Shown here: positions 1 through 64,000 of the stretch, piece after piece
Position numbering within the stretch: position 1 is the stretch's first letter
Layout: each line of letters begins with the position of its first letter
The notes under the pieces: model-generated
Told to the model about the DNA's origin: nothing
The model's input: the letters and a program-made list of their open reading frames with translations, nothing else
The model's database searches: none
Translations under genes and position numbers: made by a program
Assembly: GCF_000285295.1 (NCBI RefSeq)
Contig: NZ_CADP01000004.1
Coordinates: forward strand, 1-64,000
From: Komagataeibacter europaeus LMG 18890
GTDB taxonomy: Bacteria > Pseudomonadota > Alphaproteobacteria > Acetobacterales > Acetobacteraceae
Reading direction: 5' to 3'
DNA: 64,000 nt

Positions 1-894
1 ACGGACCGTCTGGACGGGCTTTACGATGAACCCCGGCCGGGGACACCACGCTCGATCGGCGACGGGGAAATCGCGGAGACGATCCGCCGGACACTGGAAG
101 AAACCCCGCGCGGTGCTACGCATTGGTCGCTGCGCTCGATGGCACAGGCCGTGGGATATGCACCGTCAACGATCCATCGCATCTGGAAAGCGTTCGGGTT
201 ACAGCCGCATCGAACAGAGACCTTCAAACTGTCGAACGACCCCCTCTTCGTGGAGAAGGTCCGCGACATCGTTGGTCTGTATATGGCACCGCCGGAGCGT
301 GCGCTGGTACTGTGCGTGGATGAGAAGAGCCAGATCCAGGCGCTGGATCGCAGCCAGCCCATGCTCCCGATGCGGCCCGGCCAGGTCGAGCGGCGGACAC
401 ATGACTATACCCGCCACGGTACGACCTCACTGTTCGCAGCTCTCGACATTGCCACCGGCACCATCATTGGAAAGTGTTATCCGAAGCACCGATCCACGGA
501 ATTCCGCAAATTCCTTGACCAGATCGAAACCAATGTGCCGACTGACCTCGATATCCATCTGGTGATGGATAACTATGCCACCCACAAGACGAAGCTGATC
601 CGTGACTGGTTGGCCAGGCGCCCGCGCTGGCACGTTCATTTTACGCCGACCGGGGCCTCATGGATCAATCAGGTGGAGCGGTTTTTCGCTCTCGTCACTG
701 AAAAGCAGATCAGGCGCGGCATTCACCGTTCGACCGAAGCCCTGGAGGCCGACATCAGGGCTTTCATCGCCGTCCATAACGAACAGCCCAAGCCCTTCAA
801 ATGGACCAGATCCGCCGACGACATCCTGCAGGCCGTCAAGCGATTCTGCCTCCGTACTACCAAAATCAGCGAAACTTCAGAATCAGGACACTAG
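1..894 (+). CDS. IS630 family transposase, N-terminus cut by the window edge
   Basis: DDE-type transposase that cuts and joins element ends at TA targets. 297 residues are visible in frame 1. Near the start of the visible part is a helix-turn-helix-like stretch ([20 protein letters not shown]). The three catalytic acidic residues can be placed in CVDEKSQ (about residue 105), VMDNYATHK (about residue 188) and NQVERFF (about residue 224), the D-D-E pattern of IS630. The length and an open frame at base 1 suggest that only some 40-60 residues are missing. The stop codon TAG overlaps the inferred target TA. No frameshift is visible in the visible part, so the copy may be active if its left part is intact. 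Confidence 0.88.
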
Positions 895-895
895 A
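1..895 (+). mobile_element. IS630-type insertion sequence, 3' part (left end outside the window)
   Basis: The segment is filled by one transposase reading frame that is already open at base 1 and ends at 894. IS630/Tc1-type elements insert at TA dinucleotides, and the last bases of the frame read GGACAC followed by TA then G. I infer that the element ends at about 891 and that TA at 892-893 is the target dinucleotide, so the junction with host DNA lies about 20 bases beyond the stop of trmB. The left terminal repeat is not in the window, so the inverted repeats cannot be compared. Confidence 0.75.
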
Positions 896-914
896 AGCTT
901 TTCCAGACAGTCCT

Positions 915-1619
915 TCAGCGCCGGATGAAGGTCCAGTACAAGGGCTGGCGTCCCGCCTTCAGCGCCTTGGCTTCGTAACGGGTTGGCGGCCAGCCGTCGG
1001 GGCGCACCCTGGCGGGTGGCGCGGTGTCAAACAGGTCCTGCGCGCCCATCACTTCCTCGACCCATGCCTGATAGGTCGGATCGTCACTGGCCACGCGCCA
1101 GATCGCGCCGGGACGCAGGATCCGGGCGGCCAGTTTCACCGTCTCGGGGTGGACGAAACGCCGCTTCGCATGGCGGGACTTGGGCCACGGATCAGGAAAC
1201 ATCAGGAACAGGCGGTCAATCGACGCATCGGGCAGGCCGCGCAGCAGGATACGCGCGTCCTCATCCCAGATCCGCAGCATGTCCGGGACGGGCGCGGTTG
1301 CTTCCTCATCATCCGGCACGACGCGGGACAGCAGGGAACACAACCCGTTTTCAAAGACTTCGCACGCGATATAGCCAACATCCGGATGGGCGGCATTCTG
1401 GGCCAGCGAATGTTCGCCGCCACCAAAGCCGACCTCCAGCCAGATCTGTCCGGGCGCATGCCCGAAAGCTGACGCCGGGTCCGGTATCGCCGCCTCGGGA
1501 AAACGCATGCGCGGCAGTGTCTGGTCCAGAAGCCGCTGCTGGCGCGGGCGCAGCGGATGGCCGCGCTGGCGTCCGTAAAGCCGGTCAGGCGATGCCTTTA
1601 CATCCACGGAGGCCGTCAT
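915..1619 (-). CDS. trmB: tRNA (guanine-46-N7)-methyltransferase
   Basis: Methylates N7 of G46 in the variable loop of tRNAs using S-adenosylmethionine, in the cytoplasm. 234 aa, usual family length. The AdoMet-binding loop is WLEVGFGGGEH at about residues 60-70, and the family motif LMFPDPWPKSRHAKRRF follows with its Asp-Pro-Trp-Pro core and basic tail. I chose the start giving MTASVDVKASP because an upstream start would add 33 residues without family character. It lies downstream of metK on the same strand, 257 bases away, a pairing that makes sense because MetK supplies its methyl donor. An IS630 element begins about 20 bases beyond its stop but leaves the gene whole. Confidence 0.92.
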   Translation of the reverse strand: MTASVDVKASPDRLYGRQRGHPLRPRQQRLLDQTLPRMRFPEAAIPDPASAFGHAPGQIWLEVGFGGGEHSLAQNAAHPDVGYIACEVFENGLCSLLSRVVPDDEEATAPVPDMLRIWDEDARILLRGLPDASIDRLFLMFPDPWPKSRHAKRRFVHPETVKLAARILRPGAIWRVASDDPTYQAWVEEVMGAQDLFDTAPPARVRPDGWPPTRYEAKALKAGRQPLYWTFIRR

Positions 1620-1787
1620 ATGTCCGAAAATCCTGCTCCTGCTGCCGTGGCGCACGCCGCACGGCATGATTGAAAAACACAGCGGGGGCCGCCATGACCG
1701 GCTTTTACAAGCAGTCACGGCAGGCCCCCAATGGCTCCGGCACGTTATAGGCCAAAGCGGACGGATTCATGAACCCGCCAGATCGTC

Positions 1788-1876
1788 AAAAAGTTTTTGG
1801 TGAAGCTTTTTTCAAAAAGCTTCACGGAACGCCGCCTTTTTAAAAAAAGGCGGCACCCAAAAACCTTTCCTGTTTT
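1788..1876 (+). repeat. dispersed palindromic repeat, copy A (full length)
   Basis: Most complete of six related intergenic copies (A-F). From 5': outer arm AAAAAGTTTTTGG (1788-1800); hairpin 1, TGAAGCTTTTT (1801-1811) against AAAAAGCTTCA (1814-1824); hairpin 2, GCCGCCTTTT (1831-1840) against AAAAGGCGGC (1845-1854); outer arm CCAAAAAC (1857-1864), then a T-rich tail. The whole can fold as a closed outer stem carrying two hairpins. The tail runs directly into the minus-strand stop codon of metK at 1877. It could act as a bidirectional terminator or mRNA 3' end. Confidence 0.8.
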
Positions 1877-3064
1877 TTAGCGGTTGAACGCGCCACGCAG
1901 GGCGTCGACCAGATCGGTCTGTTCCCACGTGAAATCGTCCTTCGCCGCATCCGGCGTGCGGCCGAAATGGCCGTAGGCGGAGGTCTGGGTGTAGATCGGG
2001 CGGTTCAGGCGCAGGTGCTTGCGGATACCGCGCGGGGACAGGTCCATGACCTCACGCAGCACACGACCCAGCTTCGCCTCGTCCACATCCTTGCCCGTGT
2101 CATCAAGGTCAACATAGACCGACAGCGGGTGGGACACGCCAATGGCATAGGAAATCTGCAGCGTGCAGCGATCGGCCAGGCCTGCGGCCACGACGTTCTT
2201 CGCCAGGTAGCGACAGGCATAGGCCGCCGAGCGGTCAACCTTCGTCGGATCCTTGCCCGAGAACGCGCCGCCACCATGCGGTGCCGCACCGCCATAGGTA
2301 TCCACAATGATCTTGCGCCCGGTCAGGCCGCAATCACCATCCGGACCACCGATGACAAAGACGCCGGTGGGGTTGACGTAGAATTCGTCTTCCGGCGGCA
2401 TCCAGCCTTCCGGCAGGACATCACGCACGATGCTGCCCAGTTCCTCACGGATGGTGGCCTGGCTGGCCCCTTCAACGTGCTGGGTGGAAATCACGACGGA
2501 GGTCGCGCCAACCGGCTTGCCATTGACATAGCGCAGGCTGACCTGGCTCTTGGCATCGGGCTGCAGGGCCGCGGCGCGCGGATCACCCGCCTTGCGCAGG
2601 TCACGCACGCGGTGAAGGATGTCATGCGCGTAGAACAGCGGCGCGGGCATGAGGCTTTCGGTTTCACGCGTGGCGAAGCCGAACATGATGCCCTGGTCAC
2701 CAGCGCCCTCGTCCTTCTCGCCCGCGCTGTCCACGCCCACGGCGATATCGGCGGACTGTGCGTGCAGGTAGTATTCCACCTCGGCATTGCGCCATGAGAA
2801 ACCGGCCTGGTCGTAGCCGATATCCTTCACCGCGTCGCGCGCACCCTGGATCAGCAGGTCAGGGGTGACAGAGGCCGGGCCACGGACTTCACCAGCCAGG
2901 ATGATGCGGTTGGTGGTGACCATTGTTTCACACGCAACGCGCGATTCACCGTCTGCGGTCAGGAATGCATCAAGAACGGTATCACTGATCCGGTCGGCGA
3001 CCTTGTCGGGATGCCCTTCGGATACCGATTCCGATGTAAACAGAAAATCGCCTTTATTACGCAT
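1877..3064 (-). CDS. metK: S-adenosylmethionine synthetase
   Basis: Forms S-adenosylmethionine from methionine and ATP, with release of phosphate and pyrophosphate; cytoplasmic homotetramer in the known family. 395 aa, standard length. The ATP/methionine region is visible as [14 protein letters not shown] (about residues 15-28) and [12 protein letters not shown] (about 121-132), and the phosphate-binding [19 protein letters not shown] signature is present. The start ATG follows a GACAGGA stretch. The leader between metK and dapB (3065-3210) contains a long interrupted stem, described separately, that could mediate feedback control. A dispersed repeat lies immediately beyond the stop. Confidence 0.97.
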
Positions 3065-3102
3065 GATGGTCCTGTCTGCCTCGTATGGAGTAGGAGAAAT
3101 AA

Positions 3103-3157
3103 CGCCTGCGGAACCCGGCGTACGATCGCATGCGTTTGGCGGAAACCGGGTCAGGCG
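3103..3157 (-). promoter_or_regulatory. interrupted stem-loop in the metK leader
   Basis: Two stacked helices separated by a 4-base bulge: 3103-3108 pairs with 3152-3157 (CGCCTG/CAGGCG) and 3113-3118 with 3146-3151 (ACCCGG/CCGGGT), closing a 27-base loop. Read on the metK strand the structure ends about 38 bases before the start codon. It does not match any SAM riboswitch consensus I know. The pairing is seen; the regulatory role is inference. Confidence 0.4.
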
Positions 3158-3210
3158 TCAAGCCATTTCCCTGAATACCACCCTCGCAGGGCGCGGGCCC
3201 CGTACCCCGG

Positions 3211-4002
3211 TTACGCCGGGCGTTCCAGCCCCAGTACATCTTCCATATTATAAAGACCCGCCACGCGCGCCCGCAGCCAGCGCGCCGCCCGCACGGCCCC
3301 GGTCGCATAGACCCGGCGGTCAAAGGACCGGTGGGTCAGGCTGATCTGTTCATGCCCCGATGTGAAAATGACGGAATGCTCGCCCACGATCTGCCCGCCA
3401 CGCAGGGCGGCAAACCCGATCGCCCCATCGGCACGCGGGCCGGTATGGCCATCGCGACCGCTTTCGATATGGTCTTCCAGCCGGATTCCACGGCCTTCAG
3501 CCACCGCGCGGCCCATGGCCAGCGCCGTGCCGGACGGGGCATCGACCTTCTGCCGATGGTGCATTTCCAGTATCTCGGCATCATATTCGCTGCCGGGCAG
3601 GACGGCGGCCATCTGCCGGGCCAACCGGGTGACCAGCGTGACACCGGGGGAAAAATTGGCCGCCTGCACGACCGCGATCCTTTTCGCCGCCGCATCGACA
3701 GCCTGCTGCTGGACCGGCGACAGGCCGGTCGTGCCCAGCACCCATGCGATCCCGCTTTCAGCCAGTGCCGTGGCATGCGGGATGACCGTATCGGCGTGGG
3801 TGAAATCAATCACGACATCGCAATGGCGCGCAAGTCCGGCAATATCGGCATAAACGGGACAGTCGATCCCAACGACCGTCTGACCATTACGCGTCGTGCC
3901 CCCGGCCAGCACGGCGCCACCCGATGGCACTTCTTCCGCCAGAAGGCGACCGACACGCCCATTCAGGCCCGCGATCCCGATACGCAATGGCTGCGCGTCC
4001 AT
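3211..4002 (-). CDS. dapB: 4-hydroxy-tetrahydrodipicolinate reductase
   Basis: Second committed step of the lysine/diaminopimelate pathway: NAD(P)H reduction of 4-hydroxy-tetrahydrodipicolinate, in the cytoplasm. 263 aa, normal length. The N-terminal Rossmann motif is GIAGLNGRVGR (residues 9-19). The catalytic/substrate-binding motif EMHHRQKVDAPSGTA spans about 146-160, with the His-His pair and Lys152. I chose the ATG at 4002 because it follows a GGAGAAG ribosome site and starts just before the Rossmann strand; the longer frame adds 33 unrelated residues. The gene lies between dnaJ and metK on the same strand but is separated from dnaJ by a hairpin. Confidence 0.95.
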   Translation of the reverse strand: MDAQPLRIGIAGLNGRVGRLLAEEVPSGGAVLAGGTTRNGQTVVGIDCPVYADIAGLARHCDVVIDFTHADTVIPHATALAESGIAWVLGTTGLSPVQQQAVDAAAKRIAVVQAANFSPGVTLVTRLARQMAAVLPGSEYDAEILEMHHRQKVDAPSGTALAMGRAVAEGRGIRLEDHIESGRDGHTGPRADGAIGFAALRGGQIVGEHSVIFTSGHEQISLTHRSFDRRVYATGAVRAARWLRARVAGLYNMEDVLGLERPA

Positions 4003-4035
4003 GCAGTCTTCTCCACCAGTCCAGATATAGAAATA

Positions 4036-4061
4036 GCGGCGCGACCGGGGGATCGCGCCGC
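4036..4061 (-). terminator. hairpin downstream of dnaJ, probable terminator
   Basis: Perfect 9-bp stem GCGGCGCGA (4036-4044) with TCGCGCCGC (4053-4061) and an 8-base loop. On the minus strand it is followed by a moderately T-rich stretch rather than a pure T run. It sits 122 bases beyond the dnaJ stop and about 34 bases before the dapB start, so it may end dnaJ mRNA or shape the dapB leader. Confidence 0.45.
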
Positions 4062-4183
4062 CTGAGCCTATCCATGGTGCAAGTTGGGGGGGATTCACCA
4101 TGAATAGTATGATGACCCTACACCTGAATAATCAGTCATTTCAACTGCCGCCCCGTCATGACAGGGCGGGGGAAAGGGCAGGT

Positions 4184-5311
4184 TTACAGCTTGCCTTCAA
4201 AAAAATCCTTCACCTTGCTGAAGAAACCGGTGCTTTCGGGGCTGCCCTTGGCATGGCCTGCGCCGTCGCCCTCGAATTCCTCCAGCAGTTCACGCTGGCG
4301 CTTGGTCAGGTGGCGCGGCGTTTCCACCACGACCTGGATATACATGTCCCCGCGCGCGGAAGACCGCAGGACCGAAAAACCCTTGCCCCGCAGGCGGAAA
4401 TGTTCGCCCGTCTGGGTTCCCGCCGGGATCTTCACCTTGGTGCGTGACCCGTCAACGACCGGTACCTCGATCTCGGTCCCCAGGGCCGCCTGCGCCATGC
4501 GCACGGGCACGCGACAGTAGATATTGGCGCCATCGCGCTGGAAGATCGCATGCTGTTCGACCGATACATGGACATACAGGTCGCCCGCGGGCACGCCCTT
4601 GCCGCCGGATTCCCCCTCGCCAGAAATACGGATGCGGGTGCCGTCTTCCACGCCGGCGGGGATCGCGACCTCGATGGTACGGTTCTTTTCCACCGTGCCT
4701 GTGCCGTGGCATTCCTTGCACGGATTACGGATCAGGTGGCCCGAGCCATGACAGGTGGGGCAGGGACGTTCCACAAAGAAGAAGCCCTGCTGTGCGCGCA
4801 CCTTGCCCGCGCCATGGCACGATGGGCAGGTTTCGGGCTTCGCATCCTTGTCCGCCGAACCGGTGCCGTCACAGCTTTCACAGGTGACGCGGGTGGGAAC
4901 GGTGATCTTTTTCTTAACGCCGGAAAAGGCCTCGGCAAAGGTGATGGTGACCTGCACCTGCAGGTCGGCACCCGAGCGGCGGCCACCACGCCGGCCACCC
5001 ATCATGTCGCCAAACATCTGTTCAAAGATGTCACCCAGGCCGCCACCGCCGAAATCGAAGCCGCCAGCACCGGGGCCACCGCCCTCGAACGCCGCATGGC
5101 CGAACCGGTCATAGGCCGCGCGCTTCTGGTCATCCTTCAGCACGTCGTAGGCTTCGTTGATTTCCTTGAACCTGTTTTCCGCATCCGTATCCCCGGGATT
5201 CCGGTCGGGGTGGTACTTCATGGCCAGCTTGCGATACGCCCGCTTGATCTCGTCACCATTGGCATCGCGAGAAACTTCAAGGACTGCGTAATAATCTATC
5301 TTGGTGGCCAT
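4184..5311 (-). CDS. dnaJ: chaperone DnaJ (Hsp40)
   Basis: Co-chaperone that delivers unfolded proteins to DnaK and stimulates its ATPase. 375 aa, normal. J domain at the N-terminus with HPD at residues 34-36, then a Gly/Phe-rich linker (about 75-110), then four zinc-binding CxxCxGxG repeats ([32 protein letters not shown]), then the C-terminal substrate-binding domains. Lies 188 bases downstream of dnaK on the same strand. A strong terminator follows dnaK, so dnaJ probably depends partly on its own promoter; I could not find a heat-shock-type promoter directly before it. Confidence 0.97.
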
Positions 5312-5393
5312 GTGGGTCCTCTAGCAAACGCGATCGCCCGACATCCTCGCGGCACGATCCTCGCGTTCCAGATATTGTTGCTGGGCAGAATAT

Positions 5394-5426
5394 GAAAAGC
5401 GCCCGCCTTCACAGAAGCACGGGCGC
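5394..5426 (-). terminator. rho-independent terminator after dnaK
   Basis: On the minus strand GCGCCCG (5420-5426 in complement) pairs with CGGGCGC (5399-5405 in complement), with an inner CTTC/GAAG pairing in the loop, followed by TTTT (5395-5398). It lies 74 bases beyond the dnaK stop and separates dnaK from dnaJ. Confidence 0.75.
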
Positions 5427-5499
5427 CACCTTGGTGGAAGGTGGGGCGGACCCGAAGGTCCACCCCTCATTCCGGAGCCTGTATGACGCCTTGCGGCGA

Positions 5500-7413
5500 T
5501 CAGGACTTCTTGGAGTCGTCCACGTCTTCGAAGTCGGCGTCGACAACCTTTTCGTCCTTCGGCGCGCCGCCCGGGGCAGCGCCGGCAGCACCCGGTGCGC
5601 CTTCGGCCTGGCCTGCCTTGTAGACAGCTTCGCCAACCTTCATGGCAACCTGCGTCAGGCGATCGGTCGCCGTCTTCAGGGCTTCGGCATCGGTGCCTTC
5701 CAGTGCCTTGCGCACTTCGGCAATCGCTGCTTCCGCTTCCGTCTTGTCAGCCGCCGGAACCTTGTCGCCTGCTTCGCTCAGGGACTTTTCGACCTGATGG
5801 GTCAGACCTTCGGCCTGGTTACGGGCCTCGACCTGTTCCTTCTTCGCCTTGTCGGCGGCGGCATTGGCTTCGGCGTCCTTCACCATCTTTTCGATGTCGG
5901 ACTCGGACAGACCACCAGAAGCCTGGATCTTGATCTGCTGTTCCTTGCCGGTCGCCTTGTCCTTGGCCGAGACGGACACGATGCCGTTGGCGTCGATGTC
6001 GAACGTCACCTCGATCTGCGGCACGCCACGCGGTGCGGGGGCGATGCCGGTCAGGTCGAACGTGCCCAGCAGCTTATTGTCAGCAGACATTTCACGCTCG
6101 CCCTGATAGACCTTGATGGTCACGGCGCTCTGGTTGTCTTCCGCGGTCGAGAAGGTCTGGCTCTTCTTCGTCGGGATCGTCGTGTTGCGGTCGATCAGGC
6201 GGGTGAACACGCCACCCAGCGTCTCGATACCCAGCGACAGCGGCGTCACATCGAGCAGCAGCACATCCTTGACGTCACCCTGCAGCACCGCGCCCTGAAC
6301 CGCCGCGCCGATGGCGACCACTTCGTCGGGGTTCACGTTGCGGGCGGGTTCCTTGCCGAAGAACTCCTTAACGGCCTCGATCACCTTGGGCATACGGGTC
6401 ATGCCGCCGACCAGGATGACTTCGTCAATCTCACCAGCGGAAACCGACGCGTCCTTCATTGCGGCGCGGCAGGGTTCCAGCGTGCGCTGGATCAGGTCGT
6501 CCACCAGGCTTTCCAGCTTCGCGCGGGTCAGCTTCACCACAAGATGCTTTGGGCCGGATGCATCAGCCGTGATGAACGGCAGGTTGATCTCGGTCTCCTT
6601 GGAGGAGGACAGCTCGATCTTCGCCTTTTCGGCCGCTTCCTTCAGGCGCTGCAGGGCCAGCTTGTCCTGACGCAGGTCGATGCCCTGCTCACGCTTGAAC
6701 TCGTCAGCCAGGAAGCCGATGATGCGGGCGTCAAAGTCTTCACCGCCGAGGAAGGTGTCACCGTTGGTGGACTTCACCTCGATCACGCCGTCGGAGATCT
6801 CGAGGATGGACACGTCGAACGTGCCGCCGCCAAGGTCATAGACCGCAACCGTGCCGCCGTTCTTCTTCTGCAGGCCATAGGCCAGCGCCGCAGCGGTCGG
6901 TTCGTTGATGATACGCAGGACTTCCAGACCGGCGATACGGCCGGCGTCCTTGGTGGCCTGGCGCTGTGCGTCGTTGAAGTACGCGGGCACCGTAATGACG
7001 GCCTGCGTGACCTTCTCGCCCAGGTAGGATTCGGCAGTTTCCTTCATCTTGCCCAGAATGAAGGCGGAAATCTGCGCGGGGGCGTATTTCTTGCCCTGTG
7101 CCTCGACCCATGCGTCGCCGTTGTCGCCCTTTACGATGGCGTAGGGGACCAGTTCCTTGTCCTTCGCCACGGTGGGATCGTCATAGCGGCGGCCGATCAG
7201 ACGCTTGACCGCATACAGGGTGTTGGCCGGGTTGGTGACCGCCTGGCGCTTCGCCGCCTGACCGACCAGCATTTCGCCGTTATCGGTGAACGCCACCATG
7301 GACGGGGTGGTACGTGCGCCTTCGCTGTTCTCGATAACCCGCGTCTCGTCGCCTTCGCGCACGGCAACGCAGGAATTGGTCGTACCAAGGTCGATACCGA
7401 TAACCTTGCTCAT
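5500..7413 (-). CDS. dnaK: chaperone DnaK (Hsp70)
   Basis: ATP-dependent chaperone that binds exposed hydrophobic segments; works with DnaJ and GrpE in the cytoplasm. 637 aa, normal. ATPase phosphate-1 motif [13 protein letters not shown] (about residues 5-17), phosphate-2 motif [14 protein letters not shown] (about 190), linker DVTPLSLG (about 390), and a C-terminal acidic tail ending [13 protein letters not shown] with the Gly/Ala-rich stretch before it. Ribosome site AAAAGGAGAG. Transcription probably starts at a heat-shock-type promoter at 7544-7572, giving a leader of roughly 120 bases that contains a hairpin next to the ribosome site. Confidence 0.98.
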
Positions 7414-7434
7414 TCAGATACTCTCCTTTTCAGC

Positions 7435-7467
7435 GGCCTGTCCTGACCCGAAGCATCGGGACAGACC
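7435..7467 (-). promoter_or_regulatory. hairpin in the dnaK 5' leader
   Basis: 9-bp stem 7435-7443 with 7459-7467 (one G-U pair), with an inner CGA/TCG pairing. On the dnaK strand it ends 4 bases before the AAAAGGAGAG ribosome site (7421-7430). It does not cover that site, so it is not an obvious thermometer; it may protect the 5' end or tune translation. Confidence 0.4.
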
Positions 7468-7543
7468 CTTTCTTTCATATCGTCCGGTGACGGGGCGGAC
7501 TGTCTGTTTCACATCCACCCGGCAGCACCGCTGTTACCATCCG

Positions 7544-7572
7544 ATGTAGGCAGCCCCCGCGCAGCTTTCAAG
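7544..7572 (-). promoter_or_regulatory. heat-shock sigma factor (RpoH) promoter for dnaK
   Basis: On the minus strand: CTTG (7569-7572), exactly 18 bases, then CCTACAT (7544-7550). The alphaproteobacterial RpoH consensus is CTTG-N17/18-CYTATNT, so only one base deviates. The same sequence architecture occurs before grpE, which supports the call. Confidence 0.75.
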
Positions 7573-7599
7573 GGCCTGAAGGCGTGCGCGGAAACGATT

Positions 7600-8205
7600 T
7601 CACCCTGCCTGCGCCGGTCCCTTTGACACGACAACCATGGCCGGCTTGAGCAGCCGCCCGTGCAGCGTCCATGCGGGGGTCCATGCCTCCATCACGGTGC
7701 CATGGGCGTGTTCGTCGCTGTGCTGTTCCGCCATGGCCTGATGGAGGTTGGCGTCAAAGGGCTTGCCCTTCGCGTCTTCCGCCTTGATGCCATTGCGTTC
7801 CAGAATGCCGATGAACGACCGCTCGGTGCTTTCGATCCCTTCGCGCATGCGGGTCAGGATGCTGTCCTCGCCCTCGGTGGGCTGGGGCAGGCTGGCCACC
7901 GCGCGCTTGAGGTTGTCAGCCGCCTCGACCACATCCTTGGCGAATTTCTGCACGGCGTACTGCCGGGCGTCTTCCACCTCGCGCTTGGCGCGGTTGCGGA
8001 CGTTCTGGGTCTCGGCTTCCGCACGGACCCATTTGTCACGCAGGGTCGCGACCTCGGCCTCCAGTTCGGCCACGCGCGGATCGACCGCGGCGTGCCCGGC
8101 TTCGGCCTCCGGCGCATGGCCGGAATGCTCATCAGTCGCGGGATTGGGTGTGCCGTCGCCGGTTGCGGCATTGGCAAAGGGGTTGGGGTCTGTGTTCTCG
8201 CTCAT
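7600..8205 (-). CDS. grpE: nucleotide exchange factor GrpE
   Basis: Releases ADP from DnaK so that the chaperone cycle can continue. 201 aa. The first 60 residues are acidic and low in structure; then comes the long coiled coil (about 62-115, ELEAEVATLRDKWVRAEAE) and the C-terminal beta domain ending with the motif LLKPAMVVVSKG. The start at 8205 is the only ATG that gives the acidic head without adding 49 unrelated residues. No clear ribosome site precedes it, and a heat-shock-type -10 box ends 8 bases upstream, so the mRNA may be leaderless. No hrcA is next to it; chvI is divergent instead. Confidence 0.93.
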   Translation of the reverse strand: MSENTDPNPFANAATGDGTPNPATDEHSGHAPEAEAGHAAVDPRVAELEAEVATLRDKWVRAEAETQNVRNRAKREVEDARQYAVQKFAKDVVEAADNLKRAVASLPQPTEGEDSILTRMREGIESTERSFIGILERNGIKAEDAKGKPFDANLHQAMAEQHSDEHAHGTVMEAWTPAWTLHGRLLKPAMVVVSKGPAQAG

Positions 8206-8213
8206 GCTCTTAC

Positions 8214-8242
8214 AAGTAGGTAACGGCTGGCCAATGGACAAG
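8214..8242 (-). promoter_or_regulatory. heat-shock sigma factor (RpoH) promoter for grpE
   Basis: On the minus strand: CTTG (8239-8242), exactly 18 bases, then CCTACTT (8214-8220), again one mismatch to CYTATNT. The -10 box ends 8 bases before the grpE start codon, so the predicted +1 falls within about 0-3 bases of the ATG. Confidence 0.68.
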
Positions 8243-8452
8243 GCATTGCGCTCCCGGCAGGCATGCCGTTTTTGCGCAACTTGTCCCGATCCGATGGAAC
8301 AGCCGGAACGCCAGCGGCGTTCCAGTGAAGCAGGATGCCCGCATCCCCTCATGACATGCGGGCGGATATGACGCTATGGTACATACGTGCGCCGGACAAG
8401 GAACCGGCAGACATGCCCCCCCATCCGGCAGAGGAGCGAAAAGAGAGCCCCC

Positions 8453-9163
8453 ATGGAGCCAACGAAACAGACGATCGTGCTGGTTGACGATGACAGGAAC
8501 ATCCTGACCTCCGTGCAGATGACACTGGAGGCGGAGGGATTCATCGTCCGCACCTATACCGATGGCGAAAGCGCGCTGCACGGTCTGTCGTCACGGCCGG
8601 CGGATCTGGCGGTGCTGGATATCAAGATGCCGCGCATGGACGGGATGGAACTGCTCCAGCGCCTGCGCGCGCGCTCGCAGCTGCCGGTGATCTTCCTGTC
8701 TTCCAAGGATGAGGAAGTGGACCAGCTCATGGGCCTGCGGCTGGGGGCGGATGACTATATCACCAAGCCCTTTTCCCAGCGCCTGCTGCTTGAGCGCATC
8801 CGCGCGCTGCTGCGCCGCAATGAAGTCAGCCGCAGCGAGGCCGCGGGCGTAAGCCCCACCGGCACCATGGTGCGCGGCGGGCTGTCGCTGGATGAAACAC
8901 GCCACCAGTGCCTGTGGCACGGGCGCGACATCCAGCTTACGGTGACCGAATTCCTGCTGGTCAAGGCGCTGGCGGCGCGCCCGGGACTGGTCAAGTCGCG
9001 CGACCAGCTGATCGATGCGGCGTATGGCGAGAACATTTATGTCGATGACCGCACGATCGACAGCCACATCAAGCGCGTGCGCAAGAAATTCCGCCAGGTT
9101 GATGAGGAATTCAACCAGATCGAGACCCTGTACGGGATCGGCTACCGCTACAAGGAAGAATGA
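8453..9163 (+). CDS. chvI: two-component response regulator, ChvI type
   Basis: DNA-binding response regulator partnered with the sensor kinase that follows. 236 aa. Receiver domain (about 5-120) with acidic pocket VDDD, the phospho-accepting Asp in VLDIKMP, and the conserved Lys in ITKPFSQ. OmpR/PhoB winged-helix domain (about 140-233) with the recognition region [15 protein letters not shown]. Start chosen at 8453 after GAGAG; an upstream in-frame start adds 22 Arg-rich residues without homology. In rhizobia ChvI/ChvG senses acid and envelope stress; here the pair lies 10 bases apart and is probably one transcript, divergent from grpE. Confidence 0.9.
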
Positions 9164-9172
9164 TCCAGCCGG

Positions 9173-10951
9173 ATGCCGCGTCCCGTTCTTTCCCTCCCAT
9201 TTGCAGTGCCCCCCCGACTGCGCCGTCTGATCCCGCGCCGGTGGAGCGGGGAGGGCAGGAACGCGGTCGCGGAATTCATGGAATACCGCACCCGGCTGGT
9301 CTCGCCGCTCATGCGGCGTATCCTGCTGGTCAATACACTCCCGCTGGGGCTGCTGGCGCTGACGCTGCTGTACCTGACGCAGTTCCAGAACAGCCTGCTG
9401 GAAGCCGAGGTCTCGGCACTGCGTGAACAGGCACGTATCTATGCCGGCGCGCTGGGACAGAGCGCCGTCATCATTTCCCGCCGTGATGTCACGCTGGAAC
9501 CCACCTTGGCCCGCCCGCTGCTGCTGCGCCTGACGGAACCGAGCCCCAGCGCGCATGCCCGCCTGTTCGCCCCCGACGGGCAGGTCGTGGCGGACAGCCG
9601 CGTGGAACAGGCCGGCCACCATGGCGATGCGGGCAGGCTGCCCCCGCCACCGGCGGAAGATGACGAGCATTCGCTCCTGTACCCCCCATCGGTCAACATG
9701 GGCGAACGGCTGTACAACTGGCTTCTGGCGCAGCTGCCCACCCTGTCGGGTGAGCGGATCATGACGCTGGACACGCCGGATTCCGACCCCTCCATCCAGC
9801 CCGTGACCCAGCCTGATGGCACGCGGGTCATGGAAATCCCGCCCTATATCCGCCGCAATGCCAACCACCAGCTTATGGTCACGGTGGCCGAACCCGTGAT
9901 GCATGACGGGCGGACGACAGTGGGCATCATCCAGCTTACGCGCGAAGCGCGTGACGTGGACCGTTCGCTGTTTGCCGTGCGGTCGTCCATCCTGTCGCTG
10001 TTCCTCATGGCGCTGGCGCTGACCATCCTGCTGTCATGGTACCTGTCGCTGACCATCGCGCGCCCGCTGCTGCGGCTGGCGGCGTCGGCCCATACCATGC
10101 GCGAATCCTCCAACCGGACGGACATGGTGCCCGAACGCCTGCTGGCGCGACGTGATGAAATCGGGGAAGTCGCCCGTGCGCTGCAGGACAGCGCCAGCGC
10201 GCTATGGGCCCGCATGGACGCCATTGAACGGTTTGCGGCCGATGTCAGCCATGAAATCAAGAACCCGCTGTCCTCCATCCGCTCGGCCATTGAAAGCCTG
10301 CTGCGCATCGACGATCCCGAACGCCAGCGACGGCTGCTGTCGATCATCAATGATGACGTGCGACGACTTGACCGCCTGATTACCGATATTTCCGATGCCA
10401 GCCGCGTGGATGCGGAACTGTCGCGTGCCCGGGCCGAACCGATTGCCATCGTGCCGCTGCTGTCGGTGCTGACGGAAATACACCAGGCGACCCGCCAGCC
10501 GGGACAGCCCTACATGGCCGTGGCCAGCAGTGGCGACAGCCCGGAACGGCGTCTGACCGTCCTTGCGGTGGAAGACAGGCTGGTGCAGGTGCTGCGCAAC
10601 CTGATCGGCAACGCGATTTCCTTTTCCCCGCCTGATGGCAAGATCCTGCTCAGCGCGGTGCCGGCGGGCAGCATGGTCGAAATTGCGGTCAGTGACGATG
10701 GCCCCGGCATTCCGCAGGCCAAGCTGGACAACATTTTCGACCGTTTTTATTCCGAACGCCCCAGCAGCGAGAATTTCGGGCAGCATTCAGGTCTTGGCCT
10801 GTCCATCAGCAAGCAGATCATCGAAGCCCTGCGCGGCACCATCAGTGCGGAAAACCGCATTGACGCCGATGGTCACGTGCAGGGCGCGCGTTTCGTGATC
10901 TGCCTGCCCCGGGTGGACGTGAAGGCGGAGGTCAGCCGACCTCATCCGTAG
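9173..10951 (+). CDS. chvG: sensor histidine kinase, ChvG type
   Basis: Inner-membrane sensor kinase paired with ChvI. 592 aa. First membrane helix at about 45-70 (LLVNTLPLGLLALTLLYL), a periplasmic sensor domain to about 275, second helix SILSLFLMALALTILLSWYL, HAMP linker, then dimerisation/phospho-acceptor region DVSHEIKNPLSSIRSAIESL with the catalytic His, N box NLIGNAISFSPP, and G boxes DDGPGIP and HSGLGLSIS. Its stop overlaps the end of the convergent pqqE by 20 bases. In most alphaproteobacteria hprK and the PTS genes follow chvG directly; here they lie 21 kb away. Confidence 0.9.
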   Translation: MPRPVLSLPFAVPPRLRRLIPRRWSGEGRNAVAEFMEYRTRLVSPLMRRILLVNTLPLGLLALTLLYLTQFQNSLLEAEVSALREQARIYAGALGQSAVIISRRDVTLEPTLARPLLLRLTEPSPSAHARLFAPDGQVVADSRVEQAGHHGDAGRLPPPPAEDDEHSLLYPPSVNMGERLYNWLLAQLPTLSGERIMTLDTPDSDPSIQPVTQPDGTRVMEIPPYIRRNANHQLMVTVAEPVMHDGRTTVGIIQLTREARDVDRSLFAVRSSILSLFLMALALTILLSWYLSLTIARPLLRLAASAHTMRESSNRTDMVPERLLARRDEIGEVARALQDSASALWARMDAIERFAADVSHEIKNPLSSIRSAIESLLRIDDPERQRRLLSIINDDVRRLDRLITDISDASRVDAELSRARAEPIAIVPLLSVLTEIHQATRQPGQPYMAVASSGDSPERRLTVLAVEDRLVQVLRNLIGNAISFSPPDGKILLSAVPAGSMVEIAVSDDGPGIPQAKLDNIFDRFYSERPSSENFGQHSGLGLSISKQIIEALRGTISAENRIDADGHVQGARFVICLPRVDVKAEVSRPHP

Positions 10952-12038
10952 CACGCGCGTACCGACGATACCGGAAGGGCGGTGGTTCGGCAGGCAGGGT
11001 TTCCAGCACCCTGACAACCCGTTCATGATCGGGCGCGCGGCTGCACACCGGATCGGTCGCCGCAGCATCGCCCGCCAGCGCCAGCGCCTGGCAACGGCAG
11101 CCCCCCCAGTCCTTTTCGCGCTGGTCACAGCTACGGCAGGGCTGCGGCATCCAGTCCGTACCCCGGAACATGGAAAATAGCGGGGAATCGCGCCAGATAT
11201 GCGCCAGCGTGTCGTGGCGCACATCAGGGAAGGCGACATTGGGGATCGTCTCGGCCGCATGACAGGGCAGCACCCGGCCGGACGGGGAGATATTGATGAA
11301 CCGGCGTCCCCAGCCCCCCATGCATGGCTTGGGACGGTCCGCGTAATAATCCGGCGTCACGTAATCTATGGTCAGGCGACCTGCATATTTCTCCCGTGCG
11401 GCCTCCACGGCCTGCGTGGTCTGTTCAAGCTGCTGTGCCGTGGGCATGAGGGCCGCGCGATTGGCCAGCCCCCAGCCATAATACTGCGTATGGGCGATCT
11501 CGACCCGGCGGGCACCCATTTCCACCGCTGCCGCCAGCATCTGCGGCACGCGGGCGGCGTTTTCGCGGTAGATGACGAAATTCAGCGTCAGCGGCATGCC
11601 ATCCGCCACCACCAGTCCTGCCGCTGCCATCTTGCGGGCCTGAGCGCCCTTCATGCCGCCCACATGTTCGGCATTGGCGGTATCAATATCCTGAAAAGAC
11701 AGCTGGACATGATCCAGCCCGGCATCGACCAGCGCGGGAAAGGTCTTTTCGTTCAGCAGCACGCCAGACGTGATGAGGTTGGTGTACAGCCCCAGCCCCA
11801 CCGCGTGCCGGACCAGATCCGGCAGGTCCGGGCGGCTCATCGGTTCCCCGCCGGAGAAATGGACCTGCAGCACGCCCATTTCGGCAGCCTGATCCAGCAC
11901 GCTGATCCAGTCCTGCGTGGACAGTTCGTTGCGGCGGGGTTCAAGTGCGATCGGGTTGGAACAGTACGGACACTGCAACGGGCAGCGATGCGTCAGTTCC
12001 GCCAGAAGGCTCATGGGGGAAAGAATGGTTTCTGTCAT
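10932..12038 (-). CDS. pqqE: PqqA peptide cyclase (radical SAM)
   Basis: Radical SAM enzyme that links Glu16 C-gamma to Tyr20 in the PqqA peptide, the first step of pyrroloquinoline quinone synthesis. 368 aa. Radical SAM cluster motif CPLQCPYC near residue 19-26 with the preceding LTHR; the C-terminal SPASM region carries the auxiliary-cluster cysteines (CMGG about 240, LPCHA, then PCRSCDQREKDWGGCRC about 310-327). Start overlaps the end of pqqD by 4 bases (translational coupling). It works on PqqA bound by PqqD. The 3' end overlaps convergent chvG by 20 bases. Confidence 0.97.
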   Translation of the reverse strand: MTETILSPMSLLAELTHRCPLQCPYCSNPIALEPRRNELSTQDWISVLDQAAEMGVLQVHFSGGEPMSRPDLPDLVRHAVGLGLYTNLITSGVLLNEKTFPALVDAGLDHVQLSFQDIDTANAEHVGGMKGAQARKMAAAGLVVADGMPLTLNFVIYRENAARVPQMLAAAVEMGARRVEIAHTQYYGWGLANRAALMPTAQQLEQTTQAVEAAREKYAGRLTIDYVTPDYYADRPKPCMGGWGRRFINISPSGRVLPCHAAETIPNVAFPDVRHDTLAHIWRDSPLFSMFRGTDWMPQPCRSCDQREKDWGGCRCQALALAGDAAATDPVCSRAPDHERVVRVLETLPAEPPPFRYRRYARATDEVG

Positions 12039-12319
12039 GCCACCAGCACCTGCCGGGTAATAAGGTCACTGACCATGACATGGACATCCCGGCCGATCAC
12101 ATCAACCGGGGCTGCAAACCGGGTGGCCAGTTCAGCCACGATCTGGCCCAGTGTGCGCGTGCCATCAACCAGCTTCAGCACCTCGGCTGCAATGGGGTCG
12201 GGTATGAAGGCCCGTTCCGGGGCCTGTATGATCCACCGTTCACGCACGCGGTCATGCTGCAGCCGGACCCCGCGCGCGAAGCGGATGATGCTGTCGTCTG
12301 TCAGGTCCGTGGTGGTCAT
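12035..12319 (-). CDS. pqqD: PqqA-binding chaperone PqqD
   Basis: Small winged-helix peptide-binding protein (RRE family) that presents PqqA to PqqE. 94 aa, normal. Conserved features visible: RFARGVRLQHDRVRERWIIQ in the N-terminal beta part and the helical part IAAEVLKLVDGTRTLGQIVAEL. Overlaps both neighbours by 4 bases (pqqC upstream, pqqE downstream), so translation is coupled. Confidence 0.94.
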   Translation of the reverse strand: MTTTDLTDDSIIRFARGVRLQHDRVRERWIIQAPERAFIPDPIAAEVLKLVDGTRTLGQIVAELATRFAAPVDVIGRDVHVMVSDLITRQVLVA

Positions 12320-13053
12320 GCCGCGTCCGGACGGAAGGCGCCGGGGGGAATGCGGCCTGGATTGACATAGGCGTATTCCAGTTCATCCAGCATGGCCCAC
12401 AGGACACCGCACTTGAACTTCAGCGCATCCAGCACCGCTTTCTGCTGTTCGGGCGTGCGGGCATGTTCCTTTACATAACCCAGCGCGAAATCGGAATCAC
12501 GCGGGGCCTGTGTCAGGCGCGGCTGGAAATAGGCCAGCGTCTCGGGCGTGATGAAATCATAATGCCGCAGCATGCCCGCCACGCGCTCGCTTATGATGGT
12601 GGGCGAGAACAGTTCGGTCAGGGACGAGGCAATGGCTTCAAGGATGGAACGGTCGCGCACGAAAGCCACATAGGCATCCACCGCGAAACGGGTGGCGGGC
12701 AGCAGCCCCTCCAGCGACTCCACATAGGTCCGGTCCAGCCCCAGCCCGTCGGTCAGCTTCAGCCAGCGCGCGACGCCGCCCGTGCCCGGTGCGTCACCAT
12801 CATGGTCCACCAGCCGCCTGCGCCATTCACGCCGCAGTTCCGCCGTGGGCAGGCGGGCCAGCAGGGTCGCGTCCTTGGCCGGGATGCTGGCCTGGTAATA
12901 ATAGCGGTTCAGCGCCCATGCCTGCACCTGCGCACGGTTCAGCCGTCCGTCATGCAGCGCACGATGGAAGGGGTGCAGGTTATGGTAGCGTTCCGCCCCG
13001 ATGGCGCGCAGCGCGGCCTCGAGTTCATCGGGGGAAAGCAGTTTTCCGCTCAT
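12316..13053 (-). CDS. pqqC: pyrroloquinoline-quinone synthase PqqC
   Basis: Cofactor-free oxidase for the last step of PQQ synthesis (ring closure and eight-electron oxidation). 245 aa, an all-helical protein of normal length. Conserved segments visible: YHNLHPFHRALHDGRLNRAQ (about 18-37) with the active-site His residues, WALNRYYYQASIPAKDA, RRLVDHDGD and ELFSPTIISERV. It overlaps pqqB upstream and pqqD downstream by 4 bases each. Confidence 0.96.
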   Translation of the reverse strand: MSGKLLSPDELEAALRAIGAERYHNLHPFHRALHDGRLNRAQVQAWALNRYYYQASIPAKDATLLARLPTAELRREWRRRLVDHDGDAPGTGGVARWLKLTDGLGLDRTYVESLEGLLPATRFAVDAYVAFVRDRSILEAIASSLTELFSPTIISERVAGMLRHYDFITPETLAYFQPRLTQAPRDSDFALGYVKEHARTPEQQKAVLDALKFKCGVLWAMLDELEYAYVNPGRIPPGAFRPDAA

Positions 13054-13973
13054 GCCGTAATCCTCATCCCGTCATGGGAGATTTCCCACCCCGCCGCCTC
13101 GACCTGGGCACGTTCGGGCGAGTCCGCCAGCAGGACAGGGTTGGAATTGTTGATGTGTATGAAAATCCTGCGCTTGATGCCCAGGTCACGCAGGGCCGCG
13201 ATGGTACCATCCATGCCATCCATGGACATGTGACCCATGCGGCGGCCGGTCTTTTCACCCAGGCCCGCACGAACCATCTCGTCATCGACCCACAGCGTGC
13301 CGTCAAAGAACACGGCGTCCGCACCACGCAGGCGCACCCGCAGGTTATCGGTCATGCGCGCGCAGCCCGGCACGAAACAGACACGATGGCTACCATCGGA
13401 TATTTCCAGCCCGACCGTTTCGCCATTTTCACAGATTGCCGCCGGATCAGGCCCGGACTCGGCATAAAGCGGCACCTTGCCGGGTACCGCGAACGGCACG
13501 ACGGTCAGGCCCGCGGGCGTGCCATCGGTCAGCTTCAGCGCCAGTGGTTCGTCGAGTCCCATGGGCGTGCGGGTCACGACCGCGCGGTTCAGGGCTTCAA
13601 AAATGGGATTGGCATCCAGCATGGACAGCACTTCGGGCGTGGCCAGCAGGGTAAAGGGCTGGCGTTCACGCAGGGTGAGCAGCCCGGTAATGGTATCCAC
13701 CTCGCCACCCGTCAGGATGACACCCGCGATGGGCGTTGAACGCAGGCCTTCGCTGGGATGCAGGGCAGGGGTCTGGTTTATCTGGGTCCGCAGGTCAGGG
13801 GAAGCGTTGACCACGAACCAGTTCTTTCCATCCCCACTTATGGCGATGGAAGCCTGTGTGCGGGGCAGGGCTGCCGGATCGCCGGCCCTGGCCCGCCTGC
13901 AACCGGGAGCATTGGAATTCCATTGCGGAAATCCGCCACCCGCCGCCGCGCCGAGAACGATAATGTCGATCAT
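13050..13973 (-). CDS. pqqB: PqqB, metallo-hydrolase-fold PQQ biosynthesis protein
   Basis: Metallo-beta-lactamase-fold protein of the PQQ pathway; in recent work the family hydroxylates the diamino-acid intermediate. 307 aa. N-terminus MIDIIVLGAAAGGGFPQWN is the family signature, followed by a Cys-containing stretch (APGCRRAR); VILTGGEVDTITGLLTLRE (about 91-109) and the late MGHMSMDGMDG segment stand at metal-site positions. Start at 13973 chosen for the classic signature; the frame upstream is open for 82 more codons but runs through pqqA. Separated from pqqA by a strong hairpin. Confidence 0.96.
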   Translation of the reverse strand: MIDIIVLGAAAGGGFPQWNSNAPGCRRARAGDPAALPRTQASIAISGDGKNWFVVNASPDLRTQINQTPALHPSEGLRSTPIAGVILTGGEVDTITGLLTLRERQPFTLLATPEVLSMLDANPIFEALNRAVVTRTPMGLDEPLALKLTDGTPAGLTVVPFAVPGKVPLYAESGPDPAAICENGETVGLEISDGSHRVCFVPGCARMTDNLRVRLRGADAVFFDGTLWVDDEMVRAGLGEKTGRRMGHMSMDGMDGTIAALRDLGIKRRIFIHINNSNPVLLADSPERAQVEAAGWEISHDGMRITA

Positions 13974-13984
13974 GGACGCAGACT

Positions 13985-14023
13985 GTAAAAGAAAATCGCC
14001 GCCTGTGCGAGACAGGCGGCGAT
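13985..14023 (-). terminator. hairpin between pqqA and pqqB (partial terminator)
   Basis: On the minus strand a perfect 12-bp stem, ATCGCCGCCTGT (complement of 14012-14023) with ACAGGCGGCGAT (complement of 13995-14006), 5-base loop, then TTTCTTTTA. It begins 6 bases after the pqqA stop and ends 12-20 bases before pqqB. This should stop much of the transcription and stabilise the short pqqA mRNA, giving more precursor peptide than enzymes. Confidence 0.75.
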
Positions 14024-14028
14024 GTTCC

Positions 14029-14109
14029 TTACTTCTTTTCGCCGCAGACGTAGCTGTTGATCTCGGCGCCCAGGGGGACTTCAACGATCTTGGGGGTATT
14101 CCAGGCCAT
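14029..14109 (-). CDS. pqqA: PQQ precursor peptide PqqA
   Basis: 26-residue peptide that is the substrate itself for PQQ. Translation from 14109: MAWNTPKIVEVPLGAEI then NSYVCGEKK. Glu16 and Tyr20, the two residues that become the cofactor, are spaced exactly as in known PqqA peptides (E-x3-Y). Preceded by GGAGAG as ribosome site. First gene of pqqABCDE; the hairpin directly behind it probably sets a high PqqA:enzyme ratio. Confidence 0.96.
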   Translation of the reverse strand: MAWNTPKIVEVPLGAEINSYVCGEKK

Positions 14110-14162
14110 GGGACTCTCCATTGATTGCAGTTCCAGAAGGCAGCAAGCCTTCGTCTTACGGT

Positions 14163-14191
14163 ATTTGACCCCTGTCCAATCGTGCTTTCAA
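14163..14191 (-). promoter_or_regulatory. candidate vegetative promoter of the pqq operon
   Basis: On the minus strand TTGAAA (14186-14191), 17 bases, then TCAAAT (14163-14168), about 54 bases before pqqA. The -10 box is a weak match. The remaining upstream gap to 14407 (about 215 bases) shows no gene; I see no clear operator in it. Confidence 0.35.
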
Positions 14192-14407
14192 GTACCGTCT
14201 CCCGCCATATGGGGTCCAAAAATTCACGTTAGCGTGTACCCGGCCCCCGCCCCTGCAATGGCTGCGTAGCGGGAATGTGCCAAAAACCTTGGTCCTGCCT
14301 TTCATATATCGCCATAAGGAACGGATTGGTACGATACGAATGACAAGCGGGCACAGGAAACGCCAAACCCATTGGGGCCACGCCAGCACTACCTCAGGAC
14401 CTGATTG

Positions 14408-15670
14408 ATGCCGCCCGAGACAGAGCCAACCCCACCACAACAGCCCTCTTACGAACAGATACAGCAGCAGCGCGCCATAGAGGTCATGCGCCACAGCCGC
14501 ATCGACACACGCACCGCCTGCCTGCTGCTGCTGAGTGTACTGGCGGTTTTCTACACCCTGTATTTCGCATCCGCCATCATCCTGCCCATGATCCTGGCGC
14601 TGGTGGTGAACCTGCTGCTGTCCACGCCGCTGCGCTTCCTGCATACGCGCCTGCATCTGCCCAAGCCGCTGGCCGCACTGTGCCTGATCCTGTGTGTATT
14701 CGGTGTCGTCGGCGCGGTGGGCACCGCCATTTCCGTGCCCGCCACCGGCTGGCTGGAACGCGCGCCAGAGGCGATCAATACGCTGCAGGAACGGCTGGCC
14801 TTCCTGCGCGGTCCGTTCCAGCTACTGAACAGCGCATCCGACCGCATCCACAATTTCATGACCATTGCGGGCGGCCACGTGGACCACCCGGCATCCGTGA
14901 CCGATACGCCTGACGGGCATGTCATTGTGGTCGCGAACCCCGGCGGGGGCGGGCTGGACCGGTTCAGTTCCTCCATCCTGCTGGGCACGCAGGCATTCAT
15001 GGGCCAGTTCTTCACCATGATCCTGATGCTGTTCTTCCTGCTGGCGCAGGGGGACAGCCTGCTGCGCCGCTTTGTGGAGATCATGCCCACCTTTGCCGAC
15101 AAGCGCCGCACGGTACAGATCGCCTACCAGATCGAACGCAATGTCTCGCAGTACCTGGCCACCATCACCATCATCAACAGCCTGGTCGGACTGGTGAACA
15201 TGGTGCAGTGCTGGCTGCTGGGCATGCCCAACCCGCTGCTGTGGGGGGTCATGGCGTTCCTGCTGAACTACATTCCCATTATCGGGCCGATGATGGGGAT
15301 CATCATCTATTTCCTCGTGGGGCTGTTCATTTACCCGTCCGCGTGGCAGGCGCTGCTGCCACCCGCCATTTACCTGTGCATCCACCTGACGGAAGGCGAG
15401 ACGATCACCCCCATGGTGCTGGCGCGTCGTTTCACGCTCAACCCGGTGCTGGTCATGGCGTCACTGATGTTCTGGGACTGGCTGTGGGGTATTTTCGGGG
15501 CGTTCCTGTCCGTGCCCCTGCTGGCGGTCTTCAAGATCATCTGTGACCATGTGGAGATCCTGACCCCGATCGGCCACATCGTGGGGGGACCGGCGCGCAC
15601 CACCCCACCCAAACCGCTCTTTACGGATGCAGCCGACCTGTCCGACGACAGGCCGGCTGAAGATGATTAG
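14408..15670 (+). CDS. AI-2E transporter family permease
   Basis: Multi-spanning inner-membrane protein of the TqsA/YdiK (PerM) family; members export autoinducer-2 or act as Na+/H+ antiporters, so the substrate here is unknown. 420 aa. Two N-terminal helices (about 36-72), a helix near 85-110, a soluble loop (about 110-195), then a helix at about 198-218 and four C-terminal helices from about 255 with the family motif NYIPIIGPMMGIIIYFLVGL and a terminal GxFxSVPLLAVFK. ATG at 14408 preferred; a TTG one codon earlier is possible. Monocistronic; its stop overlaps the stop of the convergent regulator gene by 3 bases. Confidence 0.85.
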   Translation: MPPETEPTPPQQPSYEQIQQQRAIEVMRHSRIDTRTACLLLLSVLAVFYTLYFASAIILPMILALVVNLLLSTPLRFLHTRLHLPKPLAALCLILCVFGVVGAVGTAISVPATGWLERAPEAINTLQERLAFLRGPFQLLNSASDRIHNFMTIAGGHVDHPASVTDTPDGHVIVVANPGGGGLDRFSSSILLGTQAFMGQFFTMILMLFFLLAQGDSLLRRFVEIMPTFADKRRTVQIAYQIERNVSQYLATITIINSLVGLVNMVQCWLLGMPNPLLWGVMAFLLNYIPIIGPMMGIIIYFLVGLFIYPSAWQALLPPAIYLCIHLTEGETITPMVLARRFTLNPVLVMASLMFWDWLWGIFGAFLSVPLLAVFKIICDHVEILTPIGHIVGGPARTTPPKPLFTDAADLSDDRPAEDD

Positions 15671-16431
15671 CTATTGCCCGCCGCCAGCACATCAAGCTTC
15701 GCCACCGACAGGATGGTGATGGCATAGCCCTTGCCGACTTCGATCATGCCCTGGCTGCGCATCCAGCTCAGCGTGCGGCTGACGGTTTCGATGGTCAGGC
15801 CAAGGTAGTCGGCAATATCGCCCCGCGTCATGGGCAGGTGCAGGCGGCCGCCATTTTCCTGACCGGGCAGCTGGCTTGCGTGCATCTGGTCCAGCAGGAA
15901 GCTGGCCACGCGCTCACGCGCGGTCTTGCGTCCCAGCAGCAGCATCTGGTTCTGGGCCGCGACCAGTTCATTGGACGCCTCTTCCAGCAGGCGGCGTTCC
16001 AGCTTGGGAAAATCATCCAGCAGGTCGGCCATCTTGTCGCGTGAAAAACGGCATACCCTTACCGTATCCACCGCTTCCGCGCCAAAGGCGTAATTGTCCG
16101 ACACCGCAAGGCCGAGGAAATGCCCCGGTGAGGCGAAACCCGTGATCTGGCGCCGTCCATCAGGCAATGCCTTGAACAGCTTGACCGTGCCGGAGGTGAC
16201 ATTGAAAAAGTCGGTCGCCGGCGCGCCTTCCTCGATAAAGCCGCGACCGGGGGGAATGATGGTTTCCACCGCCGCTTCGGACAGGCGGGAAATGTCATCC
16301 GGCCCGATCACGCTGCATACGCTGGTGGGCCGGACGCTGCATGTCGTGCAGAAATCGGTCTGTGCACCACCCGCGCCGATGACGATACGCCGAGGCCTCG
16401 ATTCAAACTGACACGAAGGCATATCCGACAT
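15667..16431 (-). CDS. fnr: FNR-type Crp/Fnr transcriptional regulator with Fe-S ligands
   Basis: Oxygen-responsive regulator. 254 aa: N-terminal cysteine cluster, cAMP-binding-like domain (about 45-160) and winged helix (about 175-250). Likely 4Fe-4S ligands are Cys28, Cys31, Cys39 (C-x2-C-x7-C) plus the central Cys127, the arrangement of genuine FNR proteins. The recognition helix contains TIETVSRTLSWM; its E-x2-S-R is the FNR code for TTGAT half sites. Two perfect TTGAT-N4-ATCAA sites lie near by, one 117 bases before its own start and one before ompW. Ribosome site AGGA. Related FNR proteins are known in Gluconobacter. Name given on motif grounds. Confidence 0.9.
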   Translation of the reverse strand: MSDMPSCQFESRPRRIVIGAGGAQTDFCTTCSVRPTSVCSVIGPDDISRLSEAAVETIIPPGRGFIEEGAPATDFFNVTSGTVKLFKALPDGRRQITGFASPGHFLGLAVSDNYAFGAEAVDTVRVCRFSRDKMADLLDDFPKLERRLLEEASNELVAAQNQMLLLGRKTARERVASFLLDQMHASQLPGQENGGRLHLPMTRGDIADYLGLTIETVSRTLSWMRSQGMIEVGKGYAITILSVAKLDVLAAGNS

Positions 16432-16547
16432 AATTATTCCTAATCACTTTCAGGCGCCTGCGTTCCGGCGCCGAAGTAACCGGACATGCCTGGCTCCCTA
16501 GAAATACACTAATGCATTTGCCAAGAGCGCCGAGTATGGCGGATGGT

Positions 16548-16561
16548 TTGATGTAAATCAA
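16548..16561. promoter_or_regulatory. FNR box between fnr and the divergent small gene
   Basis: TTGATGTAAATCAA, a perfect TTGAT-N4-ATCAA palindrome. It lies 117 bases upstream of the fnr start on one side and 79 bases upstream of the gene at 16640 on the other, so it can serve autoregulation, activation of the small gene, or both. Confidence 0.85.
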
Positions 16562-16639
16562 TGCATTCCGCCGGGAAATATCGGGTAAACAGACACGTAT
16601 CACAGAAAAATCCCCAAGCCTTTGAGGAAAATCCGACGC

Positions 16640-17125
16640 GTGCAGGCCGTCCCCCCGCCTATGGTCCGACGACTGGACCGTACAGATGTGCCGCTCCTTT
16701 ATCCCCTGATCCGGATATCGCTGCCGCATATCTCGCTGCGGGACTGGATACGCATCGGACGCAGGATGGCCCGGCCGGGAACACGCGTGCATGAAGGCAT
16801 CCTGGTCGCCCATTACGGCCCCGGCCGGCCACCCTGCGCCATGGCCACCTTCCGCCGCGGGTTCGACCTGTATTCGGGCGACACGCTGACGGCGGATTAC
16901 ATCCTGACCCTGTCCTGTACCCACCAGCAGAAGATCATTGATGCACTGCTGCCCGCCATGGAAACACTGGCCCGCGAAATGGGGTGTGATGCAATACGCA
17001 CGCTGTCCCATAGTAACCGGGTGCTAAATCAGGACACCACGGTCCGGAAACTGTGTTCAACAAGCCACATTACCGAAAGAACAGTCAGGCTGGACCATAA
17101 TAAGGAAATACTTCACCCATCCTGA
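16640..17125 (+). CDS. hypothetical protein under an FNR box, possibly GNAT-like
   Basis: I do not recognise it with certainty. 161 aa from a GTG preceded by GAGGA; TTG at 16622 or ATG at 16661 are alternatives. The middle part (strand-like VHEGILVAHYG, then LTADYILTLSCTHQQKIIDALLPAMETLAREMG) has the strand then helix rhythm of an N-acetyltransferase, but the acetyl-CoA loop Q/R-x2-G-x-G/A is not visible, so activity is doubtful. Divergent from fnr, with a perfect FNR box in the shared upstream region, so it is probably an oxygen-controlled target. It is followed by the ompW-hemN group. Confidence 0.55.
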   Translation: MQAVPPPMVRRLDRTDVPLLYPLIRISLPHISLRDWIRIGRRMARPGTRVHEGILVAHYGPGRPPCAMATFRRGFDLYSGDTLTADYILTLSCTHQQKIIDALLPAMETLAREMGCDAIRTLSHSNRVLNQDTTVRKLCSTSHITERTVRLDHNKEILHPS

Positions 17126-17139
17126 TTGATTCATATCAA
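17126..17139. promoter_or_regulatory. FNR box upstream of ompW-hemN
   Basis: TTGATTCATATCAA, again a perfect TTGAT-N4-ATCAA palindrome, 106 bases before the ompW start. OmpW and HemN are known FNR-regulon members in other proteobacteria, which agrees with the position. Confidence 0.85.
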
Positions 17140-17244
17140 AGCCGAATGTAAGGTGGGCGTGATTTCTGCACCTGACAAATCAAATTGAACATTCTTAACG
17201 ATCCCGCCTGCATGCCAGCCGGAATAAACTAGGGTCTGCTCACG

Positions 17245-18030
17245 ATGAAGAACATCCGTAAACTCGCCATGTCGGCAGCACTGGGCGCCACGGCACTGGC
17301 CCCTGTCGCGGTCCATGCGCAGACGACAGCTCCCTCCACCTACGTCAACGCACCGCTGGCAAAGCCCGTGCCCGTGGCACAGCCCAAGGGTCACTGCGGG
17401 ATCTTCCAGACCTGCTCGACCACCAAGATCGGCCTGGGCAAGGGTGACTTCATGATCCGCCTGTCCGCTGTGGGCGTGCTGCCCGAAGATCGCGACAGCC
17501 GCGTCTGGGCCAACGGCGCGCCACTGGCTGGCACCCGGATTAAGACCACCAACCAGGTCATGCCGGAACTGACGTTCGAATACTTCGTGACCGACAACAT
17601 CTCGCTGGACCTGATCGCGACCAGCACCCGTCATGAAGTGGCGGCCGAAGGCGGTGCCGTGGGCGGCAAGCTTGACGTGGGCAGCGCATGGGTGCTGCCG
17701 CCGACGGTGACCGTCGCGTGGCATTTCCGTCCGCACAAGCGCCTGAACCCGTATGTGGGTGTTGGCGGCACGTTCATGTGGTTCCACAACATGAGTGCTG
17801 CGAACAACGGCCTGACCAGCAAGCTGAACTCCGGCTTCACCGGTGGCCCGTCCATCAACGCCGGTGTGGATTACCAGCTGGTTGGCAACTGGTTCTTCAA
17901 CTTCGACGTGAAGCAGATGTTCGTGCGCATGCACGCATGGGCTGAAAACTCCAGCGAAAGCGTGCATGTCACGGCCCACGACTCGCTGGATCCGACCGTC
18001 GTTTCCGCCGGTATCGCCTACCGGTTCTAA
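17245..18030 (+). CDS. ompW: OmpW family outer-membrane protein
   Basis: Eight-stranded outer-membrane barrel that forms a small hydrophobic channel. 261 aa with a signal peptide (MKNIRKLAMSAALGATALAP, cut near AHA/Q). Family features: KGDFMIRLSAVGVLPED at the first strand, PELTFEYFVTDNISLDLIA, TVTVAWHFRP, PYVGVGGTFMWF and a terminal aromatic IAYRF for barrel assembly. Cys residues at about 51 and 57 sit in a leader region longer than in E. coli OmpW. Upstream FNR box; hemN starts 4 bases behind its stop, so the two are very probably cotranscribed. Confidence 0.9.
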   Translation: MKNIRKLAMSAALGATALAPVAVHAQTTAPSTYVNAPLAKPVPVAQPKGHCGIFQTCSTTKIGLGKGDFMIRLSAVGVLPEDRDSRVWANGAPLAGTRIKTTNQVMPELTFEYFVTDNISLDLIATSTRHEVAAEGGAVGGKLDVGSAWVLPPTVTVAWHFRPHKRLNPYVGVGGTFMWFHNMSAANNGLTSKLNSGFTGGPSINAGVDYQLVGNWFFNFDVKQMFVRMHAWAENSSESVHVTAHDSLDPTVVSAGIAYRF

Positions 18031-18034
18031 TGGC

Positions 18035-19402
18035 ATGAACGCGGCGGACAGTTCCCTGCTTTCCCGCTATGGGGGCAACCTGCCGCGTTACACCAGCTAC
18101 CCCACCGCAGCGCAGTTCAGTGATGCGGTGGGGCCGCAGGACAGCCGCGTATGGCTGTCCTCCCTCCCGGCGGACCAGCCGGTTTCCCTTTACCTGCATG
18201 TTCCCTTCTGTGACACGCTATGCCGGTTCTGCGGGTGCAATACCGCCGTGCTGCGCAATGTGGATGCCCGGGCCGCCTATGCCGCCCTGCTGCATGAGGA
18301 ACTGCGCCGCATCATCGCCCTGATCGGCCCCGGTCGCCGTGTCACTCACCTGCAATGGGGTGGCGGCACGCCCACGACCCTGCCGGGCAGCGCCATGCGC
18401 CGCGTGATGCAGGCCATCCGCCGGGATTTCGACATTGCCGCGGATGCTGAAATCAGCATCGAAGTCGATCCCCGTCATCTTCCCCCCGACTATCCCGCCC
18501 TGCTGCATGAACTCGGGTTCAACCGTGCCAGCATGGGCGTGCAGGATCTTGACGCGGACGTGCAGGACGCCTGTGGCCGGATCCAGAGCTGGGAACAGAC
18601 CAGCGACTGCCTGAACGCCCTGCGGGATGCCGGGGTGGACTCCATCAACATCGACCTGATCTATGGCCTGCCACGGCAGGATGCGGCAGGTGTCGCGCGT
18701 ACGGCGCGCGCGGTGGCCAGCCTGCGCCCGGACCGGCTGGCGGTATTCGGTTACGCGCATGTGCCATGGAAGCAGAAACGCCAGAGCCTGATGCCGGTGG
18801 GCGACCTGCCCGGCCCGCAGGCACGCATTGCCCAGCGCGCGGCGATTGACGCGACCCTGCGTGACGAAGGGTTCCTGCCGGTCGGGCTGGATCATTACGT
18901 CAGCCCGCGTGACAGCATGGCCCGCGCCCTGGCCACGGGCACCCTGCACCGTAATTTTCAGGGCTATACCACCGACAGCGCGCCAAACCTGATCGGGGTT
19001 GGGGCATCGGCCATTTCCTCGCTGCCCGGCGGCATGACGCAGAATGCGGTATCATCCGCCGCCTATGCCCGGCTCATGGCCGCAGACGCGGACACGCTAC
19101 CCGTCGTGCGTGGCGTGCGCCTGGGACCGGACGATCACATCCGCGCCGCGATCATAGAACAGGTGATGTGCGACATGCAGGTCAATCTGGGGCAGGTCTG
19201 TGCGCAGCATCACCTGCCTGCCAGCCATTTTGCCCCCGAACTGTCCCGTCTTGCGCCCATGGTGGCAGACGGGCTGGTCAACATTGCGGACCAGCAGGTA
19301 CGGGTTACGGAAAAGGGGCGCAGTTTCGTGCGCCACGTCGCGGCTGTCTTTGACCGCTACCTGACGGCCGACAGCGCCACCCGCCACGCCAGCGCCCTGT
19401 AA
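18035..19402 (+). CDS. hemN: oxygen-independent coproporphyrinogen III oxidase
   Basis: Radical SAM enzyme converting coproporphyrinogen III to protoporphyrinogen IX without oxygen, for heme synthesis at low oxygen. 455 aa, normal for true HemN. Cluster motif CDTLCRFCGC (Cys59, 63, 66, with Cys68 behind), the N-terminal PRYTSYPTAAQF segment that separates HemN from HemW, GGGTPTTL, and SMGVQDLDADVQDACGR. Start at 18035 (MNAADSS) gives the expected N-terminus 4 bases after ompW. FNR control through the box before ompW fits its anaerobic role. Other heme genes hemE and hemJ are at 28-30 kb. Confidence 0.95.
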   Translation: MNAADSSLLSRYGGNLPRYTSYPTAAQFSDAVGPQDSRVWLSSLPADQPVSLYLHVPFCDTLCRFCGCNTAVLRNVDARAAYAALLHEELRRIIALIGPGRRVTHLQWGGGTPTTLPGSAMRRVMQAIRRDFDIAADAEISIEVDPRHLPPDYPALLHELGFNRASMGVQDLDADVQDACGRIQSWEQTSDCLNALRDAGVDSINIDLIYGLPRQDAAGVARTARAVASLRPDRLAVFGYAHVPWKQKRQSLMPVGDLPGPQARIAQRAAIDATLRDEGFLPVGLDHYVSPRDSMARALATGTLHRNFQGYTTDSAPNLIGVGASAISSLPGGMTQNAVSSAAYARLMAADADTLPVVRGVRLGPDDHIRAAIIEQVMCDMQVNLGQVCAQHHLPASHFAPELSRLAPMVADGLVNIADQQVRVTEKGRSFVRHVAAVFDRYLTADSATRHASAL

Positions 19403-19429
19403 CCACAGGCAGCAGCCCCCTGTGGCAAA

Positions 19430-20098
19430 ATGGCCCAAGCAGCAGAATATCCATTCATGGAAACGAATTGCGTCATCGCGGCCCTTGCCGCCACACCGGT
19501 CACGCCACGGCCCTTTGCGCACTGGCAGCTATATGACGTGCTGCCCGCCCCGGTGGCCGCGGCGCTGGTGGCATGGGTCCCGGATCCACATTTCATGGGT
19601 GGCGACAGTGGCGGACAGCGGGCGGGCCGCAACGGGCACCGGCTGTTCATCACCCCGGCCCTGCAGGCGGCCGGCACAGCGCTGGCGCAACTGGCGGACC
19701 TGTTCGACAATGCACAGACCCGCGCCGCCTTTACCGACATATGCGGCGCGCACCTTGAAAACGCGGCCCTGCGGCTTGAACTATGCCTTGATACGGATGG
19801 GTTCTGGCTGGAACCCCATACCGATATCGGGGCCAAGCGGCTCACGCTGCTGGTTTCGCTGTCCATGGGGGCGCAGGCGGCGGAATGGGGAACGGACCTC
19901 ATGACACCACGGGGCGACCCCGTCGCACGGGCTTCGGGCGTGTTCAACTCGGGGCTGCTGTTCATTCCGTCCGCGCAATCGTGGCACGGCTTCGTCCCCC
20001 GCCCGCTGGCCGCCACCCGCAGGACGCTGATCGTCAATTACGTCGGCCCCGAATGGCGGGCGACGGAGGAACTGGCCCGCAGGATACAGGCAGTGTAA
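19430..20098 (+). CDS. 2-oxoglutarate/Fe(II)-dependent oxygenase-fold protein
   Basis: 222 aa. Double-stranded beta-helix oxygenase with the iron triad visible as His130-x-Asp132 (EPHTDIG) and His186 (SWHGF), plus Arg197/198 (ATRRTLIVNY) for 2-oxoglutarate. The substrate cannot be told from sequence; similar genes hydroxylate proteins, sugars or lipids. Start at 19430 is uncertain because no good ribosome site is visible; ATG at 19457 is the alternative. Begins 28 bases after hemN on the same strand, so it may ride on the FNR-controlled transcript. Confidence 0.75.
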   Translation: MAQAAEYPFMETNCVIAALAATPVTPRPFAHWQLYDVLPAPVAAALVAWVPDPHFMGGDSGGQRAGRNGHRLFITPALQAAGTALAQLADLFDNAQTRAAFTDICGAHLENAALRLELCLDTDGFWLEPHTDIGAKRLTLLVSLSMGAQAAEWGTDLMTPRGDPVARASGVFNSGLLFIPSAQSWHGFVPRPLAATRRTLIVNYVGPEWRATEELARRIQAV

Positions 20099-20244
20099 AC
20101 GCACCGCCATTGCACGCCCGTAGGGCACGGAATGCGCAACAAGCCTTTATTCGCGCCCCAAACGGTTCTAGGAAGCACAGTTATAAAATGTAATCCCATT
20201 CATCCCATGTCATCCCGGTCATGACGCAAGAGGACAACAGAGGT

Positions 20245-21885
20245 ATGAGCGAGACCCCGCGCGAGACTATGGAATTTGATGTCGTTATTGTCGGCGGCGG
20301 CCCATCGGGCCTGGCGGCGGCAATCCGGCTGCGGCAGGTAGCCCCCGATGCCAGCGTCTGCCTGATTGAAAAAGGCAGCGAGATTGGCGCCCATATCCTG
20401 TCCGGCGCCGTGATCGAACCCCGCGCGCTGGCGGAACTCCTGCCGCACTGGCGCGAGGAAGGGGCCCCGCTGAACACCCCCGTGACAGAGGAGCAGATGC
20501 TCTACCTGACACGGAAGGGCAGCCTTGAAATCCCGTTCCTTGACCGCGTGATGCCGCATATGAGCAACCACGGCAACCATATCGTAAGCCTGGGCGATTT
20601 CTGCCGCTGGCTTGCGGGCCGGGCCGAGGAACTGGGCGTCGAGATCTATCCCGGTTTCGCAGGTGCGGAAGTGCTGGTGGATGACAGCGGCCGGGTAACC
20701 GGCGTCGCCACGGGTGACATGGGGATCGGCCGCGATGGCCAGCCGGGCGACAATTACGCGCCGGGCATGGAACTGCGCGCGAAATACACGCTGTTCGCCG
20801 AAGGCTGCCGTGGATCGCTGACCAAGCAGGTCACGGCGATGTACAACCTGCGCAAGGGCGTCGACCCGCAGACCTATGGGCTGGGCATCAAGGAACTGTG
20901 GGAAATCCCCAAGGAAATGCATCGCCCCGGCCTGGTGCAGCACAGCTTTGGCTGGCCGCTGGATGACCGGACCTATGGCGGGGCGTGGATGTACCATTTT
21001 GGTGACAACCTGGTATCCTACGGCTTTGTCACGGGACTGGATTATCCCAACACCTGGCTGTCCCCGTTTGATGAAATGCAGCGCGTGAAGCTGCATCCGG
21101 CCTTCCGCCCGTATTTCGAGGGCGGACGCCGCATCGCCTATGGCGCGCGTGCGCTGTCCGAAGGGGGGATCCAGTCGATCCCGCGCCTGACCTTCCCCGG
21201 CGGGGCGCTGATCGGTGACACGGCGGGCTTCCTGAACGTGCCCAAGATCAAGGGCACCCACACGGCCATGAAGTCAGGCATGCTGGCGGCGGAAGCCGTG
21301 GCGGAAGCACTGGCGACGGACCGGGTGGAACCGGGTTCCTATACCCGCCGCATCCGGGATTCCTGGCTGTGGACGGAACTGCGTTCGGTGCGCAACATCC
21401 GCCCAGCCTTCGCCAAATTCGGCATGAAGGGCGGCGCGCTGTATTCCGGCATCGACGCCATGCTGCTGCGTGGCCGTGCGCCATGGACGCTGCATACGCG
21501 CCACGGCGACAACGAAGTGCTGGAACCGGCCTCGATTTCGGAAAAGATCAGTTACCCCAAGCCCGATGGCAAGATCACGTTCGATCGCCTGTCCTCGGTG
21601 TTCCTGTCCAGCACCAACCATGAAGAAGACCAGCCGGTCCACCTGAAGGTGCGCAACATGTCGCTGTGGAAGACGGTGAACTGGGATGTCTTCCGTTCGC
21701 CCGAAAGCCGATACTGCCCGGCGGCCGTGTATGAAGTGGCGGATGAGGCCACGGACCCGCACCTGCAGATCAACGCGCAGAACTGCGTCCACTGCAAGAC
21801 GTGCGACATCAAGGACCCCGCCCAGAACATCGACTGGGTCACGCCGGAGGGGGCAGGCGGCCCGAACTATCCCGGCGGGATGTAA
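20245..21885 (+). CDS. electron-transfer flavoprotein:ubiquinone oxidoreductase
   Basis: Monotopic membrane flavo-iron-sulfur enzyme passing electrons from ETF to ubiquinone. 546 aa, normal. N-terminal FAD fold [18 protein letters not shown] (about 11-28), the FAD C-box [16 protein letters not shown], and at the C-terminus a 4Fe-4S ferredoxin-like loop with [13 protein letters not shown], the fourth Cys being in the RYCPAAVYE segment. I chose ATG 20245 (MSETPRE) with AGAGGACA upstream; ATG 20221 would add 8 residues. Followed by etfB and etfA, a complete module for amino-acid or acyl-CoA dehydrogenase electrons. Confidence 0.95.
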
Positions 21886-21956
21886 TCATGCGGCGGGTAC
21901 GGTATGTATCCGCCACACCGATTGCCCTTATCCGAAGACAGACAGGCAAATATGCA

Positions 21957-22706
21957 ATGAAGGTTCTTGTACCCGTTAAGCGCGTGATTGATTACAACAT
22001 CAAGCCGCGAGTGAAAGCCGATGGTTCCGGTGTTGAAACCGCCGGCGTCAAGATGTCCATGAATCCGTTTGATGAAATCGCGGTCGAGGAAGCCGTGCGC
22101 CTGAAGGAAAAAGGCGTGGTGAGCGAAATCATCGCGGTTTCGATTGGCGAGCCCAAGGCGCAGGACACGCTGCGCACGGCCATGGCCATGGGCGCCGACC
22201 GTTCCATCCTGGTGGAAACCGATGTGGTGACCGAGCCGCTATCGGTGGCCAAGGTGCTCAAGGCACTGGTGGAAAAGGAAAAGCCCGACCTGATCATCCT
22301 TGGCAAGCAGGCCATTGATGATGACATGAACGCTACCGGGCAGATGCTGGCTGGCCTGCTGGGCCGCCCGCAGGCCACCTTTGCCTCCAGGGTGGAAGTA
22401 GCCGATGGCGCGGTAACCGTCACGCGTGAGATCGATGGCGGGTCGCAGACCGTGAAGCTGGCGCTGCCGGCCATCATCACCGCCGACCTGCGCCTGAACG
22501 AGCCACGCTACGCCTCGCTGCCCAACATCATGAAGGCGCGCAAGAAGCCGATGGAAAAGATCACGCCTGCCGATCTGGGCGTGGACATGACGCCGCGGCT
22601 GAGCGTGGTCTCGGTTGCCGAGCCGCCGGAACGCAAGGCGGGGATCAAGCTCGACTCGGCAGCGGAACTGGTGTCGCGTCTGCGTAACGAAGCAAAGGTG
22701 ATCTGA
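21957..22706 (+). CDS. etfB: electron transfer flavoprotein beta subunit
   Basis: Small ETF subunit (binds AMP and part of FAD). 249 aa. Begins [14 protein letters not shown], the standard start of the family, and contains [18 protein letters not shown] and the signature [22 protein letters not shown] with the conserved L-recognition helix region [10 protein letters not shown]. Start fixed by the family N-terminus and an AGACAGG ribosome site. etfA begins 2 bases after its stop. Confidence 0.97.
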
Positions 22707-22708
22707 TC

Positions 22709-23647
22709 ATGACCGTACTCGTTTATCTGGATCATGAAGGCGGGGCGATCCGCCAGGCATCGCGTTCCGCCATTGCGGCCGCAGCCCGGCTGGGTGATGT
22801 CGATGTGCTGGTCACCGGGCCGGACGCGGCTGCCGCCGCAAAATCCGCCGCCGCCATCCCGGGCGTGAAAAAGGTGCTGCAGGTGACCGACACCACCGGC
22901 AACAGCGAACTGGCCGAGCCGGTAGCGGCCCTGCTGGCGGAACTGGCGGCGGGTTACACGCATATCCTGGCTGCGTCCTCGGCCACGGCGAAGAACGTCC
23001 TGCCGCGCACGGCCGCCCTGCTGGATGTACAGCCGATCCCCGATATCGTCGCCATCAATGACGCCGATACCTTTGTCCGTCCCATCTATGCCGGTAGCGC
23101 GCTGGCGACGGTCAGGTCGGCGGATGCGAAAAAGATCATCACGGTCCGCGCGTCCTCCTTCGACCCGGTTGCAAGCGAAGGCGGCAATGCCACGATCGAG
23201 GAAGTGGCCCTGCCCGCGGGCCCGGGTGGATCGACCTTCATCGCCACCGAACTGTCGAAGTCCGAACGCCCGGAACTGGAATCCGCCCGCGTGGTCGTAT
23301 CGGGCGGCAACGGCATGCTGAACGAAGAAAACTTCAAGCTGCTGGAACCACTGGCTGACCGTCTGGGTGCGGCAATCGGCGCATCACGTGCGGCAGTAGA
23401 CAAGGGCTTCGTTTCCAACGAATACCAAGTCGGACAGACCGGCAAGATCGTGGCGCCGGAACTGTATATCGCCATGGGGATTTCGGGCCAGATCCAGCAT
23501 CTGGCCGGGATGAAGGACAGCAAGGTCATCGTTGCGGTCAACAAGGACCCCGAAGCACCGATCTTCCAGGTGGCAGATTACGGAATCGTGGGCGACCTGT
23601 TCACCATCCTGCCGCAGCTTGAAGCTGAACTGGACAAGGCGGGCTGA
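22709..23647 (+). CDS. etfA: electron transfer flavoprotein alpha subunit
   Basis: FAD-binding ETF subunit. 312 aa. Typical [12 protein letters not shown] start, a middle part [23 protein letters not shown], and the C-terminal FAD signature [21 protein letters not shown] then [24 protein letters not shown]. Coupled to etfB by 2-base spacing and ribosome site AAAGGTGA. A strong terminator follows 30 bases after its stop and ends the operon. Confidence 0.97.
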
Positions 23648-23676
23648 AGCCTGATCGCTTCATAAGGCACGCGGAA

Positions 23677-23709
23677 GGGGCGCGGAGGGAAACTTCCGCG
23701 CCCCTTTTT
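23677..23709 (+). terminator. rho-independent terminator of the ETF operon
   Basis: Perfect 10-bp stem GGGGCGCGGA (23677-23686) with TCCGCGCCCC (23695-23704), 8-base loop, then TTTTT (23705-23709). Confidence 0.9.
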
Positions 23710-23718
23710 CATGCGTGA

Positions 23719-23922
23719 CTATTCCTCTTCCAGCACGGCATGGGCGCGGGCGACGACGGTATCGTATTCCTGCTGTGTCAGGTCACCGCGATGCAGCATT
23801 TCACTGGCGCGCGCCAGCGCGTCACGTGCGTGGGTTGCATCGGGTATCGGATAACGCCGCCCCGGCAGGGCAAAGGCTGAATCCGGCAAGGCGTTGCGTT
23901 CGGCCGCAGTCAGTCTGGACAT
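23719..23922 (-). CDS. small conserved protein, DUF6582-like
   Basis: 67 aa, convergent with etfA. The sequence LTAAERNALPDSAFALPGRR then YPIPDATHARDALARA is a short motif I know from many alphaproteobacterial and phage-associated proteins of unknown function; it reads as an extended Pro-rich strand followed by helices. Acidic end AHAVLEEE. Good ribosome site GGGAGAAATACCA before the ATG. It lies between two copies of a 16-base direct repeat (23646-23661 and 24151-24166), which may hint at past mobility. Role unknown. Confidence 0.65.
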   Translation of the reverse strand: MSRLTAAERNALPDSAFALPGRRYPIPDATHARDALARASEMLHRGDLTQQEYDTVVARAHAVLEEE

Positions 23923-24044
23923 TGGTATTTCTCCCTAAACGGAATGGTCCCCACAGGCTTGGAAACCAGCAACAGGGTAGAGAAAGCCAACGGTGACAAG
24001 ATACGTAAAAGACGGATGGCACCCCGTTATTTTATGCCATACGC

Positions 24045-24169
24045 AAAAAAACAGGGTTCCCCCGTCATGAGGGAACCCTGCAGTGGAATGCTGACACTGG
24101 GGGTGTTGCATCCATTTCGGTATTTTTACCGAATGTTCTTTGTATTTATGGAAGCCTGATCGCTTCGTG
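24045..24169 (-). ncRNA. candidate small RNA with its own terminator
   Basis: A perfect 9-bp hairpin (24053-24061 with 24071-24079) is followed on the minus strand by GTTTTTTTG, a textbook terminator, yet no minus-strand gene ends there. Going upstream there is a second hairpin, TTCGGTA-AAAA-TACCGAA on that strand (24116-24133), and a possible promoter TTGACC (24199-24204), 17 bases, CATACA (24176-24181). The predicted transcript is about 125 bases with two stem-loops and no start codon with a ribosome site. The -10 box is weak. Terminator and hairpin are seen; the RNA is inferred. Confidence 0.4.
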
Positions 24170-24236
24170 TGATTCTGTATGCCATGCTTATTTTAACTGG
24201 TCAACATAAATATAAATAAAAATGAAATTTTACTTT

Positions 24237-24295
24237 TTTTGCACTGCACAATCATTCTGTTTATTTTGCACCGCACAATGCGCTGACAGTATATA
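24237..24295 (+). promoter_or_regulatory. tandem 16-base repeats and promoter before the MATE gene
   Basis: TTTTGCACTGCACAAT (24237-24252) and TTTTGCACCGCACAAT (24264-24279), 15 of 16 identical, 27 bases apart. Each contains a TTGCAC -35-like hexamer. The second is followed after 18 bases by TATATA (24290-24295), the first after 17 bases by TATTTT (24262-24267). The inner GCAC/GCAC pattern suggests an operator for a dimeric regulator, which could also affect the divergent small-RNA promoter. Confidence 0.5.
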
Positions 24296-24442
24296 CGCGC
24301 CATCACAATGTTTTTTCAGGCTACATGGGAAAGACAGGCACGACATGGGCCTTGTGCCAGATTTCATTGGCCCGCATCATGCACCCAGAGATCGCGGCAG
24401 CTCTGGCCTGACCGTATGAACGCCAGCAGACAGGACACCCGA

Positions 24443-25876
24443 ATGGGGGGACATACCGCAACCCGACCAAAAGCCGCCTTCTGCACGGGGCACATTGTCC
24501 GCCACGTCGTTGTCATGGCGGGGACCGGGGCCATCGGGCTCATGGCTGTCTTCATTGTCGACCTGCTGAATCTTTTCTACATCTCCTGGCTGGGGGATCC
24601 CGCGCTGACCGCGGCCATCGGGTTTTCGGGCGTGATCAGCTATGTGCAGATTGCCGTGTCCATCGGCCTGTCCATCGGCATCGGGGCCATTACCGGGCGG
24701 CTGATTGGCGCGGGCAGGATGGAACAGGCGCAACGGGTCGCGTCCTCCTTCGGGATTTTCATGATTGGCGCGTGCCTGGTGATCGGTATGTTCACGGCAT
24801 GGCTGGCGGCACCACTGCTTGCGCTGCTGGGGGCCAGGGGGGAAGCGGCCCGCCAGGCCACCCTTTTCCTTGAGATCGTCTCGCCTGGCCTGCCGCTGAT
24901 CGCGGCGGGCATGGGATGTTCGGGCCTGCTGCGCGCCATCGGGGCGGCACGCATTTCCATGAACGTGACCCTGATGGGGGCCATGATCTCGGCCATTGCC
25001 GATCCGCTGCTGATCGTGGTGATGGGGCTTGGGCTGAAGGGGGCGGCGATCAGCACCATCCTGTCACGTCTGGCGGTGGCGGTGGCGGGTTTCCTGTGCG
25101 CGCGCCGTCATGGATTGCTGGCGCTGCCGGTGCGCACCCATGTCATCACGGATACCCGGCTGGTGGCGCAGGTGGCCATGCCCGCCATCCTGACCAATCT
25201 GGCGACCCCGGTCGGCGGGGTGTTCGTCACCCATGCCATGGCCAGCTTCGGCCTGGCCGCCGTGGCGGGGCAGGCGACCATCGACCGGATCGTGCCGGTA
25301 GCGTTCGCCTTTGTCTTTGCCCTGACAGGGTCGGTGGGACCGATCATGTCACAGAACCTGGGGGCAGGAAAGCTGGACCGGGTACGCGCCACGCTGGTGG
25401 CGTCCCTGTGGCTGGTGGCGTTGTGCGTGGCGATTACATGGGCTGTCCTGTTCCTGACCCAGGACATGGTGGTGCAGGTCTTTTCGGCACAGGGCACGGC
25501 GGCGATGCTGATTCACCTGTTCTGCAACTGGACCATTGCCGGTTACGTCTTTATCGGCATGCTGTTTGTCGCCAATTCCGCCTTCAACAATCTGGGTTTC
25601 CCGCTTTATTCCACCCTGTTCAACTGGGGCCGGGCGACGCTGGGCACCATTCCGTTCGTCTGGTTCGGCATGAAATTCGGCCCGGCCGGAGTGCAGGTGG
25701 GACAGGTGCTGGGGTGTGTCCTGTTCGGATCCTGTGCGGTCATGACCGCCTTTGGCGTGGTCCGCAGGCTGCATCCGGGTGACAGGGCAACGCAGCAGGC
25801 CATGCCGGTTATCCCGCCTGCCCAGACGGGGGAGGCCGGGATGATCGAACTCGACGAACTCGATCATTCCACCTGA
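24443..25876 (+). CDS. MATE family efflux transporter
   Basis: Sodium- or proton-driven exporter of drugs or metabolites in the inner membrane. 477 aa with about 12 helices in two bundles; the first bundle starts VVVMAGTGAIGLMAVFIVDLLNLFYISWLG and the pseudo-repeat starts again near residue 240 (QVAMPAILTNLATPVGGVFV). I prefer ATG 24443 because ACAGGAC lies 6-7 bases before it; ATG 24416 (9 residues longer) is possible. Substrate unknown. Tandem 16-base repeats upstream suggest dedicated regulation. Confidence 0.87.
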   Translation: MGGHTATRPKAAFCTGHIVRHVVVMAGTGAIGLMAVFIVDLLNLFYISWLGDPALTAAIGFSGVISYVQIAVSIGLSIGIGAITGRLIGAGRMEQAQRVASSFGIFMIGACLVIGMFTAWLAAPLLALLGARGEAARQATLFLEIVSPGLPLIAAGMGCSGLLRAIGAARISMNVTLMGAMISAIADPLLIVVMGLGLKGAAISTILSRLAVAVAGFLCARRHGLLALPVRTHVITDTRLVAQVAMPAILTNLATPVGGVFVTHAMASFGLAAVAGQATIDRIVPVAFAFVFALTGSVGPIMSQNLGAGKLDRVRATLVASLWLVALCVAITWAVLFLTQDMVVQVFSAQGTAAMLIHLFCNWTIAGYVFIGMLFVANSAFNNLGFPLYSTLFNWGRATLGTIPFVWFGMKFGPAGVQVGQVLGCVLFGSCAVMTAFGVVRRLHPGDRATQQAMPVIPPAQTGEAGMIELDELDHST

Positions 25877-25905
25877 CAGGCCGACATCCCCGAAAGGGCA
25901 AAGAA

Positions 25906-25955
25906 AAGAAGTTTCTGGTGAAGCTTTTTTCAAAGGGGTCACCAAAAACTTTTAT
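25906..25955 (+). repeat. dispersed palindromic repeat, copy B (short form)
   Basis: AAGTTTCTGGTGA then GCTTTTTTCAAAGGGG then TCACCAAAAACTTTT: the outer stem of the family with a degenerate first hairpin; hairpin 2 is missing. It lies between two convergent genes, 33 bases from the minus-strand stop at 25989. Confidence 0.7.
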
Positions 25956-25988
25956 TTTATCAACAACTTATAAAAAAATCTTTTATAA

Positions 25989-26585
25989 TCAGGCATAATC
26001 AAACCAGTCGATCACGCTGAAAAAAGGCGCTGCCAACAGGTCCCGCCGGGACAGGACGGCCTGCGTGTCCGCCACGGGCCACCCGATCCCCAGTGCTTCA
26101 TCATTCCAGCGCACGGTCCGTTCGTACTGCCGTTGTGGTGGGGTGGTGCAGTGGTAACGGATCGCCGTCCGGTCATCCAGCGTACATGATCCATGCAGGA
26201 AACCCGGCGGAATCCATAACCGTCTGCCATTTCCCGCACTCAGGGTCTCCGCAACCCATTGTCCGAAAGTGGGGGAGCCGGTGCGCACGTCAACCACCAC
26301 ATTCCACACCGCCCCACGTTCACACTGCACAAGCCTGCCCTGCGGGGCGGGTTCTATCTGACAGGACAGACCCCTGACATGATTCCTGTGATGTGACAGC
26401 AGGCAGGTACTGTACGTGAAATCTCCTTCCATACCGATCCGGTGCAAAAGGTCGGGATCGGGACTGGCATGGTGACCTGATCGGGATGTCAGCACATACA
26501 CCCCGCTGAGCGACAGTGCCGCCAGTTCGGTGTCCTGCCCCCCATACCCGGCGGACGTGACAGGCAGGACGGGATGCCTGTCCAT
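25989..26585 (-). CDS. RmlC-like cupin (dTDP-4-dehydrorhamnose 3,5-epimerase family) lacking the catalytic His
   Basis: 198 aa. Family features in order: VRGLSCQIEPAPQGRLVQ (70-87), GAVWNVVVDVRTGSPTFGQW (91-110), RLWIPPGFLHG (122-132), Tyr144 and VRWNDEALGIGWP (158-170). In active RmlC enzymes the first motif reads RGLHYQ, where His is the catalytic base; here it is RGLSCQ, Ser74 in its place, so normal epimerase activity is doubtful. No rmlA, rmlB or rmlD are near. It may be a binding protein or act on another nucleotide sugar. Start uncertain: two adjacent ATGs (26588, 26585) follow GGAG, and another ATG is at 26606. Confidence 0.72.
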   Translation of the reverse strand: MDRHPVLPVTSAGYGGQDTELAALSLSGVYVLTSRSGHHASPDPDLLHRIGMEGDFTYSTCLLSHHRNHVRGLSCQIEPAPQGRLVQCERGAVWNVVVDVRTGSPTFGQWVAETLSAGNGRRLWIPPGFLHGSCTLDDRTAIRYHCTTPPQRQYERTVRWNDEALGIGWPVADTQAVLSRRDLLAAPFFSVIDWFDYA

Positions 26586-27008
26586 CATCCGCTCCGTGCC
26601 TGACATACGGGTGACAGGTCATGCCCCGATGCGGGCATGGGTGGGCGATCACTTAAAATCTGCATCCGGATCTGCTTTTCATTCGGTCGGGAACTCGCCG
26701 AACTGGTTACGTGTTTCATTCGTATGAAATGCAGTTTTAACGCAGCACGTATTACGAACCGATTAAGGCAGTCCGGAAACGGACTGCACGCACAGGTCCA
26801 GTGGCTGTTTCAAAACAGGCCGTTGATGAAAAGCAATAAAAGTTTTCAGGTACCGCCTTTTTCAAAAAAGACAGTATTCCTTGAAGCTTTTTGAAAGAAG
26901 CCTCACCAAAAACGTCTTCAGGACACTTCAGTTCGTAGAACCTTTTACCAGTCTACCAAGTGACCCGTCAGATGTTTTACTTTTAAAGGGGGTACCAGAT
27001 AAGGAATC
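26586..27008. other. intergenic region without a protein gene
   Basis: About 420 bases between the RmlC-like gene and tRNA-Ala. It contains repeat copy C (26838-26917) and short inverted stretches such as TTTCATTCGTATGAAA (26716-26731). No supported coding frame. Confidence 0.6.
26838..26917 (-). repeat. dispersed palindromic repeat, copy C (diverged, inverted)
   Basis: On the minus strand: GTTTTTGGTGA, a first hairpin GGCTTCTTTCAAAAAGCTTC, spacer AAGGAA, a diverged second hairpin ending AAAAAGGCGGT, then ACCTGAAAACTTTT. The order of elements is that of copy A, so it is the same family in opposite orientation. Confidence 0.68.
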
Positions 27009-27084
27009 TGGTGGAGCCAAGGGGAGTCGAACCCCTGACCTCCTGAATGCCATTCAGGCGCTCTCCCAACTGAGCTATGGCCCC
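27009..27084 (-). tRNA. tRNA-Ala (anticodon GGC)
   Basis: 76 bases including encoded CCA. On the minus strand the 5' acceptor arm is GGGGCCA and the 3' arm TGGCTCC with A and CCA. D arm GCTCAGTTGGGAGAGC, anticodon arm CTGAATGGCATTCAG with GGC in the loop, T arm with GGTTCGA. Reads GCC/GCU codons. Confidence 0.97.
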
Positions 27085-27182
27085 ACTGTCCTGACTGAGC
27101 GACCATTTTTCATGGCCTGCCGTGGTCTGGTTCGCGGGGTATAACCGTAAGATCCTGGCAATGCAACCCCCTACAAACCAAT

Positions 27183-27827
27183 TTATTGCATGATGAGACG
27201 CTGTGCCCGCAACGCCTGCAGCAATGGCAGCAGCGGCAGCCCCATGATGTCGGAATGTGCCCCTTCTATATGGGAAAACAGGTGAATGCCCGCGCCTTCC
27301 AGCCGGTAACACCCGACACAGGACAGAATCGCCTCCCCCTCCAGCGCCAAGTAACGTTCCAGAAAGGAATCGCTGAAGGCACGCATGTGCAGCACGGGGC
27401 AGGCGACGTGCCGCCATGTCTCGCACCCGTCACGCAGCATCACCACCGCCGTATGCAACACATGCGGCCTGCCGCGCAGCGTGCGTAACTGCTGCCGGGC
27501 GTCGTCCATGCTTGCCGGCTTGTCAAACCATGCCCCATCGCATGACAGCATCTGGTCCGCGCCAATCACCGCCGCGCCATTGTCCATGCTGATGGCCCGC
27601 GCCTTGGCCCGGGCCAGTTCAAGGGCTGTCTGGCCCGCTTCCATCCCGCGGGCGCGGGCATGGTCGCGAATGGCATGTTCATCCACATCCGCCGCGCGGT
27701 AATCCGCCCGTATCCCTGCCGATTCCAGCAGACTCCGCCGCGCGGCAGAACGGCTGGCCAGTACTATCGGCGGCGACTCCGCCTGTAATGGCGGCGGCTT
27801 TAGTACTAAATTCGAGTCGTCTGGCAT
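27183..27827 (-). CDS. maf: Maf-like nucleotide pyrophosphatase
   Basis: Hydrolyses non-canonical or modified nucleoside triphosphates (dTTP/UTP or m7GTP type). 214 aa. N-terminal signature VLASRSAARRSLLESAGI (about 21-38) with the Ser/Arg-rich phosphate site, VDEHAIRD, ADQMLSCDG and the late CYRLEGAGIHLFSHIEG segment. Start at 27827 follows GGAGAGGGCG; longer frames run into the origin region. Divergent from hemE across the putative oriC. The sequence starts to be rich in GTAC already within its first codons (27761, 27803). Confidence 0.9.
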   Translation of the reverse strand: MPDDSNLVLKPPPLQAESPPIVLASRSAARRSLLESAGIRADYRAADVDEHAIRDHARARGMEAGQTALELARAKARAISMDNGAAVIGADQMLSCDGAWFDKPASMDDARQQLRTLRGRPHVLHTAVVMLRDGCETWRHVACPVLHMRAFSDSFLERYLALEGEAILSCVGCYRLEGAGIHLFSHIEGAHSDIMGLPLLPLLQALRAQRLIMQ

Positions 27828-28233
27828 CGCCCTCTCCGTACTGCCGAAGTGAAACAGGAAATTCGGCGCGTTCGAGTACTGGGGTACATGGGGACAGTAC
27901 TCCAAACAATTCTGTGCCGTACCGAGTACCGTGGACAACGGGTACACCTCCGTTCGCGGTGGGTTGTACACAGGGTCATGTCGGTACAATCTGGATAACT
28001 TCCCACGCCCACGGGAATCCTTGGAGTCGGAAACTGTACACTCTGTGGGAAAAGTGGGGTACGTTTTCGGAAACGTGGGTACCCCGTCATCCACAGCACT
28101 TAAAGCACATCAAAAAATTTCTTTCTCTTTTCTTTTATTGTTTTGAAAGAAGCGCGCGCGTTTCACCTGCCCGCTATCCGTCACGGCGAAAGTACGAGAT
28201 AGTCCGGCCACAACGAAACAGAACGACGGATCG
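27803..28233. other. probable chromosomal replication origin (oriC) between maf and hemE
   Basis: About 400 bases without a gene. DnaA-box-like 9-mers (consensus TTATCCACA/TGTGGATAA): TCTGGATAA at 27990-27998 and TCATCCACA at 28087-28095 with one mismatch, TTGTACACA at 27964-27972 and TGTGGGAAA at 28044-28052 with two. An AT-rich, pyrimidine-rich stretch follows at about 28100-28150, a candidate unwinding element. GANTC (CcrM) sites occur at 27814, 28014 and 28024. In Caulobacter and Rickettsia oriC lies next to hemE, and hemE is exactly here. Thirteen GTAC tetramers lie between 27803 and 28082. The hemE promoter must also lie in this stretch. Confidence 0.65.
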
Positions 28234-29295
28234 ATGACTGAAACACGCAAACCCCTGCTCGCCACCCTGTTGGGAGAGGCAACATGGCCACCTCCGGTAT
28301 GGCTGATGCGGCAGGCGGGTCGGTTCCTGCCAGAATTCCGGGCATTGCGTGAAAAGGCGGATTTCATAACCCGTTGCATGACACCGGACATGGCGGTGGA
28401 TATCACGCTGCAGCCCATCCGCCGCTTTGGCATGGATGGCGCGATCCTGTTTTCCGATATCCTCATCCTGCCATGGGCAATGGGGCAGTCCCTGGAATTT
28501 GTGCCCGGCCGGGGCCCCGTCCTTGGGGCTGTCCGTTCGATGGCCGACCTGGAACGCCTGGACCCCACGCGGGTGAAGCAGGCGACGCAGCCGGTCATGG
28601 AAACGCTGGCACGGCTGCGCAAGGCCGTTGACGGGCCGGATGCGATCGGTCCTGCAAAACCGGGGCAGGTCACGCTGATCGGCTTTGCCGGCGCCCCGTT
28701 CACCGTGGCGTGCTACATGGTGGAAGGCCATGGCTCGCGTGAGTTCGAGGAAACGCGCAGGCTGGCCTATACCGACCCGGCATTCTTCGACCGGCTGATC
28801 GAGTTGCTGACCACCGCCACGGCGGACATGCTGTGCGACCAGATCATGGCCGGGGCAGAAGCGGTCATGCTGTTCGACAGCTGGTCGGGGCTTCTGCCGC
28901 CGTCGCAGTTCCGCAGGCATGTCATCGAACCCGCGCGGCGGATTACCGAAATCATCAATGCGCGCCATCCCGGCGTGCCGGTGATCGGCTTCCCGCGCCT
29001 GGCCGGGCTTATGGCAATTGAATACGGGCATGTGACGGGCGTGAACGCGATGGCGCTCGACACCGGGGCGGACATGAAGGCCGTGGCGGAAAAGGTGCCC
29101 GATACGCTGGTGCTGCAGGGCAACCTCGACCCGATCCGTGTGCTGGCCGGGGGGGAGGGCATGCGCACCGAGGCCCGCTCCATCCGTGATGCGATGAAGG
29201 GCCGCCCCCATGTGTTCAACCTTGGCCATGGGGTCATTCCGACCACGCCGCCCGAACATGTGGGCGACCTGATCAAGACCATACGGGATGTATGA
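28234..29295 (+). CDS. hemE: uroporphyrinogen decarboxylase
   Basis: Decarboxylates the four acetate side chains of uroporphyrinogen III to give coproporphyrinogen III, cytoplasmic. 353 aa, normal. N-terminal signature PPVWLMRQAGRFLPEFRAL with the substrate Arg residues, AILFSDILILPWAMG with the catalytic Asp, and the second signature LIGFAGAPFTVACYMVEG. First gene to the right of the putative origin, a conserved alphaproteobacterial position. Followed 3 bases later by a HAD phosphatase gene and then hemJ. Confidence 0.97.
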   Translation: MTETRKPLLATLLGEATWPPPVWLMRQAGRFLPEFRALREKADFITRCMTPDMAVDITLQPIRRFGMDGAILFSDILILPWAMGQSLEFVPGRGPVLGAVRSMADLERLDPTRVKQATQPVMETLARLRKAVDGPDAIGPAKPGQVTLIGFAGAPFTVACYMVEGHGSREFEETRRLAYTDPAFFDRLIELLTTATADMLCDQIMAGAEAVMLFDSWSGLLPPSQFRRHVIEPARRITEIINARHPGVPVIGFPRLAGLMAIEYGHVTGVNAMALDTGADMKAVAEKVPDTLVLQGNLDPIRVLAGGEGMRTEARSIRDAMKGRPHVFNLGHGVIPTTPPEHVGDLIKTIRDV

Positions 29296-29298
29296 ACG

Positions 29299-30012
29299 AT
29301 GCTGCCTGCCGCCCTGCGTCCTGATGGCGCGCTCAAACTGGTCATTTTTGACTGTGATGGTGTCCTGATCGACAGTGAAGGGCCGTCATGCCGCATGATT
29401 GCCCGCAACCTGCGCGAATATGGCCTTGCCATAAGCGATGAAAACGCGGTCCACCGTTTTGCGGGCCATGCCCTGACGGCGCTGAAGCATGAGATCGAGC
29501 AGGCGGAGGGCATCACCCTGCCTGATGACTGGCCCGCGCAGATGCAGCACAACCTTGTCACCCTCATGCGCAGTGAGGCGGAGACCATAGACGGTGCCCC
29601 CGCCATGTTGCGTGGGGTAGCGGGCCTCGGGCTGCCCTACCGTATCGGTTCCAATTCCTCGGTCATGGAAATGGAAGCAAAATTCGGTCGTACCGGGCTC
29701 GATGCCCTGATCGCGCCCGCGCACATCCATTCCGCCCGCGACATGGGCCAGCCCAAGCCGGACCCGGCCGTCTACCTGGCGGCGGCGAAGGCACAGGGTG
29801 TTCCGCCTGAAAACTGCATCGTGCTGGAAGATACCGATACCGGTGCGCGCGCGGCGCAGGCGGCGGGCATGGGATGTGTGCTGCTGCGGGCGGCCGACCT
29901 GCCCGCGCCATCATGGCCGGGGTTGCTGCGGATCACACATCTTGATGAATTCGTGCCGTTGCTGCGGCGTATACTGGACAGCCAGAAACAGCAGGGCGCC
30001 GCGCATGATTGA
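29299..30012 (+). CDS. HAD family phosphatase
   Basis: 237 aa, cytoplasmic HAD hydrolase of the phosphoglycolate phosphatase/beta-phosphoglucomutase-like group. Motif I IFDCDGVLIDSE (about 15-26) with both Asp residues, motif II Ser in IGSNSSVMEM, motif III Lys in GQPKPDPAVYL and motif IV LEDTDTGARAAQAAGM. The substrate cannot be told. Begins 3 bases after hemE and overlaps hemJ by 8 bases, so the three are probably one transcript; a role in heme synthesis is not implied. Confidence 0.88.
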   Translation: MLPAALRPDGALKLVIFDCDGVLIDSEGPSCRMIARNLREYGLAISDENAVHRFAGHALTALKHEIEQAEGITLPDDWPAQMQHNLVTLMRSEAETIDGAPAMLRGVAGLGLPYRIGSNSSVMEMEAKFGRTGLDALIAPAHIHSARDMGQPKPDPAVYLAAAKAQGVPPENCIVLEDTDTGARAAQAAGMGCVLLRAADLPAPSWPGLLRITHLDEFVPLLRRILDSQKQQGAAHD

Positions 30013-30454
30013 TGCGCTGGCCTCCATCATGCTGTGGCTGAAGGCATTCCACATCATGTCGTTCATCGCATGGATGGCGGGGCTGTTCTATCTGCCGCGG
30101 CTGTTTGTCTATCACTGCCAGGTGGCGGCGGGCACGGCTGAATCCGAACGCTTCAAGGTGATGGAATACAAGCTGCTGCGGTTCATCATGATGCCGGCCA
30201 TGATCAGCACGTTCCTGTTCGGTGGCCTGCTGTCGGTCATTCCGGGGCTGATCGACTGGCATTCCGGCTGGTGGATCACCAAGCTTGCCTGTGTGCTGTT
30301 GATGGCGGGATTTAACGGCGCATGCGGGCGCTGGCGGCGGGATTTCGCCAATGACCGCAATACGCGGCCCGAACGGTTCTACCGCATGGCGAACGAGGTG
30401 CCGACCGTTCTCATGATGGTCATCGTAATCATGGTGGTTGTCCGCCCGTTCTGA
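30005..30454 (+). CDS. hemJ: protoporphyrinogen IX oxidase HemJ
   Basis: Small heme-containing membrane enzyme oxidising protoporphyrinogen IX to protoporphyrin IX. 149 aa, four membrane helices: LWLKAFHIMSFIAWMAGLFYLPRLFVYH (first helix with conserved His and the LPRLFVYH motif), then helices near 56-75, 83-100 and 125-145. The N-terminal KAFHIMSFIAWMAGLFYLPR and the TRPERFYRMANEVPT stretch are typical. ATG 30005 chosen; it overlaps the preceding gene. With hemE it gives two steps of the same pathway, and hemN at 18 kb supplies the step between under low oxygen. Confidence 0.93.
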   Translation: MIDALASIMLWLKAFHIMSFIAWMAGLFYLPRLFVYHCQVAAGTAESERFKVMEYKLLRFIMMPAMISTFLFGGLLSVIPGLIDWHSGWWITKLACVLLMAGFNGACGRWRRDFANDRNTRPERFYRMANEVPTVLMMVIVIMVVVRPF

Positions 30455-30480
30455 ACCGGGCGGACACACATTTGGCCGGG

Positions 30481-30927
30481 TCAGAGCAGGGACTTGCCCT
30501 GCTTCAGCACGGCGTTGCACACCTTGGTCGTAACCTTCTGCTTCAGGTTGCCGCTCAGCGATGACAGCGAGAACGTGTTGCCATTGCCGGTGTCAAGAAT
30601 ACCGTTCTGGCCGTTGGAATACTGGCTGCTGGAGGTATCAAGGCCCGCCTTCTGCTTCAGCGACGAAAGCAGCGTGGTGGGGCTGTTGCCCTTCAGGTAA
30701 TTGTTCTCGACACAGTAGCTCAGCAGGCCCGTGACGTTGGAAGGGGCCAGCGACGAGACGGACGGCACGTTCAGGCCACTGCCCGAAAGCAGGCTGCCCG
30801 CCTTGCCCAGCCCGCCCGAACCACCGGTCAGGTCACCAAAACCCTGTGCATGTGCGGGCGTGCCGGACAGGGCGGCAGCGAGTGGCAGGGCCGCGGCGAG
30901 AGCCAGGAAACGGTGCATTTTTGTCAT
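30481..30927 (-). CDS. exported DUF2501 protein
   Basis: 148 aa, function unknown; E. coli YjjA belongs to this family. Signal peptide (MHRFLALAAALPLAAALSG, cut near AHA/QG), then a Gly/Ser/Leu-rich low-complexity half and a C-terminal half with two Cys (YCVENNYL and KVCNAVLK) that could form a periplasmic disulfide. Ribosome site AGGAG. Convergent with hemJ, 26 bases between stops. Confidence 0.82.
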   Translation of the reverse strand: MTKMHRFLALAAALPLAAALSGTPAHAQGFGDLTGGSGGLGKAGSLLSGSGLNVPSVSSLAPSNVTGLLSYCVENNYLKGNSPTTLLSSLKQKAGLDTSSSQYSNGQNGILDTGNGNTFSLSSLSGNLKQKVTTKVCNAVLKQGKSLL

Positions 30928-31029
30928 GTGATGATAAACTCCTGAAATCCGGGCCGAAGGAAAGCCAAGGCTTGTATGGCCTGTTATATCCGTCTCCGGC
31001 GCACGGTGGATAGCCCGCAGCCCCGGCTT

Positions 31030-31383
31030 TTATGCAATACCGACCATGAGCATCCCGTAAATCTTGCTCATGACCGGCATCAGCACGTACTGCAGCAGCA
31101 GCAGCAGGACGAGCGGGCTGAGGTCGATGTTGCCGATATTGGGCATGATGTTCCGGATGGGACGCAGGACCGGTTCGGTCATGCGGAACAGGAAGTTCGA
31201 GATGTTCCAGACAATCTGGTTGCGTGGATCCAGGATGCCGAACCCCAGCAGGAAGCTGAACAGACAGGCCAGCATCACCACATAGTAATAAAGCTGTATG
31301 AGTTCAGCCAGCAGGTTAAAGATAATGGTGATCAACGGGCCAACCTTCATGGATGATGGGAACTGGAATTTAGTGTCCGTCAT
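31030..31383 (-). CDS. YggT family membrane protein
   Basis: 117 aa, two membrane helices: LITIIFNLLAELIQLYYYVVMLACLFSFLLG and LSPLVLLLLLQYVLMPVMSKIYG, separated by the family loop DPRNQIVWNISNFLFRMTEPVLRPIRNIMP, whose PxLRPIRxxxP segment is diagnostic. YggT proteins are linked to osmotic tolerance or cell-division/proteostasis roles, still vague. Start uncertain: ATG 31383 or ATG 31347, neither with a good ribosome site. It lies upstream of and divergent from tRNA-Ala(CGC). Confidence 0.85.
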   Translation of the reverse strand: MTDTKFQFPSSMKVGPLITIIFNLLAELIQLYYYVVMLACLFSFLLGFGILDPRNQIVWNISNFLFRMTEPVLRPIRNIMPNIGNIDLSPLVLLLLLQYVLMPVMSKIYGMLMVGIA

Positions 31384-31451
31384 GCCCGCATACAACCGCC
31401 ATGAACAGGGCGGGGAGGGAAGGAAGGTGATTGCCATCCCAAAAATGGGTC

Positions 31452-31479
31452 TTGACTTGCGGCCCGTGCAGGGTATGTA
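31452..31479 (+). promoter_or_regulatory. candidate promoter of tRNA-Ala(CGC)
   Basis: TTGACT (31452-31457), 16 bases, TATGTA (31474-31479), ending 15 bases before the tRNA. The -35 box is strong, the -10 box weak. Confidence 0.4.
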
Positions 31480-31494
31480 TCGCGCGAGGAATGT

Positions 31495-31570
31495 GGGGCT
31501 GTAGCTCAGATGGGAGAGCGCCTCGTTCGCAATGAGGAGGTCAGGGGTTCGATTCCCCTCAGCTCCACCA
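31495..31570 (+). tRNA. tRNA-Ala (anticodon CGC)
   Basis: 76 bases with encoded CCA. Acceptor arms GGGGCTG and CAGCTCC, D arm GCTCAGATGGGAGAGC, anticodon arm CCTCGTTCGCAATGAGG with CGC in the loop, T arm with GGTTCGATT. Reads GCG, a common Ala codon in this GC-rich DNA. Confidence 0.96.
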
Positions 31571-31688
31571 CTTTCCTTTCCCCCGAATGATCGTATCCGA
31601 CAGATCTGCCCATGGGGCCGGATCCGTGGTCAGGGGCTCGGGGACTGTTTCAGGCAGGCTGACCACAAGGATATTGTGGGAATCAGGG

Positions 31689-31741
31689 ACGTTTCTGGTG
31701 ACGCTCCCTGAAAAAAGACAGAACCCAGAAACGTTTATTTT
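31689..31741 (+). repeat. dispersed palindromic repeat, copy D (diverged)
   Basis: Outer stem ACGTTTCTGG (31689-31698) with CCAGAAACGT (31725-31734), a perfect 10-bp match although both arms differ from copy A, so the changes are compensatory. The inside is shortened. A T-rich tail runs into the minus-strand stop codon at 31742. Confidence 0.65.
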
Positions 31742-32113
31742 TTAAACAGATTCCTGGAACGCTGCGTCACCAGGCTGTGCGGGCAGGGCCAATAGTTCGA
31801 TTTCCGCCAGTTGCCCGTCCTGGTCGAACTGCCTGACCAGCCGCAGCGTCGTTGCTGGACAGGTCCTGCCGAACAGGTCGTTCAGAAGGGGAAAGCAGGC
31901 GCTGAAGCCATCGGTCTCACGCAGGGTGAAGGTGATGCGGGTCACGTTTTCCGCAGTCATGCCCTGCTGACCCAGCCGGGCCATGCCCGTTGCCAGTGCC
32001 TGCCTGATCTGGGGAAACAGTTCCGTCGGGAACTGCCCGGTCGTGGCATCGACGCCGGTCAGATGCCGGATATGTATTTCCGGCGAAGGGTGGAACGGCA
32101 TGTTTTCTTCCAT
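31742..32113 (-). CDS. RidA/YjgF-fold protein
   Basis: 123 aa. The strand-helix order and phrases such as GMTAENVTRITFTLRETDGF and GQLAEIELLAL fit the Rid family, whose RidA members hydrolyse reactive enamine/imine intermediates. RidA carries a catalytic Arg in a PxR motif before the last strands; here the segment is CPATTLRLVRQF, with Thr at that position, so a deaminase role is unsure. Start uncertain: ATG 32113 preferred, ATG 32164 gives 17 more residues. Divergent from hprK. A dispersed repeat abuts its stop codon. Confidence 0.65.
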   Translation of the reverse strand: MEENMPFHPSPEIHIRHLTGVDATTGQFPTELFPQIRQALATGMARLGQQGMTAENVTRITFTLRETDGFSACFPLLNDLFGRTCPATTLRLVRQFDQDGQLAEIELLALPAQPGDAAFQESV

Positions 32114-32200
32114 TGAAGCCAGAATCACAAAATGGTCATGTTTTGTCCATAAAAAATTTTCCATCCCCGAAATGATGACTTTGCGTTAAGTCCCTTTCCC

Positions 32201-32644
32201 ATGAATGATCCGGTCCAGATCCATGCGTCCTGTGCGGCGCGGGGGGAGCACGGCATCGTGCTGGCCGGCCCGTCAGGGGCGGGCAAGTCCGACCTGCTGC
32301 TGCGCCTGATTGACGCAGGCTATGACCTGGTGGCCGATGACCGGGTCTGCCTGCACGAAGGCTGGGCCAGTGCGCCCGCCCCCCTGGCCGGACTGCTGGA
32401 AGTGCGCGGCATCGGGATCGTGCGCATGCGCTACCGTGCGCGCGTGCGCGTTGTGGCGGTTGCAAGGCTGGTTTCCCCGGCTGACCGTCCACCACGACTC
32501 CCTCCGCCGCCACACTGTGATAAGGTCGTGGGACAGCCGGTATTCTTCATTGATCCGGCGCAGCCTTCCGCTGTCGCCCGGATCGGGCTGGTGCTGGACT
32601 ACATCGCCGGTCGCAGGCAACTGCTTGATGGAAGGCAGATGTGA
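32201..32644 (+). CDS. hprK: HPr kinase/phosphorylase, short alphaproteobacterial form
   Basis: Phosphorylates or dephosphorylates a Ser of HPr in response to metabolites. 147 aa: only the C-terminal P-loop domain, the short form usual in alphaproteobacteria. Walker A GPSGAGKSD (23-31), ADD Walker-B-like residues in LVADDRV, and the HPrK signature LEVRGIGIVRM. First gene of a run hprK-rapZ-EIIA-ptsH-ptsI. The substrate Ser in HPr is present (Ser55 of the HPr below). Confidence 0.9.
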   Translation: MNDPVQIHASCAARGEHGIVLAGPSGAGKSDLLLRLIDAGYDLVADDRVCLHEGWASAPAPLAGLLEVRGIGIVRMRYRARVRVVAVARLVSPADRPPRLPPPPHCDKVVGQPVFFIDPAQPSAVARIGLVLDYIAGRRQLLDGRQM

Positions 32645-32766
32645 TATCGTCGCCACTTTCCATTGTCGCCCGTTCAGGGAACAATGGGTTCGAGAAAAGG
32701 TTTCGATCCCGCCATGATACAGCGATCTGTCATTGGGCATGTGGCTGACAGAAGTCAGGGTTTTGC

Positions 32767-33750
32767 GTGACTGACACCATGCATGAAGACACACCTCTTC
32801 CCCGTCGTATCCTGCTTGTCACCGGGCTGTCCGGTGCGGGCAAGTCCTCGATTCTGCGTATTCTGGAGGATCTGGGGCATGAGGTGATCGATAATCCGCC
32901 GCTGGGCATGCTCGATGAAATCGTGGCCCGTGCCGAACGCCCCGTGGCGGTTGGCGTGGATTCCCGCACGCGCGGGTTCGATGCATCCGCCGTGCTGGCG
33001 GCGCTGGCGCGGCTGCGCGTCAACCCGGGCCTGAATGCGGAACTGATCTACGCAACAGCCGAGGAAAGCGTGCTGCTGCGTCGCTATACCGCCACCCGCC
33101 GGCGTCACCCGCAGGCCGTCCATGGCACCGTGAAGGAAGGGATCGAGGCCGAAATCGCCCTGACATCCCCCCTGCGTGAAGCGGCGGATGTGGTGATCGA
33201 CACCTCCGACCTGCCGCCGCCGGAACTGCGGCAGCTGGTCGAGGCCCGTTTCGGGGAATGGACGGCGGGGGGACTCGACGGCCTGACGGTCGCCCTCATG
33301 TCATTTGCCTTTCCGGCGGGCCTCCCGCGTGAAGCGGACATGGTGTTCGACGCCCGTTTCCTGACCAATCCCTATTATGACCCCGCCCTGTCCGCCATGA
33401 CCGGGCTGGATGCGGATGTGGCGGCTTACGTAGCCCGTGATCCCGATTATCAGGAATTCCTCGACCGTATCGTGGGGCTGCTGGAACTGGTGCTGCCGCG
33501 TTTCGTGCGGGAAGGAAAGAAATACGCCACCATCGCCATAGGCTGTTCGGGTGGGCGGCACCGTTCCGTCACGCTGGTGGAGGCGCTCGCCCTCCGGCTT
33601 GCACAACGTGCGGACAATACCCATCCACATGATGCATGGCCGGTGGTGATCATGCATCGTGAACTGGCCCGTCAGGGCCGCAGCAGCTGGCGGTGGGCCA
33701 ACCGGCCCCGCGGGCTGCCCGAAACAACGGAGCAGACGGACCCGAAATGA
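32767..33750 (+). CDS. rapZ: RapZ/YvcJ family nucleotide-binding protein
   Basis: P-loop protein that in enterobacteria controls GlmS through small RNAs. 327 aa. Walker A TGLSGAGKSS (about 19-28), DNPP motif in VIDNPPLGML, SRTRGF, and the C-terminal domain with IGCSGGRHRSVTLVE, the RNA/metabolite-binding part of RapZ. GTG 32767 after TCAGGG preferred; ATG 32779 possible. About 26 residues beyond the usual end are Arg/Pro-rich. Its stop overlaps the EIIA start (ATGA). In alphaproteobacteria the gene is often found with the PTS, as here. Confidence 0.92.
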   Translation: MTDTMHEDTPLPRRILLVTGLSGAGKSSILRILEDLGHEVIDNPPLGMLDEIVARAERPVAVGVDSRTRGFDASAVLAALARLRVNPGLNAELIYATAEESVLLRRYTATRRRHPQAVHGTVKEGIEAEIALTSPLREAADVVIDTSDLPPPELRQLVEARFGEWTAGGLDGLTVALMSFAFPAGLPREADMVFDARFLTNPYYDPALSAMTGLDADVAAYVARDPDYQEFLDRIVGLLELVLPRFVREGKKYATIAIGCSGGRHRSVTLVEALALRLAQRADNTHPHDAWPVVIMHRELARQGRSSWRWANRPRGLPETTEQTDPK

Positions 33751-34205
33751 TCGGTCTTGTGTTCGTGATGCATGGTGTGCTTGGCGAGACCCTGAAGGGA
33801 GAACTCGAACACGTGGTCGGCCCGCAGGCGCAGACAGCGGTGTTCAACGTCACCGCCACCGCCCTGCCCGGTACATGCCGCGATGCCCTGCAGCGGGCGA
33901 TCGATTCGGTCGATAGCGGGCAGGGCGTCATCCTGCTGACCGACATGTTTGGCAGCACGCCATCGAATGTTGCGGTCTCCGTGCTGGAAACCGACCGGGT
34001 GGAAGTGCTGGCGGGGGTGAACATGCCCATGCTGGTCAAGCTGGCGCAGATGCGCATTCATGCGGATATGCGCGAATGCCTCAATGGCGCGGAATCGGCG
34101 GGCAGGCGTTACATATCCGTCGCCTCCCACCTGCCGGCGGCATGCCTGTCGGGTGTGGGGGAATGCGTGAATGAGGCGGACAGCGTGGCAGGCCACGGTG
34201 GCTGA
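33747..34205 (+). CDS. PTS EIIA component, mannose family
   Basis: Phosphocarrier of the PTS. 152 aa. Active-site His9 in MIGLVFVMHGVLGE; then AVFNVTATALPGT and VILLTDMFGSTPSN, both typical of the EIIA-Man fold. There is no EIIB, EIIC or EIID gene here, so it is probably a regulatory acceptor in an incomplete PTS, not part of a sugar importer. Overlaps rapZ upstream and ptsH downstream. Confidence 0.93.
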   Translation: MIGLVFVMHGVLGETLKGELEHVVGPQAQTAVFNVTATALPGTCRDALQRAIDSVDSGQGVILLTDMFGSTPSNVAVSVLETDRVEVLAGVNMPMLVKLAQMRIHADMRECLNGAESAGRRYISVASHLPAACLSGVGECVNEADSVAGHGG

Positions 34206-34494
34206 ACCGGCGATACAGCCCGTGCCGCACCGGATGGATGTGGGTATCGTGAACCAGCGTGGGCTGCATGCGCGGGCGGCCGCGAAATTCGTGACGGTCG
34301 CGGAAAAATTCGATGCAGGCGTTGATGTCACCCATGCAGGCATGACGGTTTCGGGCCATTCCATCATGGGACTCATGATGCTGGGTGCGGGCCGGGGAGA
34401 GACGATCACCATCACCACCACCGGCCCCCAGGGGCCGCAGGCGCTTGCGGCGCTGGCGCGGCTGGTCGGGGCCGGGTTTGATGAAGACGACTGA
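34198..34494 (+). CDS. ptsH: phosphocarrier protein HPr
   Basis: Receives phosphate from EI and passes it to EIIA; also phosphorylated by HprK. 98 aa from GTG 34198, which overlaps the EIIA stop; ATG 34171 or ATG 34234 are alternatives. Active His24 in NQRGLHARAAAKFV and regulatory Ser55 in GHSIMGLMMLGA. Both phosphorylation sites are intact. Overlaps ptsI by 14 bases. Confidence 0.93.
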   Translation: MAEPAIQPVPHRMDVGIVNQRGLHARAAAKFVTVAEKFDAGVDVTHAGMTVSGHSIMGLMMLGAGRGETITITTTGPQGPQALAALARLVGAGFDEDD

Positions 34495-36319
34495 ACGTCG
34501 TCCCCCGCGCCGTCCCCGCGCGGGTGAAGTCCGGCTGGAAGGCCAGCCTGTTTCCCCCGGCGTCGCGATCGGCCAGGCCGCCGTTGCGCATGAACCGGCC
34601 CCGCCGCCGGTGGACATGGCGCGCCGGGACTGTGACCCTGCCCATGAACGCACCCGCCTGCACGATGCCATAGGCCGTTCCGTGGCCCAGCTTGGCCGCC
34701 TGCATGACCGTCTGGCGCTGCTGCCGGAAGATGGTCAGGTGGAAATCGGCTCCCTGCTGGAAGTCTATCGCCGGATGCTTGGCCCCTCGCGGCTGCGGCG
34801 CGGGATCGAGGCCCGGCTGGAACATGGCATGCTGGTCGAAGCCGCCGTGATGCAGGAAACCGAGGCGCTGGCGACCCTTATGCTCGCCCCCCCCGGTCGT
34901 CCCGCGCCGCAGGGGGAGGACGCGGTGGCGGCCCGCAGGCGTGCGGGCGAATTCCGTGAAATCGGGCGCAGGCTGGTCCGTAACCTCAGTGGCACGCCCT
35001 ACCGTTCCTTTTCCACCCTGCCTGATGGGGCCATTCTGGTCGCCGAGCAGTTGCGCCCCGCAGATGCCGCCCTGATCGATCCCTCCCGCATTGCCGCCGT
35101 CGTGACGGAAGAAGGCGGCAGTACCGGGCATACCGCCATCCTGCTGCGTGCGCTGGGCATTCCCGCCGTGCTGGCCGCCCACGGGCTGCTGGCGCAGGTG
35201 CGGCGGCGCACGCGCCTGGTGGTGGATGGGACGACGGGGCATGTCGTTATCCGCCCTTCCAGCCGCACGGCGGCGGCGGCACGGGTGGATGTCGCGGCCT
35301 ATGCACGTGAACGCCAGATGCTGGGGCGCCTGCGTCGCCTGCCCGCCCGCCTGTCCAGCGGTGAGGTGCTGACGCTGCAGGCCAATCTGGAAATCCCGGC
35401 CGAACTGCCCATGGTGGCGCAGTCGGGGGCTGCGGGCATTGGCCTGCTGCGCAGCGAATTCCTGTTCATGAACACCGATACCCTGCCTGACGAAGCGCGG
35501 CAGGAAGCCATCTACCTGCCCCTGATCAAGGCCATGGCAGGCGATCCGGTCACGATCCGCGTGGTGGACTGGGGCAGTGAAAAGAACAGCGATGCCCTGT
35601 CGCGCGTGGGTATTGGCAATGGGGGCGATGTCAATCCGGCGCTGGGCGTGCGTGGCATCCGGCTGCTGCTCCAGCATCGCGCCCTGCTGGAAACGCAGTT
35701 CGCCGCCATCCTGCGCGCGGCCCATGCGGGGCCGGTGCGGGTCCTGTTGCCTATGGTGTCCGGGGTGGGGGAATTGCGGGCCGCGCGTGACATTTATGCC
35801 CGTGTCGGGCGCAGGCTGCGGCGCAGGGGGGTGGAAATCCCCGACCCGCTGCCGCCGCTTGGCATCATGATTGAAACGCCCGCCGCCGCACTCATGGCCG
35901 ATGTGCTGGCGCAGGAAGCCGAATTCCTGGCCATCGGCACCAATGACCTGACCATGTATGCCCTTGCCGCCGACCGGGCGGCGGCGGATGTCGCGGCCCT
36001 GTATGACCCGCTGCACCCCGCGGTGCTGCGTCTGGTGCGCATGACGGCGGATGCGGGGCTGCGCCAGCGCAGGCCGGTTTCCGTCTGTGGGGAACTGGCG
36101 TCCGACCCGCTGGCGGTGCCGCTGCTGGTGGGGCTGGGATTACGGTCCTTTTCCATGCATGCCTCCGCCGTGCCACGGGTCAAGCGGGCGATCCGCGCGG
36201 CCGCCATGGATGACTGCCGCCGTATGGCCTGCCGTGCGCTGGAGGCGACGGATGGGGAGGAAGTCCGCACCATGCTGGCAACCTACACCCACGACCTGCG
36301 GCACCCCGGGGATGGCTAG
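34481..36319 (+). CDS. ptsI: PTS enzyme I
   Basis: Phosphoenolpyruvate-protein phosphotransferase that starts the PTS chain. 612 aa, slightly longer than the usual 570-580 because of a basic N-terminal tail ([15 protein letters not shown]). HPr-binding helical domain about 50-160, swivelling domain with active His217 in EEGGSTGHTAILL, and the PEP-binding barrel from about 290 with LLRSEFLFMN, GIMIETPAA, AIGTNDLTMY and catalytic Cys in SVCGELASDP. Start overlaps ptsH, stop overlaps pabB by 8 bases, so the transcript seems to run on into folate genes. Confidence 0.95.
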   Translation: MKTTERRPPRRPRAGEVRLEGQPVSPGVAIGQAAVAHEPAPPPVDMARRDCDPAHERTRLHDAIGRSVAQLGRLHDRLALLPEDGQVEIGSLLEVYRRMLGPSRLRRGIEARLEHGMLVEAAVMQETEALATLMLAPPGRPAPQGEDAVAARRRAGEFREIGRRLVRNLSGTPYRSFSTLPDGAILVAEQLRPADAALIDPSRIAAVVTEEGGSTGHTAILLRALGIPAVLAAHGLLAQVRRRTRLVVDGTTGHVVIRPSSRTAAAARVDVAAYARERQMLGRLRRLPARLSSGEVLTLQANLEIPAELPMVAQSGAAGIGLLRSEFLFMNTDTLPDEARQEAIYLPLIKAMAGDPVTIRVVDWGSEKNSDALSRVGIGNGGDVNPALGVRGIRLLLQHRALLETQFAAILRAAHAGPVRVLLPMVSGVGELRAARDIYARVGRRLRRRGVEIPDPLPPLGIMIETPAAALMADVLAQEAEFLAIGTNDLTMYALAADRAAADVAALYDPLHPAVLRLVRMTADAGLRQRRPVSVCGELASDPLAVPLLVGLGLRSFSMHASAVPRVKRAIRAAAMDDCRRMACRALEATDGEEVRTMLATYTHDLRHPGDG

Positions 36320-37694
36320 GGACGGCGTAAGCCTGCCCCTGCCCTGGCGGGATGTGGACGCCATCCTTGCGGCGTGGGGACATCTGCCCTGGCTTGCCTG
36401 TCTGGATAGCGGGGGCGAGGTTGGTGACCGGGCACGATGGATCATCATCTGCCGCGACCCGGTACATGTGGTGGTCCAGCGTGCAGGCCGATGCTGGCTG
36501 GATGGCGTGGCGGCGGAACCTGACCTGCTGACGGTGCTGCGGGAAAGCCTGCCTGCTGGCGGCTGTCCCGCTGGTCTTCCCTTTGCCGGTGGCGCGGTCG
36601 GATTTATCGGGTACGGCGCAGGGCTGCGCGGGACGGGCATCATGACACGGCATGGGGACGACCCCATGCAGCCGGAAGCCGCGTTCGGTATTTATGACCA
36701 TGCCTTTGTCCTTGATCGCCTGCATGGCCGGGCATGGCTGGCGGGTCATGACGCCATGGCCCTGCCTGCCGATCGTATCGCCCGTCTTGTGGCGCAGTGG
36801 GAAGCCGTTGGTTCGGCAGGGGCGATCCCCGCATTGCCCGCCCTGCCTTTCAGCCCGGATCAGGATGGCGCGGCCTATCGCGCCGGTGTGGCGGAGGCAG
36901 TGGAGCGGATCGCGGCGGGCGAGGTGTTTCAGGTCAACATGACCGGGCGCATGTATGCGGCCCGTCCCGCCGGCCTGGCGCCGGTGGAGGTGTATCGTGC
37001 ATTGCGGGCCGGATCACCCGCGCCGTTCGGGGCTTTCCTGTCATGTGACGGGGCATTCGCCCTGCTCAGCGCCTCGCCCGAGCGGTTTCTCGCCCTTGGT
37101 CCCGATGGCACGGTGCGCACCCGGCCCATAAAGGGCACCGCCCCGCGTGGCCGGTCGGCGGCGGAAGACGCGCAACTGGCCCACCGCCTGCGACATGATG
37201 CGAAGGAGCGGGCCGAAAACCTGATGATCGTGGATCTCATGCGCAATGACATCGGCCGCGTGGCCCGTATCGGCAGCGTCAGCGTGCCCGAACTGTTCGG
37301 CGTGGAACGGTTTGCCCATGTCCATCATCTGGTGTCCGAGGTCACGGGGCAGCTGCATGCGGGGCGTGATGCATTCGACCTGCTGGCCGCCACCCTGCCA
37401 CCGGGTTCGGTTACGGGCGCGCCCAAGCACCGCGCCATGCGGATCATTGATGAACTGGAGGCCTCCGCCCGCGGGGCCTATTGCGGCACGGTGGCATGGA
37501 TCGGGTGCGATGGGGCCATGGACAGTTCCGTCATCATCCGCGCGCTGTCCATGACGGCGGAGCGCATCATCGCGGCGGCGGGTGGGGGCATCACCTTTGA
37601 ATCCGACCCGATGCGCGAATACCGTGAAATGCAGCTGAAAATCGCGGCCCTGCTGGATATTTTCCATGACAGCCCGGATGGAGCGTCCCCATGA
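36312..37694 (+). CDS. pabB: aminodeoxychorismate synthase component I
   Basis: Makes 4-amino-4-deoxychorismate from chorismate and ammonia, on the way to p-aminobenzoate and folate. 460 aa. Chorismate-utilising domain from about 190: GEVFQVNMTGRMYA, LSASPERFL, the conserved TRPIKGTAPRGRS (with the Lys typical of PabB rather than TrpE) and LMIVDLMRNDIGRV, PGSVTGAPKHRAM, GAYCGTVAWIG. pabC follows with ATGA overlap; no pabA glutaminase is in the window. Confidence 0.93.
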   Translation: MARDGVSLPLPWRDVDAILAAWGHLPWLACLDSGGEVGDRARWIIICRDPVHVVVQRAGRCWLDGVAAEPDLLTVLRESLPAGGCPAGLPFAGGAVGFIGYGAGLRGTGIMTRHGDDPMQPEAAFGIYDHAFVLDRLHGRAWLAGHDAMALPADRIARLVAQWEAVGSAGAIPALPALPFSPDQDGAAYRAGVAEAVERIAAGEVFQVNMTGRMYAARPAGLAPVEVYRALRAGSPAPFGAFLSCDGAFALLSASPERFLALGPDGTVRTRPIKGTAPRGRSAAEDAQLAHRLRHDAKERAENLMIVDLMRNDIGRVARIGSVSVPELFGVERFAHVHHLVSEVTGQLHAGRDAFDLLAATLPPGSVTGAPKHRAMRIIDELEASARGAYCGTVAWIGCDGAMDSSVIIRALSMTAERIIAAAGGGITFESDPMREYREMQLKIAALLDIFHDSPDGASP

Positions 37695-38503
37695 CCGCAC
37701 CCGTTTCCCTGCCCATATGGCTCAATGGCCGGATCCTGCCCCACGGGGGGGCAGGCGTGGACACGGCGGACCGGGGCTTCCTGCTGGGGGATGGCCTGTT
37801 CGAGACCATGCGCGTGGCGGGGGGACAGGTCCGGCATCTTGACCGTCACATGAACCGTCTGGCGCGGGGGGCGGCGGCCATCAGGCTGCCGCCCCCCGAC
37901 CGAACGGCCATAGCTGTGGGTATTGCGGCCCTGCTGGACGCCTGCGGGCTGCAAACGGGGTCATTGCGCCTGACCTGCACCCGTGGTGTGGGACCACGCG
38001 GGCTGCTGCCGCCCGCGCAGGTCTCGCCGACATTGCTGCTGACTGCGGCAGCCGGCCTGCCGCCCGCGACCCCGGTGCGTCTGGTCACCGCCTCCCACCG
38101 GCGTGACGGGGGCAGTATCCTGTCACGGATAAAAAGCCTGAATTACCTGCCATCCATCCTGTCGCGGATGGAGGCGGCGGTACAGGGCGCGGATGACGCC
38201 ATCATGCTCAACCACGCGGGTTTCGTGGCCGAAACCAGCGCCAGCACGCTGGTCGCCTGCATTGACGGGCAGGCTGTAACCCCCCCGGTCAGCGATGGCG
38301 CACTGCCCGGAACGGCCCGTGGGGTGCTGGTGGATGCAGGGATCGTGCAGGTGGGCCGTATTTCCCCCGCGCTGTTGCGGCAGGCGACGGCGGTCTTCAC
38401 CCTTAACAGCCTGTCCGTGCGGGAAGTCGTGGAATGGGACGGGGTTGCATTTCCACGCCGTCCCGACCTGCTGGCGACCCTTCGGGCGGCCTGTCAGGGC
38501 TGA
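37691..38503 (+). CDS. pabC: aminodeoxychorismate lyase (PLP fold type IV)
   Basis: Releases pyruvate from aminodeoxychorismate to give p-aminobenzoate. 270 aa, PLP enzyme. DRGFLLGDGLFETMRV (28-43), the PLP Lys148 in SRIKSLNYLPSIL, EVs equivalent as FVAETSASTLVA, then PPVSDGALPGTARG. Branched-chain aminotransferases share the fold, but the pabB neighbour with a 4-base overlap supports PabC. Confidence 0.87.
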   Translation: MTAPVSLPIWLNGRILPHGGAGVDTADRGFLLGDGLFETMRVAGGQVRHLDRHMNRLARGAAAIRLPPPDRTAIAVGIAALLDACGLQTGSLRLTCTRGVGPRGLLPPAQVSPTLLLTAAAGLPPATPVRLVTASHRRDGGSILSRIKSLNYLPSILSRMEAAVQGADDAIMLNHAGFVAETSASTLVACIDGQAVTPPVSDGALPGTARGVLVDAGIVQVGRISPALLRQATAVFTLNSLSVREVVEWDGVAFPRRPDLLATLRAACQG

Positions 38504-38517
38504 TTTCCGCCCCAGAC

Positions 38518-38585
38518 GGGCCAGTTATGGCATTTCGCTTATTGCCCCGCATCACGCGGTTGGACTAATCCACCCGGATTGGCCC
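38518..38585 (+). promoter_or_regulatory. multi-branched fold in the purH leader
   Basis: Closing helix GGGCC (38518-38522) with GGCCC (38581-38585); inside, CCGC (38547-38550) with GCGG (38556-38559) and AATCC (38567-38571) with GGATT (38576-38580), the last stacking directly on the closing helix. It ends about 31 bases before the purH start. No known riboswitch is recognised. Confidence 0.3.
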
Positions 38586-38616
38586 ATTTCCAGCTTGCGT
38601 GAAAGGTCACCTGCTG

Positions 38617-40197
38617 ATGACCCCCCCGAAGACCGTGCCGGTTCGGCGTGCCCTGATTTCCGTTTCCGACAAGAAGGGCCTGCTTGACCTTGCCCGCGCC
38701 CTTGTCGCCCATGGCGCGGAGATCCTCTCGACGGGTGGTTCCGCCCGTACCCTGCGCGAAGCCGGCATCCCGGTGCGTGATGTGTCCGAACATACCGGTT
38801 TTCCGGAAATCCTCGATGGGCGCGTCAAGACACTGGTGCCGCAGGTGCATGGTGGCATCCTAGGCCGGCGTGACCTGCCCGCGCATGTCAGCCAGATGGA
38901 AGAACACGCGATCGCCCCGATCGACCTCGTGGCCGTCAACCTGTACCCGTTCGAGGCCACGGTGGCGTCTGGCGCGGGCGCGGAGGACTGCATCGAGAAC
39001 ATCGACATCGGCGGTCCGGCCCTGATCCGTGCGGCGGCCAAGAACCATGCCCATGTCGCCATCGTGACCGATCCGGCGCAGTATGGCGAAATCATCACCG
39101 CGCTGGAAAACGGTGGCACCACGCTGGCGCAGCGCAGGAAGCTTGCCGGTGCGGCCTATGCCCGCACGGCCGCCTATGACGCCGCCATCGCAAAATGGTT
39201 CGCAGGCCAGGAAGGCGAGGTGCTGCCCCCGCGCATGATCGTGGCGGGTGAAAAGCGCGAAAGCCTGCGCTATGGCGAAAATCCGCACCAGAAGGCGGCT
39301 TTCTACACCGATGGCTCCACCCGCCCCGGTGTGGCGACGGCGACGCAGGTGCAGGGCAAATCCCTGTCCTACAACAACATCAACGACACCGATGCGGCGT
39401 TTGAGGCCGTGGCCGAATTCGACGCCCCGGCCGTCGTGATCGTCAAGCACGCCAACCCGTGTGGCGTGGCCGTGGCGGCGACGCAGGCCGAAGCATGGGA
39501 CCGGGCGCTGCGTTGTGACCCGGTTTCGGCCTTTGGCGGGATCGTGGCGCTCAACCGCACGCTGGAAGCCGAGGCGGCGTCACGCATCGTCGCGATCTTC
39601 ACGGAGGTGATCGTCGCCCCCGACGCCAGTGCCGAAGCGCGTGAGATCCTTGCCCGCAAGAAGAACCTGCGCCTGCTGCTGACCGGCGCCCTGCCTGACC
39701 CGGCAGCCGGTGGCGTGGTTGTGCGTTCGGTGGCGGGTGGCTTCCTGGCGCAGACACGCGATAATGGCCGCATCACGCCCGATGCGCTGAAGGTGGTGAC
39801 GAAACGCGCGCCGACGCCAGCGGAAATGGCGGACCTGATCTTTGCCTTCCGCGTGGCCAAGCATGTCAAGTCGAACGCCATCGTCTATGCCAAGGACCAG
39901 AGCACGGTGGGGATTGGCGCGGGACAGATGAGCCGCGTTGATTCCGCGCGTATCGCCGCGACCAAAAGCGCAGACGCCGCGAAGGCAGCGGGCATCGACC
40001 ATCCACTGACCCAGGGAAGCGTCGTGGCGTCGGATGCGTTCTTCCCCTTTGCGGACGGTCTGGAAGCTGCAATCGCCGCGGGGTCGACCGCCGTGATCCA
40101 GCCCGGTGGCTCCATCCGTGATGACGAGGTGATCGCCGCCGCCGATAAGGCTGGCATCGCCATGGTCTTCACAGGTATGCGCCATTTCCGGCACTGA
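38617..40197 (+). CDS. purH: bifunctional AICAR formyltransferase / IMP cyclohydrolase
   Basis: Last two steps of IMP synthesis. 526 aa. N-terminal cyclohydrolase domain ([48 protein letters not shown]) and C-terminal transformylase with [15 protein letters not shown], the catalytic Lys-His in [12 protein letters not shown], and [17 protein letters not shown] 38617 (MTPPKT) preferred; a GTG at 38599 would add 6 residues. It follows pabC by 113 bases that include a foldable leader; PurH uses the folate cofactor whose synthesis pabBC serve. Confidence 0.96.
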
Positions 40198-40297
40198 TCC
40201 CACAGCAAGGCCCCTTGCCTGCGCGCCGAGGATGGCATGAGATAGCACGCCCGGTGGACGACCGGGGCTCTAAGACAGACGAAAGACGGGTACCCGC

Positions 40298-41071
40298 ATG
40301 GACATTCATCGACGTTCCTCCTGCCGCCTGCTTGCGGGCGTGCTTGTGGCTGGCAGTCTGGCGGCGGGTAGTGCCCATGCCGCCAGCAGGGGTGGCGCAC
40401 AGCCCGCACCGGCCGTACCGGCTGCGGCGCAGGTCGCGCCGGTGTTCGACATGACCCCGCTGCCGGTCACCACAGGGCAGCTTGTGCAGTATATCCTGAC
40501 CCCGGCGGGTCAGGTGTCCGGCATGCTGCTGGGTGACGGGACACAGGTTTTCTTTTCCCACGATCTGGGGGAAGAACTGCCCGCCATCGCCCGGCCGGGC
40601 GAACAGGTCAGCGTCAGTGGCCTGAAGGGCATCAGCCAGCCGATCGTGCGGGCGTATGCCGTCAGCGGCCCGCGTGGGCGCCGTATTGCCGACGTGCATC
40701 CGCCCGCATCCGCCACGGCGCCGGTTGATTCCCCCAGCATCGGCCCAGACGTGCCGGTGGATGGCACCATCCTTGCCCCCCTGTATGACATGCAGGGCAA
40801 GGCGCAGGGCGTGATCATGCGCGACCACAGCGTCGTGTACGTGGGCGAAAAGAACGCGGCCCGCCTTGTCGCATGGCTCAGGCCCGGGGCGGCGCTGCAC
40901 GCCATCGGCACCGGCGTGACAGGCGACCATGGGACCGCCATCAACGCGCGTGAGATCGGGCCGGATGTCAATCAGGCCATCCATGTCGAACCCGCCGACG
41001 CCCCGCCGCCAGGCGCGTTTCCCGGCAGTGCCGGCTATGATGTCATCCCCGGCGGTTCTTCCGGCGAATAA
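40298..41071 (+). CDS. exported protein with an internal duplication, function unknown
   Basis: 257 aa, not recognised. Signal peptide ([20 protein letters not shown] then ASRG), an Ala/Pro-rich linker, then two similar units of about 50 residues. Unit 1 (about 60-108) includes [18 protein letters not shown] then PGEQVSVSG; unit 2 (about 160-208) includes [18 protein letters not shown] then [10 protein letters not shown]. Each has the pattern G-x-x-x-G hydrophobic strand, D, V-x-V/F, then PG-x-x-hydrophobic-x-x-G, suggesting two small beta folds (OB-like). Likely periplasmic. Alone between purH and the Fo operon. Confidence 0.65.
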
Positions 41072-41137
41072 GGGCATATTGAACCCCTGCCGGGGAAAAA
41101 AGATGCAGGGATGGCACGTTTGTTTGCCACCCCTTGC

Positions 41138-41166
41138 TTGACAGGTTATTGCAGCATCGTTAGCTA
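41138..41166 (+). promoter_or_regulatory. candidate promoter of the ATP synthase Fo operon
   Basis: Perfect TTGACA (41138-41143), 17 bases, then TAGCTA (41161-41166), a weak -10 box, 29 bases before the first gene. Confidence 0.45.
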
Positions 41167-41194
41167 GCGCCTGCACCCTTGGGAGGTGCGAGAA

Positions 41195-41536
41195 GTGGAT
41201 AAGGATAACGACCCGTCCGACGAGTCCTTTGACCGGCGACTGGAAGCAGCCCGCGAGCGTATGAACCCGCCCGCGCCTGCCGTCCGTGACACCGGTGGGA
41301 CAATGTCCGATCTGGGCCTGGTGATCAGGTCGGGAACGGAACTTGTATCGGCGCTGGTGGTCGGGGTTGCGATTGGCTGGGGGCTTGACCACTGGCTGCA
41401 TACGAAGCCTTGGTTCCTCATCATCTTTTCGCTTCTGGGGGGTGTGGCAGGTGTGCTTAATGTCTGGCGTCTTGTCAGGCCCGATGCCATAAACGCTGAG
41501 GCAAAGGGGCCGGACGACGGCTCAGGACGGATATAG
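41195..41536 (+). CDS. atpI: ATP synthase accessory protein AtpI/AtpZ
   Basis: Small membrane protein helping c-ring assembly or Mg2+ supply for the ATP synthase. 113 aa. Charged N-terminus (DKDNDPSDESFDRRLEAARER), then two helices SGTELVSALVVGVAIGWGLDHWL and WFLIIFSLLGGVAGVLNVWRLV, the typical AtpI layout. GTG 41195 chosen because GGGAGG lies 8 bases before it; the GTG at 41186 overlaps that site. First gene of the Fo operon. Confidence 0.87.
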   Translation: MDKDNDPSDESFDRRLEAARERMNPPAPAVRDTGGTMSDLGLVIRSGTELVSALVVGVAIGWGLDHWLHTKPWFLIIFSLLGGVAGVLNVWRLVRPDAINAEAKGPDDGSGRI

Positions 41537-41548
41537 GGAAGAACGAAG

Positions 41549-42298
41549 TTGGCGGCCGGATCATCCATCGACGCGCTCGGTCAGTTCGAGCTCCATCCAG
41601 TTTTGGGTGCACTTGGCGAATCCCTGCGGTTCAGCCAGTCCCCCATGATGATGATTGTTGCCGCCATTGTGGTTCTGGCATTCCTGTACGTGGGCATGCG
41701 TCCCGCGGCGGTGGTGCCGGGCCGGCTGCAGTCCGCGGCAGAAATGTGCTACGACTTCATCCACAACATGGCGGTTGATACGATTGGTCCGGAAGGCCGG
41801 GCCTTCTTCCCGTTCGTGTTCACGCTGTTCTTCTTCATCCTGGCTGGCAATTACCTCGGCCTGCTGCCTTTTTCCTTTGCCTTCACCAGCCATATCGCCG
41901 TGACGCTGGCGCTGGCGCTGATGGTGTTCTGCCTCTCGATCATCGTGTCGCTCAAGGTGCAGGGGGCGAAGTTCTTAGCCCATTTCATGCCCGCCGGCGC
42001 CCCCAAGGCACTGGCCCCGCTGCTGATCCCGATCGAGATCCTTTCCTTTCTTTCGCGTCCCGTGAGCCTGTCGATCCGTCTGTTTGCCAACATGGTCGCC
42101 GGTCACGTGATGTTCGACATGTTTGCCGCCTTCACGATCATGCTGGCCGGTCTGGGCTTCTTCGGTGACATCATCGCCGTTGGTCCCGTGGTCATCAATA
42201 TCGCGCTGATGGCACTCGAATTGCTGGTCGGTGCCTTGCAGGCCTATGTGTTTGCAATCCTTACCTGCATCTATCTGAGGGAGGCGGTGGCCCACTAA
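41549..42298 (+). CDS. atpB: ATP synthase Fo subunit a
   Basis: Proton half-channel of the ATP synthase in the inner membrane. 249 aa, five to six helices. The essential Arg is in [14 protein letters not shown] (helix 4), and the last helix [23 protein letters not shown] is conserved. Starts with TTG at 41549 (after AGGGAAG); no usable ATG occurs before the first conserved part, so the rare start is well supported and may keep expression low. Confidence 0.95.
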
Positions 42299-42360
42299 CG
42301 GGCCCCAACCCCGCTTCCATATATTTCAATCCAGAACGTCTGAAACAAGGAAAACAAGAC

Positions 42361-42585
42361 ATGGATATCGCAGCAGCCCGTGAAATTGGTGCCGGTATCG
42401 CCGTTATCGCCCTCGCTGGCGTTGGCATTGGCCTGGGTAACATCTTCTCCACGCTGGTCAGCAGCATTGCGCGCAACCCGTCCGCGCGTCCGCATGTGTT
42501 CGGTCTCGGCATGCTGGGCTTCGCCCTGACGGAAGCCGTCGCCCTGTATGCGCTGCTGATCGCGTTCCTGATCCTGTTCGTCTGA
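42361..42585 (+). CDS. atpE: ATP synthase Fo subunit c
   Basis: Forms the rotating ring. 74 aa, hairpin of two helices with the polar loop [11 protein letters not shown]. The proton-carrying residue is Glu58 (ALTEAVALY). No sodium-binding signature (Q in helix 1, ES/T in helix 2) is seen, so proton coupling is expected. Ribosome site AAGGAAAAC. A 62-base gap before it agrees with its high stoichiometry. Confidence 0.97.
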
Positions 42586-42601
42586 TACGCTGGAGGCGAA
42601 C

Positions 42602-43216
42602 ATGGCGCGCGCCGTGATGTATGACAACATCCGAAGGGCGGGGACAGTTCTGGCCTCGTCCGCGCTGGCTCTGCCGCTGATGGCCATGGTTGCCCCTGGC
42701 GCGCGCGCCGAGGGCATGCCCCAGCTTGATTTCGGCAATCCCTATGTCATCGGACAGGTGGTGTGGGGCGCTGGCATTTTCCTGGTACTTTACCTTCTGC
42801 TGAGCCGCTCGGCCCTGCCGAAGGTGGAAAAGGTCCTGTCGCTGCGTCGCCAGACGATCGAGACGGATCTCGGGATTGCGCACAAGGCCAAGACCCGCGC
42901 TGATGAAGCAGTGGCCGACCTGCATGAAGCCCGCCGCAAGGCACTGGCTGACGCACAGGCTAATGTGGACAAGGTTGTCGAGGAGGCGCGTCTTGCCGCC
43001 GCCCGGCAGACCGAGGAAATGAATGCGCGTCTGGCGACGGAAATCCAGGATGCCGAAACCCGCATTGCCCAGGCACGTGGGCAGGCGCTGGCATCCGTGC
43101 GTGAGATTTCGACAACGACGGCGGAAACGCTGATCCATCAGTTATCCGGCATTGCCGCCCCGGCCGATTTCGTGACGGCAAAGGTCGGTTCTGCTGCGGC
43201 AGCACGTGGTCTCTGA
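42602..43216 (+). CDS. atpG: ATP synthase Fo subunit b'
   Basis: Peripheral stalk subunit, the b' form of photosynthetic and alphaproteobacterial ATP synthases. 204 aa. It has an N-terminal extension resembling a signal peptide (AGTVLASSALALPLMAMVAPGARAEG) before the single membrane helix (VVWGAGIFLVLYLLLSR) and a long Ala/Glu/Arg coiled coil (about 75-170). Lies between atpE and atpF. The symbol for b' varies (atpG, atpF2). Confidence 0.88.
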   Translation: MARAVMYDNIRRAGTVLASSALALPLMAMVAPGARAEGMPQLDFGNPYVIGQVVWGAGIFLVLYLLLSRSALPKVEKVLSLRRQTIETDLGIAHKAKTRADEAVADLHEARRKALADAQANVDKVVEEARLAAARQTEEMNARLATEIQDAETRIAQARGQALASVREISTTTAETLIHQLSGIAAPADFVTAKVGSAAAARGL

Positions 43217-43246
43217 CCCGCTGCCCAAGACAGACAGGTCATAATC

Positions 43247-43741
43247 ATGTTTCATGATCCCCGTTTCTGGTCGGCTGTTGCCTTTGTCCTGTTCTTTGTC
43301 CTGTTCGGGCGTTCACTATGGAAACCCCTGGTGAGCGCGCTGGACGGACGGGCAGAGCGCATCCGTGCAGAGCTTGATGAAGCAGCGCGCCTGCGCCGTG
43401 AAGCCGAGCAGATGCTTGAGGACGCGACGCGTGACCGCGAAGCGGCATTGGCCGAAGCCAAGGAACTGGTTGAACATTCCCTGCGTGAAGCCGCCAATAT
43501 TGCACTGAAGGCCCGCAAGGACGCCGAGGAAATCGCCGCACGGCGTGAACAGATGGCGAAGGACCGGATTGCTTCGGCAGAACGTTCCGCTCTGCGCGAA
43601 GTGCGTGAGACGGCTGTTGACATCGCCATTCAGGCCACGCGTGAAACGCTGGCTGCAAGTCTGCCCGCAGATGTGGACGGCAAGATTATTGACAAGTCCA
43701 TCGGTGATCTGCCGACGGCCCTGTCCCAGCGTGCTGCCTGA
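43247..43741 (+). CDS. atpF: ATP synthase Fo subunit b
   Basis: Peripheral stalk subunit. 164 aa: membrane helix at residues 7-22 (FWSAVAFVLFFVLFGR), then WKPLVSALDGRAERIRAELDEA and a continuous charged coiled coil to about residue 140. The delta-alpha-gamma-beta-epsilon (F1) genes are not in the window, as usual for alphaproteobacteria, where Fo and F1 are separate operons. Confidence 0.93.
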   Translation: MFHDPRFWSAVAFVLFFVLFGRSLWKPLVSALDGRAERIRAELDEAARLRREAEQMLEDATRDREAALAEAKELVEHSLREAANIALKARKDAEEIAARREQMAKDRIASAERSALREVRETAVDIAIQATRETLAASLPADVDGKIIDKSIGDLPTALSQRAA

Positions 43742-43762
43742 TCATCATTGGTGACAACCGGC

Positions 43763-44512
43763 ATGTCAGGTAATGGGGCGGACGACCGTCCCATTGTCTC
43801 CATTATCGCGGCAGTACTGAACGAAGGGCCGAATATTCGGCCTGTATGTCAGGAAATTTCCGATGTCCTTGGCCAGTTGCCCGGGGCTGAAGTCATTTTC
43901 GTTGATGACGGCAGCACGGACGATACGGTCGCACAGCTTGAAGCCGTAAGGCGTGACGGTATCCTGCCTGACCTGCGTATCCTTGGCCATGATACGGTTT
44001 ACGGAAAATCCGCTGGCCTGCGCACCGGCATTGAAGCCGCGCGCGGTGAGTGGGTCATCCTGATGGATGGTGACGGACAGGATAATCCTGCTGATTTTGC
44101 CGCCATGCTGGAAATGTGCCGCATGGCAAAAGGGCGCGCGCCCCTGGTTGTGGGTGTTCGGACCAGACGGCGTGACACCATGTCACGCAGGCTGGCCTCA
44201 CGTTTTGCCAATGGCCTGCGTCGTCGCCTGCTTGATGATGGCTGCCCCGATACCGGGGCGTCGCTGAAGGCATTCCGGCGCGTGGATTTCCTTGGACTGC
44301 CCCAGTTTGAAGGACTGCACCGTTTCCTGCCGTCCCTCATGGGCAGGCGGGGCGTGCCGCTGGCCTGTCTTTCGGTCGATCACCGTACCCGGCTGCATGG
44401 ATCTTCCAAATATACCAATCTCAACCGGGCCATTGTCGGCATCCGGGACATATTGGGTGTAATGTGGCTTAACAACCGCGCCAGGATACCGAAACGCGTT
44501 ACCGAACGCTGA
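43763..44512 (+). CDS. GT2 glycosyltransferase, polyprenyl/dolichyl-phosphate sugar synthase type
   Basis: 249 aa. GT-A fold with VSIIAAVLNEGPNI, EVIFVDDGSTDDT (DxD-like metal site), GKSAGLRTGIEAARGEWVILMDGDGQDNP (second acidic pair) and DTGASLKAFRR then LHRFLPSLMGRRG. It resembles DPM1 and ArnC without the C-terminal helices, so it may make undecaprenyl-phosphate sugar. ATG 43763 preferred; TTG 43748 possible. Begins 21 bases after atpF and is followed 13 bases later by an ArnT-type transferase, which would use that lipid-linked sugar. Confidence 0.85.
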   Translation: MSGNGADDRPIVSIIAAVLNEGPNIRPVCQEISDVLGQLPGAEVIFVDDGSTDDTVAQLEAVRRDGILPDLRILGHDTVYGKSAGLRTGIEAARGEWVILMDGDGQDNPADFAAMLEMCRMAKGRAPLVVGVRTRRRDTMSRRLASRFANGLRRRLLDDGCPDTGASLKAFRRVDFLGLPQFEGLHRFLPSLMGRRGVPLACLSVDHRTRLHGSSKYTNLNRAIVGIRDILGVMWLNNRARIPKRVTER

Positions 44513-44525
44513 AGGGACCGTGCCC

Positions 44526-46193
44526 ATGACGCGTCTGACATTGCGTCACTATATCCTTGTGGCGCTGTCCGTATTTATCCTGTTCCTGCCGGGGCGTGCG
44601 TCGCTTCCACCGCTGGACCGTGATGAACCGCGTTATATGGAAGCCACCGCGCAGATGCTGCACAGCGGCAACTATGTCGATGTCAGGTTTCTGGATCAGC
44701 CCCGCTATCTCCAGCCTGCTGGCATATACTGGCTTGAAGCCACTGCTGTCCGCCTGACGGGCATGCAGGACGCGCACGCGGTCTGGCCCTATCGTATTCC
44801 TTCCCTTCTGGCGGTGACCGCTTCTGCGGTGTTGACCGCGTGGATTGGCGCGGCCCTGTTTGGCTCCATGTGTGGCCTGCTGGGGGCGGCGCTGCTGGCG
44901 GTGTCGGTGCTGATGACGGCCGAAGGCCGGATGGCCACCATTGATACGACCCTGCTGCTGTTTGTACTGCTGGCGCAATGCGGGCTGCTGCGGGCTTATC
45001 TGGATCGTGAACGCGACCTTGCCACTCCGCTTGCCGCGGCCCTGTTATACTGGACCGCGCTGGGGTGCGGGCTGATGCTCAAGGGACCGGTTATCCTGAT
45101 TCCTGGCTTTGGCACGCCCCTTGCGCTGGCGCTGGTGGAACGGCGCATTGACTGGTGGAAACGGCTGCGGCCGGCATGGGGCTGGCTGGTCATGCTGGCC
45201 ATTGTGCTGCCATGGTGCGTCGCCATCGGGGTTATCAGTCACGGCGATTTCTTTTCACGGGCGGTCGGGCGCAATTTTCTGGGTAAGGTCGCCAGCGGGC
45301 AGGAAACGCATGGCCTGCCGCCGGGCTATCATCTGGCTGTATTTGCCATTGCATTCTGGCCCGGGTCGGTTTTCGCGGCCATGAGCCTGCCTTTTGTATG
45401 GGAACGCCGGTTTCAGCCGCATGTGCGTTATCTGCTGTGCTGGATCGTGCCGCACTGGCTGGTGTTCGAGGCAATTGCGACCAAGCTGCCGCATTACGTG
45501 CTGCCGACCTATCCGGCCATTGCGATCCTGACAGCGGCGGCGATTGTTTCCTTTCCTACAGACTGGGAATGGCCACGGGCAATATGGGGACGTAGCCTGC
45601 TGGCGGCTTATGGGCTGATCTGGTTCACGATCGGGTCGGTGCTTGCGTTCGCAGGGCCGGTTCTGTTGTGGCGTATGGAAGGCATGGTTTCCCCTGCCGC
45701 CATGCTGGTGCCTGCGGGCGCACTGCCGCTGCTGGGCCTGTCGGGTTACATGATCCTGCACCGTGATGCGCTGCGGGCGGCCATGGCGGCAGTGGCAGCC
45801 GCCATCATCATCCATGTCGGGCTGTTCACGACCGTCATTCCACGGTTGCAGACCATCTGGCTCAGTCCCCGCCTTGCGGCGATGGTGGATGCGCACCGCC
45901 CCTGCGCGCGGACCATCGTGGCCTCGACATCGGATTCGGAACCCAGTCTTGTATTCCTGCTGGGTCAGGATACGCGTCTGATCAACGCCACGGCCGCCGC
46001 CGATTTCCTGCAGCAGAACCCCAAATGCGGCATGGCGCTGGTAGGCGCGCGGGATCTGGGCGCTTTCAGTGCCCGCATCATGGAAAACGGCCTGGATGTG
46101 CATGAACTGGGACAACAGACGGGACTGAATTATTCAACGGGGAAGCATCTGGAAATCGGTCTGTATGCCGTCGTCCCGCCAGCAGCGCGATAA
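44526..46193 (+). CDS. ArnT/PMT-type membrane glycosyltransferase (GT39/GT83)
   Basis: 555 aa with about 12 helices. Transfers a sugar from a lipid-phosphate donor to an acceptor on the periplasmic side, for example lipid A or a hopanoid or protein. The catalytic first loop is visible: LPPLDRDEPRYMEATAQML with Asp-Glu, then FLDQPRYLQPAGIYWLEA. Family length 500-560. The pair GT2 + ArnT-like suggests an envelope modification pathway; arnA, arnB or arnD are not here, so aminoarabinose is not implied. ATG 44526 after AAGGGA preferred. Confidence 0.85.
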   Translation: MTRLTLRHYILVALSVFILFLPGRASLPPLDRDEPRYMEATAQMLHSGNYVDVRFLDQPRYLQPAGIYWLEATAVRLTGMQDAHAVWPYRIPSLLAVTASAVLTAWIGAALFGSMCGLLGAALLAVSVLMTAEGRMATIDTTLLLFVLLAQCGLLRAYLDRERDLATPLAAALLYWTALGCGLMLKGPVILIPGFGTPLALALVERRIDWWKRLRPAWGWLVMLAIVLPWCVAIGVISHGDFFSRAVGRNFLGKVASGQETHGLPPGYHLAVFAIAFWPGSVFAAMSLPFVWERRFQPHVRYLLCWIVPHWLVFEAIATKLPHYVLPTYPAIAILTAAAIVSFPTDWEWPRAIWGRSLLAAYGLIWFTIGSVLAFAGPVLLWRMEGMVSPAAMLVPAGALPLLGLSGYMILHRDALRAAMAAVAAAIIIHVGLFTTVIPRLQTIWLSPRLAAMVDAHRPCARTIVASTSDSEPSLVFLLGQDTRLINATAAADFLQQNPKCGMALVGARDLGAFSARIMENGLDVHELGQQTGLNYSTGKHLEIGLYAVVPPAAR

Positions 46194-46645
46194 CCATTTA
46201 TAAAAAATGGGCGGCTGACATGGGATCAGGAGATTAAATAAGCACGCCGACCGGAATGCCAGCCTGTTTTGTGGGAAACAGGCATTTCCTGCTTCCCGCG
46301 TCAGGGATCATCACCGCATGAACATGGCCGCAGCACTTGGTCAGCCAGGAAACGGTGACCTGCCCGGCAGCGCCACGGCATCTTTTGCCTTTCCGATGTC
46401 CGCCGACATGGCGTTTATCGGCTTCGATCTTTCCTGCAGGGCATCATGCCTGGCCACGATGTCCCGAAGCCAGCAGCAGAGCAGGGTGGCCGTATCGCGC
46501 GTGATGCCGATGATCACTGCAATACTTCATGCGAATATGTCCGCAACGCAGTAATCCGGTAAGGCGGCCCGAGGGCAGCAGGGGCCAGCCGACTTGCCAC
46601 GACGTGCTTTTGTCGTCTTACCTGTGCCAGCCCAGTGTAACAGGG
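46194..46645. other. 450-base intergenic region without a confident gene
   Basis: Contains a perfect 8-bp hairpin GCCTGTTT (46262-46269) with AAACAGGC (46276-46283), perhaps the end of the Fo-glycosyltransferase transcript although no T run follows. A minus-strand frame of 58 codons (46517 to 46341, GTG start, high third-position GC) and a plus-strand frame of 78 codons overlap here; neither has a good ribosome site and I cannot support either as a gene. Confidence 0.5.
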
Positions 46646-46882
46646 TCAGGACTTGAACCAGACCTCGACCGGGCCCTTGACCTTCATGGCCATCGGGTTG
46701 CCGAAACGGTCGGTGCCGCGGCCCACGGCCAGACGCACCCAGCCTTCGCTTATGCAGTATTCCTCGACATTGTTTTTCTCGATTCCCTTGAAACGCACGC
46801 CAATGCCACGATCAAGCAGGGACTCGTTGTAAAAGGGGCTGGCGGGATTGACGGACAGACGGTCCGGCGGGGTATCGGTCAT
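46646..46882 (-). CDS. DUF3297 family protein
   Basis: 78 aa, cytoplasmic, function unknown. The sequence TDTPPDRLSVNPASPFYNE then GIGVRFKGIEKNNVEEYC and ISEGWVRLAVG is the standard DUF3297 pattern, at full family length. GGAAAAAGACC precedes the ATG. On the same strand as yigZ and radA, 57 bases behind yigZ, so possibly cotranscribed. Confidence 0.85.
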   Translation of the reverse strand: MTDTPPDRLSVNPASPFYNESLLDRGIGVRFKGIEKNNVEEYCISEGWVRLAVGRGTDRFGNPMAMKVKGPVEVWFKS

Positions 46883-46939
46883 GATGGTCTTTTTCCGTAT
46901 GGTGAACGTGAAACGCTGTCTGACATAGCGGCAATAGCG

Positions 46940-47566
46940 TTAGTCTCCAACACCCGGCGTGGTGTCTTCCTCCACCACGCGGATGGTGGCCTGCCCACGG
47001 GTAATGTCGGTGATGCGGGTGCGGACCTCCGCCTCGCGTATCGCGGGCAGGGTGATCTGCATGCCGACACCCTTGGCGCCGAAGTCTTCTTCCACGATCT
47101 GGCAGTCCATGCTTTCCAGTCGTGCACGCAGCAGGGCATGGTCGGAAAAACCGCAGCCAAACGTCAGGGACACCATTTCCACGATCGGGATGCGTTCCGC
47201 CGTGCGCAGGCATTCCGCTGCCGTCCCGCCATAGGCACGCACCAGACCGCCCGCCCCCAGCTTGGTGCCGCCAAACCACCGCGTGACCACGACCACGGTG
47301 CGGTCGAAACCCTGTCCTTCGATCACCTGCAGGATGGGCCGGCCCGCGGTGCCACCGGGTTCGCCCGCGTCATCACTGCGATAGGTCTGGCCGATCAGAT
47401 AGGCCCAGCAGTTATGGGTGGCGTCGGGATCGCTGACGGCTGCAATGAATTCCATGGCGTCCGCCGGGGTTGCGACGGGGGCGGCCTGTGCAAGGAAGAT
47501 GCTTTTCCTGACCTCCCGCTCCAGCATCGCGGGTTTGCGCAGCATGAAGCGTTCGGGCGCACTCAC
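46940..47566 (-). CDS. yigZ: YigZ/IMPACT family protein
   Basis: 208 aa, cytoplasmic protein related to eukaryotic IMPACT, which affects translation control; bacterial role unclear. N-terminal UPF0029 domain with SDPDATHNCWAYLIG, DDAGEPGGTAGRPIL and VVVVTRWFGGTKLGAGGLVRAYG, then the smaller C-terminal domain (FGCGFSDHALLRARLES). Starts with GTG at 47566, which overlaps the radA stop (GTGA), so translation is coupled to radA. Confidence 0.9.
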   Translation of the reverse strand: MSAPERFMLRKPAMLEREVRKSIFLAQAAPVATPADAMEFIAAVSDPDATHNCWAYLIGQTYRSDDAGEPGGTAGRPILQVIEGQGFDRTVVVVTRWFGGTKLGAGGLVRAYGGTAAECLRTAERIPIVEMVSLTFGCGFSDHALLRARLESMDCQIVEEDFGAKGVGMQITLPAIREAEVRTRITDITRGQATIRVVEEDTTPGVGD

Positions 47567-48969
47567 GCCTCCGCCTCCTCCATCGCCCCGGTAAACAGGC
47601 TGACCAGATCGCCCAGATGGCCGATTTCCTGTATGCCCAGCCCGTCGGGGGCGGTGGGCTTGCGGTTGCCGCGTGCGATACGGCGCGGCAGGAATGCCTG
47701 CTCGAACCCCAGCTTGTGAGCTTCCTTCAGCCTTGTGTCGGGTTGCGAGACCTGACGGATCTCCCCCGACAGGCCGACCTCGCCAAAATAGACCGAACCC
47801 GCGCTGGTGGGCTGCCCGGTGGCGGCGGATACAAGGGCTGCCGCCACCGCCATGTCGGCGGCAGGCTCCCCCACCCGCAGGCCGCCTGCAATGTTGAGAT
47901 GCACATCCATGGCATTGAGCTTGATGCCGCACCGTGCTTCCAGCACCGCCAGCAGCATGTTCAGCCGCCCCGTATCCCATCCCACGACCGCGCGCCGCGC
48001 GCCGCCGTCGCCTGCCTTGGGCGACAGCAGGGCCTGCACCTCCAGCAGCACGGGGCGCGTGCCCTCCATGCCCGCAAACACGGCGGAGCCTGCGATATGC
48101 CCGCGCCGTTCAGCCAGGAACAGGGCGGATGGATTGGGCACTTCCTCCAGCCCCTGGTCGGTCATGGCGAACACGCCGATTTCGTCAGTCGCGCCAAAAC
48201 GGTTCTTGGCCGCGCGCAGGATACGGAACTGATGGCCGCGATCGCCTTCGAAATACATGACCGCATCGACCATGTGTTCCAGCACGCGGGGACCGGCCAG
48301 CGCCCCTTCCTTGGTCACGTGCCCCACCAGGATCAGGCTGAAGCCACGCTGCTTGGCCAGGCGGATCAGTTCAAACGCGCAGGCGCGGACCTGGCTTACG
48401 GTGCCGGGCGCGCTTTCCACCGTTTCCATCCACATGGTCTGGATCGAGTCGATCACGACCAGGGCCAGATCCTTTTCCGCCTCCAGCGTTGCGACGATAT
48501 CGGCCACGTTTATGGCGGCGGCAAGTTCCAGCGTCGGCGCTTCCAGCCCCAGCCTGCGCGCGCGCAGGCGGATCTGGTCCACCGCTTCCTCGCCCGATAT
48601 GTACATGACCTGGCGTCCGGCGCGTGCCAGCGCGCAGGCGCCCTGCAGCAGCAGTGTCGATTTGCCGATACCCGGATCACCACCAACCAGCACGACGGAT
48701 GCCGGAACCAGTCCGCCCCCCAGCACGCGGTCCAGTTCCCCGATGTGGGTTTCGATGCGGGGCGGCGGCGGGGTATCACCCGCAAGCCCCACAAGGTTGA
48801 TGCGGGCCCCCGTGCGCCTGCGGGCGTTGGTGCCGCCTGTTGCCGTGGGTTCGACCGTTTCCTCGACAATGCTGTTCCACGCGCCACAGGCGTCGCACCG
48901 GCCCGACCACTTGGGAAAGACCGCCCCGCAGGACTGACAGACAAAACGGTTAGCGGGCCGACGCGCCAT
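47563..48969 (-). CDS. radA: DNA repair protein RadA
   Basis: RecA-like ATPase and branch-migration helicase in recombination. 468 aa. Zinc finger FVCQSCGAVFPKWSGRCDACG (Cys at about 11, 14, 27, 30), Walker A GGDPGIGKSTLL (about 95-106), the RadA signature KNRFG (about 255), and the C-terminal Lon-protease-like domain from about 280 (DVHLNIAGGLRVGEPAADMAVAAAL). Ribosome site AGGGAG. Coupled to yigZ downstream. Confidence 0.96.
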   Translation of the reverse strand: MARRPANRFVCQSCGAVFPKWSGRCDACGAWNSIVEETVEPTATGGTNARRRTGARINLVGLAGDTPPPPRIETHIGELDRVLGGGLVPASVVLVGGDPGIGKSTLLLQGACALARAGRQVMYISGEEAVDQIRLRARRLGLEAPTLELAAAINVADIVATLEAEKDLALVVIDSIQTMWMETVESAPGTVSQVRACAFELIRLAKQRGFSLILVGHVTKEGALAGPRVLEHMVDAVMYFEGDRGHQFRILRAAKNRFGATDEIGVFAMTDQGLEEVPNPSALFLAERRGHIAGSAVFAGMEGTRPVLLEVQALLSPKAGDGGARRAVVGWDTGRLNMLLAVLEARCGIKLNAMDVHLNIAGGLRVGEPAADMAVAAALVSAATGQPTSAGSVYFGEVGLSGEIRQVSQPDTRLKEAHKLGFEQAFLPRRIARGNRKPTAPDGLGIQEIGHLGDLVSLFTGAMEEAEA

Positions 48970-49065
48970 GAGGGCTCCCTGGGCAAGAACAGATCGTGTA
49001 TATCATATATGGAACGACCGGCCGCGAAAGTCAGATGTGGTCTGAAAAACCCCTTCGGAAACATG

Positions 49066-49157
49066 AAAAAGTTTTTGGCGAAGCTTTTTGCAAAAAGCTT
49101 CGAAAGAATGCCGCCTTTTTGAAAAAAGGAGACACCCAGAAACTTTTGTCTTTTTTA
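49066..49157 (+). repeat. dispersed palindromic repeat, copy E (full length)
   Basis: Outer arm AAAAAGTTTTTGG, hairpin 1 CGAAGCTTTTT (49079-49089) with AAAAAGCTTCG (49092-49102), a diverged hairpin 2 starting GCCGCCTTTTT, then CCCAGAAACTTTT and a T-rich tail. The T-A pair at the base of hairpin 1 in copy A is a C-G pair here. The tail ends 5 bases before the minus-strand stop codon of the Mla ATPase gene. Confidence 0.78.
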
Positions 49158-49161
49158 TCAG

Positions 49162-49956
49162 TCAGCTACGCACATCGATTTTTATCGGTCCTTCGCGGCG
49201 GCCATGGGTGAACTGGTCCACCACCGGGTTGCCACTGTCAAACAGGGTGGAGGGCGGTCCCTGCCAGATCAGCCGGCCTTCATACAGCATGCCCACCCGG
49301 TCCCCGATCCGCTGGGCGGACGCCATGTCATGCGTGATGGCGATGGCGGTTGATCCCAGCTTGCGCACGCAATCGGCAATCAGTCCGTCAATCACCGCGC
49401 CCATGATGGGATCAAGCCCGGTCGTCGGTTCATCAAAGAACAGGATTTCGGGGCGGGCCGCGATGGCGCGCGCCAGTCCCACGCGCTTCTGCATGCCGCC
49501 CGACAGTTCGGATGGCGACAGCGCGCCCACGGCGGGGTCCATGCCCACCTGTTCCAGCAGGGCGCCCGCGCGCACGCGGGCCTGCGCGCGGGTAATGCGT
49601 GGGCCATGCCCCGCGCGGGCGGCGGCAACAAGACCGAAGGTCACGTTTTCCCATACGCTCAGGCTGTCAAACAGCGCGCCGTTCTGGAACAGCATGCCGA
49701 TCCGCGCCATATAGGGTTCGCGCTGCCGGGACGAAAGCGTCGTGACATCGACGCCATCAATCTCGATGGACCCCGCATCGGGCGTGATCAGGCCCAGTAT
49801 GCAGCGCAGCAGCACCGACTTGCCCGTGCCCGAGCCACCGATGACCACGAATGACGTGCCACCCATAACATCAAGGTCCACCCCATCCAGCACCACCTTG
49901 GGACCGAACGCCTTTTTCAGGCCGCGAATGCGGATCTTGGGGGTTGCGTCACTCAT
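49162..49956 (-). CDS. mlaF: ABC transporter ATPase, MlaF/Ttg2A type
   Basis: ATPase of the Mla lipid transport system, which moves phospholipids between inner and outer membranes. 264 aa. Walker A GGSGTGKSVL (about 37-46), signature LSGGMQKRVGLARAI, Walker B EILFFDEPTTGLDP, switch ITHDMASA. ATG 49956 overlaps the mlaE stop (ATGA). mlaD, mlaC and mlaB are not next to it; radA follows. Confidence 0.92.
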   Translation of the reverse strand: MSDATPKIRIRGLKKAFGPKVVLDGVDLDVMGGTSFVVIGGSGTGKSVLLRCILGLITPDAGSIEIDGVDVTTLSSRQREPYMARIGMLFQNGALFDSLSVWENVTFGLVAAARAGHGPRITRAQARVRAGALLEQVGMDPAVGALSPSELSGGMQKRVGLARAIAARPEILFFDEPTTGLDPIMGAVIDGLIADCVRKLGSTAIAITHDMASAQRIGDRVGMLYEGRLIWQGPPSTLFDSGNPVVDQFTHGRREGPIKIDVRS

Positions 49957-50738
49957 TGGGAAAAGAACACATCCGTCAGAAGGTAATCAAACGTCAGCAG
50001 GAGGATCGAGGCCGCGACAACCGCCGCCGTGGTGGCCGCCCCCACGCCCTCGGCCCCGCCACGGCTGTGATAGCCATGGTAGCAGCCCATGAGCGCGATC
50101 AGGAACCCGAATATGGCCGCCTTCACCAGTCCCACCGTCACGTCCATGACCTTGAGCGAGGCAATCGTTGCCGTGATATAGGCGGAAGCCGAGAAATCCA
50201 GCTTCATCACGCATACGGTAAACCCGCCCAGCACACCCAGTATGTCGGCCACCAGCACAAGGAACGGCAGCGCCAGCGTGCCCGCCACCAGCCGTGGCGT
50301 GACTAGGTATTTGATGGGATTGGTAGACATGGTGGTCAGTGCATCGATCTGGTCGGTCACCCGCATGGTCCCGATTTCGGCCGACATGGCGGCGCCGACC
50401 CGTCCCGCCACCATCAGTCCCGCCAGCACCGGTCCCAGTTCGCGCGTGACCGCAAGGATGACAATCCCGGCAATGGCGTTCTGGGCATGGTACTGGGCGA
50501 ACCCGGTATAGGACTGCAATGCGATCACGCCGCCAGAAAACAGCGCCGTCAGGGCCACGACCGGCAGGGAGAAAAAGCCGATTTCCACCAGCGTGCCCCA
50601 CAGCGTGCGCCAGTAGAAGGGGGGACGGACCACATGCGACAGGGCGACGGCGGCAAACAGCGCCACCCGCCCCGCCATGCGGACGATATCCAGAACGGCC
50701 CTGCCCAGCCCGGCAATGAAATCGAGAATGCCGTTCAC
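49953..50738 (-). CDS. mlaE: MlaE-type phospholipid ABC permease
   Basis: Inner-membrane permease partner of MlaF. 261 aa with five to six helices. Family landmarks: FSGGVIALQSYTGF, VTRELGPVLAGLMVAGRVGAAMSAEIGTMRVTDQIDAL (the coupling segment) and YHGYHSRGGAEGVG near the end. Starts with GTG 50738 after GGGAGG. Coupled to mlaF by a 4-base overlap. Confidence 0.92.
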   Translation of the reverse strand: MNGILDFIAGLGRAVLDIVRMAGRVALFAAVALSHVVRPPFYWRTLWGTLVEIGFFSLPVVALTALFSGGVIALQSYTGFAQYHAQNAIAGIVILAVTRELGPVLAGLMVAGRVGAAMSAEIGTMRVTDQIDALTTMSTNPIKYLVTPRLVAGTLALPFLVLVADILGVLGGFTVCVMKLDFSASAYITATIASLKVMDVTVGLVKAAIFGFLIALMGCYHGYHSRGGAEGVGAATTAAVVAASILLLTFDYLLTDVFFSQ

Positions 50739-50863
50739 AACGCCTCCCGCGCATGTGGGTGATCGCCATGCCGGACAACAGGTTCAGCAGACATGTTCCT
50801 GCCGTAGCGCGGCAGGCCACTCACGTCAAAGCGAAAGCGCGTACCTCCGCCATGCCCGCGTGC

Positions 50864-52102
50864 TCAGGGTGCGTGGGATGCGTCCGCCCGTCGGTTGCAG
50901 GCATGACGCCACGTGTTGCACGCCACCATGCAGCCCACGCCCACCATGACCACCACCGCCAGCGGCGCGGGGGAATGGAAGGGCACGTGCCCGAGGATGA
51001 AACCGCTGCCCGCCGCAAGGGAAAACTGGATGGTGCCCATCAATGCCGACGCACTGCCCGCCTGGTGGCCATGATGGGTAAAGGCCAGCACCGTGGCGTT
51101 TGGCCCCACGAACCCCAGGCAGCCGGTAATGCAGCTGATCAGCACGCAGACCAGAGCGGGATGCGCGGGACCGGCAATGCCTGCAAGCGACAGCACCAGG
51201 CACGCCACCGCCGCCACCACGCTGCACGCGATGCCACCGTCCAGCAGCCGTGACAGGTCGATCCGGTGGACCAGGCTACCGTTCAGTTGCGCGCAGGCGA
51301 TGAATATCCCGGCGTTCATGCCGAAAAACACCCCGAACTTGGTGGGCGTGAACCCAAGCAGGTGTTCAAACACCATGGGCGCGGAGGTGATGTAGGCGAA
51401 CATGACGAACGAGGAAAAGCTGTTGATCAGCGCACTGGACATGAACACCGGTTCACGTATCAGGCCGGCATAACGGGCGATCGTGCCGGTCAGCGAAAAG
51501 GCGATGCGCTTTTCCACCGGCATGGTGTCGGGCATGGTCGCAAGCACCGTCAGCAGCCCCAGCACGCCATAGATGACCGCGATCGTGAAAATCCACCGCC
51601 AGTGGCCCATCATCAGCACCAGGCTGCCCAGTGACGGCGCAAGGATGGGCATGACCCCAAAGACCAGCATGAGCTGTGACATGATGCGCGCGCCCGCGGC
51701 CCCCGTTGCCACGTCGCGCACGATGGCGCGCGGCAGGACCGCGCACGCCGCCCCGCCCAGCGCCGAGACAAAGCGGCACAGGCAGAACAGGTCGAAGCCC
51801 GTGGCCACGGCGCACCCGACCGATCCCACCGTAAACAGCACCAGCCCCCCCAGCAGCGGCAGCCTGCGACCCAGCCGGTCGGAAATCGGGCCAAGGCTGA
51901 ACTGTCCCACCGCCAGCCCCGCGAACCATGCCGCCAGCGTGACCTGGCTGGCCCCCGCGCGTCCCCCCGCCAGTTCCGCGTCCATGATGGGAAAGGCGGG
52001 CAGGTACATGTCGGTTGCCAGTGGACCGATGGCCGTAAGCAGCCCCAGCAGGGCAATCATCCAGAATGGCATGACGGGAACGGGGATACGACGCGTGGGC
52101 AT
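50864..52102 (-). CDS. Bcr/CflA family drug exporter (MFS)
   Basis: 412 aa with 12 helices, proton-driven exporter of the DHA1 group. Landmarks: ATDMYLPAFPIM in loop/helix 1 (Bcr signature), GPISDRLGRRLPLLGGL (MFS motif A), RFVSALGGAACAVLPRAIVRDV (motif B region) and MPILAPSLGSLVL (motif C). Substrate unknown. ATG 52102 chosen; longer frames add a Pro/Arg-rich head without membrane character. Lies between mlaE and gmk on the same strand with gaps over 120 bases, so probably its own transcript. Confidence 0.88.
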   Translation of the reverse strand: MPTRRIPVPVMPFWMIALLGLLTAIGPLATDMYLPAFPIMDAELAGGRAGASQVTLAAWFAGLAVGQFSLGPISDRLGRRLPLLGGLVLFTVGSVGCAVATGFDLFCLCRFVSALGGAACAVLPRAIVRDVATGAAGARIMSQLMLVFGVMPILAPSLGSLVLMMGHWRWIFTIAVIYGVLGLLTVLATMPDTMPVEKRIAFSLTGTIARYAGLIREPVFMSSALINSFSSFVMFAYITSAPMVFEHLLGFTPTKFGVFFGMNAGIFIACAQLNGSLVHRIDLSRLLDGGIACSVVAAVACLVLSLAGIAGPAHPALVCVLISCITGCLGFVGPNATVLAFTHHGHQAGSASALMGTIQFSLAAGSGFILGHVPFHSPAPLAVVVMVGVGCMVACNTWRHACNRRADASHAP

Positions 52103-52235
52103 GGGAATCCGGGCGGTCAGGGAGTGGCGCGGCGGATGCCGCGCCATCCCGCATATCAATTCCCGGCGGCTTGTCCATCATTCATGGCGCATGTAACACA
52201 TGCATGACCCGAAGGATGGCTGACCGGCGGCGGCT

Positions 52236-52898
52236 TCAGACCCCGAAGCTGGCCACCAGGTCCGCCAGCCCCACCTGACGGTGGCGTTCCAGCCTGGCCG
52301 CCACCAGCACGGCGCGGGCTTCGGCGATGGCCTGGTCCAGGTCGGAATTGATGATGACGTGATCGAATTCATTCCAGTGCGAGATCTCGTCGCGCGCGGC
52401 CTGCATGCGGCGCGCGATTTCGTCCGCCTCATCCGATGCGCGGCCATGCAGCCTGCGTTCCAGTTCCGCGATCGAGGGTGGCAGGACGAACAGGCTGATC
52501 ACATCCCCCGGTAGGGCGGCACGGATCTGGCGGTGCCCCTGCCAGTCGATATCGAACACCATGTCGCGCCCCTCCGCCAGGGCCTGCTCCACCGGGGCGC
52601 GCGGGGTGCCATATCCCCGCCCGAACACCGTGGCCCATTCCAGCATCTCACCCGCTTCCGCCATGCGGGTAAATTCTTCCATGCTGCGGAAATGGTAATG
52701 GATTCCGTCACTTTCGCCCGGGCGGGGCTGGCGGGTGGTGACGGATACGGAATGCAGCAGTTGTGGCTCCGACGCACGTAACGCATTCGCAATGGTTGAC
52801 TTCCCCGCCCCTGATGGCGCTGAAATGACCAGACATACCCCACGGCGCCGGACCGGGGCGACTGGGGGCGTGCGGGTGGGGATGGTTGTCTGGGTCAT
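52236..52898 (-). CDS. gmk: guanylate kinase
   Basis: Phosphorylates GMP to GDP. 220 aa. P-loop SAPSGAGKSTIANAL (about 26-40), GMP-binding SVTTRQPRPGESDGIHYHF (about 53-71), and the lid region LPPSIAELERRLHGRASD. The ATG is fixed by AAGGAG 7 bases upstream. Divergent from the SDR gene. Confidence 0.96.
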   Translation of the reverse strand: MTQTTIPTRTPPVAPVRRRGVCLVISAPSGAGKSTIANALRASEPQLLHSVSVTTRQPRPGESDGIHYHFRSMEEFTRMAEAGEMLEWATVFGRGYGTPRAPVEQALAEGRDMVFDIDWQGHRQIRAALPGDVISLFVLPPSIAELERRLHGRASDEADEIARRMQAARDEISHWNEFDHVIINSDLDQAIAEARAVLVAARLERHRQVGLADLVASFGV

Positions 52899-52967
52899 GC
52901 GGTTCTCCTTGACGGTGCAAATGCGCGCCGGATGCGTAAACGGGGTAGCGTTGTTCTAACAGGGTGT

Positions 52968-53825
52968 ATGTATTCTGCGAATATGAAACAGGATTCGATA
53001 CTGATTACAGGTGCCTCGTCCGGAATTGGACGCGGGCTTGCCCTCGCCCTTGCGCGGCCGGGGCGTACGCTGCATCTGGGCGGACGCAATGCCGGCAACC
53101 TGCGCGCCGTGGCGACAGACTGCATCGCACGCGGCGCGGATGCCCGCATACGGGTGCAGGACGTCCGTGAACAGGCGGGCATGGAAGAATGGATCACGAC
53201 CGCCGGCCCGCTGGACCTGGTCTTTGCCTGCGCGGGGATTACCGCTTCCACCAGGGGCGGGGACGAAGCCCCGCATGAACCCGATGCGCAGGTCCGCCGC
53301 ATGTTCGCGACCAATATGGATGGCGTGCTGAATACGGTGCTGCCCGCCATCCACGTCATGCGCGCGCAGCCCCGCGCGGGTGATGGGGTGCGGGGGCGTA
53401 TCTGCGCCATGTCCTCGGTGGCGGGGCTTGTCTCCTTTCCCGGCACGCCGTCCTATTGCGCGTCAAAGGCGGCGGTGGACCGCTTCATGGTGGCGACGGG
53501 GGCCAACATGAAACGTGCGGGCATTGTCATGTCCAGCGTATGCTGCGGTTTTGTCGCCACCCCCATGACCACGCAGAACAGTTTCCACATGCCCGGCCTG
53601 ACCCAGACGGGTGACGCCGTGCGCGCCATCCTGTCGGGGATTGCGGCAGGCAGGCGGCGCATCTCGTTCCCGCGGTGGCTGGTGGCGGGATCCCGGTTCA
53701 TGGACCTGCTGCCGATGCGGATCGCGGAATACTATTATTATCGCCAGCCTGCGGGACAGGCGGGCACCATGGCGGAAACCGGGCTGGAAACAGGCAGTCC
53801 CGCCGCTTGCGACAATCAGGAATAG
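52968..53825 (+). CDS. short-chain dehydrogenase/reductase
   Basis: 285 aa, NAD(P)-dependent classical SDR. Cofactor motif TGASSGIGRG (about 12-21), FACAG (NNAG-like), catalytic Ser in MSSVAG and Tyr-x3-Lys in YCASKAAVDRF. C-terminal third ends with RIAEYYYYRQ, perhaps peripheral to the membrane. Substrate unknown. Start ATG 52968 follows AGGG closely; ATG 52983 is the alternative. The RND pump gene starts 27 bases behind it. Confidence 0.82.
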   Translation: MYSANMKQDSILITGASSGIGRGLALALARPGRTLHLGGRNAGNLRAVATDCIARGADARIRVQDVREQAGMEEWITTAGPLDLVFACAGITASTRGGDEAPHEPDAQVRRMFATNMDGVLNTVLPAIHVMRAQPRAGDGVRGRICAMSSVAGLVSFPGTPSYCASKAAVDRFMVATGANMKRAGIVMSSVCCGFVATPMTTQNSFHMPGLTQTGDAVRAILSGIAAGRRRISFPRWLVAGSRFMDLLPMRIAEYYYYRQPAGQAGTMAETGLETGSPAACDNQE

Positions 53826-53852
53826 CATGCATCCAGCACCCGGGAACAGGCA

Positions 53853-56800
53853 GTGAACCTGTGCCGTATTTTCATCCTGCGTCCGGTCGCGACCATTCTG
53901 CTGGCGGCAGCCATCGTCCTTTCGGGGCTTTTTGCCTACCGGGTCCTGCCGGTGGGCGATTTGCCCGACATCGCGGTGCCCGTCATTTATGTCGTGGCCA
54001 ACCAGCCAGGGGCATCGCCACAGCAGATGGCCAGTTCCGTCACCACCCCGCTGGAACGCAGGCTGGGACAGATCGCGGGCATCAGCGAGATTGAATCCGA
54101 TTCCAGCCAGGATAACGCCTTCATCCTGCTGACATTCAATGATTCAACCAATATCGATTCCGCCGCCAATGACGTGGAGGCTGCACTGCGCGCGGCCCGT
54201 GCCGATATGCCCGCGACGCTGGAATCACAGCCGCAGTACTGGAAGGCCAACCCGTCCGAAAATCCGATCATGATCCTGGCCCTGACATCGGACACGCAGC
54301 CGATGTCGGAACTGTATGATATCGCCAAGACACGGCTGCAGCCCCTGCTGTCACAGGTGCAGGGCGTGGGCTGGGTCGAGCTTATGGGCAGTTCCGCCCC
54401 TGCCGTGCGGGTGGAGATCAACCCGTGGCCACTGTTCAAATACGGGCTGGGGTTCGAGGACATCCGCTCCGCCCTGGCATCGGCCAACGCCAATACCCCC
54501 AAAGGCGTGATCGAGAACGACACCACGCGCTACACACTGGCCACCAATGACCAGGCGCGCAGTGCGGCGCAGTATCGCGACCTTGTCATCGGTTACCGCG
54601 ACAGCCGCCCCGTGCGGCTGCAGGACGTGGCCTATGTGCATAACGGCGTGGAAAATGAACGCCAGGTCGGCTTCCTGAACGGACACAGGGCCGCCATGGC
54701 CATTATCCTTCCGCGTGCAGGCGCCAATGTCATTCGCGTAACCGACCAGATCAAGGCCCGCCTTCCCGCCCTGCGCGCGGCCCTTCCGGCCGGGGTGACG
54801 CTGACCCCCGCCATGGACCGTTCCATCACCATCCGCGCGTCACTGGCCGATACGCAGTGGACGCTGCTGGTGTCGGTGCTGCTGGTTGTGGCCGTTGTGC
54901 TGGTGTTTCTGCGCACGCCACGATCCACCCTGATCCCGGCCATTACGGTGCCCATTTCGCTGGCGGGCACGCTGGCGATCATGTCGCTGTTCCATTTCTC
55001 GCTCGATATCCTGTCCCTCATGGCGCTGACCATCGCGACCGGCTTCGTGGTGGATGACGCCATCGTGGTGCTGGAAAACATCGCCCGCCACATGGAGGCG
55101 GGCATGGGGCGGATGGAGGCGTCGCTCAAGGGATCGCGTGAAATCGGGTTTACCGTCATGTCGATCACCATATCGCTGGTGGCGGTGTTCCTGCCGCTGC
55201 TGCTGCTGGGGGGGACGCCGGGCAAGGTCTTTTTCGAATTTTCCATGACGCTGGCCATTACCGTCACCGTTTCGCTGGTGCTCGCCCTCAGCCTGACGCC
55301 GATGATGTGCAGCCTTTTGCTGGAAGTCAGCCATGACACGCCCCTGCCCCCCGACGCGCCGTGGTGGCGGCGCTGGCCCCGCATGGCGGGCGACTGGCTG
55401 GAAGCGGGCTACCAGCATCTGCTGCGGTTTTATGAACGCACGCTGGATGTGGCGCTGCGCCACCATGTGCTGACCGCCGTGACCCTGCCGCTGAGCCTTG
55501 CGATCATGATCGGGGTGATCGTGCTCATGCCCAAGGGGATACTGCCCAAGGAAGATGTGGCCATGGTCATGAGTTTCTTCCGCGCGGACCAGACCACGTC
55601 GTTTCCCGCCATGACGGAAAAGATCCGCGCCATAAGCAATGCCCTGACCGCCGACAAGGACACGCAGGAAGTCGTCGCCTTTTCCGGGGACACCAATATC
55701 GAGGGACAGGCCTTCGCCCAGATGGTCGACCGCACCCGGCGCGATGATGGCCCCGATGAGATGATCGAACGCATCCACAAGCGGCTAGCCGATATTCCGG
55801 GGCTTGACGTGTCCCTGTTTTCGGCGGGCGACATAAGCGGCGGTGGCGGACGGCAGAAGGAAGGCGCCTATCGCTACCTGCTGACCAGTGATGACGCGGA
55901 CGCCCTTTACACATGGGTGCCTGCCCTGACATCGGCGCTGCGCACGGCCCCCGCCCTGCGCGATGTCACGACGGATGTCATGAACAATGGGGCCGCGATC
56001 CATGCCGACATCATCCGCGACCTTGCGGCGCGGTACCTGATTACGCCGCAACTGGTCAGCAACACGCTGTATGACGCGTTTGGCCAGCGCATCGCATCCA
56101 ACATCTCCACATCGCTTGCGACCTATCATGTGGTGATGGAAGTGGCGGACCAGTACCGCACATCGCCCGACATCCTGCAGTCATTCCGCATTTCCACCGC
56201 CGGTGGCAGCCCCGGCGGCGGCACGGTGTCCAATACGGTCCGCGCCCGCATGGCCACCACCACGCAGGCCAGCACCAGCACGCAGCTGAGCCAGCAGTCC
56301 TTCCGCAACGAAATCGCCAACAGGCTGGCGGGCGGCACGGGCGCGTCAAACGGGTCGGCCGTGTCATCCAGCACCGAAACCATGCTGCCCCTTTCAAACG
56401 TGGCGCGGCTTGAACCCCGCCCCACCGCCATTACCGTGTCGCACAAGGCGGGGTTCGTATCGGCGGCCATTTCCTTCAACCTTGCCCCCGGCATGGCGTT
56501 GAGTGACGCCGCCGCCACCATTGCCGACACCATGGTGCGGCTGCATGTGCCACAGACCATCCATGGCGGCTTTACCGGGCAGGCGGCGCAGTTCCAGTCC
56601 GCCATCATCAACGAGGTGCTGATCTTCATCGCGGCCCTTGTCACGATCTATGTGACGCTGGGCATCCTGTATGAAAGCTACATCCATCCGCTGACCATCA
56701 TGTCCACCCTGCCTTCGGCCGGGGTGGGGGCGGTGCTGGCGCTGTGGGCGCTGGGGCAGGAGTTTTCGCTGATCACCATGATCGGGATGATCCTGCTGGT

Positions 56801-57161
56801 GGGAATCGTGAAGAAAAACGCCATCCTGATCGTGGATTTCGCGCTGCATGCCGAACGTGACCGGGGGCTGGACGCCCGCCATGCCATTCGCGATGCATGC
56901 ATCCAGCGCTTCCGCCCCATCCTCATGACCACGCTGGCAGCGGCCCTTGGGGCCGTGCCACTGATTACCAACAGTGGCTATGGCGTGGAAATGCGCCGCC
57001 CGCTGGGCATTACGGTGGTGGGAGGGCTTATGATGAGCCAGCTGCTGACCCTCTACACCACGCCGGTCATCTATCTTTACATGGAACGCATCCGGCTATG
57101 GACCCGGCGGACCATGGGCAGGCTGCTGTCGCGCACGAAGGGACAAGAAAATTTTCGATAA
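53853..57161 (+). CDS. RND family efflux pump, inner-membrane subunit
   Basis: 1102 aa, longer than the usual 1020-1050. Proton-driven tripartite exporter of the HAE-1 (MdtB/MdtC/AcrB-like) group. FILRPVATILLAAAIVLSG is the first helix; the proton-relay Asp pair is in GFVVDDAIVVLENI (helix 4), and late helices include GIVKKNAILIVDFAL. Extra length comes partly from a Gly/Ser/Thr-rich insertion at about residues 785-843 in the second periplasmic part. GTG start at 53853. No membrane fusion protein or TolC-like gene is adjacent, so it must borrow partners. Confidence 0.9.
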   Translation: MNLCRIFILRPVATILLAAAIVLSGLFAYRVLPVGDLPDIAVPVIYVVANQPGASPQQMASSVTTPLERRLGQIAGISEIESDSSQDNAFILLTFNDSTNIDSAANDVEAALRAARADMPATLESQPQYWKANPSENPIMILALTSDTQPMSELYDIAKTRLQPLLSQVQGVGWVELMGSSAPAVRVEINPWPLFKYGLGFEDIRSALASANANTPKGVIENDTTRYTLATNDQARSAAQYRDLVIGYRDSRPVRLQDVAYVHNGVENERQVGFLNGHRAAMAIILPRAGANVIRVTDQIKARLPALRAALPAGVTLTPAMDRSITIRASLADTQWTLLVSVLLVVAVVLVFLRTPRSTLIPAITVPISLAGTLAIMSLFHFSLDILSLMALTIATGFVVDDAIVVLENIARHMEAGMGRMEASLKGSREIGFTVMSITISLVAVFLPLLLLGGTPGKVFFEFSMTLAITVTVSLVLALSLTPMMCSLLLEVSHDTPLPPDAPWWRRWPRMAGDWLEAGYQHLLRFYERTLDVALRHHVLTAVTLPLSLAIMIGVIVLMPKGILPKEDVAMVMSFFRADQTTSFPAMTEKIRAISNALTADKDTQEVVAFSGDTNIEGQAFAQMVDRTRRDDGPDEMIERIHKRLADIPGLDVSLFSAGDISGGGGRQKEGAYRYLLTSDDADALYTWVPALTSALRTAPALRDVTTDVMNNGAAIHADIIRDLAARYLITPQLVSNTLYDAFGQRIASNISTSLATYHVVMEVADQYRTSPDILQSFRISTAGGSPGGGTVSNTVRARMATTTQASTSTQLSQQSFRNEIANRLAGGTGASNGSAVSSSTETMLPLSNVARLEPRPTAITVSHKAGFVSAAISFNLAPGMALSDAAATIADTMVRLHVPQTIHGGFTGQAAQFQSAIINEVLIFIAALVTIYVTLGILYESYIHPLTIMSTLPSAGVGAVLALWALGQEFSLITMIGMILLVGIVKKNAILIVDFALHAERDRGLDARHAIRDACIQRFRPILMTTLAAALGAVPLITNSGYGVEMRRPLGITVVGGLMMSQLLTLYTTPVIYLYMERIRLWTRRTMGRLLSRTKGQENFR

Positions 57162-57216
57162 TTGAAAATAGGGGGTTGCGGGGTCCGGCAGGGTCAGTTA
57201 AAAGCCGCCTCACAGC

Positions 57217-57293
57217 GCACCCGTAGCTCAACTGGATAGAGCACCAGACTACGAATCTGGGGGTTAGAGGTTCGAGTCCTTTCGGGTGCGCCA
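57217..57293 (+). tRNA. tRNA-Arg (anticodon ACG)
   Basis: 77 bases with encoded CCA. Acceptor arms GCACCCG and CGGGTGC, D arm AGCTCAACTGGATAGAGC, anticodon arm CAGACTACGAATCTG with ACG in the loop, T arm with GGTTCGAGT. A34 is expected to be deaminated to inosine, reading CGU, CGC and CGA. Confidence 0.97.
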
Positions 57294-57498
57294 CTTTCCT
57301 TGAAATCAGAAATTACCGTTGTGGCGCAGCCTTCTGGTCCTGTGCCTGTCCGCATGTCCGGGCGCATGGATGCCTGCCACCCTTGCGCTATATCGCGGCA
57401 TGAAATCGTTCCTGATTCAAAAAGATGAGGTGCCTGCCGCCCCCGTGGCTGCTACACCGTTACCTGATTTTTCTTTCGTCTGAATTCAGGAAACCAGA

Positions 57499-58713
57499 AT
57501 GAGCGGGTCCAGCCTCCCCGAAAACATTCCCCCACATGCGCCATCCGAACGTTCTGGCGGCATCCTGTCCTGGATCGACCGCAGGCTTCCGGTCATAAGC
57601 GGCTTCCGGCAGGAATATATCGACTTCCGCATGCCATGGAACCTGAATGCGCTGTGGAATTTCGGGGCGATCCTGACCGCAGTGCTGGTGCTGATGCTGG
57701 CCACGGGCATTTTCCTGGCCATGAACTATACCCCCACCTCCGCCGGGGCCTTCATGTCGGTGGAGATGATTGAACGCCAGCTACCGGGTGGCTGGATGCT
57801 GCGCGCGATGCACATGACCGGGGCCAGCCTGTTCATGGCCGCGCTGTATATCCACCTGTTCCGGGGGCTGTATTACGGGTCATACAAGCAGCCGCGCGAA
57901 ATCCTGTGGCTGAGTGGCCTGGGGCTGCTGCTGATGGTCATGGTCACGGCATTCGCGGGCTATGTGCTGCCATGGGGGCAGATGTCCTACTGGGGGGCCG
58001 ATGTCGCGGGCAAGGCGGTGGGCGCCGTGCCGGTCATTGGCGGAACACTTGAACACATCATGGAAGGCAGCGACCAGCTGGGGGATATCTTCATCCACCG
58101 CTTCTTCGTGCTGCACTTCCTCATGGCGTTCGCCATTGTGGCTGTCGTGGCCTTCCATGTGGCGGCGCTGCATGTCAGCGGGCCGAACAATCCCGATGGC
58201 AAGCCGGTGCCCGAACGCCAGACCGTGCCCTTCCACCCCTATTACACCACCAAGGACCTGACGGGCCTCGTGCTGTTCGCGCTGGTGTTCGTAGCCCTTG
58301 CGTTCCTGTGGCCCGACCTGTTGTCCGAGCCGGAAAACTACCGCCCCGCCAACCCCATGCACACGCCCGCCGATATTGAACCGGAATGGTATTTCCTGCC
58401 GTTCTATGGCCTGCTGCAGTCGGTGCCGTCCAAGTTTGGCGGTCTGCTGGCGGCGGCGGGGTCGATCCTGATCCTGTTTGCGGTGCCGTGGCTGGACCGT
58501 TCGCCCGTCCGTTCGGCGCGCTTTCGCCCGGCCTGCCGGATGGGCATGGCGGGACTGGTCATATCGTTCGTGCTGATGGGACTGGTGGGCCGTCACCATG
58601 CCGAAGGCGGCTGGATGATCGCGGGCCGGATCGCGGCACTGTATTATTTCGGTTATTTCCTTGTGCTGCTGCCCCTATGCGCACGGCGTGAACGGCAGCA
58701 GTCCGACGCCTGA
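57499..58713 (+). CDS. petB: cytochrome b of the bc1 complex, without Rieske or c1 genes nearby
   Basis: 404 aa, eight helices. Heme ligands: His-x13-His in helix B (HMTGASLFMAALYIH) and His-x13-His in helix D (HFLMAFAIVAVVAFH); 13-residue spacing in helix D is bc1-type, while b6f has 14. The Qo motif PEWY is in IEPEWYFLPFYGLLQS, and the helix C region WGADVAGKAVGAVPVIGG is intact, so the protein looks functional. In most bacteria it stands in petABC; here upstream is tRNA-Arg and downstream a thiamine riboswitch, with no Rieske or c1 gene. Either the operon has been split or this is an extra copy. Confidence 0.92.
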   Translation: MSGSSLPENIPPHAPSERSGGILSWIDRRLPVISGFRQEYIDFRMPWNLNALWNFGAILTAVLVLMLATGIFLAMNYTPTSAGAFMSVEMIERQLPGGWMLRAMHMTGASLFMAALYIHLFRGLYYGSYKQPREILWLSGLGLLLMVMVTAFAGYVLPWGQMSYWGADVAGKAVGAVPVIGGTLEHIMEGSDQLGDIFIHRFFVLHFLMAFAIVAVVAFHVAALHVSGPNNPDGKPVPERQTVPFHPYYTTKDLTGLVLFALVFVALAFLWPDLLSEPENYRPANPMHTPADIEPEWYFLPFYGLLQSVPSKFGGLLAAAGSILILFAVPWLDRSPVRSARFRPACRMGMAGLVISFVLMGLVGRHHAEGGWMIAGRIAALYYFGYFLVLLPLCARRERQQSDA

Positions 58714-58772
58714 TACGGGATCGGGCATGGTCTTTCATCCGTGACTTGACGGATGCGGGCTGTGCCCACACT

Positions 58773-58861
58773 CTTCCTGCCTGACCGGGGTGCCCATGAC
58801 ATGTGTGGGCTGAGATCACACCCGTTGAACCTGATCTGGGTCATGCCAGCGAAGGGAGGCT
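58773..58861 (+). promoter_or_regulatory. thiamine pyrophosphate (THI) riboswitch
   Basis: The conserved core is complete: GGGGTGCCC in the first arm, CTGAGATCACACCC, the pyrimidine-sensor stretch TTGAACCTGATCTGG, then ATGCCAGCGAAGGGA. It ends about 77 bases before the gene at 58938. In the family TPP binding lowers expression by terminator formation or by hiding the ribosome site; I could not see a clear terminator with a T run, so translational control is more likely here. Confidence 0.95.
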
Positions 58862-58937
58862 GTCCCGATCGGGACGCAAGCACCCGTTCCCTGCCTGCCG
58901 TGGATCACGGACGTCATGGAAAGGGAGCCCGTCATCC

Positions 58938-59903
58938 ATGCGAACCTTCATGCGCGCCTTCTGGGCAGCAGGTATCCTGTCCTGCACGGCGCTGGCGTTG
59001 CCTGCCCATGCCGCAAGCCAGCAGGTCACGGTCGTGCTGTACTGGTTCCTCAACGCCGATCACGCCGCCCTTCTGGCCGCCCGGTACAGCGGCGCATTCG
59101 CCCGTCATGGGCTGGATGTACAACTGGTCGCGCCAGCGGACCCCGGATCCCCCGCGCGCCTGGTCGCGGCGGGGCAGGCGGACCTGGCCATATCCTACCA
59201 GACGCAGCTTGGCATGCTGGCGGACCAGAACATCCCGCTGGTACGGGTGGGCACCCTGATCGATACCCCGCTGAATGTCCTGATTACGGGGGAAGGTGTC
59301 CACACCATCGCCGACCTGAAGGGCAAAACCATTGGCGTGTCCATGCCGGGGGTGGATGACGCGGCACTGGACACCATGCTGCATTCGGCAGGACTGGCCA
59401 TGACCGACGTGCATCAGGTCAATGTCAATTTCCAGCTGGAACAGGCCATCATAAGTCATGCCGTGGATGGCGTGATCGGGGCGGTGCGGACATATGAACT
59501 GATCGACCTGCAGCAGAAAGGGATAAAGGTTTCCGCGTTTTTCCCCGAGGAACATGGCGTGCCGATGTCAGATGAACTGATCTTCCTGGCCGGTCGCGAC
59601 CATGCGCACGATGCATGGATACGCCAGTTCATGGATGCGCTGGCGGAGGGGGCGAATACCCTGATCAACCACCCCGACGCCATGCTGGCCCAGACGATCC
59701 ATGACCACCCGGAATTCGATACGCCGCTGAACCGGGCGGCATGGCAGGCCACCCTGCCGCGCATCTGCAAGCAGCCAGCGCTGCTGGACGTGCCCCGCTA
59801 TACCGCTTTCGCCGCGTTCCTGCATGCCCATGGCATGATGACGCATGACATGCCGCTGGAACAGTACGCCATCGATCCGTTCAACCGGACTGCGGTACCC
59901 TGA
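58938..59903 (+). CDS. thiY: thiamine-precursor binding protein, ThiY/NMT1-like
   Basis: 321 aa periplasmic solute-binding protein of the NMT1/THI5 fold. Signal peptide (FMRAFWAAGILSCTALALPA, cut near AHA/AS), then VTVVLYWFLNADHAALLAAR with the conserved Trp-x-x-N-x-x-H pattern, LVAAGQADLAISYQTQLG, and the ligand-site segment LKGKTIGVSMPGVDDAA. Under a TPP riboswitch, so it should bind a pyrimidine precursor such as N-formyl-4-amino-5-aminomethyl-2-methylpyrimidine. The ThiX permease and ThiZ ATPase are not adjacent (DUF2721 follows on the opposite strand). Confidence 0.82.
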   Translation: MRTFMRAFWAAGILSCTALALPAHAASQQVTVVLYWFLNADHAALLAARYSGAFARHGLDVQLVAPADPGSPARLVAAGQADLAISYQTQLGMLADQNIPLVRVGTLIDTPLNVLITGEGVHTIADLKGKTIGVSMPGVDDAALDTMLHSAGLAMTDVHQVNVNFQLEQAIISHAVDGVIGAVRTYELIDLQQKGIKVSAFFPEEHGVPMSDELIFLAGRDHAHDAWIRQFMDALAEGANTLINHPDAMLAQTIHDHPEFDTPLNRAAWQATLPRICKQPALLDVPRYTAFAAFLHAHGMMTHDMPLEQYAIDPFNRTAVP

Positions 59904-59911
59904 CCGGCATG

Positions 59912-60427
59912 TCAGTCAACGATGTTGTTCAGCATGTCCTGCTTGTGCGGCAGGAAGGTCGTGACCCGCAGGCCATGCCACGCAACAAGGCTGTCACCAA
60001 GGAACATGGCCAGCGCAATGACGGTGCAGACCAGCGCATTGCCGAACATCAGTACCAGCCACCATGCAATCGACGCATCGCGCACGCTGCCCATGAACAG
60101 CGCAAAGGCTGAGCCACAGGCCGATGCCCCACCCACGCCCGCGAACAGGATGGACGCATCCAGCAGCAGGGTACGGTAATGCAGATGCGTCAACCGGCGT
60201 AACAGCAGCACGGAATCCGTGCTGCTTTTGTCATCGGCATTTTCCAGCTTGTCGCGTACCGTCTCGATATGGTCACTGACACGGGCCAGTCGTGTATTGA
60301 ACATGTTCAGCAACGTGCCGATACCCGACAGCATGAAAACCGGTGTCAGCGCGGTCTGGATCAGGTGGGCGACACCATCAACGGATGCATCGGGAACAAG
60401 GCCGGGGAAGGCAGACACGAAAGGCAT
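59912..60427 (-). CDS. DUF2721 family membrane protein
   Basis: 171 aa, function unknown. Helices at about 20-40 (HLIQTALTPVFMLSGIGTLLNMF), 90-115 (TLLLDASILFAGVGGASACGSAFALFMG) and 118-145 (WWLVLMFGNALVCTVIALAMFLGD), with a conserved cytoplasmic segment TRLARVSDHIETVRDKLE after the first helix, which is the family hallmark. Start uncertain: ATG 60427 (AAGGAT before it) or TTG 60445. Convergent with the ThiY-like gene, 8 bases apart. Confidence 0.8.
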   Translation of the reverse strand: MPFVSAFPGLVPDASVDGVAHLIQTALTPVFMLSGIGTLLNMFNTRLARVSDHIETVRDKLENADDKSSTDSVLLLRRLTHLHYRTLLLDASILFAGVGGASACGSAFALFMGSVRDASIAWWLVLMFGNALVCTVIALAMFLGDSLVAWHGLRVTTFLPHKQDMLNNIVD

Positions 60428-60519
60428 ATCCTTGGCTACGGGCAAAGCCTGCGTTTTTTGGGCTTATCACCGTCCACGTCAAGGACAGAGTCGATATTGC
60501 GCACACGTAAGGAGAGTCC

Positions 60520-60765
60520 ATGTCACATAATTACGCAACACCACTGACACCGGAAAAACGGCTGGCGCGTGTTCTGGCGCGCATCCCGGTGGACTGGACG
60601 CTCAGCCTTGACCGCCAGCCTTCATCCACCGGTACGGTCCAGTGGCGTGCGCGCCTGGGCATGCCCGGACAGGACGCGGCGGAATGGACCAGGCCCCATG
60701 ACACGATGGTCGATGCGCTGGAAGCCGCGTGGCGGCAAGCCCGCACGGCCCTGAATGCGGGATAG
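60520..60765 (+). CDS. small hypothetical protein
   Basis: 81 aa, not recognised. A good ribosome site (AAGGAG, 6 bases before ATG) and clear GC-rich third positions argue that it is real. Sequence is soluble and charged: LTPEKRLARVLARIPVDWTL, a beta-like middle TVQWRARLGMPGQDAAEW and a helical end DALEAAWRQARTALNAG. Stands alone between DUF2721 (divergent) and a long AT-rich gap. Confidence 0.6.
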   Translation: MSHNYATPLTPEKRLARVLARIPVDWTLSLDRQPSSTGTVQWRARLGMPGQDAAEWTRPHDTMVDALEAAWRQARTALNAG

Positions 60766-61236
60766 GGCATATGGGATACAGTCAATAATTAACCAATAGA
60801 ATACAAACACAGCTTTGTGATGATATATTCTGTATTCCTGAATGCAGATAACGTACCTGTGTTGTTTTTTACTGATCACGGGGCAGAAAAACATGCGCAC
60901 ACGATTGTTTGATGCATCCTTCGAAATGTTACGATACCGACTCTTTCCCTGTCTCGCGGTCCCTGTCGTACTGCGATATCGTACGCTTCCGGTCGGAAAA
61001 CGCACATGTGTTCTCCACTGACCATATTTTGAACATTGTATGAAAAAGAAGGAAGATTTGCCAACGAATCCATCCGGATACGGGAACACATGACCTGTTT
61101 TCATCCCCTGCGGGGGGAAGAGTCCCTGTGTTATTACATACATGTCATGTAGCTGGACGGCACCTGTTGCGCCTGATGGGGGCCATTGACCCGCAGGGTT
61201 TTATACAACATGAATGCTGGCAGGGAGTTTAATACT
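60766..61236. other. long AT-rich leader region before the porin gene
   Basis: About 470 bases of lower GC than the flanks. I see no supported protein gene and no strong terminator. Such long leaders before porin genes often carry regulatory sites; none could be assigned. A minus-strand frame of 173 codons in this stretch extends into the small gene's shadow and has no coding character. Confidence 0.5.
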
Positions 61237-63006
61237 ATGTCGGCAGGAAAATTGGCGCGTATTGGCGCGGTAGTTGTTATGGCAAGCGGGAGCGCGTCCC
61301 TTGCCTGCCCCGAAGATGCGCGGGCTGACGATTATAGTGAACTTCTCGACATCCTGAAGGCAAAGGGCAGCCTGACACAGGGTGAGTACAAGGGGCTTCT
61401 GGCCCATCACATGCAGCATGTGCGCGAAGCGGCATCCGCCAGCCGCACGACGCAGTACATGCCCGCACAGCGCCATATGGCCGTCCCCACGTCCGCCCAT
61501 GCCCAGATGCGCACCGCCATGGGCCAGCAGGTCCAGCCCCCCGGCCAGATCGACATTGGCGGTGGCGGCATGGACCCCGACTATGTGCTGGCACAGGCGC
61601 AGCAGGCGGCAGCCAGCGCGCAGGCCAGCGCGGCATCGGCCGAATCCACCTGGCTGGCCGCCCAGCATTCCATGGGGCTTGGCGGCGGTCTGTCATTCGT
61701 GCGCATGGAGAAATATCAGCCCGGCAAGGGCCTGACCTTCAAGGCAGGTCCGGTCGATATCAACCTGTCGGGCTTCATCAACGGATTCTATACCTATAAC
61801 AGTCCGGCGGGCGGCATGCCGGTGGCGGGTGGCGTCTCGACCGGGGCAAGCGGGTTCGATTCCTCAGCGCTGCGTAACGGCCTGCTGCCTGCTGGCCTGA
61901 TCCTCAAGCTCTCGACAACGCAGAACGGCATCGACCTTGCCGCCGTCATGGGCATGTATCCCGGTATCGACAACGCCAAGAACGGCGCCTTCAACGCCAA
62001 TACCGGCGGTAGCCCGGTGGGCCTTGGCACCGCCGGCATCGATTTTCGTCAGGTTTACGTGACGGCGGGCAACAAGAAATGGGGCACGTTCAAGATCGGT
62101 CGTGATCTTGGCATCTTTGGCGGTGACGCCATCCTCGATGACGCGACCCTGCTGAGCGTCGGTTCCACCGGCAGCAACTCGGCCCCGGGCAATACATCGC
62201 TGGGCCGTATCGGCGTCGGTTACGTGTATGCCGACTGGATCCCGCAGATTTCGTATCAGTCGCCCACCATCAAGGGCTTCCAGGGCACGATCGGTATCCT
62301 GCAGCCGCTGGATGAGTTCGATTTCTCCGGTGATGATCCCAACGGCACTGCCTATTCCGCCGGGTCCACCCAGCACAGTTCGCCCATGATCCAGGGCAAG
62401 GTGACCTATGACTTCAAGATCGGGGGGCTGAGTGCCCGTATCTGGGCCAGCTTCCTGACCCAGCACCAGCAGAACCTGACGGTCAGCAAGACGACCACGG
62501 TTTCCACCCAGTTGCTTGAAGAAAATGGTGGCATTTACAATATGACCACCAGCAGTACCGCTGATGTCGCCGTCATTCCCGGCCAGAAGCATGGCGTCAC
62601 GGCGGAAGCGGGCGAAATCGGCACGAAGCTGACCTACGGCCCGGCGCAGTTCGTGGGCTACTACTATCGTGGCAGCGGGCTGGGCACGACCGGCCTGTTC
62701 TTTGACGGTGTGGCTGCCAACGGGCGCAAGCGTTCGTCGGAAGGCTACTATGTCCAGATGATGTATAACTTCACCAAGAAGTTCAAACTGGTCGGAAGCT
62801 ATGGTGTCAGTAACCTCTACCTTGCACCGGGTGAAAGCAATCCCGACCTTGTCCGCCGCAATGAATCCGAAGTGGGCGCCGCCTACTACAAGATGACGGA
62901 CTGGCTGAACCTTGTGGCCGAATACGCCCATACCAGTTCCGCAGCCCATGGCCCGTACAAGGAAAGCGACAACAGTGCATCCGGCGGTATGATCCTGCTG
63001 TTCTGA
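61237..63006 (+). CDS. outer-membrane porin, OprO/P-like layout
   Basis: 589 aa. Signal peptide (LARIGAVVVMASGSASLACP then EDARAD), then a short helical head YSELLDILKAKGSLTQGEY of the kind that starts phosphate- and substrate-selective porins, a Gln/Ala-rich coiled stretch (about 120-150, AQAQQAAASAQASAASAEST), then a barrel of alternating strands (INLSGFINGFYTYN, FRQVYVTAGNKKWGTFKIGRD, PQISYQSPTIKGFQG) that ends with ASGGMILLF, a terminal Phe as required for barrel assembly. Substrate unknown. ATG 61237 preferred; ATG 61210 possible. Confidence 0.8.
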   Translation: MSAGKLARIGAVVVMASGSASLACPEDARADDYSELLDILKAKGSLTQGEYKGLLAHHMQHVREAASASRTTQYMPAQRHMAVPTSAHAQMRTAMGQQVQPPGQIDIGGGGMDPDYVLAQAQQAAASAQASAASAESTWLAAQHSMGLGGGLSFVRMEKYQPGKGLTFKAGPVDINLSGFINGFYTYNSPAGGMPVAGGVSTGASGFDSSALRNGLLPAGLILKLSTTQNGIDLAAVMGMYPGIDNAKNGAFNANTGGSPVGLGTAGIDFRQVYVTAGNKKWGTFKIGRDLGIFGGDAILDDATLLSVGSTGSNSAPGNTSLGRIGVGYVYADWIPQISYQSPTIKGFQGTIGILQPLDEFDFSGDDPNGTAYSAGSTQHSSPMIQGKVTYDFKIGGLSARIWASFLTQHQQNLTVSKTTTVSTQLLEENGGIYNMTTSSTADVAVIPGQKHGVTAEAGEIGTKLTYGPAQFVGYYYRGSGLGTTGLFFDGVAANGRKRSSEGYYVQMMYNFTKKFKLVGSYGVSNLYLAPGESNPDLVRRNESEVGAAYYKMTDWLNLVAEYAHTSSAAHGPYKESDNSASGGMILLF

Positions 63007-63062
63007 TGTGCCGGGCTGCGTGATGGAAACAGTGCAGCCCACAAGCGTCTGACTGATGCCAG

Positions 63063-63146
63063 AGAAGTTTTTGCGTGCTGCCTTTTTTCACAACGGCGGC
63101 GTTCCTTGAAGCTTTTTGAAAAAGCTTCACCAAAAACTTTTATTAT
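63063..63146 (-). repeat. dispersed palindromic repeat, copy F (full length, inverted)
   Basis: On the minus strand: AAAAGTTTTTGG, hairpin 1 TGAAGCTTTTT with AAAAAGCTTCA, spacer AGGAAC, hairpin 2 beginning GCCGCC and ending AGGCAGC, then GCAAAAACTTCT. It lies 57 bases beyond the porin stop. Confidence 0.78.
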
Positions 63147-63240
63147 TTTCGTCAGTAGACTGTTTTGAAACGGCTTCTGATATTGTCCCCTTCATGTGCT
63201 GGTTTCCATCATCATGGGAAACCATAGGGAAGGGAGACGC

Positions 63241-64000
63241 ATGTCCACACCACCACGCTGGCCATTACGGGTCGGCCTTGTCGGCTATGGCTTTGCCGGG
63301 CGTATTTTTCATGCTCCCCTGATCGCCGCGACGCCGGGGCTTGAACTGGTCGCCGTCTGTTCGGGACAGCGCGATGCGGTTTTACGTGACTGGCCGCAGG
63401 TAACGGTCACGACGACGCCCGAGACCCTGTTCACCCTGCCTGATCTGGACATGGTGGTCATCGCCACCCCGAATGCGACCCATGCCGACCTTGCCATCAC
63501 GGCGTTACGCGCCGGGTTGCATGTGGTGGTGGACAAGCCATTCACCATCACGCTGGAACAGGCGCGCATGGTGGCACAGGTTGCCCGTGAGCAGGGGCGG
63601 TTCCTGTCCGTTTTCCAGAACCGGCGATGGGACAGCGATTTTCTTGGTATCCGCAACCTGATTACGACCGGTCAGGTCGGGCGGGTCACCGAACTGGAAT
63701 CGCGCATGGACCGCTTCCGCCCGCAGGTGCGTGAACGCTGGCGCGAAACGGATGAAGCGGGCGGCGGACTGTGGTTCGACCTTGGCCCGCACATGGCCGA
63801 TCAGGCCCTGCAACTGTTTGGCCTGCCGGATCTTGTGCAGGCCAGCCTGGCCCGCCAGCGCGACAATGCCCGTGGTGATGACTGGGCGCAGGTACTGCTG
63901 ACCTATGGAGAAAGACGGGTCAGCCTGCATTGCAGCCTGCTGTCGGCATCGGTCCACGCTTTGTCGTGCATGGGACACGTGGCACGATCGTGAAACATCA
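63241..64000 (+). pseudogene. Gfo/Idh/MocA family oxidoreductase, frameshifted near the window end
   Basis: NAD(P)-dependent sugar or inositol dehydrogenase family. From ATG 63241 (GGGAG before it): Rossmann motif VGLVGYGFAGRIFHAP (about 11-26), NATHADLAI, and the catalytic Lys in VVDKPFTIT, then GGGLWFDLGPHMADQAL. The frame stops at 63993 after 250 codons, far short of the usual 330-350. After about 63950 the plus-one frame continues the family sequence (PRFVVHGTRGTIVKH) to the window end, so one base appears to be missing near the GG at 63951-63952. It is either a true frameshift or a sequencing error; the rest of the gene is outside. Confidence 0.75.

Follow-up and report, generated by a model that had tools for sequence, protein, structure and literature searches.

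The window (the whole stretch of DNA analyzed here) comprises 64,000 nt from Komagataeibacter europaeus LMG 18890 (NZ_CADP01000004.1, positions 1 to 64,000). Its maf and hemE genes flank a short gap in and around which the tetranucleotide GTAC is densely repeated, together with words that resemble weak DnaA boxes and an AT-rich stretch (Table 1). The window also carries tRNA-Ala genes at 27009-27084 and 31495-31570, a tRNA-Arg gene at 57217-57293, and a TPP riboswitch at 58776-58874.

Table 1. Features at and around the GTAC cluster, in window coordinates.
Feature	Coordinates	Strand	Basis
maf; 5' end carries GTAC 27761 and 27803	27183..27827	-	Pfam Maf, 3.7e-43
GTAC cluster, 15 sites: 27761, 27803, 27838, 27876, 27884, 27897, 27919, 27926, 27942, 27966, 27984, 28036, 28059, 28079, 28192	27761..28195	.	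Site positions
Conserved core; nine GTAC positions (27876, 27884, 27897, 27919, 27926, 27966, 28036, 28059, 28079) shared by 65-73 of the 73 aligned origins	27876..28082	.	Alignment
TTGTACACA, weak DnaA-box-like word enclosing a GTAC kept in 73/73 aligned origins	27964..27972	+	DnaA likeness is our reading
GGATAA, perhaps one half of a weak DnaA box	27993..27998	+	Putative assignment
TCATCCACA, weak DnaA-box-like word beside GTAC 28079	28087..28095	+	Putative assignment
AT-rich stretch, 77% A+T, possible unwinding element	28098..28150	.	Putative function
hemE	28234..29295	+	Pfam URO-D, 2.3e-110

A first-pass annotation of this DNA had listed 15 GTAC sites in 435 bp where composition would predict about one. 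Every position proves exact, and the region holds 15 copies against 0.73 expected from the window. The cluster was also said to lie exactly between maf and hemE, which is true of 13 of the 15 sites (gap 27828-28233) but not of the other two, which fall within maf at its 5' end. Among the 256 tetramers, GTAC is the most enriched in the cluster region relative to the window. The window contains 107 copies in total, and away from the cluster their rate is 1.45 per kb; no other 300 bp of it is as dense as the cluster, which reaches 13 GTAC over that length. When the 435 bp were resampled 2000 times under a first-order Markov model, GTAC averaged 2.6 copies, with a maximum of 9. A pattern of three GTAC with gaps of at most 18 bp occurs four times in the window, every time in the cluster, and none of 100 dinucleotide shuffles reached four occurrences. 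On either side of the 15 sites, no position carries more than 0.14 bit; with flanks this near-empty of information, the GTAC site reads as a bare 4-bp palindrome. GANTC is mildly enriched at the cluster too, with six copies in 27700-28233 compared with a window rate of 0.63 per 435 bp.

Several observations are consistent with a replication origin at this locus. The gene hemE often adjoins the origin in Alphaproteobacteria. The DnaA-like boxes previously reported for the gap are present as weaker words, such as TCATCCACA at 28087, but not as exact matches to TTWTNCACA, of which there are none in 27700-28233; the AT-rich stretch is present as described. The GC-skew trend of the window itself is weak, and because its genome is a 321-contig draft, skew was sampled in the chromosome of Gluconacetobacter diazotrophicus (NC_011365, titled complete), using 20 stretches of 20 kb that cover 10% of this one related genome. 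In this sample, the cumulative GC skew has its minimum in 2128001-2148000, the stretch with the cluster (from 2138562), in agreement with the origin placement of the first-pass annotation. The same stretch reaches 11 GTAC per 300 bp and the remaining 19 at most 5; GTAC is not as dense elsewhere in the window, nor in these 400 kb. The numbering of the G. diazotrophicus record starts near dnaA (L321, G011:C1:1160), with both the GTAC cluster and the minimum of the sampled skew near 2.14 Mb. No GTAC enrichment was found before dnaA: among 14 upstream stretches of 0-300 bp (five shorter than 200 bp, among them 0, 4, 63, 165 and 180 bp), 11 contain no GTAC and three contain one or two.

The cluster is a real and deeply conserved feature. 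When the 256 tetramers were ranked in the 600 bp upstream of hemE at 80 loci from one HemE scan, GTAC came first in 72, with 6-16 copies; the cluster is kept in relatives, in line with the first-pass proposal of a system belonging to acetic acid bacteria. The eight exceptions are Bombella, Parasaccharibacter, and Acetobacteraceae B3987, and a search for GTAC triples in seven of these eight genomes recovered the same core elsewhere in all seven (e.g., GTACCGAGTAC). The relocated cores of three Bombella and Parasaccharibacter genomes (L160, L161, and L162) contain 11, 12, and 11 GTAC per 400 bp and lie, from their coordinates, approximately 25, 23, and 21 kb from hemE. With the core displaced from hemE in the Bombella group and GTAC retained, the cluster goes with the origin core and is not tied to hemE. 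This bears on the idea that the sites are methylated while the cluster has a purpose other than the control of initiation, be it the marking of strands for repair, segregation, or hemE or maf expression. The presence of two GTAC sites inside maf would suit such a role; however, a core that holds 11-12 GTAC per 400 bp at a distance of 21-25 kb from hemE argues against it, and clustering would be needless for a repair mark. We regard this alternative as quite improbable.

A different question is whether GTAC matters as such. An alignment of 73 origins (the window and 72 loci, the eight exceptions being left out) contains, beyond the nine conserved GTAC columns of the core, 35 further columns in which GTAC occurs, some of them lineage-specific, with a mean of 4.9 further GTAC per origin. 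It could be argued that this is simply a conserved origin sequence with weak DnaA boxes and an unwinding region, in which GTAC occurs by chance and has no specific factor: the nine sites would then be conserved positions and nothing else, and one of them does lie inside a weak DnaA-like word. The further copies at 35 other columns speak against this, as does the first rank of GTAC across genera whose gap GC ranges from 0.30 to 0.66, and a chance origin of the motif seems to us very unlikely indeed. Masking the nine conserved sites lowers GTAC to raw rank 4 of 256, a weaker signal than the unmasked one; its count then exceeds the expectation of a second-order Markov model 2.1-fold, a model in which GTAC itself raises the trinucleotide counts. 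Searching the plasmid collection with the origin core gave no match. One Acetobacter pomorum contig carries a stretch rich in GTAC (L412:1052-1482, 8 per 350 bp) that is made up of GTACTGTAC-type palindromes, perhaps a regulator's operator; this stretch matches one A. pasteurianus plasmid at 98.6% and was judged unrelated to the origin cluster.

The first-pass annotation had suggested that a conserved GTAC methyltransferase might accompany the cluster, and a candidate was found that is probably GTAC-specific. It is a beta-class PF01555 enzyme encoded outside the window (G000:C320:115071-115961) next to mltA; the other PF01555 enzymes of the window's genome are CcrM and those at L084/L085, L086/L088, and L087/L089. 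A clear relative of the candidate, with 47-96% identity, occurs in all 50 genomes sampled from those of the 80 loci, and A. thailandicus retains the cluster (10 GTAC) though its enzyme is 47% identical. The enzyme was detected in 114 of 249 Acetobacteraceae genomes (E <=1e-30) and, in a sample of the class, in 5 of 387 genomes (E <=1e-60), all five of them Acetobacteraceae. A match to mltA adjoins its gene in 25 of 32 loci. All 33 candidate sequences contain the motif TSPPYN, and the DPFMG motif is near-invariant; SPPY usually denotes N4-cytosine methylation, though not absolutely. A structure model of the enzyme is mediocre (mean pLDDT 69), so its fold matches, the best of which are to cytosine-N4 methyltransferase, were used for class only. 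The SPPY motif and the beta-class fold together fit a predicted N4-cytosine methyltransferase.

Against the CcrM model, the candidate scores 68.4 bits, below the cut-off of 830, and the CcrM of the same genome 621.8 bits, also below this Caulobacter-type cut-off; the ccrM gene adjoins a gene for RNase HII. Two further classes were considered as the writer: 4 of 10 genomes examined have a PF02086 enzyme, and 7 of 12 have a PF00145 enzyme, the window's genome not among them; neither class can therefore be a general writer. The contig of the ccrM match also carries, approximately 0.5 kb away from it, a PF02086-type methyltransferase gene (L311, G000:C321:119730-120497).

The relatives of the candidate point toward a particular specificity. 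RsaI cuts GTAC. Among the matches listed, the best annotated ones are a gene on a Paracoccus plasmid (52% identity), an uncultured phage (51%), and cyanophages (44-47%), after which identity falls to approximately 30%. In Synechococcus phages ACG-2014j and Syn19, the relative overlaps a gene that the depositors name R.RsaI endonuclease; the name is theirs, and the protein matches no family in Pfam, PHROGs, or NCBIfam. Over the recognition half of the candidate (residues 122-222), identity to the phage and plasmid relatives is 50-61%, compared with 38-43% over residues 30-121, a pattern expected of shared specificity; for the two methyltransferases that overlap R.RsaI-annotated genes, the recognition half shows 50-51% identity. 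A profile built from the two phage nucleases found a relative in 51 of 80 IMG/VR loci (L329-L408, the best 80 of 103), and in all 51 the RsaI-like nuclease frame lies upstream of the methyltransferase, directly so in all but L387 and usually overlapping it. In these 51 viral loci, the arrangement reads as a phage-borne restriction-modification operon. The same profile gave no match in 33 Acetobacteraceae loci of approximately 3.7 kb around the enzyme gene. M.RsaI appears in a listing in PMC6256690 as a GTAC enzyme of the m4C type. Likeness and motif cluster together suggest that the Acetobacteraceae enzyme would recognize GTAC, and two independent lines, the motif at the origin and the likeness to RsaI-paired enzymes, back it as the candidate writer.

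The distribution of enzyme and cluster across the family provides a further comparison. Of 91 genomes (G051-G141, nearly one per genus), 80 were searched for HemE, 11 enzyme-bearing ones being left out, and 77 were counted after two without a HemE match and one at a contig edge (G122) had been dropped. A cluster was counted wherever the 800 bp upstream of hemE include a 350-bp stretch with 4 or more GTAC. By this measure, 17 of the 33 enzyme-bearing genomes have one, as against none of the 44 enzyme-less genomes (Fisher p 2.4e-8, a value that ignores kinship). Two of the 17, G119 and G081, just reach 4 GTAC, and most of the sites in G119 are some way from the gap. The 16 enzyme-bearing genomes without a cluster are mostly deep-branching; the enzyme does not need the cluster, and is either older than it or independent of it. 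GTAC triples in 19 cluster-less or borderline enzyme-bearing genomes and seven enzyme-less ones revealed no origin-like cluster among the matches listed, where the densest run (G068:C22) reads as Tyr-rich codons and is not origin-like. Of the 73 rows of a HemE tree, 38 form the acetic acid clade (100/99), and 36 of these have both enzyme and cluster; the remaining two, the sister pair G111 and G077 (100/98), have neither. Their absence of both is one co-loss, and the tree flags the composition of G077. The enzyme-less G111, with a genome of 2.0 Mb, has no GTAC and approximately 14 DnaA-box-like words of the TGTGGATAACT type in the 800 bp upstream of hemE (L181).

These patterns bear on a further alternative, in which a family-specific protein binds the origin with GTAC as the core of its site, and methylation is absent or incidental. 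The many deep-branching genomes that have the enzyme without the cluster are in keeping with such a protein, as is the position of the conserved GTAC sites inside longer conserved blocks. However, flanks as empty as those of the 15 sites would be unusual for a 4-bp protein site, and none of the 44 enzyme-less genomes counted has the cluster. Domain IV of DnaA keeps DHTTV in 14 of 14 genomes, which makes a changed DnaA word unlikely as well. We consider a binding core of this kind unlikely.

The best reading of the evidence is instead a new system of the Dam-GATC kind, which would link a putatively solitary methyltransferase to oriC. In this system, GTAC would be written, probably as N4-cytosine, by the mltA-adjacent RsaI-type methyltransferase, beside which the 33 loci of approximately 3.7 kb show no RsaI-like nuclease, and the origin sites would be hemimethylated after initiation. 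A reader protein, or DnaA itself, may then sense hemimethylated GTAC; a sensing role for DnaA is suggested by the one conserved GTAC inside a weak DnaA-like box. Such sensing could delay or time re-initiation, as Dam, GATC, and SeqA do in E. coli. Methylation of GTAC in vivo, its m4C chemistry, and initiation control are what we infer from the combined evidence, and by analogy the hemimethylated state would most likely be put to use in initiation control. Taken as a whole, the explanation that the cluster is part of the origin, that GTAC is the word of a solitary RsaI-type methyltransferase, and that hemimethylation times re-initiation seems to us probable, with reasonable but far from full confidence.

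A broader scenario is also conceivable. In five enzyme-less genomes (loci L240 in G053, L229 in G141, L182 in G083, L177 in G104, and L205 in G072; G053 and G141 are of the same genus), GANTC is the top of 32 palindromes upstream of hemE, with 7-13 copies per 350 bp and no GTAC. It is possible that these GANTC-rich gaps reflect a swap of the origin mark. One family might then have exchanged its mark, with GANTC (CcrM-type) in some enzyme-less lineages and GTAC in acetic acid bacteria, where an m4C enzyme resembling those of phages or plasmids would have been domesticated as its writer and a putative SeqA-like reader of hemimethylated GTAC would control initiation. We offer this exchange tentatively, as a scenario about which we are more doubtful than convinced.

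The cell-cycle epigenetics of Alphaproteobacteria is mostly that of CcrM and GANTC; here, the family seems to have, beside an ordinary CcrM, a second methyltransferase of its own whose word is packed into the origin. If the proposed system is confirmed, it would provide an m4C model of origin marking in an industrial family with tractable members (Komagataeibacter, Gluconobacter, and Acetobacter), as well as a handle for the construction of oriC vectors. The pair G111 and G077 would then represent a natural loss experiment, with enzyme and cluster gone and one gap full of DnaA boxes.

The Dam system employs GATC, m6A, and the known reader SeqA, whereas the present one would employ GTAC and predicted m4C. 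The two are alike in that a short palindrome is packed at the origin and the cluster is tied to the presence of the methyltransferase, an association described for Dam and GATC in Gammaproteobacteria in the main text of Blow et al. (2016; PMC4752239). That text also reports origin motif clusters with solitary methyltransferases for TTAA in Arthrobacter, CTCGAG in Nocardia, and an m4C motif in Haloarchaea, systems with the same comparative signature (one of them m4C) but in other lineages and with other words (PMC4752239). The first-pass annotation knew of no description of such a system; this seems to hold for the GTAC case but not for the kind of system, which is not new given the clusters already known for other motifs (PMC4752239). 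The main text of PMC4752239 has no occurrence of GTAC, Acetobacter, Gluconobacter, or Gluconacetobacter, and searches of open-licence PMC full text brought up no account of origin GTAC clusters in acetic acid bacteria; REBASE may already list a GTAC methyltransferase for them. In Burkholderia cenocepacia, a member of another class, PMC7364216 likewise places methylation motifs at origins, one of them at the end of DnaA boxes; however, the words (CACAG and GTWWAC) differ, the methylation is of adenine, and it was measured by sequencing (PMC7364216). RsaI restriction-modification likely shares both word and methyl type with the present system, through relatives that overlap R.RsaI-annotated genes in cyanophages; it differs in that the Acetobacteraceae enzyme has no RsaI-like nuclease nearby (33 loci), and the likeness runs via phage relatives, not via the sequence of M.RsaI. 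CcrM, finally, is likewise a PF01555 enzyme, solitary as the candidate seems to be, and the window's genome carries it as well, but its word is another, the recognition half of the candidate is 19% identical to it, and the two proteins score 68 (candidate) versus 622 bits (CcrM) against the CcrM model.
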